Assembly (NCBI RefSeq): GCF_002160065.1
Contig: NZ_NFJW01000003.1
Location: 145,571 to 209,570 of the forward strand
Source of the DNA: Collinsella sp. An2
Lineage (GTDB): Bacteria; Actinomycetota; Coriobacteriia; Coriobacteriales; Coriobacteriaceae
Length of the DNA: 64,000 nt
Reading direction: 5' to 3'
The position numbers and the translations under genes were made by a program. The notes under the pieces are model-generated. The model was given only the letters and a program-made list of their open reading frames with translations, had not been told where the DNA came from and did no database searches. How positions within the stretch are numbered: position 1 is the first letter of the stretch; each line of letters starts with the position of its first letter. Shown here in pieces: positions 1-64,000 of the stretch.

Positions 1-1
1 C

Positions 2-2809
2 GATCTTGAGTCCCGCGCCAAGGAGGGCGAGGCCTCGCTCGAGGTGGCGCGCTACCGCATGGCCGAAAAGGAGCGCGAGCTTGAAAAGCTTCAGGTCATG
101 CTCGAGGAGAAGGGCCTGTTTGTGGGCGACCTCGGAGAGCAGCGCCGCCGCGTGCAGGACGTCGTGGGCCGCATGAACTCCGACATGCGCCTGCTCGAGG
201 AGAAGGGCCACAACATGGTGACCCGCCTCTCCGAGATGCGCGGCACCCTGTCGGGCTCCGAGCATCAGCGCCGCCGCGTTGCCGAGGACCTCGAGCATGT
301 GCGCACACAGCTGGACGAGGTGACCGCAGAGCTTTCCGTTGCCGAGTCCGACGTGGCCGAGCTCGAGCCTGCCGCCGATCGTATCCACGCGCGCCGTGTG
401 GAGCTCGACGACCAGATCGGCGCACTCACGCGTGAGCAGCGCGAGGAGCAGCGTCGCGCCGACAACGCCTCGCTTTCGCTTGCCAAGGTAAAAGAGACGC
501 TCTCGAACGCCGAGCTTGAGGACGATCTCTACGCGTCGCGCCTCGACCAGCTTGCCGAGGCCATCGATACCGTGCAGGCATCGCTTGAGAGCAGGCGTGG
601 TCGCGCCGAGGAGCTTGAGGCAGAGCTCGCCCAGGCAAAGCAGGCTAAAGAGGATGCCCAGGGAGCCATCGACGTGGCGCAGCGCGCCCTCAACGAGCTG
701 TCGGCCAAGGAGTCCGAGGCGCGCGACCGCCTGGGTGAGGTTCGTATGGAGCTGTCGAGCTTGCGGAAGCTCGATGCCCGCCTGGCGGATTCCTCGCCGC
801 TCACGGCGCGGGTCGCGCAGGCGTGCGCGGACTCGGTGGAGGCGCGCCTGGGAGACGTCATCGAGGCGCCGCAGGAGCTTGAGTCGCTCGTCGAACAGCT
901 GCTTGCCGACGATATCGACGCCCTGGTCATGACCGACGCTGCGGCCATTCGTGCTGCGGGCGCCTGCGCGCAGGAGGACGGCGCCTCCGGCGAGGCCCTG
1001 CTCATCTCGCGCGGCGTTGCGCCGGTGGGCGCCGCCGACGGCGCTGCGGGACGGCGCCTGGTGGAGCTGCTGCAGGTCCGCGATGGGTATGGACCTGCCG
1101 TCGCGGCGCTTCTGGGACACGTGCAGCTTGTCGATTCGCTTGACGAGGCGCTTGACGCGCCGGTGGTCCCCGGCGTTCTCTACGTGACGCCCGATGGCAT
1201 GCGGGTGCGCGATGGCGGCGTGGTACGCGTGGGTTCGGGCGCCGATGCCTCTGCGGGTGCCCTTGAGCGCAAGCGTCGCATCCGTGAGCTCGCAGGGTTG
1301 GAGCCCGATCTTTCGGCCACCTTTGAGCATGCCGGCCAGCAGGTCGACGAGGCCCGTGTGGCGCTGACCCAGGCCCGCTCCTCTGAAGGCGATGTTGCGG
1401 GCGAGATTGCGCGCCTGGAGGGAGAGCGCTCGTCGGTGCTCGCCGAGATCGGGCGGCTCGAGCAGTCGCTGTCGTCGTCCCTTGCCGACCAGACGCAGCT
1501 CACGCATCGCCGCGAGAAGGCAGCCGAGCAGGTGCGCGCGGCACAGCCCCAGGTCGAGGAGCTCTCGCGCACGCGTGACGAGGCCCGTGCCCGCGTGGGG
1601 GAGCTTGCGTCCCAGCTTGCCGAGCTCAACGATGAGTTCGATCGGCTGCGCCGCGAGGACGCCGAGGCCGCCGGCAAGCTCGGTGACGCGAAGGTCCGCC
1701 GCGCGCAGGCGAGCGAGCGCAAGCGTAGCCTGGAGCGTCGCGCGCCCGAGCTGGAGCGTCGCCTCGAGGGCATCGATCGACGAATCCGGGCCACCACCCA
1801 GGCGTCGCGTTCCCTTGAGGTGCTGAGGCTTCGCGTCGACCCGCTGCACGACCGGTATTCGGCGCTTCTTGAGCGCGCCATGGACTGGGCTGCTCGCCTG
1901 CGGGACCAGGCGTCTCTTGAAGAGGCCGATTCGGCGAGCCTGAAGGCCACGATCGAGGAGGCCAAAGAGCAGGTCGCTGCCGCCAAGCGTGAGGTCGACG
2001 AGGCGTCTTCCGACCAAAACGAGTTTCAGGTCGCCCGCGGCAAGCTTGAGGTCAAGGTCGAAAACGCCATCAAGGCCATCACCGCCGACGGGAAGACGGT
2101 GCTCGAGGAGGCGCTGGCGCTTCCTGCGCCCGAGGACCGCGACGCGGCCGAGCGAGAGCTGAACGACCTCGCTCGCCAGATCAATAACCTCGGCCCGGTC
2201 AACCAGGTGGCGATGGAGGAGTACGAACGCCTGCGCGAGCGCGCCGACTACATCGCGTCCCAGCTGGCCGACCTTGAGGCGGCCCGCAAGGCGCTCACCA
2301 AGATCACGGCAGCCATCGACCGCAAGATGCGCAACGCCTTCCTTACGACCTTCGACAAGGTGGACGCCAACTTCCGCGAGGTGTTTGGCATGCTGTTCCC
2401 CGGCGGACAGGCCCATCTTGAGATGACCGACCCGGAGCACCCCGCCGACACGGGCATCGAGGTCGTCGCGCAGCCGCGCGGCAAGCGCATCACCAAGATG
2501 ATGCTCATGAGCGGCGGCGAGAAGAGCTTGACGGCGCTTGCGCTGCTCTTCGCGGTCTATCGCACGCGCACGGTGCCCTTCTACGTGCTCGACGAGGTCG
2601 AGGCGGCGCTTGACGACTCGAACCTCTCGAAGCTGCTCGATGCCATTGACGTGCTGCGAAAGTCCACGCAGCTGCTTGTGGTTTCGCATCAGCGCCGCAC
2701 CATGGAGGACGCGGACGTGCTCTACGGCGTATCCATGCAGGCCGACGGAGTGAGCCGCGTGGTGAGCCAGAGACTTGATCGCACGACAGGAAAGGTTGTG
2801 AATGCATAA
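2..2809 (+). CDS. smc: Chromosome partition protein SMC (5' end outside window)
   Basis: This is the C-terminal ~935 residues of the SMC ATPase that condenses and segregates the chromosome with ScpA and ScpB. The reading frame is open from base 2, so the N-terminal Walker A half lies upstream; the GTG at 44 is only the first start-like codon in the window. Long heptad-type coiled coil flanks a globular hinge at about visible residues 275-415. The ABC signature LMSGGEKS lies near base 2510 and Walker B FYVLDEVEAALDD near 2580. The stop overlaps the ftsY start (TAATG). SMC-FtsY adjacency is common in Gram-positive bacteria and suggests co-transcription. Confidence 0.95.
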   Translation, partial: DLESRAKEGEASLEVARYRMAEKERELEKLQVMLEEKGLFVGDLGEQRRRVQDVVGRMNSDMRLLEEKGHNMVTRLSEMRGTLSGSEHQRRRVAEDLEHVRTQLDEVTAELSVAESDVAELEPAADRIHARRVELDDQIGALTREQREEQRRADNASLSLAKVKETLSNAELEDDLYASRLDQLAEAIDTVQASLESRRGRAEELEAELAQAKQAKEDAQGAIDVAQRALNELSAKESEARDRLGEVRMELSSLRKLDARLADSSPLTARVAQACADSVEARLGDVIEAPQELESLVEQLLADDIDALVMTDAAAIRAAGACAQEDGASGEALLISRGVAPVGAADGAAGRRLVELLQVRDGYGPAVAALLGHVQLVDSLDEALDAPVVPGVLYVTPDGMRVRDGGVVRVGSGADASAGALERKRRIRELAGLEPDLSATFEHAGQQVDEARVALTQARSSEGDVAGEIARLEGERSSVLAEIGRLEQSLSSSLADQTQLTHRREKAAEQVRAAQPQVEELSRTRDEARARVGELASQLAELNDEFDRLRREDAEAAGKLGDAKVRRAQASERKRSLERRAPELERRLEGIDRRIRATTQASRSLEVLRLRVDPLHDRYSALLERAMDWAARLRDQASLEEADSASLKATIEEAKEQVAAAKREVDEASSDQNEFQVARGKLEVKVENAIKAITADGKTVLEEALALPAPEDRDAAERELNDLARQINNLGPVNQVAMEEYERLRERADYIASQLADLEAARKALTKITAAIDRKMRNAFLTTFDKVDANFREVFGMLFPGGQAHLEMTDPEHPADTGIEVVAQPRGKRITKMMLMSGGEKSLTALALLFAVYRTRTVPFYVLDEVEAALDDSNLSKLLDAIDVLRKSTQLLVVSHQRRTMEDADVLYGVSMQADGVSRVVSQRLDRTTGKVVNA

Positions 2810-3723
2810 TGGGACTCTTTGACGCGCTGTCGCGCGGTTTGAAGCGCAGCCGCGAGGCCTTGAACGAAGTCTTCTACTTCGGCGGCGAGGTCACCGAGGA
2901 GTTTTGGGAGGAGCTCGAGGACACCCTGGTCATGGGAGACATGGGTGCCGAGATCTCCATGCAGGTGACCGACGACCTGCGCGACGTGGCGGCACGCAAG
3001 AACCTTACGACGGCGCCTCAACTGCGCCGTGCCCTGGCTGAGCGCCTTGCGGAGAGCTTCGTGGTCCCCGAGCACGACCCCTTTGACGACACGCCTTCGT
3101 GCGTGCTGTTCGTGGGCATCAACGGCGCGGGCAAGACCACCACGGTGGGAAAGATCGCCAGCGCCGCGCACGAGAAAGGTAAGAACGTCGTCATCGGCTC
3201 TGCCGACACCTTCCGCGCCGCCGCTATCGAGCAGCTTGACGTATGGGGCAAGCGTGCCGATGTGCCGGTGGTCAAACGCGACCGCGGCGCGGATCCTGCC
3301 AGCGTGTGCTATGACGTTCTCGACGAGGCCGATCGCCGCGGGTCCGACCTTGTGCTCATCGACACCGCAGGCCGCCTGCACACCTCTCCCGAGCTCATGC
3401 GCGAGCTTGCCAAGGTGGTCAACGTGACGCGCAAGCGTGCGGCGAAGTGCCGTGCCGGCGCCATGCCGGTCTCGGTCGTGTTGGTCATCGACGCGGGTAC
3501 GGGCCAAAACGGCCTCAACCAGGCTGTTGAGTTCAACGAGGCGCTTGGCCTGGACGGCATCATCATGACCAAGCTCGACGGCACCGCGAAGGGCGGCATC
3601 GCCATGGCCGTAGCCTCCAAGCTCAAACTTTCCATCTACCGTATCGGCGTCGGCGAGCGCATCGAAGACCTGCAACCCTTCGACCCCCAAGCCTTCTGCC
3701 GCGCCCTCGTAGGCGAGGAGTAA
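2809..3723 (+). CDS. ftsY: Signal recognition particle receptor FtsY
   Basis: FtsY is the membrane-associated SRP GTPase receptor, which docks Ffh-ribosome complexes at the translocon. The 304 residues hold only the NG core; the acidic A domain of enterobacterial FtsY is absent, as is usual in Gram-positives. Walker A GINGAGKTTTVGK lies near residue 103, followed by DTFRAAAIEQLDVW, the G3 motif DTAGRLH, TKLDGTAKGG (G4) and the closing GVGERIEDLQPFDP. The ATG overlaps the smc stop by one base, so translation is probably coupled. It is followed by a palindromic repeat and then ffh, its functional partner. Confidence 0.96.
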   Translation: MGLFDALSRGLKRSREALNEVFYFGGEVTEEFWEELEDTLVMGDMGAEISMQVTDDLRDVAARKNLTTAPQLRRALAERLAESFVVPEHDPFDDTPSCVLFVGINGAGKTTTVGKIASAAHEKGKNVVIGSADTFRAAAIEQLDVWGKRADVPVVKRDRGADPASVCYDVLDEADRRGSDLVLIDTAGRLHTSPELMRELAKVVNVTRKRAAKCRAGAMPVSVVLVIDAGTGQNGLNQAVEFNEALGLDGIIMTKLDGTAKGGIAMAVASKLKLSIYRIGVGERIEDLQPFDPQAFCRALVGEE

Positions 3724-3827
3724 CGTCAACCTCCTCCTCCCGCATGGTAGAGTTGCACATACGTAACCGCTACCACCCAGTCAACCTTCCAGTTCCTTGT
3801 CTCTCGCGAGTACGTGAGCACTGCGCA

Positions 3828-3917
3828 GGGCCTTTGCCCTTGAGGTCCTTCGCGAGTTCCGCAGCGAGCCCCGCGAGCGAGGACTGTCCGAGCAGAGGAC
3901 CTCAAGGGCAAAGGCCC
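3828..3917. repeat. Palindromic repeat, family A copy 1 (ftsY-ffh spacer)
   Basis: Two perfect 22-bp inverted arms (3828-3849 and 3896-3917) flank a 46-base core. The reverse complement of the core carries TGCTCGGACAGTCCTCG and CTGCGGAACT, which recur in the core of the element at 8093-8195 although the arms differ completely. As RNA it would form a very stable hairpin between two SRP genes. It lacks a 3' T-run, so it is not a plain terminator. Confidence 0.8.
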
Positions 3918-3948
3918 GTCCGGGAGCACTACCACGATAGGAGCCCTC

Positions 3949-5433
3949 ATGTTTAATAGCCTTTCCGATCGCTTGACCGATACCTTTGACCGCCTGCGCG
4001 GCAAGGGCAAGCTCACCGAGGCCGACATCACGGCGGCGATGCGCGAGATCCGCATGGCGCTGCTCGAGGCCGACGTCAACTACAAGGTCGTCAAGGATTT
4101 CGTCGCCCGCACGCGCGAGCGCTGCCTCACCGTTGAGGTCATGGACTCGCTGACGCCCGCCCAGAACGTCGTGAAGATCGTGCTCGACGAGCTCATCGAG
4201 CTCCTTGGCTCGACCGAGAGCAAGCTCGTGCTGTCCAACCGCATCCCCAACGTCATCATGCTCGTGGGCCTTCAGGGCTCCGGTAAGACGACGGCTGCGG
4301 CCAAGCTCGCCTTTATGCTCAAGAAGCAGGGCCGCTCTCCGCTGCTTGCGGCGTGCGACGTGTACCGTCCCGCTGCAGCCGACCAGCTTGCCACGCTCGG
4401 CGGCGAAATTGGCGTGCCGGTGTTCCGCGGCGACGGCCAGCATCCGGTCGATATCGCCAAAGGCGCGGTTCGCGAAGCCGTCGACCACATGCGCGATGTG
4501 GTCATCGTCGATACCGCCGGCCGCCTGCAGATCGACGAGCAGATGATGCAGGAGGCCGTCGACATCAAACGTGCCGTGAAGCCCGACCAGGTGCTCATGG
4601 TCGTCGATGCCATGACCGGCCAGGACATCGTGAACGTCGTCTCCACCTTCGCCGAGCGCACGGATTTCGACGGCGTGATCATCTCGAAGCTCGACGGCGA
4701 CGCCCGCGGCGGCGGCGCGCTTTCGGTCCGCCAGGTCACCGGTAAGCCCATCAAGTTTGTCTCGATGGGCGAAAAGCCCGACTCGCTCGAGGTTTTCAAC
4801 CCCGAGCGCATGGCGAAGCGTATCCTGGGCATGGGCGACGTCGTCGGCATCATCGAGAAGGCCCAGGAGATGGCCGACGCCGAGCAGGTTGAGGCTGCCG
4901 AGCGCATGCTTCGCGAGGGCTTTACCATGAACGACATGGTCGACCAGATGCGCGCCCTGAAGAAGATGGGTGGCATGAAATCGATCATCGGCATGCTGCC
5001 GGGCGGCCAGAAGCTGCTCAACCAGATGGGCGGCAACGTCGACGAATCCGTCATGGACAAGATCGAGGCCATGATCATGTCCATGACCGCTGAGGAGCGC
5101 CTGAAGCCCTCGATCATCAACGGACAGCGCCGTGCTCGTATCGCCCGCGGTTCGGGCACTACGCCCACCGACGTGAACAACCTCATGCGCCAGTGGGGCG
5201 AGATGAACAAGATGATGGGCAAGATGCGCTCTATGTCGCAGCAGATGGGCGGCAAGAAAGGTAAGAAGGGCAAGAAAGGCAAGCGCATGCGCATGCCGGG
5301 AATGCCCGGGATGAGCGGCATGCCTGGCATGGGCGGCGCGAATCCCTTCGCAGGCTTCGGCGGCTCGGGTGGCGGCTCCGACATGGACATGCTCCGCGCG
5401 ATGGAGCAGCAGATGAAGGGCAAGAAGTTCTAA
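3949..5433 (+). CDS. ffh: Signal recognition particle protein Ffh
   Basis: Ffh is the SRP54 GTPase, which binds signal sequences and 4.5S RNA and delivers nascent chains to FtsY. The 494 residues show the N domain, the G domain (GLQGSGKTTAAAK near residue 107, DVYRPAAADQL, DTAGRLQ, SKLDGDARGG) and a methionine-rich M domain from about residue 300. The tail is Lys/Gly/Met-rich (GKKGKKGKK followed by MPGMPGM). AGGAG at 3938-3942 supports the ATG at 3949. It converges with the merR gene downstream, leaving only 16 bases between them. Confidence 0.97.
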   Translation: MFNSLSDRLTDTFDRLRGKGKLTEADITAAMREIRMALLEADVNYKVVKDFVARTRERCLTVEVMDSLTPAQNVVKIVLDELIELLGSTESKLVLSNRIPNVIMLVGLQGSGKTTAAAKLAFMLKKQGRSPLLAACDVYRPAAADQLATLGGEIGVPVFRGDGQHPVDIAKGAVREAVDHMRDVVIVDTAGRLQIDEQMMQEAVDIKRAVKPDQVLMVVDAMTGQDIVNVVSTFAERTDFDGVIISKLDGDARGGGALSVRQVTGKPIKFVSMGEKPDSLEVFNPERMAKRILGMGDVVGIIEKAQEMADAEQVEAAERMLREGFTMNDMVDQMRALKKMGGMKSIIGMLPGGQKLLNQMGGNVDESVMDKIEAMIMSMTAEERLKPSIINGQRRARIARGSGTTPTDVNNLMRQWGEMNKMMGKMRSMSQQMGGKKGKKGKKGKRMRMPGMPGMSGMPGMGGANPFAGFGGSGGGSDMDMLRAMEQQMKGKKF

Positions 5434-5449
5434 CGCGCCTGCCGCGCCT

Positions 5450-6295
5450 CTATTTGACCTGAATCTCGATACGGGTGAGAAACTCGTCGGGATTGGCCGT
5501 ATCGCGGTTGTCGATCTCGTAGAACTCGTAAGGCTCTTCTGCGAGGTCGAGCCCGTGCTCGGATGCGTACGCGAGCATGCGCCGGTATACTTCGGCGTTT
5601 TGCTCGTAGGGGCCTCGGTAGCGCAGGGTAAGGTAGTCGCCTGCGGGCAGAAGTTCGTCGTAGGGCGCCGTTTCGTTCTCTGAAACGGCTCCCTCGTCGT
5701 TGTGCTCCAATACGAAGAACACTGAGTCGTAGACGTTGGCGCGCCCCGCCCGAAGTTCCTGTTGGGAAAGCCGCCCACCTATCTCGAGCATGTTGAGGTG
5801 GGGGAGAACGTGCTCATACTGGCGGTGGAGCCGCTGGATCAAGAGGTCCATCTCTTCGTCACGCTCGATATGGGCCGACAGCTCGACGCAGGCGCGGGAC
5901 GCTCGCCGCTCGATAGTGGGAGCGTCGACCGTTCGGGCCGATGCCTCTGCAAGCGCCTGGGCGCGTGCGCGGACCGCGGCGCGATCTGCGGTAAGCTGAG
6001 CGATGCGCTCGTCGAGCAAGCGCTCCTCTTTCTCCAGAAGCGCTAGGGTGGAGGCAAGACTTTGCTGGTCAAGGTAATCCTTGATGGCTTTCATGGGCAT
6101 GTCCAGCCGGCGCAGGTCCTTGATGAGTGACAGCTTGAACATATCGTCGAGCTCGTAGTGACGATAGCCATTAGACGCCCGACGCGGCGTGATGATGCCA
6201 AGCCGTTCGTAATAGCGCAGCGAGTCGATACCGATGCCAAAGAGGCGGGACACCTCGCTGATGGTATAGCTGCCTTTGATGTGGCCGCTCTCCAC
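5450..6295 (-). CDS. MerR-family transcriptional regulator with GyrI-like effector domain
   Basis: This 281-residue BmrR-like regulator has an N-terminal MerR helix-turn-helix at about residues 8-80 (YTISEVSRLFGI, LRYYERLGII, NGYRHY). A dimerising coiled coil of about residues 85-125 follows, then a C-terminal effector-binding domain of the GyrI/BmrR type ending FYEIDNRD and RIEIQVK. Such proteins usually sense hydrophobic cations or drugs and twist promoters with long spacers. It is divergent from the YitT-like gene, and the shared intergenic region holds a matching palindrome with a 19-bp spacer. The ligand cannot be told from the sequence. Confidence 0.88.
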   Translation of the reverse strand: MESGHIKGSYTISEVSRLFGIGIDSLRYYERLGIITPRRASNGYRHYELDDMFKLSLIKDLRRLDMPMKAIKDYLDQQSLASTLALLEKEERLLDERIAQLTADRAAVRARAQALAEASARTVDAPTIERRASRACVELSAHIERDEEMDLLIQRLHRQYEHVLPHLNMLEIGGRLSQQELRAGRANVYDSVFFVLEHNDEGAVSENETAPYDELLPAGDYLTLRYRGPYEQNAEVYRRMLAYASEHGLDLAEEPYEFYEIDNRDTANPDEFLTRIEIQVK

Positions 6296-6313
6296 GGAGC
6301 CTCCATAGTTCGC

Positions 6314-6344
6314 TTGACTCTGGTACCGTACCAGAGTTTACCCT
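6314..6344 (+). promoter_or_regulatory. MerR-type promoter/operator with 19-bp spacer
   Basis: A -35 box TTGACT (6314-6319) and a -10-like TACCCT (6339-6344) are separated by 19 bp. The spacer holds the dyad CTCTGGTAC-CGTACCAGAG. An over-long spacer centred on a palindrome is the hallmark of promoters activated by MerR proteins. It points toward the YitT-like gene and lies just upstream of the merR start, so it probably also serves autoregulation. Confidence 0.75.
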
Positions 6345-6384
6345 AGGCTCCGTTCGTACCCTAAAGATAACGGAGACGTGTATC

Positions 6385-7095
6385 GTGTGCTCTCAGCTTA
6401 TGGCAAAAGCGCGCGCAAGCGTGCGGGAAACGCTTGCGGCAACAAGCCCTCTGGAGCTTGTGCGGCGCCTCGCCACCATCGCGCTTGGATGCGCCATCCT
6501 CACGTTTGGCATGCACAACATCCATCAGGTGGTCGGCATCACCGAGGGCGGTGTGCTCGGCGGCATTCTGCTGCTCAACCATTGGTTTGGCATCGATGCC
6601 TCCGTGGCGTCGCCTCTGCTCGACATCGTGTGCTATACGGTTGGCTTGTTCGTGCTGGGCGCGGGCTTTCTGGGCTGGTCCGCTGTCTCGAGCGTGCTCC
6701 TTGCCCTGTTCTACGCGCTTTGGGAGCGCCTGCCGCATCTGTTGCCCAACCTCTCTGCACACCCCTTGGTGGCCGCGATTCTTGGCGGCATGTTCGTAGG
6801 TGTCGGCGCGGGTCTTGTGGTGCGGTGCAACGCCTCTGCAGGTGGCGATGACGCGCTGGCGCTTTCCATCCACAAGGTCTTTGGCCTCAAGCTCGCTCGG
6901 TGCTACCTCTTTACGGACCTTACGGTGCTTGTGCTCTCGCTCTCCTATATCCCGCTCACCAAGATCGCCTTCTCTATTGTCACGGTGTTCATCTCGTCGC
7001 CGATCATCGACTTCGTGCAGGGGTTTGGCCGCGGCGATGCCAGTGCTCCGTCGGGCTCCCTTGGAGGCACGAAGGCGCTTTCTTCGGAGGAGTAA
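6385..7095 (+). CDS. YitT/DUF161-like integral membrane protein
   Basis: This 236-residue protein has about six hydrophobic segments, for example ALGCAILTFGMHNI, GVLGGILLLN, LVAAILGGMFVGVGAGLVV and IAFSIVTVFISSPIIDF. The central VRCNASAGGDDALAL block resembles the glycine/aspartate motif (T/S-GG-D-x-LA) of YitT-family proteins. Their transported substrate is unknown. GGAG at 6371-6374 supports the GTG start; the ATG at 6400 lacks a site. It lies directly behind the MerR-type promoter, so it is the likely regulated target and a candidate stress or efflux membrane protein. Confidence 0.7.
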   Translation: MCSQLMAKARASVRETLAATSPLELVRRLATIALGCAILTFGMHNIHQVVGITEGGVLGGILLLNHWFGIDASVASPLLDIVCYTVGLFVLGAGFLGWSAVSSVLLALFYALWERLPHLLPNLSAHPLVAAILGGMFVGVGAGLVVRCNASAGGDDALALSIHKVFGLKLARCYLFTDLTVLVLSLSYIPLTKIAFSIVTVFISSPIIDFVQGFGRGDASAPSGSLGGTKALSSEE

Positions 7096-7191
7096 GGTCT
7101 GGGGACGAGGCTTTGACGGCGTGGCGTTTCTCGACATCTTGGACAAAACGGTGAGGTCTTCGGCCGGCGTCGGGGCGCGCTGTGTTCACGC

Positions 7192-7197
7192 TACAAT
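7192..7197 (+). promoter_or_regulatory. Possible -10 box of thyA
   Basis: TACAAT sits 33 bases before the thyA start in a non-coding stretch. No convincing -35 hexamer is visible at 16-18 bases upstream. Confidence 0.35.
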
Positions 7198-7230
7198 GGG
7201 TTGGCAACCTATACGAGGCAGGAGGCGCGC

Positions 7231-8079
7231 ATGAGCAAGGCTGACCAGCAGTTTGTAACGATGTGCACGGATATTTTGGAGCACGGTACCACGACGCAGG
7301 GCGAAAAGGTGCGCCCCCATTGGGAGGACGGCACGCCTGCCTATACGATCAAGAACTTCGGCGTGACGGCTCGCTACGACCTTCGCGAAGAGTTCCCGGC
7401 GCTCACGCTTCGGCGCACGGCGCTCAAGAGCGCGATGGACGAGATTCTGTGGATCTATCAGCGCAAATCCAACAACATCCACGACCTAAACAGCCATATC
7501 TGGGACGAATGGGCCGACGACTCCGGTTCCATCGGCAAGGCCTACGGGTATCAGATCGCACAGAAATCGCAGTATCCCGAGGGCGAGTTCGACCAGATGG
7601 ACCGCGTGCTCTACGACCTTACGCACACGCCGTACTCGCGTCGCATCATGACCAACATGTACACCTTCGCCGACCTGCACGAGATGCACCTGTATCCCTG
7701 CGCCTACAGCGTTACCTATAACGTCACGCACGCTGAAGGTGACGAGAAGCCTACGCTCAACATGTGCCTCATGCAGCGCAGCCAGGATATTCTTGCTGCA
7801 AACAACTGGAACGTTTGCCAATATGCGATTTTGCTCATGATGGTGGCGCAGTCTGTGGGCATGGTCGCCGGCGAGCTGCTGCACGTGATCGTGGACGCCC
7901 ACATCTACGACCGTCACGTGGACATCGTCCGCGAGCTCATCACGCGTCCGCAGTATCCCGCACCCACGGTGCGGCTGAACCCCGAGGTCACGAACTTCTA
8001 CGACTTCACGACCGACGACCTCATTGTCGAGAACTACCAGCACGGCCCGCAGGTGAAGAACATTCCGATCGCGGTGTAG
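7231..8079 (+). CDS. thyA: Thymidylate synthase ThyA (divergent subfamily)
   Basis: ThyA makes dTMP from dUMP using methylene-tetrahydrofolate. The 282-residue protein has the catalytic Cys in HLYPCAYSV, the phosphate-binding QRSQD, the NNWNVCQYA asparagine segment, DAHIYDRH and a C-terminal KNIPIAV. The His normally following the catalytic Cys is Ala, and the usual GGDxH is VDAH; I recall the same layout in clostridial ThyA. AGGAGG at 7220-7225 fixes the ATG at 7231; the earlier in-frame TTG at 7201 lies before this site. folA follows, completing the dTMP cycle. Confidence 0.93.
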   Translation: MSKADQQFVTMCTDILEHGTTTQGEKVRPHWEDGTPAYTIKNFGVTARYDLREEFPALTLRRTALKSAMDEILWIYQRKSNNIHDLNSHIWDEWADDSGSIGKAYGYQIAQKSQYPEGEFDQMDRVLYDLTHTPYSRRIMTNMYTFADLHEMHLYPCAYSVTYNVTHAEGDEKPTLNMCLMQRSQDILAANNWNVCQYAILLMMVAQSVGMVAGELLHVIVDAHIYDRHVDIVRELITRPQYPAPTVRLNPEVTNFYDFTTDDLIVENYQHGPQVKNIPIAV

Positions 8080-8092
8080 GAAACGTCAAGGG

Positions 8093-8195
8093 GGGCGCCT
8101 CGCGCCGGCTTATCATCCTGTGCTCAAACAGTCCTCGGCTGCGCTTCGCTTGCCTGCGGAACTGCGCCAGGACGATAGGCCGGCGCGAGGCGCCC
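8093..8195. repeat. Palindromic repeat, family A copy 2 (thyA-folA spacer)
   Basis: Inverted arms 8093-8119 and 8169-8195 match at about 25 of 27 positions, and the outer 17 bp are perfect. They flank a 49-base core with ACAGTCCTCG and CTGCGGAACT, shared with the element at 3828-3917 in opposite orientation. The arm sequence (GGGCGCCTCGCGCCGGC) is unrelated to that of the other copy. Confidence 0.8.
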
Positions 8196-8253
8196 GTGCA
8201 CGGTTATTTCAATGTGCGTGACCATAACACGGCTCCCAAAGAAGGAGGATCAA

Positions 8254-8790
8254 GTGAGCAGAAAGCTTTCTGCGATCGTGGCGGTGTGCGACGACTGGGG
8301 CATTGGACGGGATGGCGACATGGTCGTTGCCAATCGCGCCGACATGCGGCACTTTGTGCGGTGCACCACGGGCCATACCGTCATCATGGGCCGTAAGACC
8401 TTGGAGAGCTTTCCGGGTGGACGTCCGCTCAAGGATCGTCGCAACATCGTGCTCACGCGAGACGAGACCTTTGTTCGTGAGGGCGCAGAGGTCGTGCATT
8501 CCGTCGACGAGGCGCTCTCGGCGCTCGCGGACGAGGAAGAGGCGTGGATCATCGGCGGCGGCGAGGTCTATCGGCTGATGCTTCCGTACTGCTCGAAGGC
8601 TGTGGTCACGAAGAACCACTGCGTTCGCCCGGCCGATACGTACTTTCCCAACCTCGATGACGACCCATCGTGGCAACAGGTGGAGTCCTCACCCGTCGAG
8701 CAGATCGGGGCAGGGGAAGGCGACAAGGGCATATCGTATTCGTTTGTGACCTACGAGCGGGTGGATGAGCCTGAGGGCGCGCGGCAATAA
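8254..8790 (+). CDS. folA: Dihydrofolate reductase
   Basis: FolA reduces dihydrofolate produced by ThyA back to tetrahydrofolate with NADPH. The 178 residues show AVCDDWGIGRDGD, the acidic RADMRHF, the NADPH motif IMGRKTLESFPGGRPL and WIIGGGEVYRLML. The usual Leu-Pro-Trp of the Met20 loop reads Met-Val-Val. AAGGAGG at 8242-8248 fixes the GTG start at 8254. It is separated from thyA by the palindromic repeat. Confidence 0.93.
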   Translation: MSRKLSAIVAVCDDWGIGRDGDMVVANRADMRHFVRCTTGHTVIMGRKTLESFPGGRPLKDRRNIVLTRDETFVREGAEVVHSVDEALSALADEEEAWIIGGGEVYRLMLPYCSKAVVTKNHCVRPADTYFPNLDDDPSWQQVESSPVEQIGAGEGDKGISYSFVTYERVDEPEGARQ

Positions 8791-8866
8791 GCATGCTGTC
8801 GACGTCCGCGCGGCATAGCACGGGGCACGCCGCGCTTGCGTTGTCGCTTGCGGCAGCCCCCCTGTC

Positions 8867-8895
8867 GTGCGGCGTACGAAGCGCTGCGGTATCAT
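8867..8895 (+). promoter_or_regulatory. Possible promoter of the flavodoxin gene
   Basis: TATCAT (8890-8895) lies 55 bases before the ATG, with GTGCGG 17 bases further upstream. The same TATC(A/C)T hexamer recurs before five other units in the window. Confidence 0.4.
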
Positions 8896-8950
8896 AAACA
8901 ATCACGTATCACGACAATGCCGGCGCGCTTGCGCCTTGGAAAGGTCCGCC

Positions 8951-9541
8951 ATGAAGACCGTCATCCTTTACGTATCGAAGCACCATGGCAACACGAAGCG
9001 ACTGGTAGACGCCATTGCCAACGCGCACGATGACGTCGATACGATCGATGTCACAAAACTCGGCAAGGACGAGTACCCCGACCTGTCCGAGTATCGGCTG
9101 ATCGGCCTTGCATCGGGCATCTATTATTCCGAGTTCGACCGCTCGCTCACGCGTGTGGCGGCAAATGTGCTCACGCAGGGCGACATGGTCTTCGCGCTTA
9201 TGACGTATGGCAGCAAGAACAACTGGTATGGCAAGGACCTCGACAGTATCTGCCGCATGAAGCAGGCCGTGTTGCTTCGCATCTACGGGTGCCCGGGCTT
9301 TGATACCTGGGGCCCGTTCAAGCTCATGGGCGGCGTGGCGAAGAACCATCCGACCGATGAGGAGGTGCAGGGTGCCCTTGAGTTCTACGACAAGCTTGTC
9401 GAGGACTATGGCGAGCCGATCGAGGCCGAGTTCAAGAAGCGCGCACGTCGGCGCGCCCAAGAGGCGAAAATTCAGCGCGGCGGCCTGCTCATGCTCATCA
9501 AACGCACGGTGAACAAGGTATTCGACACCTTTTCTCGGTAG
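8951..9541 (+). CDS. Flavodoxin-like protein
   Basis: This 196-residue protein starts with a Rossmann-like strand and an FMN phosphate loop (TVILYVSKHHGNTKRLVDAI), followed by GLASGIYYSEFD and MTYGSKNNWYG, consistent with a flavodoxin-fold electron carrier or oxidoreductase. The last ~45 residues form a basic tail (KKRARRRAQEAKIQRGG then LLMLIKRTVNKVF) that may contact nucleic acid or membrane. GGAAAGG at 8938-8944 supports the ATG. The electron partner is not evident. The next gene begins six bases downstream, so the two are probably co-transcribed. Confidence 0.82.
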   Translation: MKTVILYVSKHHGNTKRLVDAIANAHDDVDTIDVTKLGKDEYPDLSEYRLIGLASGIYYSEFDRSLTRVAANVLTQGDMVFALMTYGSKNNWYGKDLDSICRMKQAVLLRIYGCPGFDTWGPFKLMGGVAKNHPTDEEVQGALEFYDKLVEDYGEPIEAEFKKRARRRAQEAKIQRGGLLMLIKRTVNKVFDTFSR

Positions 9542-9547
9542 GCGCTC

Positions 9548-10447
9548 ATGAAACCTCAGATCATTCGAATCGACACGCTCGACGACGACCGCCTGGACGC
9601 CTATACGCGTCTGACTGAGCGCGAGCTGCGATGTGTGCTGGAGCCCGAGAAGGGCATCTTCATCGCCGAGAGCGCCAAGGTCATTGAGCGCGCGATCGAC
9701 GCGGGCATGGAACCCGTGAGCATGCTCATGGGCGAGCGGTGGCTCGAAACGTTTGTCCCGCTGTTGGACCGTATCGACACGCCTGAGGCCATCCCTGTGT
9801 TCGTTGCACCTATGGACCTCATGGAGACGCTGACCGGCTTTGCCGTCACGCGCGGTGCGCTCTGTGCATGCCGCCGGCCGCGCCTCGAGGACGCACGGAC
9901 GTTTCTCGACGGCGTGGTTGCCCATGCCGAGGGCCGCCCCGTGCGCGTCTGCGTGCTCGAGGGTATCGTCGACCACACCAATGTGGGGGCGATCTTTAGG
10001 TCTGCTGCGGCGCTCAACGTGGACGGCATGTTGGTGAGCCCCACCTGCTGCGATCCGCTGTATCGCCGCGCCGTTCGCGTATCCATGGGAACGGTCTTTC
10101 AGGTGCCGTGGACGCGCATCGGCAGCGAGGCGCGTGTGTGGCCGCATGATGGGCTTGAGGTGCTCCATGACGCCGGTTTCACCTGCGCCGCGATGGCGCT
10201 GACCGACGATTCCGTCTCGCTCGACGATCCCTCGCTGCATACGATCGACCGGTTGGCCATCTTTATGGGGACCGAAGGGGCGGGCCTGGGCGCCAAGACG
10301 ATCAAGGGCTGCGACATGGCCATTCGCATCCCCATGGCTCATGGCGTCGACTCTCTCAACGTCGCGGCGGCATCCGCGGTCGCCTTCTGGCAGCTCTGTC
10401 CGCACGTGTCCAACGCCTATCATTACCAGCCCGGAATGTACTCGTAA
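9548..10447 (+). CDS. TrmH/SpoU-family RNA 2'-O-methyltransferase
   Basis: This 299-residue SPOUT methylase transfers methyl from S-adenosylmethionine to ribose 2'-O of tRNA or rRNA. All three family motifs are present: DHTNVGAIFRSAAAL near residue 145, IFMGTEGAGLG near 237, and IPMAHGVDSLNVAAASAVAF near 265, which form the trefoil knot. The N-terminal ~110 residues are the substrate-binding extension (LTERELRCVLEPEKGIFIAE). The exact target cannot be assigned. The ribosome-binding site is weak; the gene follows the flavodoxin gene by six bases. Confidence 0.9.
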   Translation: MKPQIIRIDTLDDDRLDAYTRLTERELRCVLEPEKGIFIAESAKVIERAIDAGMEPVSMLMGERWLETFVPLLDRIDTPEAIPVFVAPMDLMETLTGFAVTRGALCACRRPRLEDARTFLDGVVAHAEGRPVRVCVLEGIVDHTNVGAIFRSAAALNVDGMLVSPTCCDPLYRRAVRVSMGTVFQVPWTRIGSEARVWPHDGLEVLHDAGFTCAAMALTDDSVSLDDPSLHTIDRLAIFMGTEGAGLGAKTIKGCDMAIRIPMAHGVDSLNVAAASAVAFWQLCPHVSNAYHYQPGMYS

Positions 10448-10578
10448 GGGCGCTTCGCTGGGCGAGATGCGGCGCGAAACGGATCCATGCTGGGTCGTTG
10501 CGCGCGTTGACCGTTGCCGCCCCCGCTCCCGTTCCCGCTCCCGTTGTCGGGCCGTATGCTCGCAGATAGGTTCTGCAG

Positions 10579-10607
10579 GGATTATCACGCAGGGGTTTGG
10601 GTATCCT
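10579..10607 (+). promoter_or_regulatory. Possible ftsH promoter
   Basis: TATCCT at 10602-10607 is a -10-like hexamer of the recurrent TATC(A/C)T type, 32-56 bases before the two candidate ftsH starts. The -35 at 17-bp spacing (GGATTA) is poor. The stretch before it (10515-10550) is a run of CCCGCTCCCGTT-like simple sequence. Confidence 0.35.
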
Positions 10608-10638
10608 TCTACCATTGCGGCTGCCCGTCGGGTAGCCG

Positions 10639-12561
<1,923 letters not shown>

Positions 12562-12595
12562 GGCATCATTGCGTTCCAAACCAGATTGATGACGA

Positions 12596-12629
12596 GCGAG
12601 GCTCGTACGGAGTTCCGTGCGGGCCTCGC
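12596..12629 (+). terminator. Terminator-like hairpin after ftsH
   Basis: GCGAGGC...GCCTCGC with inner CGTACGGA/TCCGTGCG forms a long imperfect stem 34 bases after the ftsH stop, followed by TTCATGTTTG. It separates ftsH from the sigma-factor unit. Confidence 0.65.
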
Positions 12630-12700
12630 TTCATGTTTGTTGGCGCCCGTGGTAACAAACGGGGACCCTCGTTCGTGTATAGGGTAGGGAGGTGATTGAT

Positions 12701-13270
12701 GTGTTTACACGAAACGAGGAGCTCCGAAGCGAGGATTTCATGGAGGCCGCGGTCGCGGCACACCATGGCGCGGTGTTTCGCCTCGCGCTCAACCAGACGG
12801 GAAACCGCGCCGATGCACAGGACGTAACCCAGGAGGTCTTCATCAAGCTGATGAAATCGTTCACGGCGTTTCGCGATGCCGACCATCTGCGTGCATGGCT
12901 GCTCAGGGTGACCATCAACCAATGCCGCGACCTCGCGCGCCAGGCGTGGAAACGGCGCGTCGACGTCTCGGCAGAGCCTGTTGTGCGGCCTGACGCTGCT
13001 CAAGACGAAGTGCTCGACGCGGTGGTGGAGCATCCGGTCTGGAGTGCGCTGCGCACGCTGAAGGAGACAGACCGCGCGGTCCTTCATCTGAGATACGTTG
13101 AAGAGCTCACGATTCCAGAGATCGCAGACGCGCTCTCTTGCAAGCAGGTAACCGTTCGGACCCGTTTGCGCCGGGCGCGCCTCAAGCTTCGTCGAGCAAT
13201 GGAGGACGCCGGAGGCGTTCGCGGAGGCGCGTCGGTGGGTGTTACGGACGGGATAGGAGGTTTGCAATGA
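12701..13270 (+). CDS. ECF-type RNA polymerase sigma factor
   Basis: This small sigma-70 family protein has only regions 2 and 4. Region 2 (about residues 15-85) carries NRADAQDVTQEVFIKLMKSF and LRAWLLRVTINQCRD. Region 4 (about 110-165) carries LKETDRAVLHLRYVEELTIPEIADALS and VRTRLRRARLKLRRAM. It would direct polymerase to a specialised regulon in response to an envelope or external cue. AGGGAGGTG (12686-12694) is placed for the GTG at 12701; the earlier GTG at 12692 overlaps that site. The stop overlaps the next start (ATGA), coupling it to its membrane partner. Confidence 0.88.
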   Translation: MFTRNEELRSEDFMEAAVAAHHGAVFRLALNQTGNRADAQDVTQEVFIKLMKSFTAFRDADHLRAWLLRVTINQCRDLARQAWKRRVDVSAEPVVRPDAAQDEVLDAVVEHPVWSALRTLKETDRAVLHLRYVEELTIPEIADALSCKQVTVRTRLRRARLKLRRAMEDAGGVRGGASVGVTDGIGGLQ

Positions 13271-14130
13271 GCAACAGCTACGCATCATACGTACGGCGCA
13301 TGCGAAACGTCGAGCCTACGAAGGACGAACGGAGGGCCCTGATGATGGCGCTCTCAAACGAGCGGCGCGCCGTTGAGGCCGGGCGGAGCGGTCGCGCAGG
13401 GCAGCCGTCCCGCGCGGGTCTTGTGAGGGCTGCGGTGACCCGGAGGGCCGTGGCTGCGGTGGCGGCTGTGGCTGTCGTCGCGCTCGTGGCGGGCGTGGTC
13501 GGAACCATGGTGGGAGCCCCAGGCGCCTCTGGTCCCGCCGGGGCTGTGGGACCTGTGCTTGCCGCCTACGCAGACGGCACCCAGCTGGGGGACGGTGCAA
13601 TGTTGCTACCTGCGAATTTCGGGTCGAGTGTGAGCTGGAGTCAGGGTGACGACGGGTCCTATCACTTCGATTTCAACGTCGACCTTTCGCTTGCAGAGAG
13701 GCGGTATCGCGATATCACCTATACCGTCGATGGCGGCGATGCCACGTTGAAGTTCTTGCAGAGCCGCGAAGGGGTGTCGGCAGGGGACACGCTCGCCGAT
13801 TACGAAGGCGTCACCACCTTCACCCTGAGCGATGCCACGATTGCGGGGACTTACGTTCTTTCCGTCGACGTTCCTCAAGATGAGATCGACGCGATAACCG
13901 ACGACCCCCTTGCTGACTCTGCGGAGGTCTGCGCCCTCGCAGCACGCAAGCTCGCGGGTACGCGCATCCGCATCACGGCAACAGATTCCTCGGGGGCTAA
14001 GACCTCCCTCTGCTTCGAGCTGAACCCGGTGGACGATTTTGCCGAGCGCTACGCTAGGATTGAAAAGCATTTCCAGGAAGATGGCGAGACGGACGGCGCA
14101 TCGCTCTTCACGATGAGGATCGTCGAATAG
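13267..14130 (+). CDS. Single-pass membrane protein, putative anti-sigma factor
   Basis: No family was recognised by sequence. The 287 residues begin with a basic cytoplasmic region of ~60 residues (YVRRMRNVEPTKDERRALM), then one Ala/Val-rich membrane segment at 61-83, then a ~200-residue outer domain rich in Asp, Thr and Gly (HFDFNVDLSLAERRYRDITY, YVLSVDVPQDEID). AGGAGG precedes ATG 13267, which overlaps the sigma stop by four bases. That coupling and topology match ECF sigma/anti-sigma pairs, in which the inner part holds the sigma factor and the outer part senses a signal. A terminator lies 40 bases downstream. Confidence 0.65.
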   Translation: MSNSYASYVRRMRNVEPTKDERRALMMALSNERRAVEAGRSGRAGQPSRAGLVRAAVTRRAVAAVAAVAVVALVAGVVGTMVGAPGASGPAGAVGPVLAAYADGTQLGDGAMLLPANFGSSVSWSQGDDGSYHFDFNVDLSLAERRYRDITYTVDGGDATLKFLQSREGVSAGDTLADYEGVTTFTLSDATIAGTYVLSVDVPQDEIDAITDDPLADSAEVCALAARKLAGTRIRITATDSSGAKTSLCFELNPVDDFAERYARIEKHFQEDGETDGASLFTMRIVE

Positions 14131-14170
14131 CCCGATTGAGCTCGTACGCAAAGGCTGCATAAGTTAGGCT

Positions 14171-14204
14171 GGCGGCCGTGGGAGGACATGGCCCCGCGGC
14201 CGCC
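14171..14204 (+). terminator. Rho-independent terminator after the sigma/anti-sigma pair
   Basis: GGCGGCCG...CGGCCGCC forms a strong GC stem followed by TTTCGT, 40 bases past the stop codon. Confidence 0.7.
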
Positions 14205-14242
14205 TTTCGTGCTGATGGGGCGCGGCGCGACGTGCGCCGCAT

Positions 14243-14271
14243 GTGGCAGGTGGGGGCGTTGGGGGTATCAT
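14243..14271 (+). promoter_or_regulatory. Possible promoter of the NYN gene
   Basis: TATCAT (14266-14271) lies 40 bases before the start codon, with GTGGCA (14243-14248) at 17-bp spacing. It is one of six occurrences of this -10-like hexamer. Confidence 0.4.
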
Positions 14272-14311
14272 GATGCCAGTGCTCAGCATGTATAAGGTCT
14301 GAGAGGACATC

Positions 14312-15331
14312 ATGGATAAACAAGAAGACAACGACCTTCGCTTCGCCATTTTGATCGATGCGGACAACATCTCGGATAAGTACGTCAAGATCATTCTCGA
14401 CGAGGTTGCGAATTCGGGCATCGCAACCTATAAGCGCATTTACGGCGACTGGACGAGCCAACGGCTCGCCTCTTGGAAAAACGTTCTGCTGGAAAACTCG
14501 ATCATCCCTATGCAGCAGTACAGCTACACCTATGGGAAGAGCTCCACAGACTCCGCGATGATCATCGACGCGATGGACATCCTGTACTCCGGCAACGTCG
14601 ACGGTTTTGCCATCGTGAGCTCCGATTCCGACTTCACCCGGCTCGCGGCGCGCCTGCGCGAGAGCGGCATGCAGGTGATCGGCATGGGGGAGCAGAAGAC
14701 GCCCGAGCCGTTTATCTCGGCGTGCAACCAGTTCAAATACCTTGACCTGCTCTATGCGGCCAAGAAAGCCGAAGAGGCGGACGACGACGAGTCGGACGAA
14801 GAGGCCGAGCAGCGGCCCAAGCGTCGCAAGAAGCAGGCGAAGAAGGCGCAGAAGAACGGAAAGGGCAAGTCTGGCGATGCCGCCGACGCCGCGCAGGCTC
14901 AGCAAGATGCCCCTGAGCCCGAGAGCGCGCCCGCCGATGTCGAGGCCGCCCCTGCCCAGCGTCCCAAGCGCCGCCCGGGCGATGCCGGCGGAGAGATTCG
15001 CCTCGTTGCGTCTGAGGAGCTATTTGACGACGCCGACTCCTCGGAGGTTGAATTCGGCGAGATGAGCAAGGCCGACCGCCGTCGCCATATGAAGAAGATC
15101 CGCTCTACGATCAATGCGATTCTGGATAAGTTCTCCGATGACGAGGGCTGGGTGTCGCTTGGACGCATGGGCGATGAGCTTTCCAAGCGTCTGCCTGATT
15201 TCGACGTGCGCAACTATGGATTCAAGAAGCTGCGCCCGTTCCTGAAGTCGCTGGGTGTCTATGAATTTGACGAGCCCGATGGCACCTCGGGGCAGCGTCA
15301 GATCTACCTGCGCCTGCGTGAGCAGGACTAA
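14312..15331 (+). CDS. NYN-domain (PIN-like) protein with C-terminal winged-helix domain
   Basis: The N-terminal ~150 residues form a NYN/PIN-like nuclease fold of the LabA/YacP-related type. Acidic residues sit in FAILIDADNISD, STDSAMIIDAMDIL and VSSDSDFTRLAARLRE, which would bind metal. A highly charged linker (about 155-240, Lys/Ala/Glu-rich) leads to a ~80-residue module (STINAILDKFSDDEGWVSL then KRLPDFDVRNYGFKKLRPFL) that looks like an OST-HTH/LOTUS RNA-binding winged helix. This suggests an RNA-processing role, but the substrate is unknown. GAGAGG at 14301 supports the ATG. 31 bases separate it from the DUF523 gene. Confidence 0.85.
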   Translation: MDKQEDNDLRFAILIDADNISDKYVKIILDEVANSGIATYKRIYGDWTSQRLASWKNVLLENSIIPMQQYSYTYGKSSTDSAMIIDAMDILYSGNVDGFAIVSSDSDFTRLAARLRESGMQVIGMGEQKTPEPFISACNQFKYLDLLYAAKKAEEADDDESDEEAEQRPKRRKKQAKKAQKNGKGKSGDAADAAQAQQDAPEPESAPADVEAAPAQRPKRRPGDAGGEIRLVASEELFDDADSSEVEFGEMSKADRRRHMKKIRSTINAILDKFSDDEGWVSLGRMGDELSKRLPDFDVRNYGFKKLRPFLKSLGVYEFDEPDGTSGQRQIYLRLREQD

Positions 15332-15362
15332 GCGGCTCTCGTCGAAGCGGCTGGAGGTGACT

Positions 15363-15806
15363 ATGAGGATTGCCGTGAGCGCCTGTCTGCTAGGTGAGCA
15401 TTGCAAATATAGCGGCGGGAGCAACCTGTGCGAGCGACTGGTCCAGGTTCTTCGTGCCGGTGGCCATGAGGTCGTTCCGGTGTGTCCCGAAGTCGCTGGA
15501 GGCCTTCCTGTGCCTCGTCCATGCGCGGAGATTCGAGACGGAGCCGTGATCGATGAGCACGGGTCTAACGTCGACGAGGCGTTTCGCCAAGGTGCCGCGG
15601 TCGAATGGGAGAAGCTTGAGGCGCAGGGCGGCGTCGATATGGCGGTGACGCAACCCCGAAGTCCCTCATGTGGACGGGACGAGGTCTACGACGGCACCTT
15701 CACGGGCCGGCTCATCGCCGGATCGGGTGTATTCGTCCAGCTGCTGGAATCCCATGGCGTGCCGGTGCTCAGCCCCACCGAAGCCATCGAACGTTTGGAG
15801 GTTTAG
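15363..15806 (+). CDS. DUF523 family protein (TudS-like)
   Basis: This 147-residue protein matches DUF523: an N-terminal VSACLLGEHCKYSG, then VVPVCPEVAGGLPVPRPCAEI, and QPRSPSCG with the partner cysteines. Members characterised as TudS are iron-sulfur thiouracil desulfurases; whether this one shares that activity is inference. GGAGGTGA at 15352-15359 fixes the ATG at 15363. It is followed two bases later by the VOC gene, so the pair is one unit. Confidence 0.85.
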   Translation: MRIAVSACLLGEHCKYSGGSNLCERLVQVLRAGGHEVVPVCPEVAGGLPVPRPCAEIRDGAVIDEHGSNVDEAFRQGAAVEWEKLEAQGGVDMAVTQPRSPSCGRDEVYDGTFTGRLIAGSGVFVQLLESHGVPVLSPTEAIERLEV

Positions 15807-15808
15807 CT

Positions 15809-16180
15809 ATGACTGGTAAGGATATCGACCCTGTCGAGGCGTTTGATTTGCATATCGCCCACATTGGCATCAACGCAAGCGACGAGGAGGACGCGAAGCG
15901 TATCGCAGGCCTGTTCGAGACGTTGTTTGGACTCGAACAGCACGCCACTCCCATCTCCATCTTCTCGGATTCCCTCATCGAGACCATGAAGGGATGCGGG
16001 CGCGGCGAGATGGGGCACATCGGGCTGCACGTCAACGACATCGCAGCTGCCGAGAGCTACTTCACCGAGCGGGGTCTCACCATCAACGAGGATTCTCGTG
16101 CATTCAATCCAGACGGCACGGTGAAGCTCGTCTACTTCAACGAAGAGATCGCCGGGTTTGCCATTCACCTGTGCAGCTAG
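15809..16180 (+). CDS. VOC (glyoxalase-fold) superfamily protein
   Basis: This 123-residue single-domain protein shows paired beta-alpha-beta-beta units (DLHIAHIGINASDEEDAKRI and GEMGHIGLHVNDIAAAESYF) typical of vicinal-oxygen-chelate proteins. It ends VKLVYFNEEIAGFAIHLCS. Candidate metal ligands are the His in HIGIN, the His in HIGLHV and Glu residues near the end. VOC proteins include lyases, isomerases and binding proteins, so no reaction is assigned. GGAGGT at 15797 supports the ATG; the DUF523 gene ends two bases before. Confidence 0.75.
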   Translation: MTGKDIDPVEAFDLHIAHIGINASDEEDAKRIAGLFETLFGLEQHATPISIFSDSLIETMKGCGRGEMGHIGLHVNDIAAAESYFTERGLTINEDSRAFNPDGTVKLVYFNEEIAGFAIHLCS

Positions 16181-16313
16181 ATCGCAGGAAGAGTTCAGCT
16201 CCTGCAATTGACTATCTTTTCGGTCACGATATCCAGCCAGCTACCGACGTTCTTTCAAACGACTTAGTTTCAGACTGAGTTGGTCCAGCAGCGACGCTGA
16301 TTGTCTTTCGGGC

Positions 16314-16377
16314 AACGTAGTTCAACAACTACGTTTGACTAAGAAAAGCCTCGAAAATCGGCCTATTGTTAGTCAAA
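16314..16377. repeat. Nested inverted repeats in a 730-base gene-free stretch
   Basis: AACGTAGTT and AACTACGTT (16314-16335) form a perfect 9-bp hairpin with a four-base loop. TTTGACTAA (16334-16342) pairs with TTAGTCAAA (16369-16377). Related GACTAA/TTAGTC strings lie at 16262 and 16390. The surrounding 16181-16450 is AT-richer than the genome and holds no credible gene. The function is unknown; it may be a decayed palindromic element or transcription end of the VOC gene. Confidence 0.5.
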
Positions 16378-16477
16378 TGCCGTTGTTGGACTAAAACTGC
16401 GGCGCGGGAGCATCGCCGCGACATTGTTGCTTTTCGGTCTCCTTATGAGCATTCTTTCGTCACGGGCTGCAGCGTGC

Positions 16478-16483
16478 TATCAT
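16478..16483 (+). promoter_or_regulatory. Possible -10 box of the ileS leader
   Basis: TATCAT at 16478-16483 would start RNA near 16490, just before the first stem of the T-box. No clear -35 is visible. Confidence 0.4.
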
Positions 16484-16497
16484 ACGCTGCTACAGGC

Positions 16498-16849
16498 TGT
16501 GATGGGGACGAGTAGTCGGCCTCCACGTACCAAGAGAGCGAACGGCAGCTGTGAAGTTCGCGTACGTGCCCGACGAATATCACCCCGGAGCCGCGGCCCG
16601 AACAGATGCGAATGGCGACGCGAGCCAACCCCGTTTCACCATGAGCCATCTCAGTAGACGTCGCCGGGACGACCGCCGTCATGTGGTCGGCCGAGTACGG
16701 GTGCAGGCTGTCGCCAGACGGTGCGGGCACCTAAGCTGGGTGGTTAGAGCGGAGAGCTTTCCGTCCGCATGCATCGGTGCGCCTGTACGGCGCCGAGCAT
16801 GCGGCATTGTGAGCGCTTCGTCCCAGCTTTTCGGGACGGGCGCTTTTTT
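16498..16849 (+). promoter_or_regulatory. T-box riboswitch controlling ileS
   Basis: The leader has T-box architecture. Stem I closes with GGGG (16504-16507) pairing CCCC (16583-16586), and the specifier loop GAATATCA contains the isoleucine codon ATC (16579-16581) followed by the usual A. Downstream, GGGTGGTTAGAGCGG (from 16738) replaces the consensus T-box, keeping TGGT (16741-16744) to pair with the ACCA end of uncharged tRNA-Ile. A long hairpin (16763-16803) precedes the terminator at 16811. Uncharged tRNA-Ile would allow readthrough into ileS. The poor match to the T-box consensus and the extra hairpin are unusual. Confidence 0.72.
16811..16849 (+). terminator. Intrinsic terminator inside the ileS leader
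   Basis: GAGCGC..CGTCCC pairs with GGGACG.GCGC and is followed by six T residues, 64 bases before the ileS start. It is the expected attenuator of the T-box. Confidence 0.8.
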
Positions 16850-16912
16850 CATGAGGCGCCTCAGAGCAACGGGGCGCGACGCCTAAGCGTCCCGACCACG
16901 AAGGAGGGGCAG

Positions 16913-19738
16913 ATGGCGAAAGAGAAGAACAAGTACAACAGCACCATGAACTTGCCGAAAACCGGCTTCCCCATGCGTGCCGGGCTCGCGAAGTCCGAGC
17001 CCAAGCGTCTGGAGGCGTGGAACGAGAACCACGTCTACGAGCAGGTGCTCAAGAAGAACGAGGGGCACGAGAAGTTCGTGCTGCACGATGGCCCTCCGTA
17101 TGCGAACGGCCCCATCCATATCGGTCACGCGATGAACAAGATCGCGAAGGATATGATCAACCGGTATCAGATGATGCAGGGCAAAGAGGTCGTCTACGTG
17201 CCCGGCTGGGACTGCCATGGTCAGCCCATCGAGCATAAGGTCGAGGAGAAGCTCGGTACGGCGAAGTTCAACGCGACGCCGACCTCCGAGATTCGTGAGA
17301 TGTGCCACGAGTTCGCCGTCGAGAACATCGAGCTTCAGAAGGCCGGCTTCCGTCGCCTGGGCGTGCTCGGCGACTGGGACAACCCCTACCTCACGCTCTA
17401 TCACGTTCATGACGCCGCCGACATCGAGGTCTTCAAGGCCATGTTCGACAAGGGCATGATCTATCGCGGCCGCAAGCCGGTGCACTGGTGCAAGCACTGC
17501 CACACCGCCCTTGCCGAGGCCGAGATCGAGTATGCCGACGAGGTGAGCCCGTCGGTCTTCGTGCGCTTCGAGCTCATCGACGTGCCCGAGGCGCTGGCTG
17601 CTTCCGGCATGCCGGTCGACGTGGTGATCTGGACCACGACCCCCTGGACGCTTCCCGCGAACTCCGGCGTGGCGCTCAGCGCCGATGCCGACTACGTTGC
17701 CGTCGAGGCCCAGGGTCGTCTGGGCATCATGGCCAAGGCCCTGTGGGAGAAGGTCTTCCACGAGATCGCTCACCTCGAGGACGCAAGCCTCTTCACGCCC
17801 GCCGGCGCTTCTGAGCCGTGGTGCGTGCATGGCGAGGACCTCGTGGGCATCACCTACAAGCAGCCCATCTTCGAGGGCGTGACCGGCAAGATTGTCACGG
17901 CCGACTACGTCACCCTTGAGGACGGCACCGGCTGCGTCCACACCGCGCCTGGTCACGGCGTCGACGACTACTACACCGGCATGCGCTGCGACCTGCCGAT
18001 CATCATGCCCGTGGACGACGACGGCAAGTTCTACGTCGGTGACGAGTACGGCACCGGCGGCCCGTTCTCGGGTCTCGATACCGACGAGGCGAACCCCAAG
18101 ATCATCGCCTGGCTCGACGAGCGTGGCACGCTTCTGGCCGAGAAGAAGATCAAGCACAGCTACCCGCACTGCTGGCGTTGCAAGAACCCCACCATCTTCC
18201 GTGCGACCGACCAGTGGTTCGTCTCCATGGACGAGACGGGCCTTCGCGAGCAGGCGCTCGAACAGGTGCGCAACAACGTGCGCTGGTATCCCGAGCGCGC
18301 CGCCAACCGCATTGGCGCCATGGTCGAGGGCCGTCCGGACTGGTGCATTTCGCGTCAGCGCAACTGGGGCGTGCCGATCCCCAGCTACACCTGCGCCGAC
18401 TGCGGCGAGAAGGTCATGAACGACGACACGCTCGACGCCGTCATCAAGCTCTTCCACGAGAAGGGCTCCGACGCGTGGTTCACGGATGCACCCGAGGATT
18501 ACCTGGGCGACGCGTGCGTGTGCCCCAAGTGCGGCGGCCATCACCTCAAGGCCGACCGCGACATCCTCGACGTGTGGTGGGACTCCGGCGTGTCCTGGAA
18601 GGCCGTCTGCGAGGGCCGCGAAGAGCTCAAGTACCCGGCTGACGTGTACCTTGAGGGATCCGACCAGCACCGCGGCTGGTTCCAGAGCTCGCTGCTCACG
18701 AGTGTGGGCGCCAACGGCATCGCGCCGTACAAGGCGGTCGTCTCCCAGGGCTTCACGCTTGACGGCCAAGGGCGGAAGATGTCCAAGTCGCTCGGCAACG
18801 TGATCGACCCCAACAAGGTCTGCGACGAGATGGGCGCCGATATCATCCGCCTGTGGGTGTCCTCGGTCGACACATCCACCGACGTCGCCATCGACCACGA
18901 GATCCTGGCGCGCACCTCGGACGCCTATCGTCGTTTCCGCAACATCTTCCGCTTCCTGCTGGGCGAGCTCGAGGGCCAGTTCGACCCCGAGACTGAGGCG
19001 GTGCCCTTCGATGAGCTGCTGCCGCTCGACAAGCTTATGCTGGCGCGCCTCACGCAGGTGCAGGCCGAGGTCGACGAGGCCTATGCAGCCTACGAGTTCA
19101 ACCGCGTGTACCGCGTGCTGTACGACTTCGTGGTCACCGAGCTCTCGAACGTCTATCTTGACGCGCTCAAGGACCGTCTGTACTGCGAGAAGCCGGGCTC
19201 GCTGCCGCGCCGCAGCGCCCAGACGGTCACCGCGGAGCTGCTGTCCATGCTGCTGCGCGACCTTCAGCCCATCCTGGCCTACACGTGCGACGAGGTCATG
19301 ACCTATGCCCCCGCGGGTTGCCGTGACCATCAGACCTACGCGGCGCTTCTCGACTGGTACCACTCGCCGATCTCGCTCGAGGTCGCCAACGAGTATCGTC
19401 CGGTGCTTGAGGCGGCGCTTGAGCTGCGCGGCGTCGTGACGAAGGCGCTTGAGGAGGCGCGCGCGGACGGCACCTTCACGAAGAGCCAGCAAACGCGCGT
19501 CGTCGCGACGGTTCCCGCCGAGGCCTATGCGCTGCTTACCGGCGACAAGGCCTGCGACCTTGCGGAGTTCTACATCGTCTCCGAGGTCGAGCTCCACGAG
19601 GGCGAGGACTACGACGTTGTGGTCGAGGCGGCGCACGGCGAGTGCTGCGATCGCTGCTGGAACTACCGCGAGGACACCGGCGTCCACGGCGAGCATGAGC
19701 ACATCTGCGCTCGCTGCGCCGAAGCGCTGGCCGAGTAA
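16913..19738 (+). CDS. ileS: Isoleucyl-tRNA synthetase
   Basis: IleS charges tRNA-Ile and edits misactivated valine. The 941 residues carry the class I signatures HIGH (69-72) and KMSKS (near 622-626), a large CP1 editing insertion (TTTPWTLPANSGVAL), WWDSGVSW, the anticodon-binding helical domain and a C-terminal zinc finger (CCDRCWNYRED ... CARCAEAL). AAGGAGGGG fixes the ATG at 16913. It is expressed behind an isoleucine T-box and leads a unit with lspA and the rluD-type gene, which follow at 18 and 2 bases. Confidence 0.97.
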   Translation: MAKEKNKYNSTMNLPKTGFPMRAGLAKSEPKRLEAWNENHVYEQVLKKNEGHEKFVLHDGPPYANGPIHIGHAMNKIAKDMINRYQMMQGKEVVYVPGWDCHGQPIEHKVEEKLGTAKFNATPTSEIREMCHEFAVENIELQKAGFRRLGVLGDWDNPYLTLYHVHDAADIEVFKAMFDKGMIYRGRKPVHWCKHCHTALAEAEIEYADEVSPSVFVRFELIDVPEALAASGMPVDVVIWTTTPWTLPANSGVALSADADYVAVEAQGRLGIMAKALWEKVFHEIAHLEDASLFTPAGASEPWCVHGEDLVGITYKQPIFEGVTGKIVTADYVTLEDGTGCVHTAPGHGVDDYYTGMRCDLPIIMPVDDDGKFYVGDEYGTGGPFSGLDTDEANPKIIAWLDERGTLLAEKKIKHSYPHCWRCKNPTIFRATDQWFVSMDETGLREQALEQVRNNVRWYPERAANRIGAMVEGRPDWCISRQRNWGVPIPSYTCADCGEKVMNDDTLDAVIKLFHEKGSDAWFTDAPEDYLGDACVCPKCGGHHLKADRDILDVWWDSGVSWKAVCEGREELKYPADVYLEGSDQHRGWFQSSLLTSVGANGIAPYKAVVSQGFTLDGQGRKMSKSLGNVIDPNKVCDEMGADIIRLWVSSVDTSTDVAIDHEILARTSDAYRRFRNIFRFLLGELEGQFDPETEAVPFDELLPLDKLMLARLTQVQAEVDEAYAAYEFNRVYRVLYDFVVTELSNVYLDALKDRLYCEKPGSLPRRSAQTVTAELLSMLLRDLQPILAYTCDEVMTYAPAGCRDHQTYAALLDWYHSPISLEVANEYRPVLEAALELRGVVTKALEEARADGTFTKSQQTRVVATVPAEAYALLTGDKACDLAEFYIVSEVELHEGEDYDVVVEAAHGECCDRCWNYREDTGVHGEHEHICARCAEALAE

Positions 19739-19756
19739 CTAAAGGCAATTGGGAAG

Positions 19757-20362
19757 ATGAAAGGAAGCGGCGTGGATACCAACTCCAAGGAGTTCAAGCC
19801 GACGCGCGGCTGGCGCATGCTGGTCGCGGCCGTGTTGGCGGTGACGTTTCTCGGCATCGATCAGGTGACGAAGGCCATCGTGCGGGCCACCTTGGCGCGC
19901 GCGGCCGCAGGCATCACGGTCATTCCGGGCATCTTGGGGTTTGAGTACGTCGAGAACACCGGGGTGGCTTTTGGTCTCGCAAGCGGATACGGCTATTCGT
20001 TTGTGCTGCTTGCCGCCGTGGTCGTGGTCGTTGCCATCGTCTATCTGCTTCGCGCTCCTCTCATCTCCCGTCTCGAGGTCGTGGGTCTCGGCATGCTCGC
20101 GGGCGGCGCCATCGGCAACGCTTATGACCGCTTGGTCCACGGCTTCGTGACGGATTTCATCGCGACCCAGTTCGTCAATTTCCCAGTGTTCAATGTCGCT
20201 GACATCGGCATTACGGTAGGTGTCGTCATCGCCTTTGTGGGCTTCCTCTTCTCGCCTGCAAACGCCGAGGCGAAGCGTCGCGCCGAAGAGGACCGTGCGC
20301 GCCGTCTGGGCCGCTCGGCGGATAAGGCCGACGACCGCGAAAGCGGCCACAAGGGGCGCTAG
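19757..20362 (+). CDS. lspA: Lipoprotein signal peptidase LspA
   Basis: LspA cleaves lipoprotein signal peptides in the membrane after lipid attachment. The 201 residues have four membrane segments and the catalytic aspartates in GNAYDRLVHGFVTDFI (near 124) and FNVADIGITVG (near 148), with the upstream ENTGVAFGL motif. The C-terminal ~35 residues are charged and cytoplasmic. The start may instead be the GTG at 19772, which has AAGGAAG at 19760. The ileS-lspA-rluD order is common in Gram-positive bacteria. Confidence 0.95.
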   Translation: MKGSGVDTNSKEFKPTRGWRMLVAAVLAVTFLGIDQVTKAIVRATLARAAAGITVIPGILGFEYVENTGVAFGLASGYGYSFVLLAAVVVVVAIVYLLRAPLISRLEVVGLGMLAGGAIGNAYDRLVHGFVTDFIATQFVNFPVFNVADIGITVGVVIAFVGFLFSPANAEAKRRAEEDRARRLGRSADKADDRESGHKGR

Positions 20363-20364
20363 GC

Positions 20365-21378
20365 ATGGCGGGCGACCTTCATATTCTGGTGACGGAAGAT
20401 CAGGCAGGTGTCAGGCTGGATTCGTTTCTCGGCTCGCTTGACGCCTGCCCGTCCCGCTCTGCCTGCGCCCATCTGATCGAGGGCGGCGCGGTTGCGGTAA
20501 ACGGGGAGACCTGCCTCTCGAAGAAGCAGACGGTTGCCGCGGGGGACCGTATTTCGGTCGAGCTTCCGGAGGAGGATCCCGGCATCGTCGTTCCTCAGAA
20601 CATCCCACTCGACATTCGCTACGAGGATGACTACCTTATCGTGCTCTCCAAGCAACGCGGTCTGGTGTGCCACCCGGCGCATGGTCACGCCTCGGGCACG
20701 CTCGCCAACGCGCTTGTCTACCATTGCGGCATCGATCACTTGGGCACCCTGCAGGGCGAGGACCGTCCGGGCATCGTTCACCGGCTCGACCGCGATACCT
20801 CGGGGCTTATGCTTGCCGCCAAGGACGATGACACGCAGCGCGCGCTCCAGGACCTCATTCGTCTGCGCACCCTCGACAGGCGCTACATCACGCTTGTCCA
20901 TGGCTATGTTGCCCACGACCAGGGAACCATCAACACCGGCATCGCGCGCTCGACGCGCGACCGTGTGAAGATGGCGGTTTCTGACGACCCCTTCGCGCGC
21001 CAGGCCATCACGACCTTCCGCGTGCTCGAGCGCTTCGAGGCCTCGCGCGGCGATGACGGCTACACGCTGCTCGAATGCCACCTCTACACCGGTCGCACGC
21101 ATCAGATCCGCGTCCATATGCGCCATATCAACCACCCCTGCGTGGGAGACCCGCTCTACGGGCGCGGCAACGAGCGCGCGGACCGCGGCCTCACGCGCCA
21201 ATTCCTCCATTCCTGGCGGGTCTGTTTTGATCATCCGGTGACGGGGGAGACCATCGAATGCCGCGACGAGCTGCCCTGGGACCTGGCGGCGGTGCTCGAG
21301 GAGCTGGCTCCACTCTCGCTCGGTCGCACCGAGGCGGGGGAGGAGATCGTGCCCCAGTTGGGCCTTTGGGAGGGCTAG
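20365..21378 (+). CDS. rluD: RluA/RluD-family 23S rRNA pseudouridine synthase
   Basis: This enzyme isomerises uridines in RNA, most likely in 23S rRNA. The 337 residues comprise an N-terminal S4 RNA-binding domain (about 15-75, ACAHLIEGGAVAVNGE) and the catalytic domain with HRLDRDTSGLMLAAK (catalytic Asp near 141), RRYITLVHG, the YTGRTHQIRVHMRHI motif and GDPLYG. The symbol reflects the family; the exact target uridines are inferred. It starts two bases after lspA. Confidence 0.9.
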   Translation: MAGDLHILVTEDQAGVRLDSFLGSLDACPSRSACAHLIEGGAVAVNGETCLSKKQTVAAGDRISVELPEEDPGIVVPQNIPLDIRYEDDYLIVLSKQRGLVCHPAHGHASGTLANALVYHCGIDHLGTLQGEDRPGIVHRLDRDTSGLMLAAKDDDTQRALQDLIRLRTLDRRYITLVHGYVAHDQGTINTGIARSTRDRVKMAVSDDPFARQAITTFRVLERFEASRGDDGYTLLECHLYTGRTHQIRVHMRHINHPCVGDPLYGRGNERADRGLTRQFLHSWRVCFDHPVTGETIECRDELPWDLAAVLEELAPLSLGRTEAGEEIVPQLGLWEG

Positions 21379-21401
21379 CGGCCACGTTGACGCGTCTGGT
21401 G

Positions 21402-21487
21402 GCGCCCTGTGTCCGCGTTGGCACGTCCAATCGCGCTAGATGCCGCGCCCTGTGTCCGCGTTGGTGCGCCCGATGCAGCGCGCACGC
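21402..21487. repeat. Two-copy 43-bp tandem repeat
   Basis: Two units start at 21402 and 21445 with identical GCGCCCTGTGTCCGCGTTGG heads and diverging tails. A weaker half unit (ACGTTGACGCGTCTGG) lies upstream. It sits in the non-coding gap between the pseudouridine synthase and glycosyltransferase genes. Confidence 0.6.
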
Positions 21488-21596
21488 CCCTCGCGACGGG
21501 ATGAAGAGCTCACGTAAAGTGCTTGGGAATGCCGCGCGCCCGACCGCGAAGGGATTACACTGTCGAGTGTTGTTTTAGACGAGCGCTGGAGGGGCC

Positions 21597-22898
21597 GTGC
21601 GACTCTTCTTTATTCCCGAACAGATCACGCCCATCGTGGTTTTCAACTGCATCGTGATGCTGCTCTTTACCGTGTGCTTCCTGTATCAGGTCATCTTTTT
21701 CTTTGTGGGCCTCATTCGGGGCGAGTACAAGCTGCCGCGTGCCCGCAAGCTGCACAAGTACGCCTTCTTCATCGCCGCGCATAACGAGGAGGCGGTTATC
21801 GCCAACCTGGTGACCTCCATTCGCCAGCAGGACTACCCGTCAGACCTCATCGACGTGTTTGTGGTTGCCGACGCCTGCACCGACAACACGGCACAGGCGG
21901 CGCGCGACGCCGGCGCTATCGTCTACGAGCGCAACGACCTCGCCCGTAAGGGCAAAAGCTGGGTCATGGACTACGGCTTCGACCGCATTCTCAACGAGTA
22001 CCCCGGTCAGTATGAGGGCTTTTTCATCTTCGATGCCGACAACCTCATCTCGCCGAACTACGTGCGCGTCATGAACGACGCGTTCGACCTGGGTTATATG
22101 GCCGTGACGAGCTACCGTAATTCGAAGAACTTCGGCAGCTCCTGGATCTCGTCCGCCTACGCTACCTGGTTTTTGCGCGAGGCGCGCTTCCTCAACAACG
22201 CGCGCATGCACTGCGGCACCTCGTGCGCCGTATCCGGTTCGGGCTATCTTGTCTCCACCAAGATTATCGAAGGCATGCACGGCTGGCAGTTCCACACGCT
22301 TACCGAGGACATTCAGTTCTCGACGTTTTGCGCCATCCACGGCGTGCGTATCGGGTATGCTCCTGCGGAGTTCTACGATGAGCAGCCGGTGACGTTCGTG
22401 GCGTCGTGGCGTCAGCGCATGCGCTGGACGAAAGGCTTCTACCAGGTCTTCTTTACCTACGGAAAACACCTGCTCAAATCCATGACGGTGTTCCGGCGCT
22501 TTGCGGCCTACGACCTGCTCATGACGATCGCGCCCGGCATGCTGCTGTCGCTCATCTCGGTTTTGGCGAACGGCACGTTTTTGATCGTGGGCGCTTTGAG
22601 CCACGGCTTTTTGGCTACCTCATACGAGCTGGAAACCTGCGTAGGCTCCCTATTTATGACGTTTGCATCCATGTATGTCACGTTCTTTGTGATGGGCATT
22701 ACGACAACCATCACCGAGCGCAAGCACATTCATTGCCCACAGCGCTGGCGCATCTTCACGAACCTCTTCACGTTCCCGCTCTTTATGTTCACCTATATTC
22801 CGATTACGGTGGCTGCGCTGTTCCTGAAGGTCGACTGGGTGCCGACGCCGCACAGCGTCTCGGTGACGCTCGATCAGGTTATGGACGGAGCTAAGTAG
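21597..22898 (+). CDS. Membrane glycosyltransferase, GT2 family
   Basis: This 433-residue processive-type glycosyltransferase has one N-terminal membrane segment, a catalytic domain and at least three C-terminal membrane segments. The catalytic motifs are AAHNEEAVIANLV, VADACTDNT, FDADNLI (near 148), TEDIQFS (near 234) and QRMRWTKGFYQ (near 271), the D, DxD, TED and Q(Q/R)xRW pattern of cellulose/hyaluronan synthase relatives. It probably builds a surface polysaccharide or glycolipid; the sugar is unknown. GGAGGGG at 21588 supports the GTG start. TACACT at 21556-21561 is a possible -10. It stands alone, without other polysaccharide genes. Confidence 0.87.
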   Translation: MRLFFIPEQITPIVVFNCIVMLLFTVCFLYQVIFFFVGLIRGEYKLPRARKLHKYAFFIAAHNEEAVIANLVTSIRQQDYPSDLIDVFVVADACTDNTAQAARDAGAIVYERNDLARKGKSWVMDYGFDRILNEYPGQYEGFFIFDADNLISPNYVRVMNDAFDLGYMAVTSYRNSKNFGSSWISSAYATWFLREARFLNNARMHCGTSCAVSGSGYLVSTKIIEGMHGWQFHTLTEDIQFSTFCAIHGVRIGYAPAEFYDEQPVTFVASWRQRMRWTKGFYQVFFTYGKHLLKSMTVFRRFAAYDLLMTIAPGMLLSLISVLANGTFLIVGALSHGFLATSYELETCVGSLFMTFASMYVTFFVMGITTTITERKHIHCPQRWRIFTNLFTFPLFMFTYIPITVAALFLKVDWVPTPHSVSVTLDQVMDGAK

Positions 22899-23040
22899 CG
22901 GCTTCGGTTTGCGTGCGCGGCACAGCTTGATTGTTGGCTGCGCTCGGCTGTTCTACGCGCAGCGTTTGGCTCCCCGTAGCGCTGCGACAATCCCGGCAGC
23001 CCTCGGTAGCGCAAAAAACAAGAGGTCGCTCAGTGCTGCG

Positions 23041-23271
23041 CCTAGAAAACGCTGATTACGGCCCCTTGCATCCCCTCGTGCACGCTCGCTTCGGAAAAGG
23101 GCGTCCGAAACGCGATCGGCCGAGTAGGTCAGGATACCCGACGGACAAAGCCCCTGGTAGATGGCTCAGGGCTCAAGGGCCTACTCGGCGATTCCGGAAA
23201 AGGACGCCCTTTTCCGAAACGAGCATGCATTGAGGGCCGCTGCGAAGGCTCATGTTCAGCGTTTTCCTAGG
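23041..23271. mobile_element. MITE-like palindromic element, copy 1
   Basis: This ~231-bp element is bounded by CCTAG and CCTAGG, with inverted ends AAAACGCTGA (23046-23055) and TCAGCGTTTT (23256-23265). Inside, 45-bp arms (23084-23128 and 23180-23224) are imperfectly complementary around a ~51-base centre. A second copy in reverse orientation lies at 47724-47954, similar along its whole length. No transposase is encoded. Its right CTAG supplies the stop codon of the minus-strand gene at 23267. The preceding 22899-23040 shows nothing. Confidence 0.8.
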
Positions 23272-23602
23272 CATGCACGCCTGTGTTGCCGCCCCAGTTC
23301 CAGTTGTTGTCGTAATCGTAGTCATAGCCATAGTCGTAGTCATACGTGTGTCCACCGTAGGGCATGTTGTAGACGTCGTCGTAGTCGTAGCCGCTCGACG
23401 TGAGGGTGCCCATGTAGCCGATGGCGCCAAAGACCAGCAGCGTGATCGCGATGGCGAGGAGGGCGACCAGCCCCAAAACGGTTCCCGTCAGCACGTAGCA
23501 GAATTTGGATTCGTTTGTCTGGCATGCGGTCGATGCGCTCGCGCTCTCCACGGGCCGCGCGGCAAGATGACCGGATTGGCTCGTGTCGGTGTAATTGTTC
23601 AT
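23267..23602 (-). CDS. Small Tyr/Asp-rich membrane protein
   Basis: No family was recognised. The 111-residue protein has a polar N terminus with two Cys residues, one membrane segment (about 51-78, YVLTGTVLGLVALLAIAITL) and a striking C-terminal tail of alternating Tyr and Asp (YDYDYGYDYDYDNNWNWGG). CGAGGGG precedes the ATG at 23602; the longer reading with an extra 18 residues has no ribosome site. TATAAT lies on the same strand at 23642-23637. The stop codon is formed by the CTAG edge of the palindromic element, so the gene's last codons abut an insertion site. The tail could bind metal or wall polymers; that is speculation. Confidence 0.65.
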   Translation of the reverse strand: MNNYTDTSQSGHLAARPVESASASTACQTNESKFCYVLTGTVLGLVALLAIAITLLVFGAIGYMGTLTSSGYDYDDVYNMPYGGHTYDYDYGYDYDYDNNWNWGGNTGVHA

Positions 23603-23636
23603 GCATACCCCTCGCATCGGGAATTCGTTGGCGTAC

Positions 23637-23642
23637 ATTATA
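23637..23642 (-). promoter_or_regulatory. -10 box of the small membrane protein gene
   Basis: A perfect TATAAT on the minus strand lies 35 bases before the start. The -35 is poorly conserved. Confidence 0.5.
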
Positions 23643-23731
23643 CAGAGTAGGTACATTCAGTCGATGACAACGAATGGTGCGGCCGCATCTGGCAACAACG
23701 TGGGTGGCCGCAGATTTCAAGGAGCGTTTTC

Positions 23732-25150
23732 ATGGCAACAGAACATACGGCATCTTCTACGCAGTCTTCGCAGATCCCTTCGTTCGTGGCACTGCCCGTC
23801 GAGCCCTGCGCGAACACGGCGTTTCCGCTCGATTCCCTCAAGCTCGAGAACGACTATCTCGCAATCGCTGAGGACCTGGACGGCGACGCGTCTTCCCATG
23901 AGACGGGCGATGCGTATTTGGCAGGAACGAATGCGCTCTATCACGGCGGCCCGGTTCAATGGAGTTTCGTGCCCAAGGTGTTTTCGCGCCGCGATGTTGG
24001 ATACCTGGCCTGGATCGCCGAGACCATGGGCGGCATCATGCAAAAGCTCACGCGTCGCTTTATCGAAGACGCCGAACTGCGTCGCCGGTTTGGCTTCGAC
24101 GCGCGCGTGGAGGGGCTCGCCTGCTGCCCGATTCCCTACGAGGTTGATATTCCGATTGCTCGTGTGGACATCTTTTTGGATGAGCGCACCGGTGATTTCA
24201 AGTTCTGCGAGCTCAATACCGATGGCTCTTCGGGCATGCTGGTAACGGAGGAGGTCACGCGTACAAACCTGCTGACGCAGACCGGGCGCACCTTCGCGCA
24301 GAACCATGAGGTCCATGCGTTTGACCTGTACAGCGGCTGTGCCGACGCCGTGCTTGGCTGCATCGCAGATGCATGTGGCGACAAGGAAGCGCCGGTGGTC
24401 GTGGCTGTCGACTATGCAGAGAGCATCGTCGCCGAGGAGATCCAGGAGTTTCAGCGGGTCTTTGCCGGGCTGGGAGCAACGCTCCGGTTTGCGGACATTC
24501 GAGATCTTCACTACGAGGACGGCGTGCTCTACGACACGGTGGGCCCCGTCGACGGCGTGTGGCGTCGTGTCGTGATCTCGGAGATGCTCGAGAAGCCCTG
24601 TCCGGGCGCCGATGCCTTCATGGCGTGCGTCCGCGAGGGCAAGGTCCCTGTGGTGGGCGGATTCCGCACATGGCCGTGTGCGACCAAGACGGTCTTTGCC
24701 GTCCTGCATGACGAGATCTCCCGAGAGTTCCTTACCCCCGACGAGCTTGAGTTCGTGCGTCGCCATGTGCCGGCAACCTACATGCTCGACGCGTCGAGCG
24801 ACCTTGCGGCCTTTTCCGAGCGCGAGCGGTGGATCGCCAAGCCGCGCGACGGATACAACAGCGTGGGCGTTCGCGCCGGACAGGATTGCACGGCGCAGGA
24901 GTGGGATGACGTGCTGCACGAGATGGCAGCGACGGGCGGCACGGTGCAGGAGTATGTGACGCCGTTTGCCACGCCCAATGTAGAGGGCGGCGTCGCCGGT
25001 ATCGAACGCGTGCCCGAGCCCTACATGAACATGGAGGGTCTGTTCCTGTTCCGGAACCGCTTCGGCGGCGTGTTCACGCGCTGCGGCCAGGCGGCGGTGA
25101 TCGGCGAGTTTGCAGGGCGTCTGAATATGGGTTGCCTCGTGGCGGAGTAG
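23732..25150 (+). CDS. Glutathionylspermidine-synthase-like ATP-grasp protein
   Basis: This 472-residue protein resembles the C-terminal synthetase domain of glutathionylspermidine synthase, an ATP-grasp ligase. Supporting motifs are FKFCELNTDGSSGM (near 157-170), RRVVISEML, TWPCATKTVFAVLHD and RWIAKPRDGYNSVGV, followed by QEYVTPFATPN and NMEGLFLFRNRFGGVFTR near the end. There is no N-terminal amidase domain. The organism shows no other glutathione or trypanothione genes here, so the true acceptor (peptide, polyamine or wall fragment) is open. AAGGAG at 23719 supports the ATG. The prepilin peptidase gene follows by ten bases. Confidence 0.72.
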   Translation: MATEHTASSTQSSQIPSFVALPVEPCANTAFPLDSLKLENDYLAIAEDLDGDASSHETGDAYLAGTNALYHGGPVQWSFVPKVFSRRDVGYLAWIAETMGGIMQKLTRRFIEDAELRRRFGFDARVEGLACCPIPYEVDIPIARVDIFLDERTGDFKFCELNTDGSSGMLVTEEVTRTNLLTQTGRTFAQNHEVHAFDLYSGCADAVLGCIADACGDKEAPVVVAVDYAESIVAEEIQEFQRVFAGLGATLRFADIRDLHYEDGVLYDTVGPVDGVWRRVVISEMLEKPCPGADAFMACVREGKVPVVGGFRTWPCATKTVFAVLHDEISREFLTPDELEFVRRHVPATYMLDASSDLAAFSERERWIAKPRDGYNSVGVRAGQDCTAQEWDDVLHEMAATGGTVQEYVTPFATPNVEGGVAGIERVPEPYMNMEGLFLFRNRFGGVFTRCGQAAVIGEFAGRLNMGCLVAE

Positions 25151-25160
25151 GCGATAGACC

Positions 25161-25613
25161 ATGGCGCAGGTGCTTCCCGCATGGGTCCTTGCGGGCATCA
25201 TCATGGCGCTGCCGCTGGGGATTGCCGCCGTCATCGATGCCCGTGAGCGTCGGCTTCCCAATTCTCTTGCGGCGGCGCTTACCCTCATAGGCGCCGCAAT
25301 GGCCCTATGGTGCTACGGCATCGAGGGGTTTGTTGGTCGGCTGTTCGTTGCGGTCGCATCCTGTGCTGTGCTTGTGGGCCTCGAGCTTGTCTGGAGGTAC
25401 GTCCGGCATGCAAGCGGCCTTGGCATGGGCGATATCAAGGCGCTCTTCCCGCTGCTTTTAGTCCAGCCGGCGGCTGCCCTTGCGGCCTTTGCGTTCGCGT
25501 TGCTGTTGCTTGCCGCGGCGGGTGTCGTGCTTCGCCAGCGGGCGCTGCCGCTGTTGCCGTTTCTCGCGGTCGCATGGCTTGCGGTCCTGGTGGGGGCAGC
25601 GATGGGTCTATAG
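25161..25613 (+). CDS. A24 family prepilin peptidase
   Basis: This 150-residue integral membrane protein has about five hydrophobic segments and the two catalytic aspartates of type IV prepilin peptidases, in AAVIDARERRLPN (near residue 26) and GLGMGDIKALFPL (near 91). It corresponds to the short form lacking the N-terminal methylase domain. Such enzymes process prepilin-like signal peptides in competence or pilus systems. No pilin or assembly gene is nearby, so substrates must lie elsewhere. Confidence 0.82.
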   Translation: MAQVLPAWVLAGIIMALPLGIAAVIDARERRLPNSLAAALTLIGAAMALWCYGIEGFVGRLFVAVASCAVLVGLELVWRYVRHASGLGMGDIKALFPLLLVQPAAALAAFAFALLLLAAAGVVLRQRALPLLPFLAVAWLAVLVGAAMGL

Positions 25614-25717
25614 TCAGGGGCACCCAGGGATGGCCACGTGTTCTGCGCGGCGTGTTCGCCCTGCGCGTCGCCGCACGATATGCGATGATGTCACCAGGCC
25701 GACAGGAAGGAGTCACC

Positions 25718-26971
25718 GTGTCGAATCAAGATGCCTTGTCTCGCGAGGAGCTGCGCGCCCGCATGGACCGCATCCCCGATGTTCTTTCCGACGAGCTTAT
25801 CGAGCGCATGACCGAAGACCGTGCGCGCGGCTGGGTGAATCCCTATCGATGTGACGACGCGGATGCTCTGCGCCGCGAAGACCGTCCAGCGGACCGCGCG
25901 AGCATCTGGCGTCCGGCGTTCGTTCGCGACGTCGAGAAGATCCTTCACACCCCGGCCTACAACCGATATGCCGGAAAGACCCAGGTCTTTAGCTTCCGCA
26001 GCAACGACGACCTTTCCCGGCGCGGCCTCCATGTGCAGCTCGTAGCTCGCATCGCGCGCGACATCGGTTATGCTCTGGGGCTCAACTGTGACCTCATCGA
26101 GGCTATCGGGCTGGGGCACGACCTGGGCCACACGCCGTTTGGACACGCCGGCGAGCGCTGTTTGAACGACGTCTTTCATGAGCACACGGGGCGTTGGTTC
26201 TTCCACAACGTGCATTCGGTCCGCGTGCTCGACGTGCTCTATGGCCGCAATCTTACGCTTCAGACGCTCGACGGGGCGCTCACCCATAACGGCGAGTACG
26301 AACAGCGCGTCTTTGAGCTCTCGGGTCTCAAGGACTTTGATGAATTCGACCGCACGGTCGAGGCGTGCTATCGCGATGGCGAGATGGCCGTGGGGCATCT
26401 GCGGCCTATGACGCTTGAAGGTTGCGTGGTGCGCATCTCGGACATCATCGCCTACGTGGGCCGCGATCGGCAGGATGCGATTGCCGCGGGCCTGCTTGAC
26501 GAGGACGCCTTTGAAGACGGACTGGGCGGGGCGTATAACTCGTGGATCCTCTCGCATGCCTCGGCGGACATCATCGAGCATAGCTACGGGCGCGACCGTA
26601 TCGAGATGAGCGAGGAGCTCTTCAGCGAGATTCGCCGCGCCAAGGCCGAGAACTATAAGAAGATCTATCGGGCAAGTGGCATAGAAGGGGAGAGCGCCGA
26701 GGTGCTCTCACGTGCCTTCTACCTCATGTACGAGCGCTGCCTGGCAGATCTGCGCGCTCGCGATGAGTCGAGCTACATCTTCAAGCACCATATCGCGCGC
26801 ATCGAGCGCCATCTGGAGCACTATGGCCGCACGTATGATTGGGCGTCCGACCCCGACCAGACGGTCGTCGACTACATCGCAAGCATGAGCGATGGCTACT
26901 TTGCCGAGCTCGCAACGAAGCTCTTCCCCCAGATCCGGTTCCCCCGGCGCACCTATATCAACGAGCGCTAG
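25718..26971 (+). CDS. dGTPase-like HD-domain triphosphohydrolase
   Basis: This 417-residue HD-superfamily protein resembles bacterial dNTP triphosphohydrolases, which split dNTPs to nucleoside and triphosphate. Supporting segments are FVRDVEKILHTPAYNRYAGK, TQVFSFRSNDDLSRRGLHVQ, the HD metal motif GLGHDLGHTPFGHAGE (near 133), HNVHSVRVL, LTHNGEYEQ and the later ISDIIAYVGRD. AGGAAGGAG precedes the GTG at 25718. It lies before rarA, which suggests a shared link with replication and nucleotide balance. Confidence 0.88.
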   Translation: MSNQDALSREELRARMDRIPDVLSDELIERMTEDRARGWVNPYRCDDADALRREDRPADRASIWRPAFVRDVEKILHTPAYNRYAGKTQVFSFRSNDDLSRRGLHVQLVARIARDIGYALGLNCDLIEAIGLGHDLGHTPFGHAGERCLNDVFHEHTGRWFFHNVHSVRVLDVLYGRNLTLQTLDGALTHNGEYEQRVFELSGLKDFDEFDRTVEACYRDGEMAVGHLRPMTLEGCVVRISDIIAYVGRDRQDAIAAGLLDEDAFEDGLGGAYNSWILSHASADIIEHSYGRDRIEMSEELFSEIRRAKAENYKKIYRASGIEGESAEVLSRAFYLMYERCLADLRARDESSYIFKHHIARIERHLEHYGRTYDWASDPDQTVVDYIASMSDGYFAELATKLFPQIRFPRRTYINER

Positions 26972-27015
26972 GCTCCCTGTGGCGCCTGCGAACGAACGTC
27001 ATATGAAGGGATGAC

Positions 27016-28371
27016 ATGGAGACCCTGTTCAGCCAAGGAGAGTCGGAGCGCACGCTCAAAAACGCCCCGCTTGCGGTGCGCATGCGCCCCGACTCGCTCG
27101 ATGAATACGTAGGCCAACAGAAGGCGGTGGGCCCGGATTCGTGGCTTCGCCGTGCGATCGAACACGACGTGCTCTCGAGCGTGATTCTCTACGGACCTGC
27201 CGGCACGGGCAAAACCACGTTGGCGCATATCATCGCCAAACATACGAGGAGCGAGTTCGTCGAGGTCTCTGCTGTCACGGGCACGGTCAAGGACCTGCGG
27301 CGCGAGATCGATGACGCCCAGCGCAGGCTCATGGCGTTCGACCGGCGTACCATCCTCTTTATCGACGAGATCCATCGCTTCTCCCGCTCTCAGCAGGACG
27401 CCCTGCTGCACGCTGTAGAGAATCGCACCGTGGTGATGATCGGCGCCACGACGGAAAACCCCTATTTCGAGGTCAACTCGGCCCTGCTGTCCCGCAGCCG
27501 CATCGTCGAGCTCGACTACCTCACCGACGAGGACATTGCGGTGCTCGTTCGGCGCGCGCTTGCCGATAAGCGCGGCCTTGCCGGGGCGTTTACCGCCGAC
27601 GACGAGGTCGTCTCGGCCATATGCCGCCTTGCTGCCGGTGACGCCCGCAGCGCCCTGACGACGCTCGAGCTTGCAAGCGAGGTGGCAATCCTTCGTCCCG
27701 AGTCCGATGCCCTCCGCGAGGCGGGCAAGGCTGTGCCCATTCTGCTCGAAGACGTTCAGACGGCCAATCCTCGGCGCGGCCTGTCGTACGACAAGTCGGG
27801 CGACATGCACTACGACATCATCTCGGCATTCATCAAGTCCATGCGCGGCAGCGACCCCGATGCGGCGGTCTATTGGCTCGCGCGCATGATCGATGCCGGC
27901 GAGGACCCCAAGTTCATCGCCCGGCGCATCATGATCCAGGCGTCGGAAGACATTGGCAACGCCGACCCCCAGGCGTTTCTCATCGCGGCTGCCGCCTTCA
28001 AATCTGCCGAGGTCATCGGGTACCCTGAATGCCGCATCAACCTGGCTCAAGCGGCGATCTACAACGCCCTGGCGCCGAAATCGAACGCCTGCGAGGCGGC
28101 GATCGACGCGGCGCTTGCAGACGTGCGCACAAGCGGCCAGCGCGAGGTGCCCAGCTACCTGCGCGACCGGCATCGTCCCGGTTCCGAGGACTACGGCGAC
28201 TACCTGTATCCCCACGACTACCCTGAAGGATGGGTTGACCAGCGCTACCTGCCCGAGGGGTTGGAGCGTGGCGCCTTCTGGAAACCCGCGGGCCGCGGCT
28301 GGGAACAGTGGCGCTACGAGCAGGCGCCCCGTAACGCTGGCTCATCCCGCGGAGCTGCAGGTTCGGACTAG
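27016..28371 (+). CDS. rarA: Replication-associated recombination protein RarA (MgsA)
   Basis: RarA is a AAA+ ATPase related to the clamp loader that acts at stalled replication forks. The 451 residues show RPDSLDEYVGQ, Walker A GPAGTGKTTLA (near 60), Walker B ILFIDEIHRFSRSQQD, sensor GATTENPYFEVN and ALLSRSRI, then the tetramerisation region (SGDMHYDIISAFIKSMRGSD, EDIGNADPQAFL). The C terminus (YLYPHDYPEGWVDQRYLPE) is typical of the family. The last codons and stop fall in an imperfect tandem duplication. Confidence 0.94.
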   Translation: METLFSQGESERTLKNAPLAVRMRPDSLDEYVGQQKAVGPDSWLRRAIEHDVLSSVILYGPAGTGKTTLAHIIAKHTRSEFVEVSAVTGTVKDLRREIDDAQRRLMAFDRRTILFIDEIHRFSRSQQDALLHAVENRTVVMIGATTENPYFEVNSALLSRSRIVELDYLTDEDIAVLVRRALADKRGLAGAFTADDEVVSAICRLAAGDARSALTTLELASEVAILRPESDALREAGKAVPILLEDVQTANPRRGLSYDKSGDMHYDIISAFIKSMRGSDPDAAVYWLARMIDAGEDPKFIARRIMIQASEDIGNADPQAFLIAAAAFKSAEVIGYPECRINLAQAAIYNALAPKSNACEAAIDAALADVRTSGQREVPSYLRDRHRPGSEDYGDYLYPHDYPEGWVDQRYLPEGLERGAFWKPAGRGWEQWRYEQAPRNAGSSRGAAGSD

Positions 28372-28420
28372 GTGTAGGGTTGCCCCGCGGAGCGGCGAGC
28401 TTGGACCGGGCATAGGGTCC
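28346..28420. repeat. Imperfect 38-bp tandem duplication across the rarA stop
   Basis: CCCGCGGAGC at 28346 and 28384 head two units, each continuing through GGTTCGGACTA/GCTTGGACCGG to GTAGGG/ATAGGG. The first unit encodes the end of RarA, so the gene's C terminus may vary between strains. Confidence 0.55.
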
Positions 28421-28586
28421 AATGTCTGTCGTCGAGACACGTCTGTCGCGCCGATTCGGACCCGCGCCTCTGGAGACGAGGTCGGTTCGTGCCAAGGGCG
28501 ATTCAAAGTTGGCGCATGGGGTAGTATTACCATCAGTTGTGTATTGAGGTTGCGGCGTGCACGTCGCTTCTGGTAGGGGAGGCAGC

Positions 28587-29270
28587 ATGGATCCGCTGCA
28601 AATCGTTTTGATCGTACTGGCGATTGCCGCCATATGGGCGGTCGTCGAGGTCGCGCTCACGCTTCGTCGTACGCGCGGCACCATGGACGGCGTCGATAAG
28701 ACTATGGGCAACGTCGACAAGGCGGTCGATGAGCTGACCCAGGTCGCCGCAGAGGCGCGTCCGGTCCTCAAGCATCTGGACGAGGCGATTTTGGAGGCCC
28801 GTCCGGTCATCGCCCATCTCGACGATGCCGCAGCGGAGCTTCAGCCCGCGGCGACGCAGCTCGAGCCTTTACTGAAGTCCGCGACCGTTGCCGTGGACGC
28901 GCTTTCCGCCAACCTCGTCGAGGTCGAAGGCGTCGTACGTGACGTCTCTGCCGTGACCGGCGCCGCCGCCAACGCGGGAAACGCGGTCTCGGGGTTCACG
29001 GACTCCGCCACGGGCGTTGTGAACCGCATTATCGGCAAATTTAAGTCGCATGACGACGAGCAGCCCCCTGCGCTTGAGGACGGGGAGCCGGCTGCTCCGG
29101 CCGCTCCTGCAGCTGAGGCCCCTCACGCCGATTCCAACGACGCTCCTCAGACTGTGACGCCTGCACCCGAGCGCCCGGGTCGCTACTTCACCTATGGTTC
29201 GACCGATGACACACCTGCGTCCGACGCGTCTGCGTCCGACGCCGACACGAAGGAGAGCATCCATGACTAA
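28587..29270 (+). CDS. DUF948-like membrane-anchored coiled-coil protein
   Basis: This 227-residue protein has one N-terminal membrane segment (PLQIVLIVLAIAAIWAVVEV) followed by helical repeats (MDGVDKTMGNVDKAVDEL, LDEAILEARPVIAHLDDAA) typical of DUF948 general-stress proteins. An Ala/Pro/Asp-rich tail ends DASASDADTKESIHD. GGGGAGGC precedes the ATG at 28587. It overlaps the RsbW-like gene (ATG within its last codons), so it belongs to the sigma-factor cluster and may report envelope state. No catalytic residues are seen. Confidence 0.65.
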   Translation: MDPLQIVLIVLAIAAIWAVVEVALTLRRTRGTMDGVDKTMGNVDKAVDELTQVAAEARPVLKHLDEAILEARPVIAHLDDAAAELQPAATQLEPLLKSATVAVDALSANLVEVEGVVRDVSAVTGAAANAGNAVSGFTDSATGVVNRIIGKFKSHDDEQPPALEDGEPAAPAAPAAEAPHADSNDAPQTVTPAPERPGRYFTYGSTDDTPASDASASDADTKESIHD

Positions 29271-29643
29271 TGGCAGCCCGGAGCAGGTTGTTCTCGAGGT
29301 GCGCTGCGAGCCGCGCCTTGCCCGGCTCGTACGCATGACGGCGGCCAACGTCGCCATGCTCTCGTCTATGTCCGTCGACCGTGTAGAGGATATCCGCATG
29401 GCGGCGGAGGAGGCATTCATCTATGCCTGCACGGTTGAGCCCGACGAGGCCATCTGCATCGCGTTTACCGTCGATGAGGGGCATGTCGCCATGGACTTCG
29501 AGCTTGGCGACGTCGACCTGGAAACCATCGACGCCTCTCCCGAGGCGGCCTACGCCGACCTCATCCTCACCGCGGTCTGTGACTCCTACTCCAAGGATAC
29601 CGACCCGGTTGTACTTCACCTCGACCTCAAGGCGGATGTCTAA
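29263..29643 (+). CDS. RsbW-like anti-sigma regulatory factor (degenerate ATP site)
   Basis: This 126-residue protein has the size and fold signature of RsbW/SpoIIAB anti-sigma kinases (MTAANVAMLSSMSVDRVEDIRMAAEEAFIY at its start, split here only for position: residues 25-54). The N-box usually reads E-A-x-x-N; here the Asn is Tyr (EEAFIYA), and no DxGxG box follows (MDFELGDVDLE). It may therefore bind the sigma factor without kinase activity. AAGGAG lies before ATG 29263. The SigB-type gene starts one base after its stop. Confidence 0.7.
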   Translation: MTNGSPEQVVLEVRCEPRLARLVRMTAANVAMLSSMSVDRVEDIRMAAEEAFIYACTVEPDEAICIAFTVDEGHVAMDFELGDVDLETIDASPEAAYADLILTAVCDSYSKDTDPVVLHLDLKADV

Positions 29644-29644
29644 T

Positions 29645-30436
29645 ATGGCAGAACGCACCCAGTCAACTAAGACTGCCTGGGACAAAGAGAAGACGCGAGA
29701 GCTCTTCCGAAGGTACAAGGAAGAGGGCGACATGGACGCGCGCGAGAAGCTCGTCATGTCGCACCTCAACCTTGTGCGGTTCCTGGCCAACAAGTTTAAA
29801 AACCGCGGCGAGCCTCTGGACGACCTCGTTCAGGTGGGCTACCTCGGCCTGCTGAAGGCTATCGACCGATTTGACCCAAGCAGGGGCCTTGAGTTCACGA
29901 CGTACGCGACGCCCACCATTCTGGGCGAGATTAAGCGCCACTTCCGCGACAAGGGGTGGAGCGTGCGCGTACCCCGTCGCCTGCAGGAGCTCTCCGCCAA
30001 GGTCAACCAGGCTACAGACACCCTGACGACCCAACTGCAGCGTTCGCCCACCGTTGAGGAAATCGCCGAGTACCTTGACGCTTCGGTTGACGAGGTGCTT
30101 GAGGCCATGGAATCGTCTTCGGCGTACAGCTCGGTCCCGCTTGAGGGTACGGGCTCTTCCGACAACGACGATGCGCCTTCGGTCATCGACCGCTACGCGT
30201 CTGAGGACAACGAGCTGAGCTTTACCGACGACCGTCTGGTGATCGAAGAGGCGCTCAAGTCGTTCTCGCCGCGCGAGCGTGAGGTCATCGAGCTGCGCTT
30301 CCTGAAGGGCATGACGCAGATCGAGATTGCCAAGGAGCTGGGAATCTCTCAGGTTCAGGTGTCGCGCCTGCTGCGCCGGACCCTCAAGAAGATTCAGGAC
30401 AAGATCGATCCCGAGGGGGTCATCGCGCGCTCATGA
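29645..30436 (+). CDS. SigB/SigF-type alternative sigma factor
   Basis: This 263-residue sigma-70 family protein has regions 2, 3 and 4 in the SigB/F/G style. The region 2 block is DLVQVGYLGLLKAIDRFDPS with FTTYATPTILGEIKRHFRDK. Region 3 is VPRRLQELSAKVNQ and SPTVEEIAEYL. Region 4 is SPREREVIELRFLKGMTQIE with AKELGISQVQVSRLLRRTL. It probably drives a general-stress or surface regulon under the preceding RsbW-like protein. It overlaps the permease gene by ATGA, so the four genes 28587-31908 form a coupled unit. No RsbV-like antagonist lies in the window. Confidence 0.92.
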   Translation: MAERTQSTKTAWDKEKTRELFRRYKEEGDMDAREKLVMSHLNLVRFLANKFKNRGEPLDDLVQVGYLGLLKAIDRFDPSRGLEFTTYATPTILGEIKRHFRDKGWSVRVPRRLQELSAKVNQATDTLTTQLQRSPTVEEIAEYLDASVDEVLEAMESSSAYSSVPLEGTGSSDNDDAPSVIDRYASEDNELSFTDDRLVIEEALKSFSPREREVIELRFLKGMTQIEIAKELGISQVQVSRLLRRTLKKIQDKIDPEGVIARS

Positions 30437-31908
30437 GCAACCCGGCACGCTCCTCGCACACCGATGCGGATTCCAAGATCCGCTCGCTCGCTCCCATCGC
30501 CCTGCGCGTATGGATTGTGGTGGGCGCCATCGTCATCGGCTCTGCCGTGCTCAACGTTCTCGGTGTGCTTGCGCCGGTCATCGAGTTCTTTGCCGTGGGC
30601 TCGCTTGTCGCCTTCGTCGCGTCTCCCATCGTGAACGTGCTTGAGCACCACGGAGTGCCGCGCGGTGTGGGTGCACTGCTGGGACTTGTCATCGTCGTGG
30701 CGGCGGTGCTCTGCCTCGTCCTGGTGATCGCGCCGGTCTTTATCGAGCAGGTCATGGACGTCCTCATGGTGCTGCCATCGCAGCTGCGCGCCTTCGGCGA
30801 GTGGGTCGTTTCGGTTACCAACGACTTCAAGATGTTCTCCCAGTCCAGTTGGGCCACCCAGCTGGACTCCGCCCTGGGGTCGCTTGCCAACGTGGCGTCC
30901 GACTTTGTGGCACAGCTTGCAGGCGATGTCGGCAAGGGCATGTTCCCGTTCATCTCGGGGTTTGCCTCGCAGCTCTTCATCATCTTTTTGGGCCTTGTGC
31001 TGGCTTATTGGCTTGCGCGCGACTATCCTCGCATCCACCGCGAAATCTGCACCATCGTGGGCGAGGACCGCGAGACGAGTTATCGGTTCATGGTCGCCAT
31101 CCTGTCGCGCTCCGTGGGTGGCTACATGCGCGGCCAGGTCATCACGTCGGTTATCAACGGCCTGCTCGCGTTCGTGGGTTTCGTGGTGATCGGGCACCCC
31201 TATGCCGGCCTCATGGCCGTCCTTACGGGGCTCCTGCACCTCATTCCCGTCGTCGGCCCGTGGATCTCGGCCGCCGTGGCGGTTTTGCTGGCGGTGTTCT
31301 TCGATCCGCTTTGCGCCGTCTGGACACTCGTGTGGGCCATGGTCGCCCAAAACATCACCGACAACGTGATCTCACCAAAGATCATGCAGTCTGCAGTCTC
31401 GGTGCATCCGGCCATGAGCCTTGCCGCCATCGTCGTGGGCTCGGCGCTGCTGGGGCCGCTCGGCATGGTGGTCGCCATCCCGCTCTGTGCGGCCATGAAG
31501 GGCCTCTTCATCTTCTACTTCGAAAACGGCACCAAGCGTCAGCTCGTCTCCTACGACGGGGCGATCTTCCAGGGTACGCCGTTCCGCGATGCCGTTGGCT
31601 CTCCGGTCGCTGCATACGATGCCCTGGGCGATGATTCCTTCGTAACGGAGTCCGAACTCGTCGATGAGGATGTCGCGCCGGACGCCGAGGCCATGCCGCG
31701 CCCCGAGCTCGACAACCCGTGGAGCCGCCTTTCGGCGCTCCAGCCTGGTGCAACCGGCATGTTCCGCAATCCCTTCGCTTCGGATAAGTCCGAGCAGGAC
31801 GACGGCGACACGTCCGGCGACGGCGACACGTCCAGCGACGGTTCCATGTCCGGCGCCGGCAAGCCGGGGGAGCGCGACCACAAGAAGGGCGACGGCAGGC
31901 GTCAGTAA
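30433..31908 (+). CDS. AI-2E family transporter (PerM-like permease)
   Basis: This 491-residue membrane protein of the AI-2E/PerM family has about eight hydrophobic helices with the family layout: LGVLAPVIEFFAVGSLVAF early, FIIFLGLVLAYWLARDYPRI in the middle, and HPYAGLMAVLTGLLHLIPVV and GPWISAAVAVLLAVFFDPL near the end. Relatives export the signal AI-2 or act as sodium/proton antiporters. A hydrophilic C-terminal tail of ~120 residues ends in Asp/Gly/Ser repeats (DGDTSGDGDTSSDG). Translational coupling to the sigma factor suggests stress-linked function. Confidence 0.85.
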   Translation: MSNPARSSHTDADSKIRSLAPIALRVWIVVGAIVIGSAVLNVLGVLAPVIEFFAVGSLVAFVASPIVNVLEHHGVPRGVGALLGLVIVVAAVLCLVLVIAPVFIEQVMDVLMVLPSQLRAFGEWVVSVTNDFKMFSQSSWATQLDSALGSLANVASDFVAQLAGDVGKGMFPFISGFASQLFIIFLGLVLAYWLARDYPRIHREICTIVGEDRETSYRFMVAILSRSVGGYMRGQVITSVINGLLAFVGFVVIGHPYAGLMAVLTGLLHLIPVVGPWISAAVAVLLAVFFDPLCAVWTLVWAMVAQNITDNVISPKIMQSAVSVHPAMSLAAIVVGSALLGPLGMVVAIPLCAAMKGLFIFYFENGTKRQLVSYDGAIFQGTPFRDAVGSPVAAYDALGDDSFVTESELVDEDVAPDAEAMPRPELDNPWSRLSALQPGATGMFRNPFASDKSEQDDGDTSGDGDTSSDGSMSGAGKPGERDHKKGDGRRQ

Positions 31909-31969
31909 GGCCCGCGGTCGGTCGCGTCCATATCACATGCGCATATTCCCTACATGCTCGCAGCCTTCG

Positions 31970-31998
31970 GTGCTGTAAGGGGCTGGTCATGCTATCCT
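31970..31998 (+). promoter_or_regulatory. Possible alaS promoter
   Basis: TATCCT (31993-31998) lies 54 bases before the alaS ATG, with GTGCTG (31970-31975) at 17-bp spacing. Confidence 0.4.
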
Positions 31999-32051
31999 TT
32001 TGTACGTTTACGTCACGTTGTACACGTGTGTTTATCTGAGGAGAACGCCAC

Positions 32052-34709
32052 ATGACCGAAGACCGTCCCACCATGACCACCGCAGAGATTCGCTCTGCGT
32101 TCTTGAAGTTCTTTGAAGACAAGGGGTGCAAGCTCTATCCCTCGTCGTCGCTTATCCCCGACGACCCGTCGCTTCTGCTTGCCAACGCTGGCATGAACCA
32201 GTTCAAAGAGTATTACCAGGGCAAGAAGACCATGCGCGAGATCGGTGCAACCTCGTGCCAGAAGTGCGTGCGCACCAACGACATCGACATCATCGGCTCC
32301 GACGGTCGCCATGCCTCGTTCTTCGAGATGCTCGGCAACTTCTCCTTCGGTGGCGTCTCCAAGGAGCAGGCGTGCACCTGGGCGCTCGAGCTTTCGACCG
32401 ATGTCTTCAAGCTTCCGAAGGATCGCCTGTACTTCACCGTCTTCACCGACGACGACGAGACCTACGACATCTGGCGCAGTCTTGGCGTTGCCGAGGACCA
32501 CATCAGCCGTCTGGGTGAGGACGACAACTTCTGGGCGGCTGGCCCCACCGGTCCGTGCGGCCCCTGCTCCGAGATCTACTACGACATGGGCCCCGAGGTC
32601 GGCTGCGGCCGTCCCGACTGCGCGCCCGGCTGCGACTGCGATCGCTTCCTGGAGTACTGGAACCTCGTGTTCACCCAGTTTGATCGCCAGGAGGACGGCT
32701 CCATGCCGGAGCTGCCGCACCGCAACCTCGATACCGGCATGGGCCTTGAGCGCATGAGTGCCATCATGCAGCACAAGACCTCCTTCTTCGACAGCGACAT
32801 CATGCAGGGCCTCATCCGCCTGGGCGAGGAGATTTCGGGTGTGACCTACGTGGGCGACGACTACGAGGGCCCCAGCCGCTCGCTGCGCATCATCGCCGAC
32901 CACGCGCGCTCCGTTGACTTCATGATCTCTGACGGCATCCTGCCGGGCAACGAGGGCCGCGGCTATGTGCTGCGCCGTCTGCTCCGTCGCGCCGTCTTCC
33001 ACGGCCGCCTGCTGGGCGTCGAGGGCGCCTTCCTGGGCCGCTTCATCGACAAGGTGAACGAGCTCATGGCCGATGCCTATCCCGAGCTCACCAAGAACGC
33101 CGCTCTGGTTAAGGGCATCGTGAACGCCGAGGAGGAGCGCTTCTCGCAGACCCTCGACAACGGTCGCGTCTATCTGGACGAGGCGCTCTCCAAGCTCGGC
33201 GAGGGCGAGGTGCTCGACGGCGCCTCTGCCTTTATGCTGCACGACACCTTTGGTTTCCCCATTGACCTTACCGTCGAGATCGCCCAGGGCGCGGGCCACG
33301 ACGTTGACATCGACGGCTTCAACCGCGAGATGGAGGCCCAGCGCGAGCGTGCGCGTGCCAACGTGAAGGGCGACGCGTGGGGCTCCTTCAACGACGTGTG
33401 GGTCGAGCTCTCTGACAGCGTGGCCGCGACCGAGTTCTGCGGCTATGAGGACGATGCGCTCGAGGGTGCTCACGTGCTCGCGATCGTGCGCGACGGCGCC
33501 TCGGTCGACGCTGCCTCTGAGGGCGAGGACGTCGAGGTCGTGCTTGACCGCACGCCGTTCTATGCCGAGATGGGTGGCCAGATGGGCGATACCGGCGAGC
33601 TTGCTTCTGCGGGCGCGCGCCTTGCCGTGTCTGACACCAAGGCCCATGCGGGCATCTATGCGCATGTCGCGCATGTCGAGGCTGGTGAGCTTCACGTGGG
33701 CGATACGGTGGCTGCTACGGTCGACCATCATCGCCGCGAGCTCCTGCGCCGCAACCATACCGCGACGCACCTGCTTGACGCCGCGCTTAAGGAGGTGCTG
33801 GGCGACCACGTGAACCAGGCAGGCTCCCTGGTGGCGTCCGAGCACCTGCGCTTCGACTTCACCCACTTCGAGGCCCTCTCGACCGAGCAGCTTGCCCGCG
33901 TCGAGGAGCTCGTGAATCGCGAGATCTTTGCCGCCAAGCCCGTCGTGACCCAGGTCATGGGCATCGATGAGGCCAAGGCTGCCGGCGCTGTCGCACTCTT
34001 TGGCGAGAAGTACGGCGACGTGGTGCGCGTTGTCTCCGTGGGTACCGAGGACCGTCCGTTCTCGCGCGAGCTCTGCGGCGGCACGCATGCCCGCAATACC
34101 GCCGAGATCGGCTTCTTCCGCATTGTCTCCGAGTCCTCGACCGGCTCTAACGTGCGTCGTATCGAGGCTGTGACGAGCGAGGGCGCCGTGGCCTATCTGG
34201 ACGCGCGCGCTCACATGCTTGAGCAGACCGCCGAGGCGCTTAAGTGCCGCGTGGACGAGGTTCCGACGCGTGTCGCCGGTCTGCAGAAGGAGCTGCGCGA
34301 GGCCAACCAGAAGCTCAAGGCCGCCCTTACCGGCGGCTCGTCCGACGCCATCTCGCACGCTATCGAGACCGCGCGCGACATGGGTGCCTACAAGTTGGTC
34401 ATCGCCCAGCTCGAGGGACTTGAGGCTGCCGACCTGCGCAACGTCTGGGATACCGTGCGCCAGAAGGCGCAGGGCCCCGTGGCGTGCGTGCTTGCTACCG
34501 TGACCTCCAAGGGCCAGCCGGCGCTTCTTGCCGGTGCGACCGACGAGGCTGTGGCGGCTGGCTTCAAGGCGGGCGATATCATCAAGCAGATCGCTCCGCT
34601 TGTGGGTGGCGGCGGTGGCGGCCGTCCCACCATGGCTCAGGCTGGCGGCAAGGATGCCTCTGGCATTCCCGCGGCGCTCGAGGCTGCTCAGAAGGCACTT
34701 GAGGCGTAA
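32052..34709 (+). CDS. alaS: Alanyl-tRNA synthetase
   Basis: AlaS charges tRNA-Ala and edits Ser/Gly mischarging. The 885 residues hold the class II catalytic core (AEIRSAFLKFFEDKGC, MNQFKEYYQG, QKCVRTNDID, FFEMLGNFSFG), a tRNA-recognition region, the editing domain with RRNHTATHLLDAAL (near 566) and CGGTHARNT (near 674), and a C-terminal DHHA1 region (ALLAGATDEAVAAGFKAG). GAGGAG at 32038 supports the ATG. ruvX follows by five bases, and a terminator closes the pair. Confidence 0.97.
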   Translation: MTEDRPTMTTAEIRSAFLKFFEDKGCKLYPSSSLIPDDPSLLLANAGMNQFKEYYQGKKTMREIGATSCQKCVRTNDIDIIGSDGRHASFFEMLGNFSFGGVSKEQACTWALELSTDVFKLPKDRLYFTVFTDDDETYDIWRSLGVAEDHISRLGEDDNFWAAGPTGPCGPCSEIYYDMGPEVGCGRPDCAPGCDCDRFLEYWNLVFTQFDRQEDGSMPELPHRNLDTGMGLERMSAIMQHKTSFFDSDIMQGLIRLGEEISGVTYVGDDYEGPSRSLRIIADHARSVDFMISDGILPGNEGRGYVLRRLLRRAVFHGRLLGVEGAFLGRFIDKVNELMADAYPELTKNAALVKGIVNAEEERFSQTLDNGRVYLDEALSKLGEGEVLDGASAFMLHDTFGFPIDLTVEIAQGAGHDVDIDGFNREMEAQRERARANVKGDAWGSFNDVWVELSDSVAATEFCGYEDDALEGAHVLAIVRDGASVDAASEGEDVEVVLDRTPFYAEMGGQMGDTGELASAGARLAVSDTKAHAGIYAHVAHVEAGELHVGDTVAATVDHHRRELLRRNHTATHLLDAALKEVLGDHVNQAGSLVASEHLRFDFTHFEALSTEQLARVEELVNREIFAAKPVVTQVMGIDEAKAAGAVALFGEKYGDVVRVVSVGTEDRPFSRELCGGTHARNTAEIGFFRIVSESSTGSNVRRIEAVTSEGAVAYLDARAHMLEQTAEALKCRVDEVPTRVAGLQKELREANQKLKAALTGGSSDAISHAIETARDMGAYKLVIAQLEGLEAADLRNVWDTVRQKAQGPVACVLATVTSKGQPALLAGATDEAVAAGFKAGDIIKQIAPLVGGGGGGRPTMAQAGGKDASGIPAALEAAQKALEA

Positions 34710-34714
34710 GCGAC

Positions 34715-35131
34715 ATGGCTGCTCTGGCGCTCGATATCGGTGATGTTCGCGTTGGCATCGCTGCGTCTGACGCAAGCGGACGCGTGGCGATGCCGGTGAA
34801 GGTGCTTCCGGCGGCGGAGGTGACCGGTATGGCTCGGTCGTTCCGCATGATCTTGGAGGACTATGAGCCCGAGGTGCTCGTGTGCGGGCGTCCCGAGACC
34901 CTGGGAGGGGAGGATGGCCCGCAGGCCCAGCGCGTCACCGAGGTGGCTCGGCGCGTGGGCGAGGCGACCGGTCTTCCCGTCGAGTTCGTCGACGAGCGCT
35001 TGTCCTCGCGCGAGGCCAAGCGCATCCTGCGCGAACAGGGCCTTTCCGAGCGCGATATGCGCGGCAAGGTCGATATGGTTGCAGCGAGTCTGTTTCTGCA
35101 GACTTGGCTTGACCGTCAGCGCAACGCGTAG
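34715..35131 (+). CDS. ruvX: RuvX/YqgF-family putative pre-16S rRNA nuclease
   Basis: This 138-residue RNase H-fold protein is needed for 5' maturation of 16S rRNA in other bacteria. It has LALDIGDVRVGIAASD at the start, VCGRPETLGGEDGPQA, FVDERLSSREAKRIL and KVDMVAASLFLQTWLD near the end, giving the three acidic catalytic residues. In many actinobacteria alaS-ruvX is followed directly by mltG; here mltG is 9 kb away, past an accessory block. Confidence 0.93.
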   Translation: MAALALDIGDVRVGIAASDASGRVAMPVKVLPAAEVTGMARSFRMILEDYEPEVLVCGRPETLGGEDGPQAQRVTEVARRVGEATGLPVEFVDERLSSREAKRILREQGLSERDMRGKVDMVAASLFLQTWLDRQRNA

Positions 35132-35184
35132 GGGAGTGCCCGGGGGTTGTCTGGCGCTAGGCTGCGCGGTTGATTTGCTTGTGG

Positions 35185-35222
35185 AGGCGAGGGTCCAGTT
35201 GGGTCCTCGCCTTTTCTTTTTG
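35185..35222 (+). terminator. Rho-independent terminator of alaS-ruvX
   Basis: AGGCGAGG (35185-35192) pairs with CCTCGCCT (35205-35212), followed by TTTCTTTTTG, 54 bases after the ruvX stop. Confidence 0.85.
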
Positions 35223-35268
35223 TTTTCGGGCGAGCGCGATGCGGTTTCTGGGCTGCACCTCCCGCGGG

Positions 35269-35682
35269 TGGGCAATTCTGCCGTCCCCTGGGCAGCTGCG
35301 ATGCGTCGGGGTTGTGCCGCTGGTCAATTCGAGTGGCGGCTGGGTATGAGCGACGCATTCGGGTCAAGCGGTTGGTCAATTCGGATGAGCGCTGGGCAAG
35401 AGGGGCGTGGTCTCGTGCAGCTGTTGGTCAATTTTGTTGAGCGCTGGGTACGTGCGGCGAGGTGTCGTCGCGCGTTGACCCGTAATGGGGCTGCCTTGCT
35501 GTCCAGGAGGCCATCATTTTGACCACATCTGCATGCATGCGAGAAGTACCGATGCCCAGCGCGCGCTCCAATTGACCACACTCCCTCCAATGTTGCGATC
35601 TTCGTACCCAGCACGAACCTATATTGACCATTCCGCAACCGATCTTGTGGATCGTCCGCCCAGGCGAGCGCTCGATTGGCCA
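35269..35682. repeat. Eight-unit symmetric repeat array, 52-bp period
   Basis: Four direct 26-bp units start at 35269, 35321, 35373 and 35425, exactly 52 bp apart. Each begins TGG(T/G)CAATT and ends with CTGGG(C/T)A. Four inverted units lie at 35500, 35553, 35605 and 35657, ending TTGACCA or TTGGCCA. The two halves mirror about 35475. The intervening 26-bp stretches are GC-rich and poorly conserved. No credible gene lies between 35132 and 35923. The 52-bp period equals five helical turns, which suggests a protein-binding array, but the function is unknown. Confidence 0.75.
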
Positions 35683-35923
35683 TCGGTTTAGGCATCCAGT
35701 CGTGCGATGCTCACGCATGGTCCTCTGTCTCTGCATTGCATACAAATTGGGGTAGGAGTGTGGTCAGCTTGCCGGTGGCCCATCCTGTTCTTGCCGCCAT
35801 TCGGACAATCAGGCGACCGTTCGGACAAATCTACTTGTTCGGTTCAGGCATTTTCGATACGTTAATCTTAATGGAGATGTCTGTCGCTTAAAGACGTGCG
35901 GCAACAGAAAGGCTGGTACCGCC

Positions 35924-38900
35924 ATGATTCTCAAGTCGATTCAAAATGTTTTCGGGGGGGGGGATGCTCATTCTGAGCATCTAGTCCAACAACGGAATAG
36001 CTGGATTCGCATCGTAAGCATCTGCGCAGCGGTACTGTGCGCAGCGGTGATGGTGCCTGCTGACGCGCTGTCGGCGAAAGCCGCGACGCTAAGCGAGGTT
36101 TTGATAGATGCAAGATCTGCTGAGGGTACAGCTGTGCTGCCACGGGATGTTGACGATGTCCAGGCTATGATTGACGCGCTTCCCACGGCGGAGGCCTTGG
36201 CGTCGATGTCCCTGGACGAACAAGCGACGGTCTATGACCAGGTACAGGCAGCCTGTGATGCCTATACCGTCCTGACCGACGAGCAGAAAGAGCAGATTAC
36301 TGGGGCGGAGGTTATCAACGACCTCTTTGCGGTATTCAATGGCACGGTGAATGCGCTGGCAGACAATACGTACAATATCAACAGTGGAAATGTCGTAATT
36401 TCCGAGAGTGGCAGCTATACCATCACCGGCAGTGGCAACACGACAAACACCATTACGGTCAATTCTGGCGTGATGGTGACGATTACATTAAACAACGTCA
36501 ACATTGACCTCTCAAACGGTAGCGGCCCCGCCTTTGATATTCAATCCGGCGCAAATGTGACGCTGATCCTGGAGGGCGCAAACACGCTCACCAGCGGCGA
36601 CTGTATCGGCATCAATAGTAGCGGCGCCCCCGGTATCCACCTGCCCACTGGTGCGTCGCTTACGATTCAGAGCCTCAATGGAGATGCTTCCGCCTCGCTG
36701 GCAGTCAAAGGTGGCAAGGAAACCATAAGGGGCGGCGCGGGCATTGGCGGCGATTTAGACGAAAGCTGCGGCACGGTAACTATCAACAGCGGTTGTGTGG
36801 AGATTAATGGCGGCGATGCGGTCTATGCTGGTGGTGTAGGCATCGGCGGCGGCACCAAGACAACATACACTGCCGGAAATGGTGGCACGGTGATCATCAA
36901 TGGCGGCACCGTCAACATAACCGGGGGTGCTGGGAGGTATGGCGGAGCGGGCATTGGCGGCGGCGTCTCCGCATCCGGCCCTGCCGGCAGCGGTGGCGTA
37001 ACGGTTATCACCGGCGGCAATGTGACCGTCACAGGCGGTGCGGGCGACTATGTTGGCGGCGCAGGCATCGGCGGTGGCACAGCATATAGCGGCCAAGGCG
37101 TCGGCGGCAACGGCGGCACAGTGGTCGTGCTGAATGGTGCCGAGATTACCGGCGGCCTCGGCGACGATCGAAATGGCAACGACTGTGGCGTTGGAATTAG
37201 CACGGCTTGGAATGATGGTGCAGATAGCGGTGACGGCATCTTGCCCAGTGGCGACGACTATAGTGTCTATGGCGATTTGGAGCTGCCCGACGATATTGTA
37301 ATTCACAGCGGCGTGACCGTAACCATCCCAGATGGTACCAGTTTGATTATCCCGGAGAACATAGAGCTGGTGGTGGATGGCACGCTGAAGGTGGAGGAAG
37401 GCGGCTCTCTGTCCAACGGCGGAACGATTTCCGGTAGCGGCACCCTGACCGGCGACGGAACGGTTGCGAATAATGGCGGTACTATAACCGTGAGCAACAA
37501 TGATTTTGCCGCAAATGTTACTTTGAGCATAACCAGCGGCGGAAGTCCCGTAGGTTCTGTTACCTATGGCTCCACCGTTACCCTGACGGCCAACGTAACA
37601 GACGGCTCCGGGGCAGTCAATAGCGGCACCGTGTATTTCTATCAGGGATCGAATACATCCGGCACTCTGCTGAACAGCGGCGGCACAAATGTGAACAGCG
37701 GCAAAGCATCCTATAGCTTGACTTTGAACGATGCCAGCTGGACACCCAGCGAGAAGGCCTACACCATCACCGCCGTCTATGCCCCCGGGCAGGACAGCGG
37801 TCTGCTGTCGGGCAACGGCGCCGGCGCCCTCACCGTGTCCAAGGCGACACCCGGCGAGCCGCCAGACGGCCCAAATATTTTGAATGAAAAGACTACAACC
37901 AGTGTTACGTTGAATCCGGTTGATGACGATGGTGCAGATATCTACGGTACTATTCAATACGGATATATCACGGGTGATGAGACTTCTGTCCCGGAGGATC
38001 GCTGGCAGAACAGCAATGCATTTACTAGCCTGTCCCCCGGTACGGACTACACCTTCTACACCCGATACGCCGGGAATGACTACTATAACCCGTCCAACCT
38101 CTTCTACTTCGGCTATCGTCTCACCACTTTACCTTCCGTTACGACCACCAGCCTAACCAGCGGATATGTGGGCGTGGAGTATGAAGCGCAACTGGAGGCC
38201 AGCGTTGCCGATAACAAGACGGTGACATGGACGCTTGCGAATGGTGCCACCCTGCCGGAGGGACTGACGCTGAATGCCAGTACCGGCGTAATCAGCGGCG
38301 TGCCGAAAGCGACGGCTACCAGCCACAGCTTTACTGTTCAAGCGTCTATCGACAGCATTGTTAACTTCGAGCGGATAACCAACACGGCAATCCTGTCCAT
38401 CAGCATCAACGCCGGTAAGTCGGACATCTCGGCGAACACCTACAACGGTGAAACGCAGACCGACACATTCAACTACGGTGACACCATCACGGTCAAAGGT
38501 ACGATTTCGCCCTCCAGCCAAACGCCCAGCGACGGCATCAACGCCATCGCGGAACCGGCGCAGAACCAGGTGGGTCTGTATTTGGGTGAAACCGAACTCG
38601 CTACGGCGGATGTGGAGAACGGCGGCGGCTTTACCCTCACCTATGACACCAGCAACAAGGGAATCCCCATAGGGGAGGAACAGACCCTCACGGTGAAGTA
38701 TGGCGGCAGCTCTGATCTTATTGCTGGTTCCGCCACTGTGACCATCACGCTGAACCGTAAGCCCGTGACGGTTGCATTCACCGGTCCGGCTACCAAGACC
38801 TACGACGGCAATGTGAAGCCGCCGGAGGGCCTGGCCGTCGTCCTGGCCGACGGAGTTGTGGTGGGGGATGACGACGTGACGGTCTCGGCGGCCGGCATCG

Positions 38901-40165
38901 CCTACGACAGCCCCGGGGTGGGGACGGACAAGACTATCACCGCCAGCGGGCTCGTTCTCGGTGGTGATAATGCGGACTGGTATGACCTACGTGAAACGTC
39001 CGCGACCACGGCGGGCTCCATCAGGAGCCCCTACGTGCCGCCCTCGACGCCCTCCGGCCCCGTGTCCGGCGGGACGAAGGGCTGGGACTCCATCATCGAC
39101 AAGCTCAAGGGAGCAAAGGACGGCGACACCGTCACCGTGGACATGAAGGGGACCACGGAGCTCCCCGCCGAGGCCCTCGAGGCAGTCGCCGGCCGCGACG
39201 TCACGCTCGTGCTCGACATGGGGGAGGGCGTGTCGTGGGAGATCCGGGGCGTCGACGTCCCGGCGGACATGGCGTTCACCGATCTCGACATGGGGGTCGA
39301 GATGGGTACGGACGCCATATCGGCGGACGTCGTGAACCTCGTGACGGGCGAGGCGGGCTCGGTCGAGCTCACGCTCGCGCACGACGGACCCTTCGGGTTC
39401 ACGCTCACGCTCGTGGCGCCGCTCGGCGAGGAGGCCAAGGGACTTGTGGCGAACCTCTATCACTACGACCCCGAGAAGGGGCTCGCATTCGAGACCTCCG
39501 GCGAGGTCGGGGAAGACGGCTCGGCTCGCCTGCCGCTCAACCACGCCTCGACGTGGCTCGTCGCGCTCGACAGGGCCTCGCACGCGCTGCCCTTCGCGGA
39601 CACGTCCGAGGGCGAGTGGTACTCGGAGGCCATCCGCTGGGCGTGGCTCCACGGCGTCATGACCGGCTACGACGACGGGTCGAACCTCTTCGGCACGGGG
39701 GACGCCCTCACGCGCGCCCAGCTCGCGGCGACGCTCTACAAGGCCGCCGGCTCGCCCGCGGCCGACCCCGCCGGTGTAGAGAGGTACTCCGACTGCGACC
39801 CCGGCGCCTGGTACGCGGAGGCGGTCTCCTGGGCATCCGACCAGGGCCTCATGTCGGGCTACGACGACGGGTCCGGCCGCTTCGCGCCTGACGCCCCGCT
39901 CACGCGCGAGCAGCTCGCGACCGTCTTCTGGAGGGCGGCCGGCTCGCCTGAGGCCGAGGCGGACCTGGGGGCGTTCCCCGACGGCGGAGAGACGTCCCCG
40001 TGGGCGAGGCCCGCGGTCTCCTGGGCGGTCTCCACGGGCTTGCTCAAGGGTTATGATAATACCGGCGAGCTCGGCCCCGCGGGCACCCTCACGCGCGCAC
40101 AGATGGCCACGGTGCTCTACCGCCTCGCCGCGGAGGGAGCGGGCGGGGACCTCGGCATCCTGTAG
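35924..40165 (+). CDS. Large SLH-domain surface protein, probably phase-variable
   Basis: This 1413-residue secreted protein has a signal peptide at about residues 26-53 (IVSICAAVLCAAVMVPADA). A beta-helix-like region rich in Gly/Asn follows at about 147-410, with repeated GGAGIGGG and VTVTGG/VTINSG turns. Then come Ig-like and putative-Ig modules (YVGVEYEAQLEASV, LPEGLTLNASTGVISGVP), a YDG-type domain (about 948-1029, ATKTYDGNVKPPEG) and three SLH domains (about 1223, 1287 and 1350) that would anchor it to wall polymers. A G10 tract lies at codons 11-14, before the signal peptide. The middle (36.3-38.9 kb) is visibly AT-richer than the SLH end, so the gene looks mosaic. A terminator follows. 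Confidence 0.88.
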   Translation: MILKSIQNVFGGGDAHSEHLVQQRNSWIRIVSICAAVLCAAVMVPADALSAKAATLSEVLIDARSAEGTAVLPRDVDDVQAMIDALPTAEALASMSLDEQATVYDQVQAACDAYTVLTDEQKEQITGAEVINDLFAVFNGTVNALADNTYNINSGNVVISESGSYTITGSGNTTNTITVNSGVMVTITLNNVNIDLSNGSGPAFDIQSGANVTLILEGANTLTSGDCIGINSSGAPGIHLPTGASLTIQSLNGDASASLAVKGGKETIRGGAGIGGDLDESCGTVTINSGCVEINGGDAVYAGGVGIGGGTKTTYTAGNGGTVIINGGTVNITGGAGRYGGAGIGGGVSASGPAGSGGVTVITGGNVTVTGGAGDYVGGAGIGGGTAYSGQGVGGNGGTVVVLNGAEITGGLGDDRNGNDCGVGISTAWNDGADSGDGILPSGDDYSVYGDLELPDDIVIHSGVTVTIPDGTSLIIPENIELVVDGTLKVEEGGSLSNGGTISGSGTLTGDGTVANNGGTITVSNNDFAANVTLSITSGGSPVGSVTYGSTVTLTANVTDGSGAVNSGTVYFYQGSNTSGTLLNSGGTNVNSGKASYSLTLNDASWTPSEKAYTITAVYAPGQDSGLLSGNGAGALTVSKATPGEPPDGPNILNEKTTTSVTLNPVDDDGADIYGTIQYGYITGDETSVPEDRWQNSNAFTSLSPGTDYTFYTRYAGNDYYNPSNLFYFGYRLTTLPSVTTTSLTSGYVGVEYEAQLEASVADNKTVTWTLANGATLPEGLTLNASTGVISGVPKATATSHSFTVQASIDSIVNFERITNTAILSISINAGKSDISANTYNGETQTDTFNYGDTITVKGTISPSSQTPSDGINAIAEPAQNQVGLYLGETELATADVENGGGFTLTYDTSNKGIPIGEEQTLTVKYGGSSDLIAGSATVTITLNRKPVTVAFTGPATKTYDGNVKPPEGLAVVLADGVVVGDDDVTVSAAGIAYDSPGVGTDKTITASGLVLGGDNADWYDLRETSATTAGSIRSPYVPPSTPSGPVSGGTKGWDSIIDKLKGAKDGDTVTVDMKGTTELPAEALEAVAGRDVTLVLDMGEGVSWEIRGVDVPADMAFTDLDMGVEMGTDAISADVVNLVTGEAGSVELTLAHDGPFGFTLTLVAPLGEEAKGLVANLYHYDPEKGLAFETSGEVGEDGSARLPLNHASTWLVALDRASHALPFADTSEGEWYSEAIRWAWLHGVMTGYDDGSNLFGTGDALTRAQLAATLYKAAGSPAADPAGVERYSDCDPGAWYAEAVSWASDQGLMSGYDDGSGRFAPDAPLTREQLATVFWRAAGSPEAEADLGAFPDGGETSPWARPAVSWAVSTGLLKGYDNTGELGPAGTLTRAQMATVLYRLAAEGAGGDLGIL
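35954..35963 (+). repeat. G10 homopolymer in the surface-protein start region
   Basis: Ten consecutive G residues encode Gly-Gly-Gly and the first base of Asp at codons 11-14. No other in-frame ATG, GTG or TTG lies between the tract and the signal peptide, so a one-base slip would silence the gene. The tract is in the ON frame here. Confidence 0.8.
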
Positions 40166-40190
40166 AACGCCGGCTTTGTTTCCGATGTGC

Positions 40191-40227
40191 CGGCCCGGGA
40201 CGTCCAAAAGTGGATTGTCCCGGGCCG
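40191..40227 (+). terminator. Terminator after the surface-protein gene
   Basis: CGGCCCGGGAC and GTCCCGGGCCG form a perfect 11-bp stem with a 15-base loop, followed by TCTTCGT, 26 bases after the stop. Confidence 0.75.
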
Positions 40228-40277
40228 TCTTCGTCCCAAGGGGCTCCTTCCTTGTTCCCGAGCCGTATCCCTCGCCC

Positions 40278-40435
40278 TAGTTGCGTGCGCGCTCCAAAAG
40301 TTGATGGAGGTTTTCGGCCATAATCGCCTCCAAATGAGGGTGATTCTGGCCGAATCGCGCACGCAATTTTCATTGGGCGTACGCAACTTCCGCCGGGCGC
40401 ACGTAATTCCTAAAAGCGGCACGCATCTGCCAGGG
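40278..40435. repeat. Hairpin and four 20-bp tandem repeats upstream of the PTS operon
   Basis: Four 20-bp units at 40356, 40376, 40396 and 40416 share G(G/C)(G/C)(C/T)ACG(C/T)A followed by ATT, ACTT or TCT. An inverted unit (TTGCGTGCGCGC) lies at 40281-40292. Between them 40314-40353 folds into a hairpin (TCGGCCA...TGGCCGA with inner CCTC/GAGG). This gene-free stretch belongs neither to the surface-protein gene nor clearly to the PTS promoter. Confidence 0.55.
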
Positions 40436-40511
40436 TCAACCGCCATGCCAAGCGCCTCACCTCAGCACATGCAACAAACCCACGGTTTATACAATACGTA
40501 ACCAAGAACCT

Positions 40512-40673
40512 GGTAAACGGTCGTTATCCTCGGTAAACGGTACCTTTACGCGCAATATGCGCGAATTCTGCATAAAACTGACGACATGTAAAGACCGTTC
40601 GCCGAATCGTCTCTACCTGCGGAAACGACCGTTCGCGGATATTATTTCGAACGTGATTCACTAATTCTATACA
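40512..40673 (+). promoter_or_regulatory. Upstream region of the PTS operon with paired direct repeats
   Basis: GGTAAACGG occurs at 40512 and 40532, and GACCGTTCGC at 40593 and 40627. TTTCGA (40645-40650) and TATACA (40668-40673) are 17 bp apart and could be the promoter. The repeats may be operator sites. No sigma-54 type -24/-12 pair is seen, and no regulator gene is adjacent. Confidence 0.4.
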
Positions 40674-40751
40674 ATTAACCAAGGTCTGTGGATGGCAGGC
40701 ATGATGTCACCGCAAACCTCAATGTAACCTCTCTAGTAAAAGGAGGTAGGT

Positions 40752-41744
40752 ATGGTAGGAATTGTCCTTGCAAGTCATGGCGACCTTGCTGCGGGCATCA
40801 AGCAGACGGCCTCGATGGTCTTTGGCGATCAGCCTGACGTCGTTTCCGTTAGCTTGCAGCCGAGCATGGGACCAGATGACCTGAGGGCCGAGATCGAGAA
40901 GGAGGTGGCAACACTTTCAGATCCCGAGCAGGTGCTGTTCCTGGTCGATCTGTGGGGCGGCACGCCGTTCAACCAGATCAACGGGCTTCTTGACTCCCAT
41001 CCCACGTGGGTGGCGGTCACCGGCATGAACCTCCCGATGGTCATCACGGCGTATACGCTGCGCATGAACCCGGAGGCTACCGCGGCAGAGATCGCTACGG
41101 GCATCCTCCAGGAGTCCCGTGACGGCGTTCGCGTCAAGCCCGAAGACCTCGAGCCCGCACCCGCGAAGGCCGAGGTGGCCAAGGCGAATGTTCCCACGGG
41201 CGCTATCCCCGAGGGCACGGTCCTGGGCGACGGTCACATCAAGATCGCCCACTGCCGCGTCGACACGCGTCTGCTTCATGGCCAGGTCGCGACGACCTGG
41301 ACCAAGCAGGTCAACCCCGACCGCATCATCGTCGTCTCCGACTCCGTCTCCCATGACGAGCTGCGCAAGACGATGATCGTGCAGGCGGCTCCTCCGGGAG
41401 TCAAGGTGCACGTCGTGCCGATCCAGAAGATGATCGACGTCTCCAAGGACCCGCGCTTCGGTGCCACGAAGGTCATGCTGCTCTTCGAGACCCCTCAGGA
41501 CGTCCTGAAGGCTGTCGAAGGCGGCGTCGACATCAAGAACGTCAACCTTGGTTCTATGGCCCACTCGGTCGGCAAGGTCGTCGTCACGAACGCCATCGCA
41601 ATGGACAAGGCCGACGTCGAGTGCCTGGAGACGCTTGCGTCCAAGGGCATCGAGTTCGACGTCCGCAAGGTTCCTTCGGATTCTCCCGAGAACTTTGACG
41701 CCATGATGAAGAAGGCCAAGTCCGAGCTGGCCGCTCAGGCATAA
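40752..41744 (+). CDS. manX: PTS mannose-family EIIAB component
   Basis: This cytoplasmic phosphotransfer subunit of 330 residues takes phosphate from HPr and passes it to sugar entering through EIIC/EIID. The EIIA domain (about 1-130) has the phospho-His in VLASHGDLA (His9) and FLVDLWGGTPFNQ. A ~35-residue Ala/Pro/Glu linker leads to EIIB with RVDTRLLHGQVATTW (His near 176) and VVSDSVSHDE. AAAGGAGGTAGGT precedes the ATG. It heads the EIIAB-EIIC-EIID-DUF956 operon. The sugar may be mannose, glucose, fructose or a related hexose; sequence alone does not decide. Confidence 0.93.
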   Translation: MVGIVLASHGDLAAGIKQTASMVFGDQPDVVSVSLQPSMGPDDLRAEIEKEVATLSDPEQVLFLVDLWGGTPFNQINGLLDSHPTWVAVTGMNLPMVITAYTLRMNPEATAAEIATGILQESRDGVRVKPEDLEPAPAKAEVAKANVPTGAIPEGTVLGDGHIKIAHCRVDTRLLHGQVATTWTKQVNPDRIIVVSDSVSHDELRKTMIVQAAPPGVKVHVVPIQKMIDVSKDPRFGATKVMLLFETPQDVLKAVEGGVDIKNVNLGSMAHSVGKVVVTNAIAMDKADVECLETLASKGIEFDVRKVPSDSPENFDAMMKKAKSELAAQA

Positions 41745-41757
41745 GAAGGAGGGAAAC

Positions 41758-42570
41758 ATGTCGGTTCTCACAATCATCCTGATTGTCATCGTTGCCTTCC
41801 TTGCCGGCATGGAGGGCATCCTTGATGAGTTCGAATTCCATCAGCCGCTCGTTGCGTGCACGCTCATTGGTTTGGTGAGTGGTCACCTCGAGGCTGGCAT
41901 CGTTCTGGGCGGTACGCTCCAGATGATGGCCCTTGGTTGGGCCAACATCGGCGCCGCCGTCGCGCCCGATGCCGCGCTCGCGTCCACCGCGTCCGCAATT
42001 CTGATGGTCATCGCTCTTAACGGTGGTACTGCGCAGTCCGAGGCCATCTCTACGGCCATCGCTGTCGCCGTGCCGCTGTCTGTGGCTGGCCTCTTCCTCA
42101 CGATGGTCGTTCGTACCCTCGCTATCCCCATCGTCCACGCCATGGACGCCGCAGCTGCCAAGGGCAACTTCGGCGCCATCGACCGCTGGCAGATCATCGC
42201 CATCTGCATGCAGGGCGTCCGTATCGCCATCCCGGCCGCGGCTCTGTGCTTCATTCCGCAGGAGGCCGTGACGGCTGCGCTGAACGCCATGCCCGCATGG
42301 CTCACGGACGGCATGAGCATCGGTGGCGGCATGGTTGCTGCCGTCGGTTACGCCATGGTCATCAACATGATGGCGACCAAGGAGGTCTGGCCGTTCTTCG
42401 TCCTCGGCTTCTGCCTCGCTGCCATCTCCGAGCTTACCCTTATCGCCCTGGGTGCTATCGGCATCTGCCTGGCCCTCATCTATCTGGGCCTCAAGGAGCT
42501 TGCTAAGCAGGGCGGCGGCGCCGCTGGTTCCGGCGACCCGCTCGGCGACATCTTGGACGACTACGAGTAG
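41758..42570 (+). CDS. manY: PTS mannose-family EIIC component
   Basis: This membrane subunit of 270 residues forms part of the sugar channel with EIID. Signature segments are FLAGMEGILDEFEFHQPLVA, GLVSGHLEAGIVLGGTLQMM and ALGWANIGAAVAPDAALA, followed by several hydrophobic helices (SIGGGMVAAVGYAMVINMM). The C terminus is short and acidic (GDPLGDILDDYE). AAGGAGG before the ATG and 13-base spacing from manX indicate one transcript. Confidence 0.94.
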   Translation: MSVLTIILIVIVAFLAGMEGILDEFEFHQPLVACTLIGLVSGHLEAGIVLGGTLQMMALGWANIGAAVAPDAALASTASAILMVIALNGGTAQSEAISTAIAVAVPLSVAGLFLTMVVRTLAIPIVHAMDAAAAKGNFGAIDRWQIIAICMQGVRIAIPAAALCFIPQEAVTAALNAMPAWLTDGMSIGGGMVAAVGYAMVINMMATKEVWPFFVLGFCLAAISELTLIALGAIGICLALIYLGLKELAKQGGGAAGSGDPLGDILDDYE

Positions 42571-42588
42571 GAAGGGAGGTAGAGACAC

Positions 42589-43518
42589 ATGGCAGAAAAG
42601 GTTACCCTCAGCAAGCAGGACCGTATTAAGGTCTGGTGGCGTCATCAGTTCCTCCAGGGCTCCTGGAACTACGAGCGTATGCAGAACGGTGGTTGGTGCT
42701 ATTCCATCATCCCGGCCATCAAGAAGCTCTACACCAACAAGGATGACCAGATTTCGGCGCTCAAGCGTCACATGGAGTTCTACAACACGCATCCCTACGT
42801 GTCGTCCCCGGTCATGGGCGTTACCCTGGCCCTCGAGGAGGACCGTGCTAACGGCGCTGCGATCGACGATGCCGCTATTCAGGGCGTCAAGGTCGGTATG
42901 ATGGGCCCGCTCGCTGGCGTCGGCGACCCGGTGTTCTGGTACACCGTCCGCCCGCTGCTCGGCGCACTCGGCGCTTCGCTCGCCATGGGTGGCTCCATCG
43001 CTGGCCCGATCATCTTCTTCGTGGCCTGGAACGTCATTCGTATGGTCTTCGAGTGGTACACGCAGGAGTTCGGCTACAAGCTGGGCACCTCGATCACGAA
43101 CGACCTCTCGGGCGGCCTGCTCGGCAAGATCACCGAGGGCGCTTCCATCCTTGGTATGTTCGTCATCGGCTCGCTGGTCGAGCGCTGGGTCTCCATCACC
43201 TTCGCCCCGGTCGTCTCCACCGTGCCGCTTGACACCGGTGCCTATATCGACCCGTCCAGTCTCGATGCGCTTGCTCAGAGCGACGGCGTGGGCGCGGCCA
43301 TCCTGCAGGCGCTCTCCGACCAGGCCGGTGGCCTGTCGCTGACCGCCGAGAAGGTCACCACGCTCCAGCAGAACCTCGACAGCCTGATCCCTGGCCTCGC
43401 CGCCGTGGGCGTCACGCTGCTGTGCTGCTGGCTGCTCAAGAAGAAGGTTTCCCCGATCGTCATCATCATCGGCATGTTCGTCGTTGGTATCGTCGGTCAC
43501 CTCGTCGGCCTTCTGTAA
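42589..43518 (+). CDS. manZ: PTS mannose-family EIID component
   Basis: This second membrane subunit, 309 residues, completes the transporter. It has the EIID hallmarks FLQGSWNYERMQNGGWCYSI, FYNTHPYVSSPVMGVTLALE, GMMGPLAGVGDPVFW and GASLAMGGS, plus C-terminal hydrophobic helices. GGGAGGTAG precedes the ATG, 18 bases after manY. A hairpin without T-run follows before the DUF956 gene. Confidence 0.94.
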   Translation: MAEKVTLSKQDRIKVWWRHQFLQGSWNYERMQNGGWCYSIIPAIKKLYTNKDDQISALKRHMEFYNTHPYVSSPVMGVTLALEEDRANGAAIDDAAIQGVKVGMMGPLAGVGDPVFWYTVRPLLGALGASLAMGGSIAGPIIFFVAWNVIRMVFEWYTQEFGYKLGTSITNDLSGGLLGKITEGASILGMFVIGSLVERWVSITFAPVVSTVPLDTGAYIDPSSLDALAQSDGVGAAILQALSDQAGGLSLTAEKVTTLQQNLDSLIPGLAAVGVTLLCCWLLKKKVSPIVIIIGMFVVGIVGHLVGLL

Positions 43519-43528
43519 TCGGTTGTGT

Positions 43529-43556
43529 TCCCATCCTCGCACCCGCGGGGATGGGA
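43529..43556 (+). terminator. Hairpin between manZ and the DUF956 gene
   Basis: TCCCATCC and GGATGGGA form an 8-bp stem with a 12-base GC-rich loop and no T-run. It may stabilise the PTS mRNA end or partly reduce downstream expression rather than fully terminate. Confidence 0.35.
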
Positions 43557-43659
43557 CGTTCCGTTGCGGGGCCACGCCTCGCGGTGCCTTGGCAGCAGTG
43601 CACAGGCTCGCGTGACGTGGCCCCGCGTCCGTATATCGTCGTAGGGGAGAGGGCGCCTC

Positions 43660-44034
43660 ATGGCTCAATCTCAAAACACCGTCGTAGAACTCACCACGCC
43701 GGGCACTTCGTTTATGGGGCTGTCGAAGTACGGCAACGTCATGATCGGCGACAAGGCGTTCGAGTTCTATAACGGCAGGAACGTCGAGGACTACATCCAG
43801 ATTCCCTGGAGCGACATCGACCGCGTGGCGGCCTCGGTCATGTTCAGGGGCAAAGTGATTCCGCGCTTCGTTATCATGACCAAGTCGAACGGAAACTACT
43901 CGTTCTCGACGAAGAACAACAAGCAGACGCTTCGTGCGATGCGTGGGCATGTTCCCGAGGACCGTCTGGTGCGCTCGCCGAACTTTCTCGACGTTGTATC
44001 CGCTGGCATCAGGAGCCTGTTCCATCGCCACTGA
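43660..44034 (+). CDS. manO: DUF956 family protein (ManO-like)
   Basis: This 124-residue protein matches DUF956, which regularly follows mannose-family PTS genes and is often named ManO. Conserved-looking segments are GTSFMGLSKYGNVMIGDKAF, YIQIPWSDIDRVAASVMF and IPRFVIMTKSNGNYSFSTKN. The fold is probably a small beta-rich (GRAM/PH-like) domain. Its presence supports a glucose/mannose-type transporter and a regulatory role for this protein, which is inference. GGGGAGAGGG lies before the ATG. It is closed by a strong terminator. Confidence 0.85.
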   Translation: MAQSQNTVVELTTPGTSFMGLSKYGNVMIGDKAFEFYNGRNVEDYIQIPWSDIDRVAASVMFRGKVIPRFVIMTKSNGNYSFSTKNNKQTLRAMRGHVPEDRLVRSPNFLDVVSAGIRSLFHRH

Positions 44035-44076
44035 TGCGCGTCGCACAGCTTGAGAGCCTGAGCATGTTGCTCGATA

Positions 44077-44130
44077 CGACCCCGTCCCCGTTGAGGCATG
44101 TGTCCCAAGGGGGACGGGGTCGCATCTTTT
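44077..44130 (+). terminator. Rho-independent terminator of the PTS operon
   Basis: CGACCCCGTCCCC (44077-44089) and GGGGACGGGGTCG (44110-44122) form a perfect 13-bp stem, followed by CATCTTTTT. Confidence 0.9.
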
Positions 44131-44297
44131 TGTTGGAGTTGCTACATGTTGCCGGTGCCGCATCATTTCTGCATAAGAATTCGCCGCACCGTGAATACAT
44201 CCTTCAAGGTTCGATGGAAACTTTAAGGTTGAGGGGGTGCTGCGGTACACTACGAGTCGAAAAGAATCGCATTCAGCCGACTTGTGGAGGAACCCTC

Positions 44298-45587
44298 GTG
44301 GCAAACGCAACGCATCGATCCAACCAGCCTGAGCGCAGCCCACGCCGCGCCGTCGCATCGTCCACCGGTCGACCTGCGGGAACCCGTTTTAAGCAGCCTC
44401 AGCAGACTGCCTCGGGCGCCACGGCGCGCACCCGCACATCCGCGCGCCAGACGGCAGGCGCGGCGGGTCGTTCCCATGCGGCGCGCCCCGCGGCCGGGGG
44501 AGCGCGACCCATCGCAAGCTCGTACCAGGCTCCCGCTCGCAAGAAGTCCTCTCCGGTTCCGGTCATCATCGCGCTGGTGGTCGCCGTTGCGGCTGTTGCG
44601 CTCGTCGTGGGCGTCGTGATTCCGTCGGTCGCCTCCATCTTTACGGCATCCGACGAACCTGCTGTGGCAGCCGGCCAGGAGGTGCAGGTCACGATTCCCG
44701 AAGGCGCCTCGGGAGACCAGATCGCCTCGGTTCTGTCGACGAATCACATTATCGAGGACCCCAAGAACTACTATGCCGCCGTTCGCCAGCTCAACGCCGA
44801 TGCGCTTCTTAAGCCGGGCGACTACCTCTTCACGACGGGTCAGGACCCGCTCGAGGTCGTCCAGCAGCTGGTTGACGGGCCGAACGTTCAGGGAGTCTCG
44901 CTCACCATCCAGGAGGGCCTGACGGTCCAGCAGACGGCTGACCGCGTCGAGGAGGTCTACGGCATCCCTGCCGACGACTTCCTGGCTCAGGCGAAGGCGT
45001 CCAACTACGTCGCGGACTACCCCTTCCTTGAAGGCGCCTACAACGATTCGCTCGAGGGGTATCTGTATCCCAAGACCTATAGCTTCTCAGGCACGCCCAC
45101 CTCGGACGATATCATCCGCGCCCTGCTCGATCAGTTCGAGATTGAGACCGCCGACCTTGACCTTGCTTCCGGTGCCAACGGCCTTACGTCCCAGGAGCTC
45201 ATCTCGCTCGCCTCGCTTGTCGAGCGCGAGACCGCGGTCGAAGATGAGCGTCCGATCGTTGCGAGTGTCATCTACAACCGCCTTGCGGAGAACATGCCGC
45301 TGCAGATCGATGCGGCCATCGTCTATGCGCGCGGCGGCGGCTCGCAGTCCGTTACCTACGATGACCTTAAGATCGACTCGCCCTATAACATCTACGAGAA
45401 CACGGGTCTCACCCCTGGACCCATCTGCTCTCCGAGTATCTCGTCGATTCAGGCGGCTGTTCACCCTGCGGACACGTCGTACCTGTATTATGTACTCTCC
45501 AGTGCCAACGACGGCACGCATAAGTTCAGCGAGAGTTACGACGAGTTCCTCACGAACCGTCAGGAGTATTTGGATTCACGTTCATGA
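44298..45587 (+). CDS. mltG: Endolytic transglycosylase MltG (YceG-like)
   Basis: MltG cuts nascent peptidoglycan strands inside the chain and sets glycan length. The 429 residues start with a basic, disordered ~85-residue cytoplasmic region, then a membrane helix (about 87-109), a LysM-like domain (VQVTIPEGASGDQIASVL) and the catalytic YceG domain (LEGYLYPKTYSF, ISLASLVERETAVEDE with catalytic Glu near 309, YNIYENTGLTPGPICSP). GGAGG at 44286 supports the GTG start; an upstream -10-like TACACT lies at 44246. The stop overlaps yqeG (ATGA). Confidence 0.93.
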   Translation: MANATHRSNQPERSPRRAVASSTGRPAGTRFKQPQQTASGATARTRTSARQTAGAAGRSHAARPAAGGARPIASSYQAPARKKSSPVPVIIALVVAVAAVALVVGVVIPSVASIFTASDEPAVAAGQEVQVTIPEGASGDQIASVLSTNHIIEDPKNYYAAVRQLNADALLKPGDYLFTTGQDPLEVVQQLVDGPNVQGVSLTIQEGLTVQQTADRVEEVYGIPADDFLAQAKASNYVADYPFLEGAYNDSLEGYLYPKTYSFSGTPTSDDIIRALLDQFEIETADLDLASGANGLTSQELISLASLVERETAVEDERPIVASVIYNRLAENMPLQIDAAIVYARGGGSQSVTYDDLKIDSPYNIYENTGLTPGPICSPSISSIQAAVHPADTSYLYYVLSSANDGTHKFSESYDEFLTNRQEYLDSRS

Positions 45588-46081
45588 GCATCTTTTCCCC
45601 CGGACGCTATGTCGCCTCGGTAGACCGTATCGACCTTGACCAGCTTTGGGCGTCGGGCAAACGCGCCATCCTGCTGGACCGCGACAACACGCTTGTGCCG
45701 CGCGACCGCAAGACGGCGCCGCCGGAGGTGGCGGCATGGCTTGACCGGGCGCGTGCCATGGGGTTCAAGCTCTATATGGTTTCGAACAACTGGCATCGCG
45801 ACCAGGTGGAGCGCTCGGCGCGCGAGCTGGGTCTGGGGGCCATCTCGTTTGCTTGCAAGCCGTTGCCGTTCGCCCTTGTACGCGCTCTGCGCCACCTAGG
45901 GGTCGAGCGCGACGTTGCCGTTATGGTGGGCGACCAGATCTACACCGACGTGTGGGCGGGCAATTTCGCCGGGATCAGCTCGATCCTTGTGCGGCCGCAG
46001 ACCACGGTCGACCTCTGGTATACGCGGTTCTTTCGCATCTTTGAGCGTCGTGCGCTGCGCGGCGTGCCTTGCGAGGAGTAG
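45584..46081 (+). CDS. YqeG-family HAD phosphatase
   Basis: This 165-residue HAD-superfamily (subclass IIIA) protein has the nucleophile motif AILLDRDNTLVPRD (near 28-41), motif II KLYMVSNNWHRDQ, the lysine in FACKPLPFAL and the acidic MVGDQIYTDVWAGN. YqeG proteins are phosphatases of unsettled substrate, sometimes linked to phosphatidylglycerophosphate. It is translationally coupled to mltG and followed by the aroK-like gene after three bases. Confidence 0.88.
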   Translation: MSIFSPGRYVASVDRIDLDQLWASGKRAILLDRDNTLVPRDRKTAPPEVAAWLDRARAMGFKLYMVSNNWHRDQVERSARELGLGAISFACKPLPFALVRALRHLGVERDVAVMVGDQIYTDVWAGNFAGISSILVRPQTTVDLWYTRFFRIFERRALRGVPCEE

Positions 46082-46084
46082 CCG

Positions 46085-46618
46085 ATGCCTGGGAGCGTCA
46101 AACATGGCTGCGACCATGTCTTCTTCATCGGCTTTTTGGGCGCGGGCAAGTCGACGCTCGCCCGCAACCTGGGGAACATGTTCAACCGACGATTCGTAGA
46201 CACCGATCGCTTGGTAGAGCGCAGGGCCGGCATGTCGGTGGGTGCCATGTATCGGTCGCGAGGAGAGCGCTACTTCCGTCGCCTCGAGACCCAGGCGCTC
46301 CGGTCGCTGCAGTCCGAGCGGAGCTTGTTGGTCTCGTGCGGAGGCGGCGTGGTAGAGACGCCCGAGAACATCGACCTCATGCACGCCATGGGATTTTGCG
46401 TCTACCTTGACGGCGACCTGGACGACTCGCTTCGCCAGATCCGGTCGTATGCGGCACGACCGGATTTTCATTCCCCCGAGCACGCGGCGGGGCTGCTTGC
46501 GCATCGCAAGCCCCTCTACGAGCAGGCCGCAGACCTTACGATCGACATCCGCGGCCGGTCGTTCAAAGAGGTCTCCTATCAGTGCGCGGAGCTACTTTTG
46601 GAGCGTGGTCTGCTGTGA
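46085..46618 (+). CDS. Shikimate kinase-like protein (second copy)
   Basis: This 177-residue P-loop kinase resembles shikimate kinase: Walker A GFLGAGKST (16-24), DTDRLVERRAGMSV, the arginine in RGERYFRRLETQAL and the glycine loop SCGGGVVETPEN. The lid region reads RPDFHSPEHAAGLLAHRKPLYEQAAD. A clearer AroK domain is fused to AroE in the minus-strand operon, so this copy is extra. It may be active, redundant or repurposed. The stop overlaps the aroB-like start (GTGA). Confidence 0.78.
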   Translation: MPGSVKHGCDHVFFIGFLGAGKSTLARNLGNMFNRRFVDTDRLVERRAGMSVGAMYRSRGERYFRRLETQALRSLQSERSLLVSCGGGVVETPENIDLMHAMGFCVYLDGDLDDSLRQIRSYAARPDFHSPEHAAGLLAHRKPLYEQAADLTIDIRGRSFKEVSYQCAELLLERGLL

Positions 46619-47727
46619 CGGTAAGGCGTCAGCTGCTCAATTTCTCATCGCGTAGCGTCGACGTTCGCCTGGGGTCGAATATCCTCGACGAACTGCCCCG
46701 CATGTTTCGCACGACGGTGGGTCTTCCGAAGCGCGCCGCCCTCGTGGGGGCGTCGTCTTTGGACGAGGGCTTGGAGACGACCGTCACCCACGCGCTGGTG
46801 GACGTGGGCTTTCGTGTGAGCCGCGTGACGTTGCCGGATGACACCAAGCTCTGCACCATGGACACCGTCTCGTGGCTTTTGGGTGAGCTGGGTCACTGCG
46901 GTGTGACGCACGACGACCTGGTGGTCTGCATTGGAGACGCCGAAGCGTGCTCGGTGGTCTCGGTTACCGCGAAGCTGTGGTGCGGAGGCATCTCGTGTGC
47001 GCTCGTTCCCACCACCTTCGACGCCATGGTGACGGCGGCCACGGCCATCTGCCCGCTTTCGGTGGGCGACGCGGTGGACATGGTGTCCATCATCCCCGAG
47101 CCGTCGCTGGTCGTGTGTGAGCTCGACCTGGTGACCGAGGCTCCCGCCGAGGCCCGTCAGCCCGGTCTCGTCCACCTGATGGGCTCGATCATGGCGGATA
47201 GCCGTCGGGCTTGGGAGCGCCTTGGCGAGCTTGTGCCACGTCTTGCGCGGGGTCAGTCCTTCGCCTACGTGGACGCGCTCAGCACGGCGCAGCTGGGCCG
47301 CCGCTCGGTCCTTACCTCCGCGAACCCTTCTGCGCGCAATGCGCTGCAGTACGGCCTTACGACCGCCCATGCGCTGCGCGCCTGCTTGGGTGACGATATT
47401 CCGTGGCACGTGCTGCTTGCCGAAGGCATGCGCTTCGAGGCACGCCTTGCCGTGGATGTCACGAAATTCAACGTGGACGATGTCTTTGAGCAGGATGACC
47501 GCTTCGACGACCTGGGTATCGACGAGTTGCCGTTCTCGCTCGATCCCGAGCGCTTCATCGAAGCGCTTAAAGAGACGAACGCACGCCGCGCCAACCGCCT
47601 GCTGTTCGCGTTGCCTAAGGTGCCCGGCATTATTCGTCTTACGAGCGTGCCCGACGACGTGCTCCTGCGTCATGCGACCGCATACGTAGGCTCTCGCGCC
47701 GAGCTCGCTGCCGAGGAACAGGACTAG
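46615..47727 (+). CDS. Degenerate 3-dehydroquinate synthase paralogue
   Basis: These 370 residues follow the length and block order of AroB but have lost its catalytic residues. The NAD loop GGGVVGDVAGLAA of the intact AroB reads GDAEACSVVSVTA. The PTSLLAMVDSSVGGKTA block reads PTTFDAMVTAATAIC. The Glu-Lys of CGEVIKHG reads GLVHLMGS, and NFGHSIGHAVE reads QYGLTTAHALR, so most metal and phosphate ligands are gone. The reading frame is intact, which suggests selection for another role or recent decay. It starts on GTG overlapping the kinase stop, and its stop codon lies in the edge of the MITE-like element. Confidence 0.72.
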   Translation: MTVRRQLLNFSSRSVDVRLGSNILDELPRMFRTTVGLPKRAALVGASSLDEGLETTVTHALVDVGFRVSRVTLPDDTKLCTMDTVSWLLGELGHCGVTHDDLVVCIGDAEACSVVSVTAKLWCGGISCALVPTTFDAMVTAATAICPLSVGDAVDMVSIIPEPSLVVCELDLVTEAPAEARQPGLVHLMGSIMADSRRAWERLGELVPRLARGQSFAYVDALSTAQLGRRSVLTSANPSARNALQYGLTTAHALRACLGDDIPWHVLLAEGMRFEARLAVDVTKFNVDDVFEQDDRFDDLGIDELPFSLDPERFIEALKETNARRANRLLFALPKVPGIIRLTSVPDDVLLRHATAYVGSRAELAAEEQD

Positions 47728-47954
47728 GGAAACGCTGAATATGAGCCTTCGCGGCGGTCCTCTAGGTACGCTCGTTTCGGAAAAGGGCGTCTCTTTCTGG
47801 AATCGCCGAGTAGGCTCTAAAGCCCCGAGCCATCTACCAGGGGTTTTGTCCGTCAGGTATCCTGGTCTACTCGGACAATCGCGTTTCGGACGCCCTTTTT
47901 CGAAGCGAGCGTGCACAAGGGGCGCTCGGAGGCTGTAATCAGCGTTTTCCTAGG
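47724..47954. mobile_element. MITE-like palindromic element, copy 2
   Basis: This is a reverse-oriented copy of the 23041-23271 element, similar over its full ~231 bp by eye. It begins at the CTAG that contains the aroB-like stop codon (47725-47727) and ends at CCTAGG (47949-47954). The ends are GAAACGCTGA and TCAGCGTTTT, with long internal complementary arms. The remaining gap to 48124 shows only a possible pepQ promoter (TATCCT at 48081). Confidence 0.8.
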
Positions 47955-48057
47955 AACGCGGCCGACCCGTCGGCGTGTGCGGAGGGCGCGAGCCGCCTGA
48001 GGGTTCACGCCTCGCGCTGAAGCGCACGGGCGCCGAGCCGCTCCCGTACGATGGGAC

Positions 48058-48086
48058 GTGCGCGATGCGCCCGCGAGGGGTATCCT
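48058..48086 (+). promoter_or_regulatory. Possible pepQ promoter
   Basis: TATCCT (48081-48086) with GTGCGC (48058-48063) at 17-bp spacing lies 39 bases before the start codon. Confidence 0.4.
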
Positions 48087-48124
48087 GTCGCATGGAACAT
48101 GACCAACAAGAGAAAGGGATCACC

Positions 48125-49255
48125 ATGGCAGATGTCATTTCCGGCCCTGCAGGCCGCATTGCCCGTGTCCGCGCCCTCATGGAGGAGCGCGGCTACGACG
48201 CGGTCATCATCCGCGACGAGGCGAACCTGCGCTGGCTCACCGGTGCCGAGGGCGTCTTCGACTACACCGGCGAGCTTCCCCATGCCGCCTTCATCACGGC
48301 CGATGAGACGTATCTCCATACCGACTCCCGCTACTACAACAGCTTCGTCGAGCACCTTCCTGCCGACAATCCCTGGAAGCTCGACATGGAGGTCACGGCC
48401 ATCCCTAAGTGGGCAGCCGAGCGTGCCCGCGAGACGCGCAGCCGCGTCGTGGCCGTGGAAGACACCATGGAGCTTTCGTTCTACACCGGGCTCCAGCGCG
48501 GACTCGAGGACCTTTCCGTCTACGCCGCGCTTCCGCAGATGCATGGAGATTTGCGCCTCATGCGTGCCGTCAAGGACGATGAGGAGATCGCCCTCATGAA
48601 GCAGGCCCAGGCCATCACCGACGCCGCCTTCCAGCACATGCTCGGCTTCATTCGTCCGGGCCTCACCGAGAAGGAGATCAAGCTCGAGCTTGAGAACTTC
48701 ATGTATTCCCACGGCGCCGACGGCCTCGCCTTCGGCTCCATCGTCGCCTCCGGTCCCAACGCGGCCAACCCACACGCCATCGCAAGCGACCGCGTGGTCC
48801 AGAAGGGCGACTTCGTGCTCATGGACTACGGCGCGCGCTACCACGACTACGACTCGGATATGACGCGTACGGTCTCGGTGGGCGAGCCGACCGAGAAGAT
48901 GCGCGAGATCTATGCGCTGGTCCAGCGCACGCACGAGGAGTGCGCGCGTGCCATCTATGCGGGTGTCGACGGCAACGAGATCCACGAGCTGTCGCGCAAG
49001 ATCATCGGCGACGCCGGCTATGGCGACTACTACGGCCACGGCCTTGGCCACGGTGTGGGCATCGACATCCATGAGCTGCCCAACTTCGGCCGCACCCACA
49101 ACACGGTGGGCGAGGGCGCCGTCATCACCGTCGAGCCGGGCGTGTACCTGCCGGGTGAGTTTGGCGTGCGCCTTGAGGACTACGGCCTGGTGACCGCCGA
49201 CGGCTTCAAGCCCTTCACCCAGAGCCCGCACGACCTCCAGGTCATCGACTGCTAA
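48125..49255 (+). CDS. pepQ: M24 family aminopeptidase (Xaa-Pro type)
   Basis: This 376-residue two-metal peptidase removes or cleaves at residues next to proline. The N-terminal creatinase-like domain (about 1-125) contains [20 protein letters not shown]. The pita-bread domain has the five metal ligands in [48 protein letters not shown] and [16 protein letters not shown] precedes the ATG; an upstream in-frame ATG at 48092 lacks a good site. The symbol is by family; PepQ versus PepP is not decided. Adjacency to efp is usual in actinobacteria. Confidence 0.9.
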
Positions 49256-49273
49256 CGGGCTCCAGGCTCGATA

Positions 49274-49395
49274 ACGCCCGCGGTGCGCCCTCTGGGATTT
49301 ACGGGCGTCTTGCTTAGAAACACTTGGCTGTGCCCTTGGGGGCGTAGCCAAGTGTTTCATCTGTTGCGACCGTGCAGGGAGCATGTGCCGGTCGC
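49274..49395 (+). terminator. Three consecutive hairpins between pepQ and efp
   Basis: ACGCCCG/CGGGCGT (49274-49308) is followed by CTTGCTT. GAAACACTTGGCT/AGCCAAGTGTTTC (49317-49358) is a perfect 13-bp stem with an inner GCCC/GGGC. GCGACCG/CGGTCGC (49366-49395) is followed by GGCTTTTT. The last is the best terminator. Together they insulate pepQ from efp or form a structured efp leader. Confidence 0.6.
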
Positions 49396-49468
49396 GGCTT
49401 TTTGGTCGAAAGAGTATACTTCTATAGATTGCATTCATGCGCGTTTGCGCGAGATGAGAAAGGTAACC

Positions 49469-50035
49469 ATGGCAAGCATCACCACCGCTGACTTTAAGAA
49501 CGGCATCGGCCTGCGCATCAAGGACAAGGTGTGCACCATCGTGGAGTTCCAGCACGTCAAGCCTGGCAAGGGCGGCGCCTTCGTGCGCTACAAGACCAAG
49601 GACCTCAAGACGGGCCGCGTGGTTGAGCAGACCTGCAACGCCGGCACCAAGTTCGAGAGCGTCACCCTTACCACCACCGAGATGCAGTATCTCTACAACG
49701 ACGGTGACAACTACTACTTCATGAACATGGAGACCTACGACCAGGTTCCCGTGCCCGTGGACTTCATTGGCGACAACGCCAAGTGGCTCAAGGAGAACGA
49801 CGTCTGCCAGCTTCTCTACGCGGACGACGAGCTCATGGGCGTGAACCCGCCGATGTTCATCGAGGTCGAGATCACCCAGACCGATCCCGGCTTCAAGGGT
49901 GACACCGTCCAGGGTTCCACCAAGCCCGCCACCATTGAGACCGGCGCCGTCATCCAGGTGCCCATGTATCTCAACGAGGGCGAGAAGATCAAGGTCGACA
50001 CGCGCGACGGCAAGTTCGTGTCTCGCGTCTCCTAA
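49469..50035 (+). CDS. efp: Elongation factor P
   Basis: EF-P binds the ribosome beside a stalled peptidyl-tRNA and promotes peptide bonds in polyproline stretches. The 188 residues have the three beta-barrel domains: the loop VKPGKGGAFVRY with Lys34 at its tip, TGRVVEQTCNAGTKFESV, and the C-terminal GDTVQGSTKPATIETGA and VDTRDGKFVSRV. GAGAAAGG precedes the ATG at 49469. No modification enzymes (EpmA/B, EarP) lie nearby. It leads a run through asp23-like, nusB, xseB, tlyA, nadK and recN. Confidence 0.96.
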   Translation: MASITTADFKNGIGLRIKDKVCTIVEFQHVKPGKGGAFVRYKTKDLKTGRVVEQTCNAGTKFESVTLTTTEMQYLYNDGDNYYFMNMETYDQVPVPVDFIGDNAKWLKENDVCQLLYADDELMGVNPPMFIEVEITQTDPGFKGDTVQGSTKPATIETGAVIQVPMYLNEGEKIKVDTRDGKFVSRVS

Positions 50036-50068
50036 TTATCGCAGTCATTCGAGAGAGCGAGGGAGCTC

Positions 50069-50428
50069 ATGTCTCAGGAGATCTTCATTGACGGTATCGG
50101 CATCTCTCCCGATGTCCTGACCGCCGTTGTTTCCCGCTTCGCCGAGGAGGTCGAGGGCGTCGCGTCCGTAGGCGTGAAGGACCTCGCCACCAATCTCGTT
50201 TCCATGTTCTCCACGCATGCGCCCTCCGCGGCGCCCGCCGTGGAGGCCCGTGTCGAGGGCAACAAGCTCGTCCTCACGGTGCACGTGGTGGTCTTCTTCG
50301 GCTATCCGTTCAAGAAGCTCGCCGAGGTCATCCGCGAGGCGGTGCTTCGCGGCATCGACGCCCAGGTTGGCGTCGAGGTCGAGCGTATCGACGTGTGCAT
50401 CGACGGCCTCGTCTTTCCCAAGGAGTAG
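50069..50428 (+). CDS. Asp23/Gls24 family envelope stress response protein
   Basis: This 119-residue protein matches Asp23/Gls24 (YloU-like): DGIGISPDVLTAVVSRFAEE, VEGVASVGVKDLAT and a closing VVFFGYPFKKLAEVIREAV with VEVERIDVCIDGLVF. Such proteins sit at the cell envelope or bind partners in stress. Position between efp and nusB is conserved in Gram-positives. The nusB start lies three bases beyond its stop, which argues for one transcript. Confidence 0.88.
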   Translation: MSQEIFIDGIGISPDVLTAVVSRFAEEVEGVASVGVKDLATNLVSMFSTHAPSAAPAVEARVEGNKLVLTVHVVVFFGYPFKKLAEVIREAVLRGIDAQVGVEVERIDVCIDGLVFPKE

Positions 50429-50431
50429 CGC

Positions 50432-50941
50432 GTGAGCCTCAAAGTTGACCGTGGACGCACCCTGGCGCGCAGCCAGGCGCTGCAGCTTTTGTTCCAGGCC
50501 GAGGCCCTCGGCGTTTCGGTGGATACCGTGCTTGCCGGTGACTACCTGATTTCCAAGGGTCCGCTGAGCCCGTATGCCGAGGAGCTCGCTCGGGGGTGCT
50601 ACGCTAATCGCATGCGTATCGACGCCGCCCTTCAGGCGGTTTCGCAGAACTGGCGACTTTCCCGCATGCCGGGCGCCGACCGCAACCTGCTGCGTCTCGC
50701 CGTCTACGAGATGCGCTTCTCGCCCGAGCCGATCGAGGATGCCGTCGTCATCAACGAGGCGGTCGAGATCGCCAAGGCCTATGGCACCGATGAGTCCGCT
50801 TCGTTTGTGAACGGCGTGCTGGGCCGCATCGCGCGGTCGGAGCGCCTGCCGCTCTTCTCTGAGGACGTGGCCGATGACAGCTCTGCCGCAGAGGGCGACC
50901 AGGCGGCCGACGGGGCGATCTCGAGTGAGGCTGAGCTGTAA
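50432..50941 (+). CDS. nusB: Transcription antitermination factor NusB
   Basis: NusB binds boxA RNA with S10 (NusE) during rRNA antitermination. The 169 residues show the all-helical fold: RTLARSQALQLLFQAEALGV at the start, RMRIDAALQAVSQNWRLSRM, DRNLLRLAVYEMRF and VVINEAVEIAKAYGTDESA with SFVNGVLGRIAR. A ~30-residue acidic tail follows (ADDSSAAEGDQAADG). It starts on GTG; AAGGAG at 50420 lies in the preceding gene. It overlaps xseB by one base (TAATG). Confidence 0.93.
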   Translation: MSLKVDRGRTLARSQALQLLFQAEALGVSVDTVLAGDYLISKGPLSPYAEELARGCYANRMRIDAALQAVSQNWRLSRMPGADRNLLRLAVYEMRFSPEPIEDAVVINEAVEIAKAYGTDESASFVNGVLGRIARSERLPLFSEDVADDSSAAEGDQAADGAISSEAEL

Positions 50942-51255
50942 TGCCTGAGTCGACGGTACATACCTTCGACGACATCACGGCCCGGCTTGACGAGATTATT
51001 GCCACGGTGCGCTCGAAGGACACCTCGCTGGAGCGCAGCCTCGACCTGTTCGATGAGGCGATTTCGCTCGGCTCCAAGGCGGTCGATTTGGTCGATAGCT
51101 TTGACTTGAGCCCGCGTGAGGCCCAGGCCCTGGAAGAGGGAGCCGACCCCGCTGTCGAACCTGCTGGCGATCAGGCCAGCGCGGACCAGAATGGCGAAGG
51201 TGACTCCACGGAGGAGCCTGCACCACAGGATGAAGCGTCCGAAAGCAAGGGATGA
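50941..51255 (+). CDS. xseB: Exodeoxyribonuclease VII small subunit
   Basis: XseB is the helical small subunit of exonuclease VII. Its N-terminal ~70 residues match: HTFDDITARLDEIIATVRSK, SLERSLDLFDEAISLGSKAV. The C-terminal ~40 residues are an acidic, low-complexity extension. Its partner xseA is not in the window, although the two are often adjacent. The start overlaps the nusB stop. Confidence 0.88.
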   Translation: MPESTVHTFDDITARLDEIIATVRSKDTSLERSLDLFDEAISLGSKAVDLVDSFDLSPREAQALEEGADPAVEPAGDQASADQNGEGDSTEEPAPQDEASESKG

Positions 51256-51256
51256 G

Positions 51257-52063
51257 ATGGCGTCCGTAAAGCGTGTGCGCCTTGACGAAGAACTGATTGC
51301 ACAGGGCATCTGCGCCGACCGCGCGGATGCCCTTCGCATGCTCATGGCGGGTCTTGTCTCCTCGGGCGGGGAGCGGCTGACCTCTCCCGGCCAGAAGGTG
51401 CGCCCCGGCCTTCCCCTGCATGTGAAGGGGCGGATTCCCTACGTGGGCCGCGGCGGTCTCAAGCTCGAGGGGGCGCTCGACGCCTTCCAGGTTGACCCTG
51501 CTGGCCTTGCCTGTATCGACATCGGCTGCTCGACCGGAGGATTCACCGACTGTCTGCTCAAGCGCGGTGCGCGCTCTGTGCTCTCGGTCGACGTGGGTCG
51601 GGCGCAGTTCGACTGGTCTTTGCGCCAGGACGAGCGCGTAATGCTGCTGGAGCGTACCAACATCGTCGATGTTCCTGCACTGGGCTATGCTGCTTCGTGC
51701 GACCTTGCGGTCTGCGATGTCTCCTTTACAAGCATTCGCAACATCATCGATGCGGTCTCGGAGGTCCTTGTGCCCACAGGCACCTTCCTCACGCTGGTGA
51801 AGCCGCAGTTCGAAGCGTCTTCGCACGAGGTGGGCGAGGGCGGCGTCGTGCACGACCCCGCTGTTTGGCGCCGGGTGTTGCTCGATACCGTCGCCCTGTT
51901 CCAGGACGTTGGGTTCGCTCCTCGCGGGGTTTGTGCATCACCTATTACCGGGGCTAAGGGCAACCATGAGTTCTTTCTTTTGGGGCAAAAGGGTGCGGAG
52001 CCCCGTGCGTCTGCAGGCGTGGAGGCACAGGTTGAAGAAGCGATTGAGAGGTCGTTGCGATGA
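51257..52063 (+). CDS. tlyA: TlyA family rRNA 2'-O-methyltransferase
   Basis: TlyA methylates 16S and 23S rRNA ribose in mycobacteria, affecting capreomycin sensitivity, and is also called hemolysin. The 268 residues have an N-terminal S4 domain (VRLDEELIAQGICADRADAL) and an FtsJ-like methylase: YVGRGGLKLEGALDAF, IDIGCSTGGFTDCLLKRGA, DVSFTSIRNIID and LVKPQFEA, giving the K-D-K-E type catalytic set. The ATG at 51257 lies just after the xseB stop. Its own stop overlaps nadK (ATGA). Confidence 0.92.
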   Translation: MASVKRVRLDEELIAQGICADRADALRMLMAGLVSSGGERLTSPGQKVRPGLPLHVKGRIPYVGRGGLKLEGALDAFQVDPAGLACIDIGCSTGGFTDCLLKRGARSVLSVDVGRAQFDWSLRQDERVMLLERTNIVDVPALGYAASCDLAVCDVSFTSIRNIIDAVSEVLVPTGTFLTLVKPQFEASSHEVGEGGVVHDPAVWRRVLLDTVALFQDVGFAPRGVCASPITGAKGNHEFFLLGQKGAEPRASAGVEAQVEEAIERSLR

Positions 52064-52920
52064 AGGTCTTCCTGGTTCCCAACTATTCCAAGACCGAAGC
52101 CGTCGAGAGCGGCCTTTCGCTTGAGCTTTGGCTGACGCGCCATGGTTACGAGGTCGCCTGGGCGCAAGACCGGCGCAGCAAGATCGTATCGGCTCCGGAT
52201 ATCGAAGGCGCCGACCTGGTCATCTCGCTTGGCGGCGACGGCACGCTGCTGCGTGCTGCTCGAATCGTAGGGTCTCGCGAGATTCCCATCTTGGGCATCT
52301 CTTACGGGCATCTGGGTTTCCTGACCGCTGCGAGCCCCGAGGAACGTGACGTTCTCCGCGTGGTGGAGGACGCGCTGGCCGGAGAGCTCCATGTGAGTCG
52401 TCGCGCGACCCTAGCGTGCACCGTGGAGGCGGCGCACCAGGACGGCACAACCGAGGTCGTGGACGCCGTCGGACTCAACGATTTGGCGCTGACCCGCGGC
52501 CCGCTCTCCGACATGGTGGAGTTCGACATCACGGTGTCCGGGCATCACATCGATCGGCTGCGCGGCGACGGCGTGGTGGTCTCGACTGCGACCGGCTCGA
52601 CCGGCTATGCGCTTTCTGCCGGCGGCCCTATCGTGAGCCCCGACTATGCCGGCATGGTCTGCGTGCCCATCGCGCCTCATACCATCCAGGCGCGCGCGTT
52701 TCTCACCTCTCCCTCGGACGTCGTCGAGATCTCGCTTTCGCACGACCGTCCCTCCGTTCCCGCCATCGCGGTCGATGGTCAGTTTATAACGTGTGAAGGT
52801 GCGGTGGAACGTGTGACCGTACGCCGGGGAGACGCCGACATCCTGCTTTTGGACTTTGGTCCCGAGAGCTTCTATAACTCGGTTTCCCGCGTGTTCTATG
52901 GGGTGCGTCGCCATGATTGA
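52060..52920 (+). CDS. nadK: NAD kinase
   Basis: NadK phosphorylates NAD to NADP. The 286 residues carry the GGDGT motif (58-62), ILGISYGHLGFLTA, the GLNDLALTRG segment and the glycine-rich TATGSTGYALSAGGPIV, then PIAPHTIQAR. The order tlyA-nadK-recN is widely conserved in Gram-positive bacteria. It overlaps tlyA by four bases and recN by eight, so all three are co-translated. Confidence 0.95.
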   Translation: MKVFLVPNYSKTEAVESGLSLELWLTRHGYEVAWAQDRRSKIVSAPDIEGADLVISLGGDGTLLRAARIVGSREIPILGISYGHLGFLTAASPEERDVLRVVEDALAGELHVSRRATLACTVEAAHQDGTTEVVDAVGLNDLALTRGPLSDMVEFDITVSGHHIDRLRGDGVVVSTATGSTGYALSAGGPIVSPDYAGMVCVPIAPHTIQARAFLTSPSDVVEISLSHDRPSVPAIAVDGQFITCEGAVERVTVRRGDADILLLDFGPESFYNSVSRVFYGVRRHD

Positions 52921-54547
52921 TGAGGTACAGGTCAACAATCTTGCGCTGATCCGCGAAGGGTCGCTTGAGCCGGGTGCGGGGCTTACGGTGCTCACGGGCG
53001 AGACCGGTGCTGGTAAGACGGCACTGCTCTCGGCGCTGAAGCTCCTCATGGGCGAGCGCGCCGATGCCTCCCAGGTTCGCCAGGGTGAAGACGCCGCCTC
53101 GGTCACCGGCCGGTTCTTTCGCGATGCCCACGACACCGAGGGCATGGTCGTGACACGCCGGCTTGGTGCCGACGGCCGGAGCCGTGTGCGTATCGACGGC
53201 CAGCTTGCCGGTGTTCGCGAGCTTGCGTCGCGCGTGGGGCCCCTCATCGACCTGTGCGGTCAGCACGAACATCAGCGGCTGCTCGATCCCGCCTCACACG
53301 TGGATATGGTCGATGCGTGGGCGGGTCCTGCGGTCCAGGAGGCGCTTGAGGCGTATCGCGCACGGTTGCACGAGGCGCGTGCTGCCGCGCGCGAGCTTGA
53401 CCGCGTGAGAGAGGCTTCGCGCACGCAGGGAGCCCGCCTTGAGGAGGCCCGCTTCACTGTTGAGCGTATCGATGAGGTCGATCCGCATGAAGGTGAATAT
53501 GAAGAGCTTGAAGAGACGCTGCCTCGGGCCGAGCATGCCGAAATTCTGGCGCGTACGGCACATGAGGCGAGCGAGCTTGTGGCGGGGGATAACGGCGCGC
53601 TCGACGCCCTGAACGCCGCAATCGCGGAGCTTTCGCGCATGGGCTCTGTGGATGCGAAGCTCTCCCAGTTCGCCGAAACGCTCACAGGCGCGGCCATCAC
53701 CTTGGAAGACGCCGCGGCGGACCTCCGGCGCTATCGAGACGATGTTGATTTCGACCCCGAAGAGCTCGCCCAGGCTCAGGAGCGCTTCGGTGCGCTCAAG
53801 GGGCTGCTGCGACAGTTTGGCCCACAGATGCAGGATGTCTTCACCGCTCGTGACGAGGCCCGGGAGTTGCTGAGTCTCGTCGACGATGCCGATGAGCGCC
53901 TCCGCCGTGCCCAACAGGCGCTCGATACGGCAGAGGCGGCCCTTACCAAGGCGGCGAAGGCCCTCACGCGTCGGCGCAACGAGGCCGCGCCGCGGTTCTG
54001 CCGTGAGGTGGGCAAACAGATGGCACGCCTTGAGATGGGCCACGCGGAGCTTGTGTGGGAGTCCAAGCCCCTGCCGCGTGAACGATGGACTGATGCGGGA
54101 CCTTGCGCTTGCGAGCTGCTTTATCGTGCCGGGTCGGGTCTTACACCGCGTCCGCTGCGGCGAATTGCCTCGGGAGGCGAGCTGTCGCGCGTCATGCTTG
54201 CCAGCAAGGTCGTGCTCGGCGAGGCCGACGGTGTGGATACGCTCGTCTTTGACGAGGTCGACGCCGGCGTCGGTGGCGCTGTGGCCCGCTCGCTTGCTGC
54301 AGTCTTGGCCGATCTTGCACGCACACATCAGGTGATCGTGGTCACGCACCTTGCACAGGTTGCCGTCATGGGAAAGACGCACTACGTGGTGCGAAAGCTC
54401 GACGGCGACGTTCCCGAGACCAAGTTGGAGCGCGTCGAGGGTGACGAACGCGTGCGGGAGATCGCGCGCATGCTCTCGGGAGACGCCTCCGACGCCTCGC
54501 TTGCCCATGCTCGTCAGATGCTCGATGAAGCGGGCTACGAAGCCTAG
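52913..54547 (+). CDS. recN: DNA repair protein RecN
   Basis: RecN is an SMC-like ATPase that holds broken DNA ends during recombination repair. The 544 residues begin with Walker A GETGAGKT (29-36) and LIDLCGQHEHQRLLDP, have two coiled-coil arms, and end with the ABC signature ASGGELSRVMLASKVVL and Walker B DTLVFDEVDAGVGG, then VVTHLAQVAVMG. The ATG lies inside the nadK end. It converges on the minus-strand aro operon. Confidence 0.95.
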   Translation: MIDEVQVNNLALIREGSLEPGAGLTVLTGETGAGKTALLSALKLLMGERADASQVRQGEDAASVTGRFFRDAHDTEGMVVTRRLGADGRSRVRIDGQLAGVRELASRVGPLIDLCGQHEHQRLLDPASHVDMVDAWAGPAVQEALEAYRARLHEARAAARELDRVREASRTQGARLEEARFTVERIDEVDPHEGEYEELEETLPRAEHAEILARTAHEASELVAGDNGALDALNAAIAELSRMGSVDAKLSQFAETLTGAAITLEDAAADLRRYRDDVDFDPEELAQAQERFGALKGLLRQFGPQMQDVFTARDEARELLSLVDDADERLRRAQQALDTAEAALTKAAKALTRRRNEAAPRFCREVGKQMARLEMGHAELVWESKPLPRERWTDAGPCACELLYRAGSGLTPRPLRRIASGGELSRVMLASKVVLGEADGVDTLVFDEVDAGVGGAVARSLAAVLADLARTHQVIVVTHLAQVAVMGKTHYVVRKLDGDVPETKLERVEGDERVREIARMLSGDASDASLAHARQMLDEAGYEA

Positions 54548-54581
54548 GCGTCGCTTATTTTAGGTTTTGTATCGCGCCGTC

Positions 54582-54619
54582 CTGCGCGCCGGGCGAACCG
54601 TGCATCGTCTGGCGCGCAG
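54582..54619. terminator. Hairpin between convergent recN and aroQ
   Basis: CTGCGCGCC (54582-54590) and GGCGCGCAG (54611-54619) form a perfect 9-bp stem in the 82-base gap. There is no T-run on either side, so bidirectional termination is only probable. Confidence 0.45.
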
Positions 54620-54629
54620 CTAGATGTTG

Positions 54630-55073
54630 TTAGCGCTCTGCAAGCAGGTGTTCGGAAAGCACCTGAAGGGCGTGGCGATAACCGTCGAGTCCCTCGCCGG
54701 TGATGGTGGCAAAGCATGCCATACCAGGGTAGGACACCTGGCGGAAATCCTCGCGCTCTTCGACCGCCGAGATATGGACCTCGACAGCGGGCAGCGCGAC
54801 GGCCTTGAGCGCATCGAGAATCGCGACGCTGGTATGCGTGTAGGCCGCGGGGTTGATGACGATGCCGTCGAACGTTCCGTAGGCTTCCTGGATCTTATCG
54901 ACGATCGCGCCCTCGTGGTTGGACTGGAAGATCTCGGCCGTATCGAAGCCGAACTCCTTTGCGGCGTCGCGACAGATGGTCTCGAGGGTTGCGTAGGTCT
55001 CCTTGCCATAGATATCCGGCTCGCGGATGCCAAGCATGTTGAGGTTGGGCCCGTTGATGATCAGTACCTTCAT
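54630..55073 (-). CDS. aroQ: 3-dehydroquinate dehydratase, type II
   Basis: AroQ converts 3-dehydroquinate to 3-dehydroshikimate, step three of the shikimate pathway. The 147 residues have LIINGPNLNMLGIREPDIYG (catalytic Tyr near 22), FQSNHEGAIVDKI, INPAAYTHTSVAILDAL and the His in VEVHISAVEERE. It is the last gene of the minus-strand operon. GGGAGG upstream of the ATG supports the start. A hairpin at 54582-54619 may end the transcript. Confidence 0.96.
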   Translation of the reverse strand: MKVLIINGPNLNMLGIREPDIYGKETYATLETICRDAAKEFGFDTAEIFQSNHEGAIVDKIQEAYGTFDGIVINPAAYTHTSVAILDALKAVALPAVEVHISAVEEREDFRQVSYPGMACFATITGEGLDGYRHALQVLSEHLLAER

Positions 55074-55124
55074 GGGAACCTCCCGATAAGCGAAACGTAA
55101 AACAACGGCTGCGAGGTGGTCGCG

Positions 55125-56360
55125 TCAGTGGTTCTCGAGCGCATCGAGCGCGACGCGTGCGGTCTCCCCCGGCGAGGGCTGGGAGGGCACGATGACGTCG
55201 GCCCATGCTCGATAGAGCGGCATGCGGACCTCGGCGAGGTGGGCGACGCCATCCCGTGCGGAGATGGGACGGCCCTTGCTTGAAAGCTCGTCCAGCGGGC
55301 GATCGAGCATGACGATGCGGCTGTTCTGGTGGAGGAGCGGATAGTTTTCGGGGCGTGTCACAACGCCACCGCCGCAGGAGATGACAAGCCCACTCTGTTT
55401 GGCTATGTCGCCGAGCGTGGCGGTCTCCTCTGTGCGGAAGGCGTCCTCACCCTCGGTGGTGATGACGTCCGAGCAGCTGCGCCCCAGGCGGCGCTCGAGC
55501 TCCCAGTCGAGGTCGACATGTGTGCGACCCAGGCGTGCAGCGATTGCCTGCCCGACGCGGGTCTTTCCCGAGCCGGGCATGCCGATGAGGGCGATGTTCT
55601 GCTCGTTGTTCGAGATCTTCCTGGTAAGCGCGGCGACCTCGCGCGCAAACGGCGTCGCCCCGCAGAAGAGCGTATCTGCGGCAGCCGCCTGCGCGACCAG
55701 CATGAGCAGACCGCCGACGGCGGGGATGCCTCGGCGCTCGGCCTCCATCATGAGCGCGGTGCGCGCCGGGTTATAGACGATGTCCACCACGCCCTCAAGG
55801 GCGGCGAAGGCCTCTAAGGATGCAGGCGAGGCGGGGCAGGCGGGATACATCCCGACGGGGGTGGCGTTTACCACGAGGGCCGCATCGGCGTAGGCCCCCA
55901 GGTCGTCATAGGTTACCGGGCCGCGACGCGATACCGAGATCGCCTGCGCGCCCATGTCCTCAAGAACGGCCAGGCAGGTCGAGCCCGCCCCTCCGGTCCC
56001 GCCGAAGACCACGGCGCGCTTGCCTGCGACGTCTACGCCTGAGGCCTCAACAAGGGCCTTGAACCCGGCGTAGTCGGTATTGTCTCCCAGCAGGGTGCCG
56101 TTGGCGCGCCGCACGATGGTGTTGACGTTGCCGAGCTTTTGCGCTGCAGGGGTGAGCTCGTCCAGGTAGGGTACGACGGCGCGCTTGTAGGGTATGGTCA
56201 CGTTGATGCCGTCCCACGCGCCGTCGCGCAGGAAGGACTCGACATCCTCGGGCTCTCGCTCAAAGAGCTCGTAGTCAAGACCCACCAGTTCGCGATGGAT
56301 GAGCGGGGAGTAGCTGTGGCCAAGCTTTCGTCCCAAAAGTCCGAAGCGCGCCGTTCCCAT
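55125..56360 (-). CDS. aroE/aroK: Bifunctional shikimate dehydrogenase / shikimate kinase fusion
   Basis: This 411-residue fusion carries out two consecutive steps, reduction of dehydroshikimate and phosphorylation of shikimate. The AroE part (about 1-245) has KLGHSYSPLIHRELVG, INVTIPYKRAVVPYLD with the catalytic Lys, GDNTDYAGFKAL, GGTGGAGSTCLAVL and NATPVGMYP. The AroK part (from about 250) has LIGMPGSGKTRVGQAIA, DLDWELERRLG, EDAFRTEETATL and SCGGGVVTRPENY. GGAGGT before the ATG at 56360 decides the start, which overlaps the pheA stop (TAATG); an extra 15 upstream residues are possible but unsupported. Confidence 0.94.
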   Translation of the reverse strand: MGTARFGLLGRKLGHSYSPLIHRELVGLDYELFEREPEDVESFLRDGAWDGINVTIPYKRAVVPYLDELTPAAQKLGNVNTIVRRANGTLLGDNTDYAGFKALVEASGVDVAGKRAVVFGGTGGAGSTCLAVLEDMGAQAISVSRRGPVTYDDLGAYADAALVVNATPVGMYPACPASPASLEAFAALEGVVDIVYNPARTALMMEAERRGIPAVGGLLMLVAQAAAADTLFCGATPFAREVAALTRKISNNEQNIALIGMPGSGKTRVGQAIAARLGRTHVDLDWELERRLGRSCSDVITTEGEDAFRTEETATLGDIAKQSGLVISCGGGVVTRPENYPLLHQNSRIVMLDRPLDELSSKGRPISARDGVAHLAEVRMPLYRAWADVIVPSQPSPGETARVALDALENH

Positions 56361-57505
56361 TACATGACCTCCGTGTAGCTCCCGAAGTAGGTGTAGTTCT
56401 CGCACACGTCGTCTAGGGCGTCGAGGAGGGTCTCCAGAGACTGGGTTCCCACCGGGCAGTCCAGGTCGAAGTAGAACATGAACTCGAAGTCGCGGCCGGC
56501 GATGGGGCGGCTCTCAAGCTTTACCAGGTTGATGTCGAGGGCATAGAAGCGCTCGAGCACGCGATAGAGCGAGCCGGGCTCGTGGGGAACCGTGAGCATG
56601 AGCGAGGTGCGCGTCGCGCCAGGGTAGATCTGAGGCTCAGCCGCGATCACGACGAAGCGGGTGTAGTTGTTGTCGGAGTCCTGGACGTCCTCGTCAAGAA
56701 TCTCGAGGTCATAGAGGGGGGCGCAGCTGCGCGAGCAGAGCGCGGCGACGTCGGTACGGTCGGTGTGCGCGACGAATTCCGCAGCCTCGGCGGTGTTCTC
56801 GTAGACGGTCACCTTCACGCCCAGACGGTCGAGGTAGTCGGCGCACTGTGCCACGGCCTGCTCGTGCGAGAAGACCTCCTTCACGTCCTCGATGCGCACA
56901 CCCGGCTTGGCCAGGAGGTTGTGGTCGATTTTGAGGCGCAGCGAGCGCACGATGGAGAAGCGGTACTCGGCAAGCAGGTCGTAGACGGCGTTGACCGAGC
57001 CGGCCGTGGAGTTCTCGATGGGCACGACGCCAAAATCGCAGAAGCCGTCGCGAACGGCGCGGAAGACGCCTTCGAACGTGTTGAAGTACGTGATGCCCGG
57101 CACGTGGAAGAGGCGCGACGCGGCGATCTGGCTGTAAGCGCCTTCAACGCCCTGGCAGGCCACCATGGCGGTTGCGGGAAAGGGCTCGTCGACCGGCTTG
57201 AGCGCGGCACGCGCGGAGGCGGAGAGGCTCTTGGGGTCGTCGGCGTGCAGGACCCGCTGCTGCTCGGCCTTATTCATGCTCATGAGCAGCGAGAACAAGG
57301 ATACGGCCTGGGGACGGATCTGCTCGGGAGTTCCCTGGGCGATCTCGAGCAGCTTGGTGCGCTCACGCGCGGGGTCGAAGACCGGCTTGCCCTCGGCAGA
57401 TTTAGCGGCAACGACGTCGTCGGCCAGCTCGAGGCGACGGACAAACAGGTCGAGGAGCTGCTTGTCGATGGCGTCGATCTGGGTGCGGACTTCGGTGAGG
57501 TTCAT
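56360..57505 (-). CDS. pheA: Chorismate mutase / prephenate dehydratase (P-protein)
   Basis: This bifunctional enzyme leads from chorismate to phenylpyruvate for phenylalanine. The 381 residues have an AroQ-type chorismate mutase (about 1-85, RTQIDAIDKQLLDLFVRRLE), prephenate dehydratase (about 110-285, GVEGAYSQIAASRLF, GVVPIENSTAGSVNAVYDLL, NNYTRFVVIAAE) and a C-terminal ACT domain with the Phe-binding ESRP (KLESRPIAGRDFEFMFY), so feedback inhibition is expected. AAGGAG precedes the ATG. A 99-base gap with a hairpin separates it from aroC. Confidence 0.95.
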   Translation of the reverse strand: MNLTEVRTQIDAIDKQLLDLFVRRLELADDVVAAKSAEGKPVFDPARERTKLLEIAQGTPEQIRPQAVSLFSLLMSMNKAEQQRVLHADDPKSLSASARAALKPVDEPFPATAMVACQGVEGAYSQIAASRLFHVPGITYFNTFEGVFRAVRDGFCDFGVVPIENSTAGSVNAVYDLLAEYRFSIVRSLRLKIDHNLLAKPGVRIEDVKEVFSHEQAVAQCADYLDRLGVKVTVYENTAEAAEFVAHTDRTDVAALCSRSCAPLYDLEILDEDVQDSDNNYTRFVVIAAEPQIYPGATRTSLMLTVPHEPGSLYRVLERFYALDINLVKLESRPIAGRDFEFMFYFDLDCPVGTQSLETLLDALDDVCENYTYFGSYTEVM

Positions 57506-57588
57506 GGGTTGACTCCTTATGGTGATGTGGTTGCAGGATGAGGTGGCCGCACGATGGGAATGCTTACGGCCCGGTTCGACACAATAAC

Positions 57589-57610
57589 GCGTGGCGCAAA
57601 AGCGTCACGC
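57589..57610 (-). terminator. Hairpin at the aroC stop
   Basis: GCGTGACGC and GCGCCACGC (minus strand) flank a TTTT loop and overlap the aroC stop codon. Followed by GTTATTGTG, it may cause partial termination before pheA. Confidence 0.35.
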
Positions 57611-58768
57611 GCTCATAAATCGCTCAGAACGCTCGGGGGCGCTGCAGCCGTCCTGCTCCTGTGCGGGCGGTACCACGAAGCGCCCGTCTTCAAGCAGGGC
57701 GTCGAAGAGCGCGAGCGCACAGGCCGCCTCGGCCACGGGGACGGCACGCGGTACGATGCACGGGTCGTGACGACCGCGCACCTTAAGGTCGGCGTTGACG
57801 CCGTCATCGAGGTCGACGCTGTGCTGCGTGCGCCCGATAGAAGCCGTGGGCTTTACGGCCATCTTCCACACGATGGGCATGCCGGTCGAGATGCCACCTA
57901 GGATGCCGCCTGCGTTGTTCGTTTGGGGACGAACCTGGCCCTCGTCCATGCGATAGGCGTCGTTGTCCTCGCTGCCGCGCAGACGGGCGCAGCCAAAGCC
58001 GGCGCCGAAGTCCACGCCCTTGACCGCCGGTATGCCGAAGGCGATACGCGCGATGCGGTTCTCGATACCATCGAACATGGGGTCGCCAACGCCTACCGGC
58101 ATGCCGTAGGCGGCGCACTCGATCACGCCTCCGACGCTATCGAGGCTGTTCTTCGCACCCAAGATCACCTCGTGCATGCGCCGGGCTGCCTCGGCGTCGA
58201 TGCAGGGAAGCTCGTTGTTCAGAATGGACGTGAGCTGGGCTTCGTCAAGTTGCAGGGGGTTCAGCCGCGCGTCTGCGGTGCCCTCGGGGCCGAGGCTCAC
58301 AATATGGGCGGCGATGCGGATGCCCTGCGCACGCAACGCCTGCAGGGCGATGCCACCGGCAATGCAGAGCGGGGCGGTCAGGCGGCCGGAGAAGTGCCCG
58401 CCGCCCGCGACGTCATGGTAGTTGCGGTATTTGACGCGCGCCGGATAATCGGCATGACCCGGTCGCGGCACGCGGCGAAGCTCCGCGTAGTCCTGCGAGC
58501 GCGTGTTGGTGTTATGGATGAGCGCCGCGATGGGGGCGCCGTTCGTGTGGCCATCGGTTATGCCTGCCACGAACTCGGGGCGGTCTGCCTCGCGTCGGGT
58601 GGTCGCGGTGTCCGAGCGGCCGGGGGCGCGTCGCTCCAAGAAACGCTGGAGCTCGTCCATATCGACAGCAATACCTGCGGGAATGCCGTCCAGCGTGCAC
58701 CCAATCGCGGGGGAGTGGGACTGCCCGAAGATGCTCAGGTGAAGCACGTTGCCAAAGATGGATGCCAC
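57605..58768 (-). CDS. aroC: Chorismate synthase
   Basis: AroC makes chorismate from EPSP with reduced FMN. The 387 residues carry the family signatures FGQSHSPAIGCTLDGIPAG, RRVPRPGHADYPARVKY, the GGGHFSGRLTAPLCIAGG block and the C-terminal RGRHDPCIVPRAVPVAEA. It starts on GTG at 58768, overlapping the aroA stop (TAGTG), with GGAGGTG before it. Confidence 0.96.
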   Translation of the reverse strand: MASIFGNVLHLSIFGQSHSPAIGCTLDGIPAGIAVDMDELQRFLERRAPGRSDTATTRREADRPEFVAGITDGHTNGAPIAALIHNTNTRSQDYAELRRVPRPGHADYPARVKYRNYHDVAGGGHFSGRLTAPLCIAGGIALQALRAQGIRIAAHIVSLGPEGTADARLNPLQLDEAQLTSILNNELPCIDAEAARRMHEVILGAKNSLDSVGGVIECAAYGMPVGVGDPMFDGIENRIARIAFGIPAVKGVDFGAGFGCARLRGSEDNDAYRMDEGQVRPQTNNAGGILGGISTGMPIVWKMAVKPTASIGRTQHSVDLDDGVNADLKVRGRHDPCIVPRAVPVAEAACALALFDALLEDGRFVVPPAQEQDGCSAPERSERFMSA

Positions 58769-60075
58769 TAGCGCACCTCCTCGATCTCCACGCGTCCTCC
58801 CAGGCTGCGGTAATGGCTGAAGAACAGCGGATACGACTTGTTGACGGCCTCAGCCCCGCGGATGACCACCGGCGACGTGCAGCGGGTGGCCGCGATGGCG
58901 GCCATCATGGCAATACGATGGTCGTTATGGGCCTCAATCGTGCCGCCCTGCAGCTGGGGCTTGCCATGGACGACGATGCTGTCCTCGTCGATGTGGATGT
59001 CGGCGCCGAGCGCGGCGAGGGTCTCGGTGACGGTGGCAAGGCGGTCGGATTCCTTCATGCGCAGGCGGCGGCAGTCCGAGATGACGGTCGTGCCATCGGC
59101 CACCGATGCAACCGCGGCAATGATGGGAACGAGGTCGGGGATGTCTTGGGCGCTCATCTCGAAGCCCTTGAGCTTGTCGGGCTGGATAACGGCGGCGTCG
59201 GTGCTGCGCCGCACGCCCGCGCCGAAGCGCGAGAGCGCTGCAAGCACGTTGCGGTCACCCTGTGCCGAGGTGAGCGAAAGTCCTTCGACGCCGATGGGGG
59301 CGGATCCCATGGCGCCTGCGCAGAGCCAGAAGGCCGCGTTCGACCAGTCGCCCTCGACGTACACCGTGCCGGGGGAGCGGTAGGTGACGTCGGGCACGGT
59401 GAACAGGGTGCCCGGCACATTGTCGGGAAGCGTGACGCGCTCAGTCTCGATGCGCACGCCGAAGCTTTTGAGCGCCTGGATGGTGAGGTTCACATACGGG
59501 CGGCTCTCGATGCGTCCCGAGACGAGGATTTCGGTCACGTGGCCTAAAATCGGCGCGGCGAGCATCAGTCCCGAGATGTACTGGGAGCTCACGTCGCCCG
59601 GCAGCTGGAAGCGACCCGGACGCATGCGCCCATGGGTGACGAGCGGGAAGGCGCCGACGCCTTCGAAGTCGCAGCCCGCCGCGAAGAGCTCATCGGTCAG
59701 GGCAGAGATCGGACGGGCACCGAGGCGCTCGGCTCCGGTGAAGACGGCTTCGGCGCCAAGCGCGCAGGCGACGGGCAGCATGAAGCGAAGCGTCGAGCCC
59801 GACTCGCCGCAATCGAGCGTGGGGGAGACGGGGCGAGCGGCGGCATCGGCGGGAACCGGCGTCACCTGGAAGCCGTCGGCCACGGCCTCGACCCGAGCGC
59901 CAAGCGCCTCGAGGCAGCGTGCAGTCGCCTCGATGTCGTCGCAGATGGTGTTGCACACCACGTGGGTGGGACGGTCGGCAAGCGCCGCCGCGATGATAAG
60001 GCGGTGCGCCACGGATTTCGATGCGATCGCGGGCACGGTGCCGGCAAGGGGAGTCGGTATGATGCGTGCGATCAT
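58768..60075 (-). CDS. aroA: 3-phosphoshikimate 1-carboxyvinyltransferase (EPSP synthase)
   Basis: AroA joins shikimate-3-phosphate and phosphoenolpyruvate. The 435 residues have SKSVAHRLIIAAALAD, the DCGESGSTLRFMLPVACAL region (LDCGESGSTLRF), GDVSSQYISGLMLAAP, the catalytic Asp in DLVPIIAAVASVADG and KESDRLATVTETLAALG, ending NDHRIAMMAAIA. The phosphoenolpyruvate-loop LNQAG-type glycine cannot be classed reliably by eye. The ATG overlaps the aroB stop by four bases, and GGAGG precedes it. Confidence 0.95.
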   Translation of the reverse strand: MIARIIPTPLAGTVPAIASKSVAHRLIIAAALADRPTHVVCNTICDDIEATARCLEALGARVEAVADGFQVTPVPADAAARPVSPTLDCGESGSTLRFMLPVACALGAEAVFTGAERLGARPISALTDELFAAGCDFEGVGAFPLVTHGRMRPGRFQLPGDVSSQYISGLMLAAPILGHVTEILVSGRIESRPYVNLTIQALKSFGVRIETERVTLPDNVPGTLFTVPDVTYRSPGTVYVEGDWSNAAFWLCAGAMGSAPIGVEGLSLTSAQGDRNVLAALSRFGAGVRRSTDAAVIQPDKLKGFEMSAQDIPDLVPIIAAVASVADGTTVISDCRRLRMKESDRLATVTETLAALGADIHIDEDSIVVHGKPQLQGGTIEAHNDHRIAMMAAIAATRCTSPVVIRGAEAVNKSYPLFFSHYRSLGGRVEIEEVR

Positions 60076-61193
60076 GCGTCTACCTCCACGGGGCTGTCTT
60101 GTTGTTCGGCAGTAACGGCGAGGCCGTCCTCAATGAAGGCGCGGAACTCGTCGAGCGGTGTCGTCACAATGACGCAGTCGCCAATGGCGCGCGGGATGAC
60201 GAGGTCGATGTGCCCACCGCGGCGCTTCTTGTCGTGCAGGGCGGCGGCATAAATCTCTTCGACCGTGCGACCGCAGGCGGTGTCGAGGCCGTGGCGACGG
60301 CACAGCGCATCGATGCGGCGCGGCACATCCTCCGAGCAGATGCCGCGCGTCGCTGCGGCGCGCGAGATCATGGTCATGCCGATGGCCACGCAGGTGCCAT
60401 GTCCCAGCCGGTACTGCTCGCCGGCCTCGACGGCGTGGCCGATGCTGTGGCCAAAGTTGAGCAGCTTGCGGAGGTTCGACTCGCGTTCGTCGGCCTGCAC
60501 CACGTCTCGCTTGATCGCGACGTTGCGGGCGACGATGCGCTCGACGGTGCTCAGGCTCTGGAGCAAAAGCTCATAGGTGAGCGGCGTCTCTTCCAAAAAC
60601 TCGAAGAGCTCGGGGTCGCGGATCACGCCGTGTTTGATCACCTCGCCGCAGCCGTCGGCGAACTGCTCTGGAGTCAGGGTGCCCAAGCAGCCCACGTCAG
60701 CAAGGACCACCCAGGGCTGCCAGAAGGCGCCCGCAAGGTTCTTGCCGCCCTCGAGGTCGATGGCGGTCTTGCCGCCGACCGAGGAATCGACCATCGCCAG
60801 CAGGCTCGTGGGCATCTGAGCGAGCTTGCAGCCGCGCATGTAGGTGGCGGCGGCCAGTCCGGCCACATCGCCCACCACGCCGCCGCCGAGCGCCACGACG
60901 ACGTCTTCGCGCGTGAACTCGTGGGCGGCCATGTCTTCGAGGATGTCGATGAGGGTTGCTGCGCGCTTGTGCTCTTCGCCGGCGGGGAAGGTATGGACGG
61001 CAACGTCGTAGCCGGCCTCGACAAGGCTCTTCTGCACGATGCTGGCGTACAGGGGACCCACGTTGCTGTCGGTCACGATCATGGCCTTCGCGCCGCTGCA
61101 AGCCTCGCGAATCATCTCGCCAGCCTGCTCTAGAAGGCGCGTGCCAACGTGGACGGTGTAGGGCCGCCCGGTGCTTACGCGTATGGTCTGCAA
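60072..61193 (-). CDS. aroB: 3-dehydroquinate synthase (intact copy)
   Basis: AroB cyclises DAHP to 3-dehydroquinate using NAD and a divalent metal. The 373 residues keep all active-site blocks: FPAGEEHKRAATLIDIL, VALGGGVVGDVAGLAAATY, QMPTSLLAMVDSSVGGKTAI, CGEVIKHGVI and NFGHSIGHAVEAG with RLGHGTCVAIGM. The start is the TTG at 61193 (MQTIRVSTG), 16 bases after the tyrA stop, with GGGAGG upstream; readings extending to 61412 run antisense-like through tyrA. It contrasts with the degenerate paralogue at 46615. Confidence 0.94.
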   Translation of the reverse strand: MQTIRVSTGRPYTVHVGTRLLEQAGEMIREACSGAKAMIVTDSNVGPLYASIVQKSLVEAGYDVAVHTFPAGEEHKRAATLIDILEDMAAHEFTREDVVVALGGGVVGDVAGLAAATYMRGCKLAQMPTSLLAMVDSSVGGKTAIDLEGGKNLAGAFWQPWVVLADVGCLGTLTPEQFADGCGEVIKHGVIRDPELFEFLEETPLTYELLLQSLSTVERIVARNVAIKRDVVQADERESNLRKLLNFGHSIGHAVEAGEQYRLGHGTCVAIGMTMISRAAATRGICSEDVPRRIDALCRRHGLDTACGRTVEEIYAAALHDKKRRGGHIDLVIPRAIGDCVIVTTPLDEFRAFIEDGLAVTAEQQDSPVEVDA

Positions 61194-61209
61194 GGTGATA
61201 GCCTCCCGT

Positions 61210-62148
61210 CTAGCGTTGTGTCTCGTCGTCGAGTGCGCGTTTGATGCGGTCGCCGTCTGCAAGTAGCATGCGCAGGCGGTCTCGATCTCCGGCGTCAAGC
61301 GCGGAGCGGTATGCGTTGAGGGCATCCACGAGCCAGCCGATCTCTTGGCTGAGGTTCTGAGCGTTCGCGCACATGAGCTCGGCCCACATGGGGGCGTTGA
61401 GGTGCGCGACACGCGTGAGGTCGCGGTAGCTGCCAGCGCTGAAACCGTGGTGGGCTCGAGCCGTGGGGCTCTTCACGTAGGCGTTCGATACGATGTGCGC
61501 CAGCTGGCTTGTGAAGGCGATCAGCCTGTCGTGCGCCTCGGGCGTGGTCACGCTATAGGAGCCAAAACCCAAGGGGGCCAGGAGCGTATTTGCGCGGTCG
61601 AGCAGCGTCAGGCGATCGATGTCGTCAAGCTCGGGCGGAACGAGCACCATCGGCGCCCCCTGGAACAGGTCGGCGCGCGCATGGGCAAAGCCGGAATGCT
61701 CGGTGCCGGCCATGGGGTGTGTCCCGATGAACGAGAAACCGTAACGGCTTGCCAGGTCAAACGCGCGGGAACAGACCTCTTGCTTGATGCCTGCCGTGTC
61801 GATGACCAAGGGCCCGGCGCCGTGGGTGGGATCGGAGACGCTGCCCAAGAGCTCGGCGTGCTCTTCGAGCCAGGAAATGCATGCAGCGGGGTAGGCCGCA
61901 AGAACGATGAGGTCGCAGGAGGGAATGGCCGCATCGTTGAGCACGCCTGCAATGGTCTCGACGCGTGCGGCATCCATGGTATCGGGGTCGGTGTCCCAGG
62001 CAAGAACCTCCACGCCGGCTGCGTGGTAGGCACGTGCGAAGCTTCCGCCAATGAGACCCAGGCCCACGACGCCGACGCGACGCGGGGTCATAGGTGCCGC
62101 AGTGCTGCGTGATCCTTCGGTTTCCGTAGATGAAGTCGAATCTGCCAT
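61210..62148 (-). CDS. tyrA: Prephenate dehydrogenase
   Basis: TyrA oxidises prephenate to 4-hydroxyphenylpyruvate for tyrosine. The 312 residues have a Rossmann motif RVGVVGLGLIGGSFARAYHA near residue 24, LVIDTAGIKQEVCSRA, the FIGTHPMAGTEHSGF catalytic His block, PEAHDRLIAFTSQLAHIVSN and the helical C-terminal half. There is no ACT domain. The N-terminal ~20 residues are low complexity, so ATG at codon 20 is an alternative start. It follows aroF by nine bases. Confidence 0.93.
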   Translation of the reverse strand: MADSTSSTETEGSRSTAAPMTPRRVGVVGLGLIGGSFARAYHAAGVEVLAWDTDPDTMDAARVETIAGVLNDAAIPSCDLIVLAAYPAACISWLEEHAELLGSVSDPTHGAGPLVIDTAGIKQEVCSRAFDLASRYGFSFIGTHPMAGTEHSGFAHARADLFQGAPMVLVPPELDDIDRLTLLDRANTLLAPLGFGSYSVTTPEAHDRLIAFTSQLAHIVSNAYVKSPTARAHHGFSAGSYRDLTRVAHLNAPMWAELMCANAQNLSQEIGWLVDALNAYRSALDAGDRDRLRMLLADGDRIKRALDDETQR

Positions 62149-62157
62149 AGGGGCCTG

Positions 62158-63183
62158 CTATTCGGTGTCCGCCGCGGGGGCAATTGCCTCGCGGATGAGG
62201 GCGATGCGGCGCATGAGGTCGTTGAACTGGTCGGGCGTGAGCGCCTGGGCGCCGTCGGACCAAGCGTGGCTCGGGTCGTCGTGGACCTCGATCTCGAGGC
62301 CGTCGGCGCCCGCCGCGGTTGCGGCAAGGGCCATCGGTGCCACATAGCGGGTGTAGCCGGTTGCGTGGCTCGGGTCGGCGACCACGGGCAGGTGCGAGAG
62401 GTAGTGGAGCACCGGCACGGCGTTGAGGTCAAAGGTGTTGCGCGTGCGGGTCTCGAACGTGCGGATGCCGCGCTCGCAGAGGATAACGTTGTTGTTGCCC
62501 TCGCTCATGATGTACTCGGCGGCCATGAGCAGCTCGTCGATGGTGCCGGACATGCCGCGCTTGAGCAGGATGGGGATTTGGGTCTTACCCACCTCTTTGA
62601 GCAGGGGGAAGTTCTGGGCGTTACGCGCGCCGATCTGCATGACGTCGATCTTCTTGTCGATGAATACGTCGATGTCGCGCGGGTCCATGATCTCGGTCAC
62701 GATAGGCATCTTGAGCTCTTCGCGTGCCTCGCACAGGAGGTCAAGGCCGGCGGGGCCCATGCCCTGGTATGCGTACGGGGAGGTGCGGGGCTTGTAGGCG
62801 CCGCCGCGGAGCATGGTCGCACCTGCAGCCTTTACCTGGCGAGCGATGCGGATAAGATTCTCGCCCTCGACGGAGCAGGGGCCTGCGATGACCTGGAACT
62901 CGCCGGCACCGATGTGGATACCGAAGCCGCAGTCGATCGAGGAGTCCGCGGGGTGGAACTTGCGGTTTGCCTTCTTGAAGGGCTCGGACACGCGCTGGAC
63001 GCGCTCGACGATGTCCATGGATTCAAGCAGGAACGGGTCGATCTTGGTGGTGTCGCCCACCAGACCTATGACGATCTCGTTCTCGCCGCGTGACACGTTG
63101 GTGGACAGGCCCTTCTTCTCGATCCACCCGATCAGGTGGTCGACGGCCTCCGGGGAAGCGTTCTTGCGAAGAATGGCGATCAT
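62158..63183 (-). CDS. aroF: 3-deoxy-7-phosphoheptulonate synthase (DAHP synthase, type I-beta)
   Basis: This enzyme commits carbon to the shikimate pathway by joining erythrose-4-phosphate and phosphoenolpyruvate. The 341 residues have a regulatory ACT-like N-terminal domain (about 1-75, DHLIGWIEKKGLSTNVSRGE) and a TIM-barrel with IAGPCSVEGENLIRIARQ, GGAYKPRTSPYAYQGMG, MQIGARNAQNFPLL, LLKRGMSGTIDELLMAAEY, DPSHATGYT and EVHDDPSHAWSDGAQALTPD. GGAGG fixes the ATG. It is the first gene of the operon, behind a recognisable promoter. Confidence 0.96.
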   Translation of the reverse strand: MIAILRKNASPEAVDHLIGWIEKKGLSTNVSRGENEIVIGLVGDTTKIDPFLLESMDIVERVQRVSEPFKKANRKFHPADSSIDCGFGIHIGAGEFQVIAGPCSVEGENLIRIARQVKAAGATMLRGGAYKPRTSPYAYQGMGPAGLDLLCEAREELKMPIVTEIMDPRDIDVFIDKKIDVMQIGARNAQNFPLLKEVGKTQIPILLKRGMSGTIDELLMAAEYIMSEGNNNVILCERGIRTFETRTRNTFDLNAVPVLHYLSHLPVVADPSHATGYTRYVAPMALAATAAGADGLEIEVHDDPSHAWSDGAQALTPDQFNDLMRRIALIREAIAPAADTE

Positions 63184-63227
63184 GGGGTCCTCCAGACATG
63201 TCCCGCGACCGGGGACGTAGACGATTC

Positions 63228-63257
63228 GGTATAAGTGGATAGAGTGTAACGTAACAA
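63228..63257 (-). promoter_or_regulatory. Promoter of the aro operon
   Basis: On the minus strand TTGTTA (63257-63252) and TATACC (63233-63228) are 18 bp apart, 45 bases before the aroF start. An inverted repeat (ACAAC...GTTGT, 63255-63272) overlaps the -35 and could be an operator. Confidence 0.55.
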
Positions 63258-63470
63258 CTTGGAAACGTTGTCGACGCCCCTGATTTGTTAACGCTTGGGA
63301 ACATCGGCAGGGTCAGGGGGTGTTTGCCTTGTTCCGTCGTGGGCGGCTGGGTTTGCTGCGGGGCGCGTGTCTGGGTTTGTTGCTGGCCCGGCGGCGTCAG
63401 GACCTCTGAACCTGCAGAATTACACCTTTGCAGCGGCCTTGCACCCTGCGTCCCGATGTCTAGATAAAAC

Positions 63471-63606
63471 TCGTTTCGGTTTTATGCAGTTAGATTTCAA
63501 TTTCCCGAGTAGAGACAGCTTGTGACCAACAAAATGCCTGGATTCTGAAGCCCCGCTCGGGGGTCTACTTGTGGAATCCGGAATTTACTGCATAAAAACG
63601 AAACGA
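63471..63606. repeat. Palindromic element with 22-bp arms
   Basis: TCGTTTCGGTTTTATGCAGT (63471-63490, arm to 63492) pairs with the arm at 63585-63606 at 20 of 22 positions. The inner parts are also partly complementary (GAGTAGAG.../GTCTACTT). No gene is evident between 63184 and 64000. The element resembles a small MITE or an RNA hairpin unit. Confidence 0.6.
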
Positions 63607-63682
63607 ACAGTCGCTGTTATAGGACTTTATAGTTCTTTTCATGGAACGCCGGCGATTTTGTTGCTGCGTTTCGCTTGTTTTG

Positions 63683-63808
63683 TGGCAATTCACACGCTTG
63701 GTTCGAGTTCTGCGGCAATCCACACGGAAACACCCCTTGTAGAGGGCTTTGAGCGTGTGAATTGCGTACATATACGAGGGGATGCAAACGCGAGCGTGTA
63801 AATTGCCG
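63683..63808. repeat. Two direct and two inverted GCAATT(C)ACACGC motifs
   Basis: GGCAATTCACACG (63684), GGCAATCCACACG (63714), and inverted CGTGTGAATTGC (63754) and CGTGTAAATTGCC (63795) lie within 125 bases. The arrangement (direct pair facing inverted pair) echoes the array at 35.3-35.7 kb on a smaller scale. The rest of the stretch to 64000 shows nothing further. Confidence 0.5.
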
Positions 63809-64000
63809 CGGAACAGTGTGCGTTCGCGGCCGTAGGCTCGCGGCATGGGGAAGCGTGCAGGATGCATCGGGGGTTCGCAACGAGACGATATGAGAAAGCC
63901 ATTGAGGGAAAGCCTCCCCGCGGCATACCGGGTCGCGGGCTGGGCGGGAACAATGGCTTTGTAATCGTCGCCTGCGGTGCCGCCGTACCGCACGTATGGG

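What the first reader, a model, noticed from the sequence alone, without database searches (positions are those of the whole stretch)
35269..35682. Eight-unit repeat array with 52-bp period and exact mirror symmetry
Four direct 26-bp units begin at 35269, 35321, 35373 and 35425; four inverted units at 35500, 35553, 35605 and 35657. Unit pairs all centre on 35475 to within a base. Conservation sits in the unit ends (TGGTCAATT and GCTGGGTA), while the 26-bp gaps vary. The 52-bp step is five helical turns, so units face one side of the DNA. This suggests an ordered protein-binding array, possibly a regulator or nucleoid/partition site, next to a phase-variable surface gene. I know of no described element of this form.
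Basis: seen in the sequence. Interest (0 to 1): 0.78.

Follow-up and report, generated by a model that had tools for sequence, protein, structure and literature searches.

The report
Dispersed mirror-image protein-docking DNA arrays
A bacterium and three of its relatives carry 7 to 14 copies each, between genes, of a DNA element built from short sites repeated every 52 letters and pointing inward from both sides; in the two relatives that could be compared the sites have been kept while the DNA between them has drifted, so they are likely landing pads for a still unidentified protein that would organise or insulate the chromosome.

Summary
The eight-unit array at 35269-35682 is one of at least 14 arrays of this form in its 2.5-Mb genome (family Coriobacteriaceae by nearest named relatives). 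Same-genus G002 has 12; in another genus G009 has 11 and G021 has 7, on a different unit consensus (40 of the 44 two-armed). The two-unit pattern was not found in the other 293 genomes searched in the order. Arms hold 2-5 asymmetric 26-bp units, 52 bp apart in 154 of 174 steps, facing each other; centre distances vary by whole helical turns. Between seven orthologous G009/G021 arrays boxes are 97% identical and gaps 70%: the sites are under purifying selection as DNA. Arrays are intergenic, never between divergent genes (0 of 42 against 35 of 149; P = 8e-5), and spread along the chromosome by a synteny proxy. The window's inner 3+3 units were copied as a block to or from another locus. RNA hairpins, parS sites, REP/BIME, CRISPR/TIGR and an operator for the neighbouring gene fit poorly. 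Best reading: docking arrays for an unidentified, oligomerising DNA-binding protein acting on chromosome structure at gene ends. The protein and its role are inferred.

The parts
35269..35294 (+). Direct unit 1 (outermost left; TGGGCAATT..CCTGGGCA)
   Evidence: PWM score 26.2; outside the block shared with the paralogous array L037
35321..35346 (+). Direct unit 2 (TGGTCAATT..GGCTGGGTA); left edge of the block shared with L037
35373..35398 (+). Direct unit 3 (TGGTCAATT..GCTGGGCA)
35425..35450 (+). Direct unit 4 (innermost left)
35451..35499 (.). 49-bp centre separating the two arms
   Evidence: the 76/77-bp centre class, the commonest
35500..35525 (-). Inverted unit 4' (innermost right; TGGTCAAAA..CCTGGACA)
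   Evidence: score 25.6
35553..35578 (-). Inverted unit 3'
35605..35630 (-). Inverted unit 2'; right edge of the block shared with L037
35657..35682 (-). Inverted unit 1' (outermost, most degenerate; TGGCCAATC..)
   Evidence: score 13.6
35183..35214 (+). Terminator-like hairpin with a T-run after the upstream gene, before the array
   Evidence: sequence
34715..35131 (+). Upstream gene, YqgF/RuvX-like (name recalled, not tested); ends 138 bp before the array
35924..40165 (+). Downstream gene: 1413-aa protein with SLH, YDG and putative Ig-like domains

Best explanation
The array is one copy of a dispersed intergenic DNA element, a set of asymmetric 26-bp sites repeated every 52 bp in two arms that face each other, and it is likely a docking platform on which an unidentified, lineage-specific DNA-binding protein would assemble from both sides on one face of the helix to organise or insulate the chromosome at gene ends. 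Shown: the architecture, the copy number, the exact spacing and helically quantised centres, box sequences kept while gap sequences drift, placement away from divergent promoters, and copying of a 3+3-unit block between two loci. Supported by proxy only: dispersal along the chromosome. Inferred: that a protein binds, that it oligomerises along each arm towards the centre (five-turn steps place the units on the same face), and that the function is local chromosome structure (domain boundary, topology or insulation) rather than control of one promoter. The unit consensus differs between the two genera while the geometry is kept, as would be expected if the binding protein and its sites have co-evolved.
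For: 44 arrays in four genomes, 40 two-armed and 4 one-armed. Same-arm spacing between units with at most one box mismatch: 52 bp in 154 of 174 steps, 51 in 11, 53 in 8, 63 in 1. Centre distances of 30 of the 40 two-armed arrays (orthologues dropped) are 66, 76/77, 86, 118, 128 and 139/140 bp, i.e. three phases about 10.5 bp apart modulo 52. Seven of seven G021 arrays have a G009 orthologue: boxes 467/480 identical, gaps 715/1026; positions 15-17, not used to find units, 115/120 against 81/120 at positions 10-12. 0 of 42 arrays divergent against 35 of 149 other intergenic regions (P = 8e-5); convergent 12/42 against 12/114 non-divergent regions (P = 0.011). Mirror-partner gaps no more alike (0.34) than same-arm gaps (0.35), so no RNA or cruciform pairing is seen. 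Window inner 3+3 units and the whole L037 array 77% identical over 317 nt, homology stopping at the L037 array ends. Fifteen located flanking-gene fragments 0.24-0.95 Mb from dnaA in G004.
Against: No binding protein was identified. No gene family recurs beside the arrays except ABC transporters (9 arrays), one membrane-protein cluster (5 arrays), glycosyltransferases, tRNA synthetases and the like, with at most four genes per side compared. Distribution is patchy: 2 of 3 genomes in one genus, 2 of 9 in the other, so the system is dispensable for the family. Only four of 14 G000 arrays (L039, L047, both of L042) share clear neighbourhoods with G002 arrays. The helical-phase argument rests on three independent phases; 18 of 30 arrays share one centre distance, so R is also high (0.66-0.76) at 9, 10, 11 and 12 bp over all arrays, though not among distinct values. 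Mirror partners are slightly more alike than non-mirror pairs of the same array (gaps 0.34 against 0.31). The gene calls behind the orientation test are my own heuristic.
Confidence: 0.55

Rival explanations
1. The arrays are cargo-less mobile elements: each arm is a transposon end with several inward-facing transposase sites (as in Tn7-like elements), moved in trans and otherwise without host function.
For: Inward-facing multi-site arms with helical spacing resemble Tn7-like ends (PMC10201428 passages). Outer units mostly start TG and end CA. A 3+3 block was copied between two loci with homology ending at the L037 array ends. Patchy distribution. Mostly different neighbourhoods in G000 and G002.
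Against: No target-site duplication of 3-9 bp directly at the outer unit ends in any of 40 two-armed arrays. No centre read exceeds 112 bp, so no array read encloses a gene. Dead copies at fixed places should not keep boxes at 97% while gaps drift to 70%. Few array pairs of one genome match each other beyond the boxes.
Confidence: 0.2
2. The arrays are transcription insulators: protein roadblocks on both sides of a gene end or terminator that stop RNA polymerase arriving from either direction.
For: Found at gene 3' ends, enriched between convergent genes. Symmetric, so the same from both sides. A hairpin with a T- or A-run sits in the centre of 4 of 16 scanned arrays of the second genus (L165, L167, L169, L173).
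Against: In the window's genus the same scan finds one in 1 of 14 G000 arrays and 0 of 9 G002 arrays; in the window the terminator-like hairpin lies outside the array (35183-35214). In 30 co-directional settings the array lies a median of 150 bp from the upstream stop codon, leaving room for an ordinary terminator.
Confidence: 0.2
3. A folded RNA (3'-UTR hairpin or small RNA) made from the two complementary arms.
For: Arms are inverted and the boxes are complementary; mirror partners are slightly more alike in the gaps (0.34) than non-mirror pairs (0.31).
Against: Mirror-partner gap identity is no higher than within an arm (0.35), where pairing would need values near 1. Fixed DNA helical spacing. 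No Rfam match in the window at gathering thresholds.
Confidence: 0.04
4. Operator for the phase-variable SLH surface gene downstream.
For: The array ends about 240 bp upstream of the gene, and the three poly-G SLH genes found in this genome each lie next to an array.
Against: In the other two cases the array is downstream of the SLH gene; the other 11 G000 arrays have no SLH gene in that cluster; none of 42 arrays is in a divergent region.
Confidence: 0.05

Closest known systems
REP/BIME elements (bacterial interspersed mosaic elements)
   Same: Dispersed, extragenic, regularly spaced repeats in both orientations; lineage-specific; described as protein-binding and proposed to be non-autonomous mobile elements (PMC2817692 abstract and passages).
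   Different: REPs are imperfect palindromes, usually >100 copies, in alternating orientation. Here the unit is asymmetric, the orientation is convergent in two blocks, the period is exact and I found 7-14 arrays per genome.
Tn7-like transposon ends with several TnsB sites
   Same: Several transposase sites per end; spacing follows the helical pitch (PMC10201428 passages).
   Different: No cargo or transposase inside the arrays read and no target-site duplication found; boxes kept by selection at fixed loci.
Type II/III plasmid centromeres (parC, tubC)
   Same: Blocks of repeats, sometimes split around a central region, that seed an ordered nucleoprotein complex (PMC5016525 passages).
   Different: Those are single loci upstream of a partition operon; here many chromosomal copies, with no recurring partition gene among the neighbours compared.
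Chromosomal parS sites (ParB)
   Same: Several sites per chromosome.
   Different: parS sites are palindromic and surround the origin (PMC5016525 passages); these units are asymmetric, arrayed and, by synteny, not origin-bound.

Membership tests
REP/BIME | Unit is an imperfect palindrome able to form a hairpin | tested here: not met
   Unit consensus TGGTCAAwt..GCTGGGCA is asymmetric; the variable parts of facing units do not pair
REP/BIME | Units alternate in orientation | tested here: not met
   Arms are blocks, e.g. >>>><<<<
REP/BIME | Extragenic | tested here: met
   0 of 44 overlap a called gene by more than the 60 bp allowed (one by 8 bp, with a weak call); 0 of 42 between divergent genes
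REP/BIME | Associated RAYT transposase in the genome | not tested
Transposon with multi-site ends (Tn7-like), non-autonomous | Target-site duplication at the ends | tested here: not met
   0 of 40 two-armed arrays; old insertions would lose it
Transposon with multi-site ends (Tn7-like), non-autonomous | Copied as a block with ends at the outer sites | tested here: inconclusive
   Met for L037 against the window's inner 3+3 units; other paralogous pairs match only in part
Transposon with multi-site ends (Tn7-like), non-autonomous | Autonomous copy with a transposase | tested here: inconclusive
   None among the 44 arrays read; whole genomes were not read
parS/ParB | Short palindrome clustered around the origin | tested here: not met
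   Asymmetric 26-bp unit; 15 of 21 flanking-gene fragments located in G004, 0.24-0.95 Mb from dnaA
parC/tubC centromere | Next to a partition operon | tested here: not met
   No recurrent gene of that kind beside arrays, up to four genes per side compared
CRISPR or TIGR array | Near-identical repeats in one orientation (TIGR: two alternating repeats with about 9-nt spacers; recalled) | tested here: not met
   Two opposed arms, diverged units, period 52 with gaps of about 26 bp
Any DNA-binding-protein site array | A protein that binds it | not testable with these tools
   Needs pull-down or DAP-seq

The most novel reading that the evidence does not exclude
A new class of bacterial chromosome-architecture element: polar docking sites set at five-turn steps in convergent arms, repeated at gene ends around the chromosome and served by a dedicated, unknown protein that polymerises from both arms to a central junction, a bacterial counterpart of convergent boundary elements, possibly domesticated from transposon ends.
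Probability: 0.35. Interest if true: 0.87.

Novelty: new variant of a known kind. Interest (0 to 1): 0.7.

Why it matters
If the reading is right, a few species of Coriobacteriaceae carry an undescribed, selectively maintained chromosome element with its own binding protein. The strict geometry should make the protein easy to fish out and the model easy to test. Two genera using different unit sequences but the same geometry give a natural experiment on how a nucleoprotein complex and its DNA sites co-evolve.

Tried and rejected
RNA hairpin or cruciform: disfavoured by the lack of pairing in the variable parts; no Rfam match in the window at gathering thresholds.

Rearrangement breakpoints: the ribosomal spc operon looked split at an array in G009 and G021, but rplX and rplN are not found in the 3.2-kb loci around rplE in any of eight genomes checked, with or without arrays, so the split is not array-related.

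A gene travelling with the arrays: all-against-all comparison of 323 flanking proteins (up to four per side) gave orthologous neighbourhoods, ABC transporters, a membrane-protein cluster at five arrays, glycosyltransferases and other generic families, and no DNA-binding family.

Phages and viruses: no match to the window array in 50,697 phage records. Two IMG/VR contigs matched the two-unit pattern exactly; neither shows an array, one being a tandem duplication.

Single half-site hypothesis: box 1 (TGGTCA) and box 2 (TGGGCA, 20 bp on) could be direct half-sites. Their matrices correlate best in this genus (0.69) but only weakly in the other (0.49, not the best window). Left as a suggestion.

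Shared array positions between the two genera: the tyrS 3' end (full arrays in G009 and G021, two units in G002) and the valS, gdhA and rpoBC neighbourhoods. By a rough estimate of mine, made without a call, this is not more than chance.

Pattern mistake: the pattern had one N too many and its zero count is meaningless; replace it.

Parsing mistakes: one search also listed four chance pairs (three in the window, one in L048) and a few spurious units inside real arrays (L037, L047, L163, L173, L187); the pairs were left out of later counts, and re-read the arms with a weight matrix.

Full report
What is there. The window array (35269-35682) consists of four direct and four inverted 26-bp units, consensus TGGTCAATT-N9-GCTGGGYA, at 52-bp steps (one of 53) around a 49-bp centre. 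Offset-52 self-similarity and mirror identity stand out from neighbouring offsets. The units are asymmetric, so 'mirror symmetry' means two arms facing each other, not palindromic units.

It is a family. In the window's genome G000 (2.54 Mb, 46 contigs) the unit occurs 117 times at up to 3 mismatches, against 18 for the reversed pattern. The two-unit pattern (52 bp apart) occurs 59 times against 6. These give 14 arrays that I read in full, plus one degenerate three-unit array in L045. Same-genus G002 has 12 arrays and a two-unit remnant behind tyrS. In another genus of the family, G009 has 11 and G021 has 7, with unit TGGTCACGAnnnGnGACnTATGGGYR and an extra block CGTAGCA at positions 34-40. 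Of these 44, 40 have two arms and 4 were read with one arm (L178, L184, L161, L171; a weaker opposite unit was seen in L184). At up to 2 mismatches of the 20-base two-unit pattern, 4 of 65 family genomes match: 2 of 3 in the window's genus, 2 of 9 in the other, none of the remaining 53. With an 18-base common pattern at up to 1 mismatch, 4 of 297 genomes drawn from the order match, the same four. With a third pattern, 3 of 396 genomes drawn from the phylum match, all among those four, G021 not being drawn. Versions with other box sequences would be missed.

Geometry. Of 174 same-arm steps between units with at most one box mismatch, 154 are exactly 52 bp, 11 are 51, 8 are 53 and 1 is 63. Arms hold 2-5 units. 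Centre distances in 30 of the 40 two-armed arrays (dropped: six of G021 and four in three G002 loci, as orthologues or neighbours of orthologues) are 76/77 (18), 66 (3), 86 (1), 118 (2), 128 (1) and 139/140 (5). Modulo 52 these give three phases about 10.5 bp apart, so changes of the centre keep the rotational setting. Rayleigh R is 0.95 at 10.4-10.5 bp but also 0.66-0.76 at 9, 10, 11 and 12 bp, because one class dominates; among distinct values it is 0.94-0.95 at 10.4-10.5 against 0.09-0.65 at 9-10 and 11-12 bp. For six distinct classes the chance of such phasing is 4e-4 after scanning periods of 10-11 bp. That test counts classes that differ by 52 bp, and one class, 24, was seen only at a looser unit threshold, so the independent evidence is three phases. 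In the second genus end-to-end lengths step by about one turn: 350, 360, 370-372, and 402 once.

Selection. All 7 G021 arrays have an orthologue in G009. Across them the two boxes (positions 1-6 and 19-24) are identical at 467 of 480 sites, the gaps (27-52) at 715 of 1026 and the 400-bp flanks, largely coding, at 4412 of 5387. Positions 15-17, which played no part in finding units, are identical at 115 of 120; positions 10-12 at 81 of 120. Units were taken from G009, but both genomes were found by the boxes, so some ascertainment remains. Centre distances are the same in both species in the six pairs where both arms are read. For G000 and G002, where orthology is weaker, boxes and gaps are identical at 75/87 and 57/140 (L039/L187), 62/84 and 65/171, 73/96 and 71/185 (two L042 arrays/L186), and 63/106 and 64/139 (L047/L180, a poor alignment). 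The sites are under purifying selection; the intervening sequence drifts but its length is kept. Facing units do not complement each other in their gaps: 0.34 for mirror partners, 0.31 for other opposed pairs of the same array, 0.35 within an arm, 0.31 between arrays, so RNA or cruciform pairing is not what is kept.

Placement. No array overlaps a gene called by my codon-usage heuristic by more than the 60 bp allowed. At the stricter gene threshold 16 are ++, 14 --, 12 convergent and none divergent (2 undetermined), against 58, 44, 12 and 35 of 149 array-free intergenic regions of 150 bp or more in the same loci (Fisher P = 8e-5 for divergent, 5e-4 without G021; 0.011 for convergent; at a still stricter threshold 5e-4 and 0.002). 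No family recurs among neighbours except ABC transporters, a membrane-protein cluster and other generic ones. In 30 co-directional settings the array lies a median of 150 bp after the upstream stop and 277 bp before the next start. In the window the terminator-like hairpin (35183-35214) precedes the array; a hairpin with a T- or A-run sits in the centre of 4 of 16 scanned arrays of the second genus, 1 of 14 in G000 and 0 of 9 in G002. A query of 21 flanking-gene fragments was sent to two array-free relatives. In the one-contig G004, 15 were located, 0.24-0.95 Mb from dnaA taking the chromosome as 2.1 Mb; in G006 best hits lie between 339 kb and 1.55 Mb of contig 1 (dnaA at 79 kb) or on contig 2. 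This is synteny by proxy, but it speaks against an origin-bound cluster.

Origin of copies. The window array and the array at G000:C1:246.7k (L037) share 317 nt at 77% identity. The match covers positions 298-614 of an L037 piece whose array spans 301-612, that is the whole 3+3-unit L037 array, and in the window the inner 3+3 units (about 35318-35634); no other match between the two pieces (300-bp flanks) reached E 1e-6. A 3+3 block was therefore copied as a unit; the window array has one more unit on each side. Two arrays in L042, about 1.6 kb apart, share 247 nt at 83%. No target-site duplication of 3-9 bp was seen at 40 two-armed arrays. The L081 contig (Candidatus Limicola, alaS 84% identical) has alaS and the next gene but no array in the roughly 0.4 kb that follow before it ends; L080 and L082 have none either.

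Mechanism. The simplest reading is a set of oriented binding sites for a protein that assembles cooperatively on one DNA face in each arm and meets at the centre. Steps shown: sites, spacing, selection, placement. Steps inferred: the protein, its oligomerisation, its role. Placement at gene ends and between convergent genes, apparent dispersal over the chromosome and avoidance of divergent promoters point to chromosome structure or insulation rather than regulation of one gene. The mobile-element rival is real: Tn7-like ends carry several sites with helical spacing (PMC10201428, passages). But selection on the boxes at fixed places argues for a present host function even if the arrays first spread as such elements.

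Comparison with what is known. I read passages of three papers (PMC2817692, PMC5016525, PMC10201428). Six searches for the element itself returned nothing that describes it; they cover open-licence PubMed Central papers only, and I judged them from titles and abstract starts. It resembles BIMEs in genomic behaviour, parC/tubC in layout and Tn7-like ends in site geometry, and fails a defining test of each. I file it as a new variant of dispersed protein-binding repeats, with the stronger reading given as the novel case.

Noticed in passing
window 35954-35981; L037:1973; L048:1583: Three SLH surface genes of this genome carry a 9-10 G tract followed by an inverted repeat (GATGCTCA-TTC-TGAGCATC in the window; imperfect in the others) towards their 5' end. 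A pattern search found only these three in G000, and all three genes lie next to an array, one after it and two before it.
   Followed up: partly
L042:6490-8831 (G000:C34): Two partly homologous arrays (83% over 247 nt) flank a 340-aa open frame without a Pfam match, between an 836-aa gene and a yebC-like gene (name recalled).
   Followed up: partly
L044:5995-6303 (G000:C34:156.5k): An array and a nucleotidyltransferase gene lie between rplL-like and rpoB-like genes (names recalled from sequence).
   Followed up: no
L209:2861-2964 (G002, behind tyrS): A two-unit remnant at the place where G009 and G021 have full arrays: either an old shared array in decay or coincidence.
   Followed up: partly
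L225-L232 (eight genomes): rplX and rplN are not found within about 1.5 kb of rplE in any of eight Coriobacteriaceae genomes, so the spc operon appears split across the family.
   Followed up: partly
G009:L161, G021:L171: A one-armed array of two inverted units is conserved in both species with 24 of 24 box positions identical: one arm alone may be functional.
   Followed up: no
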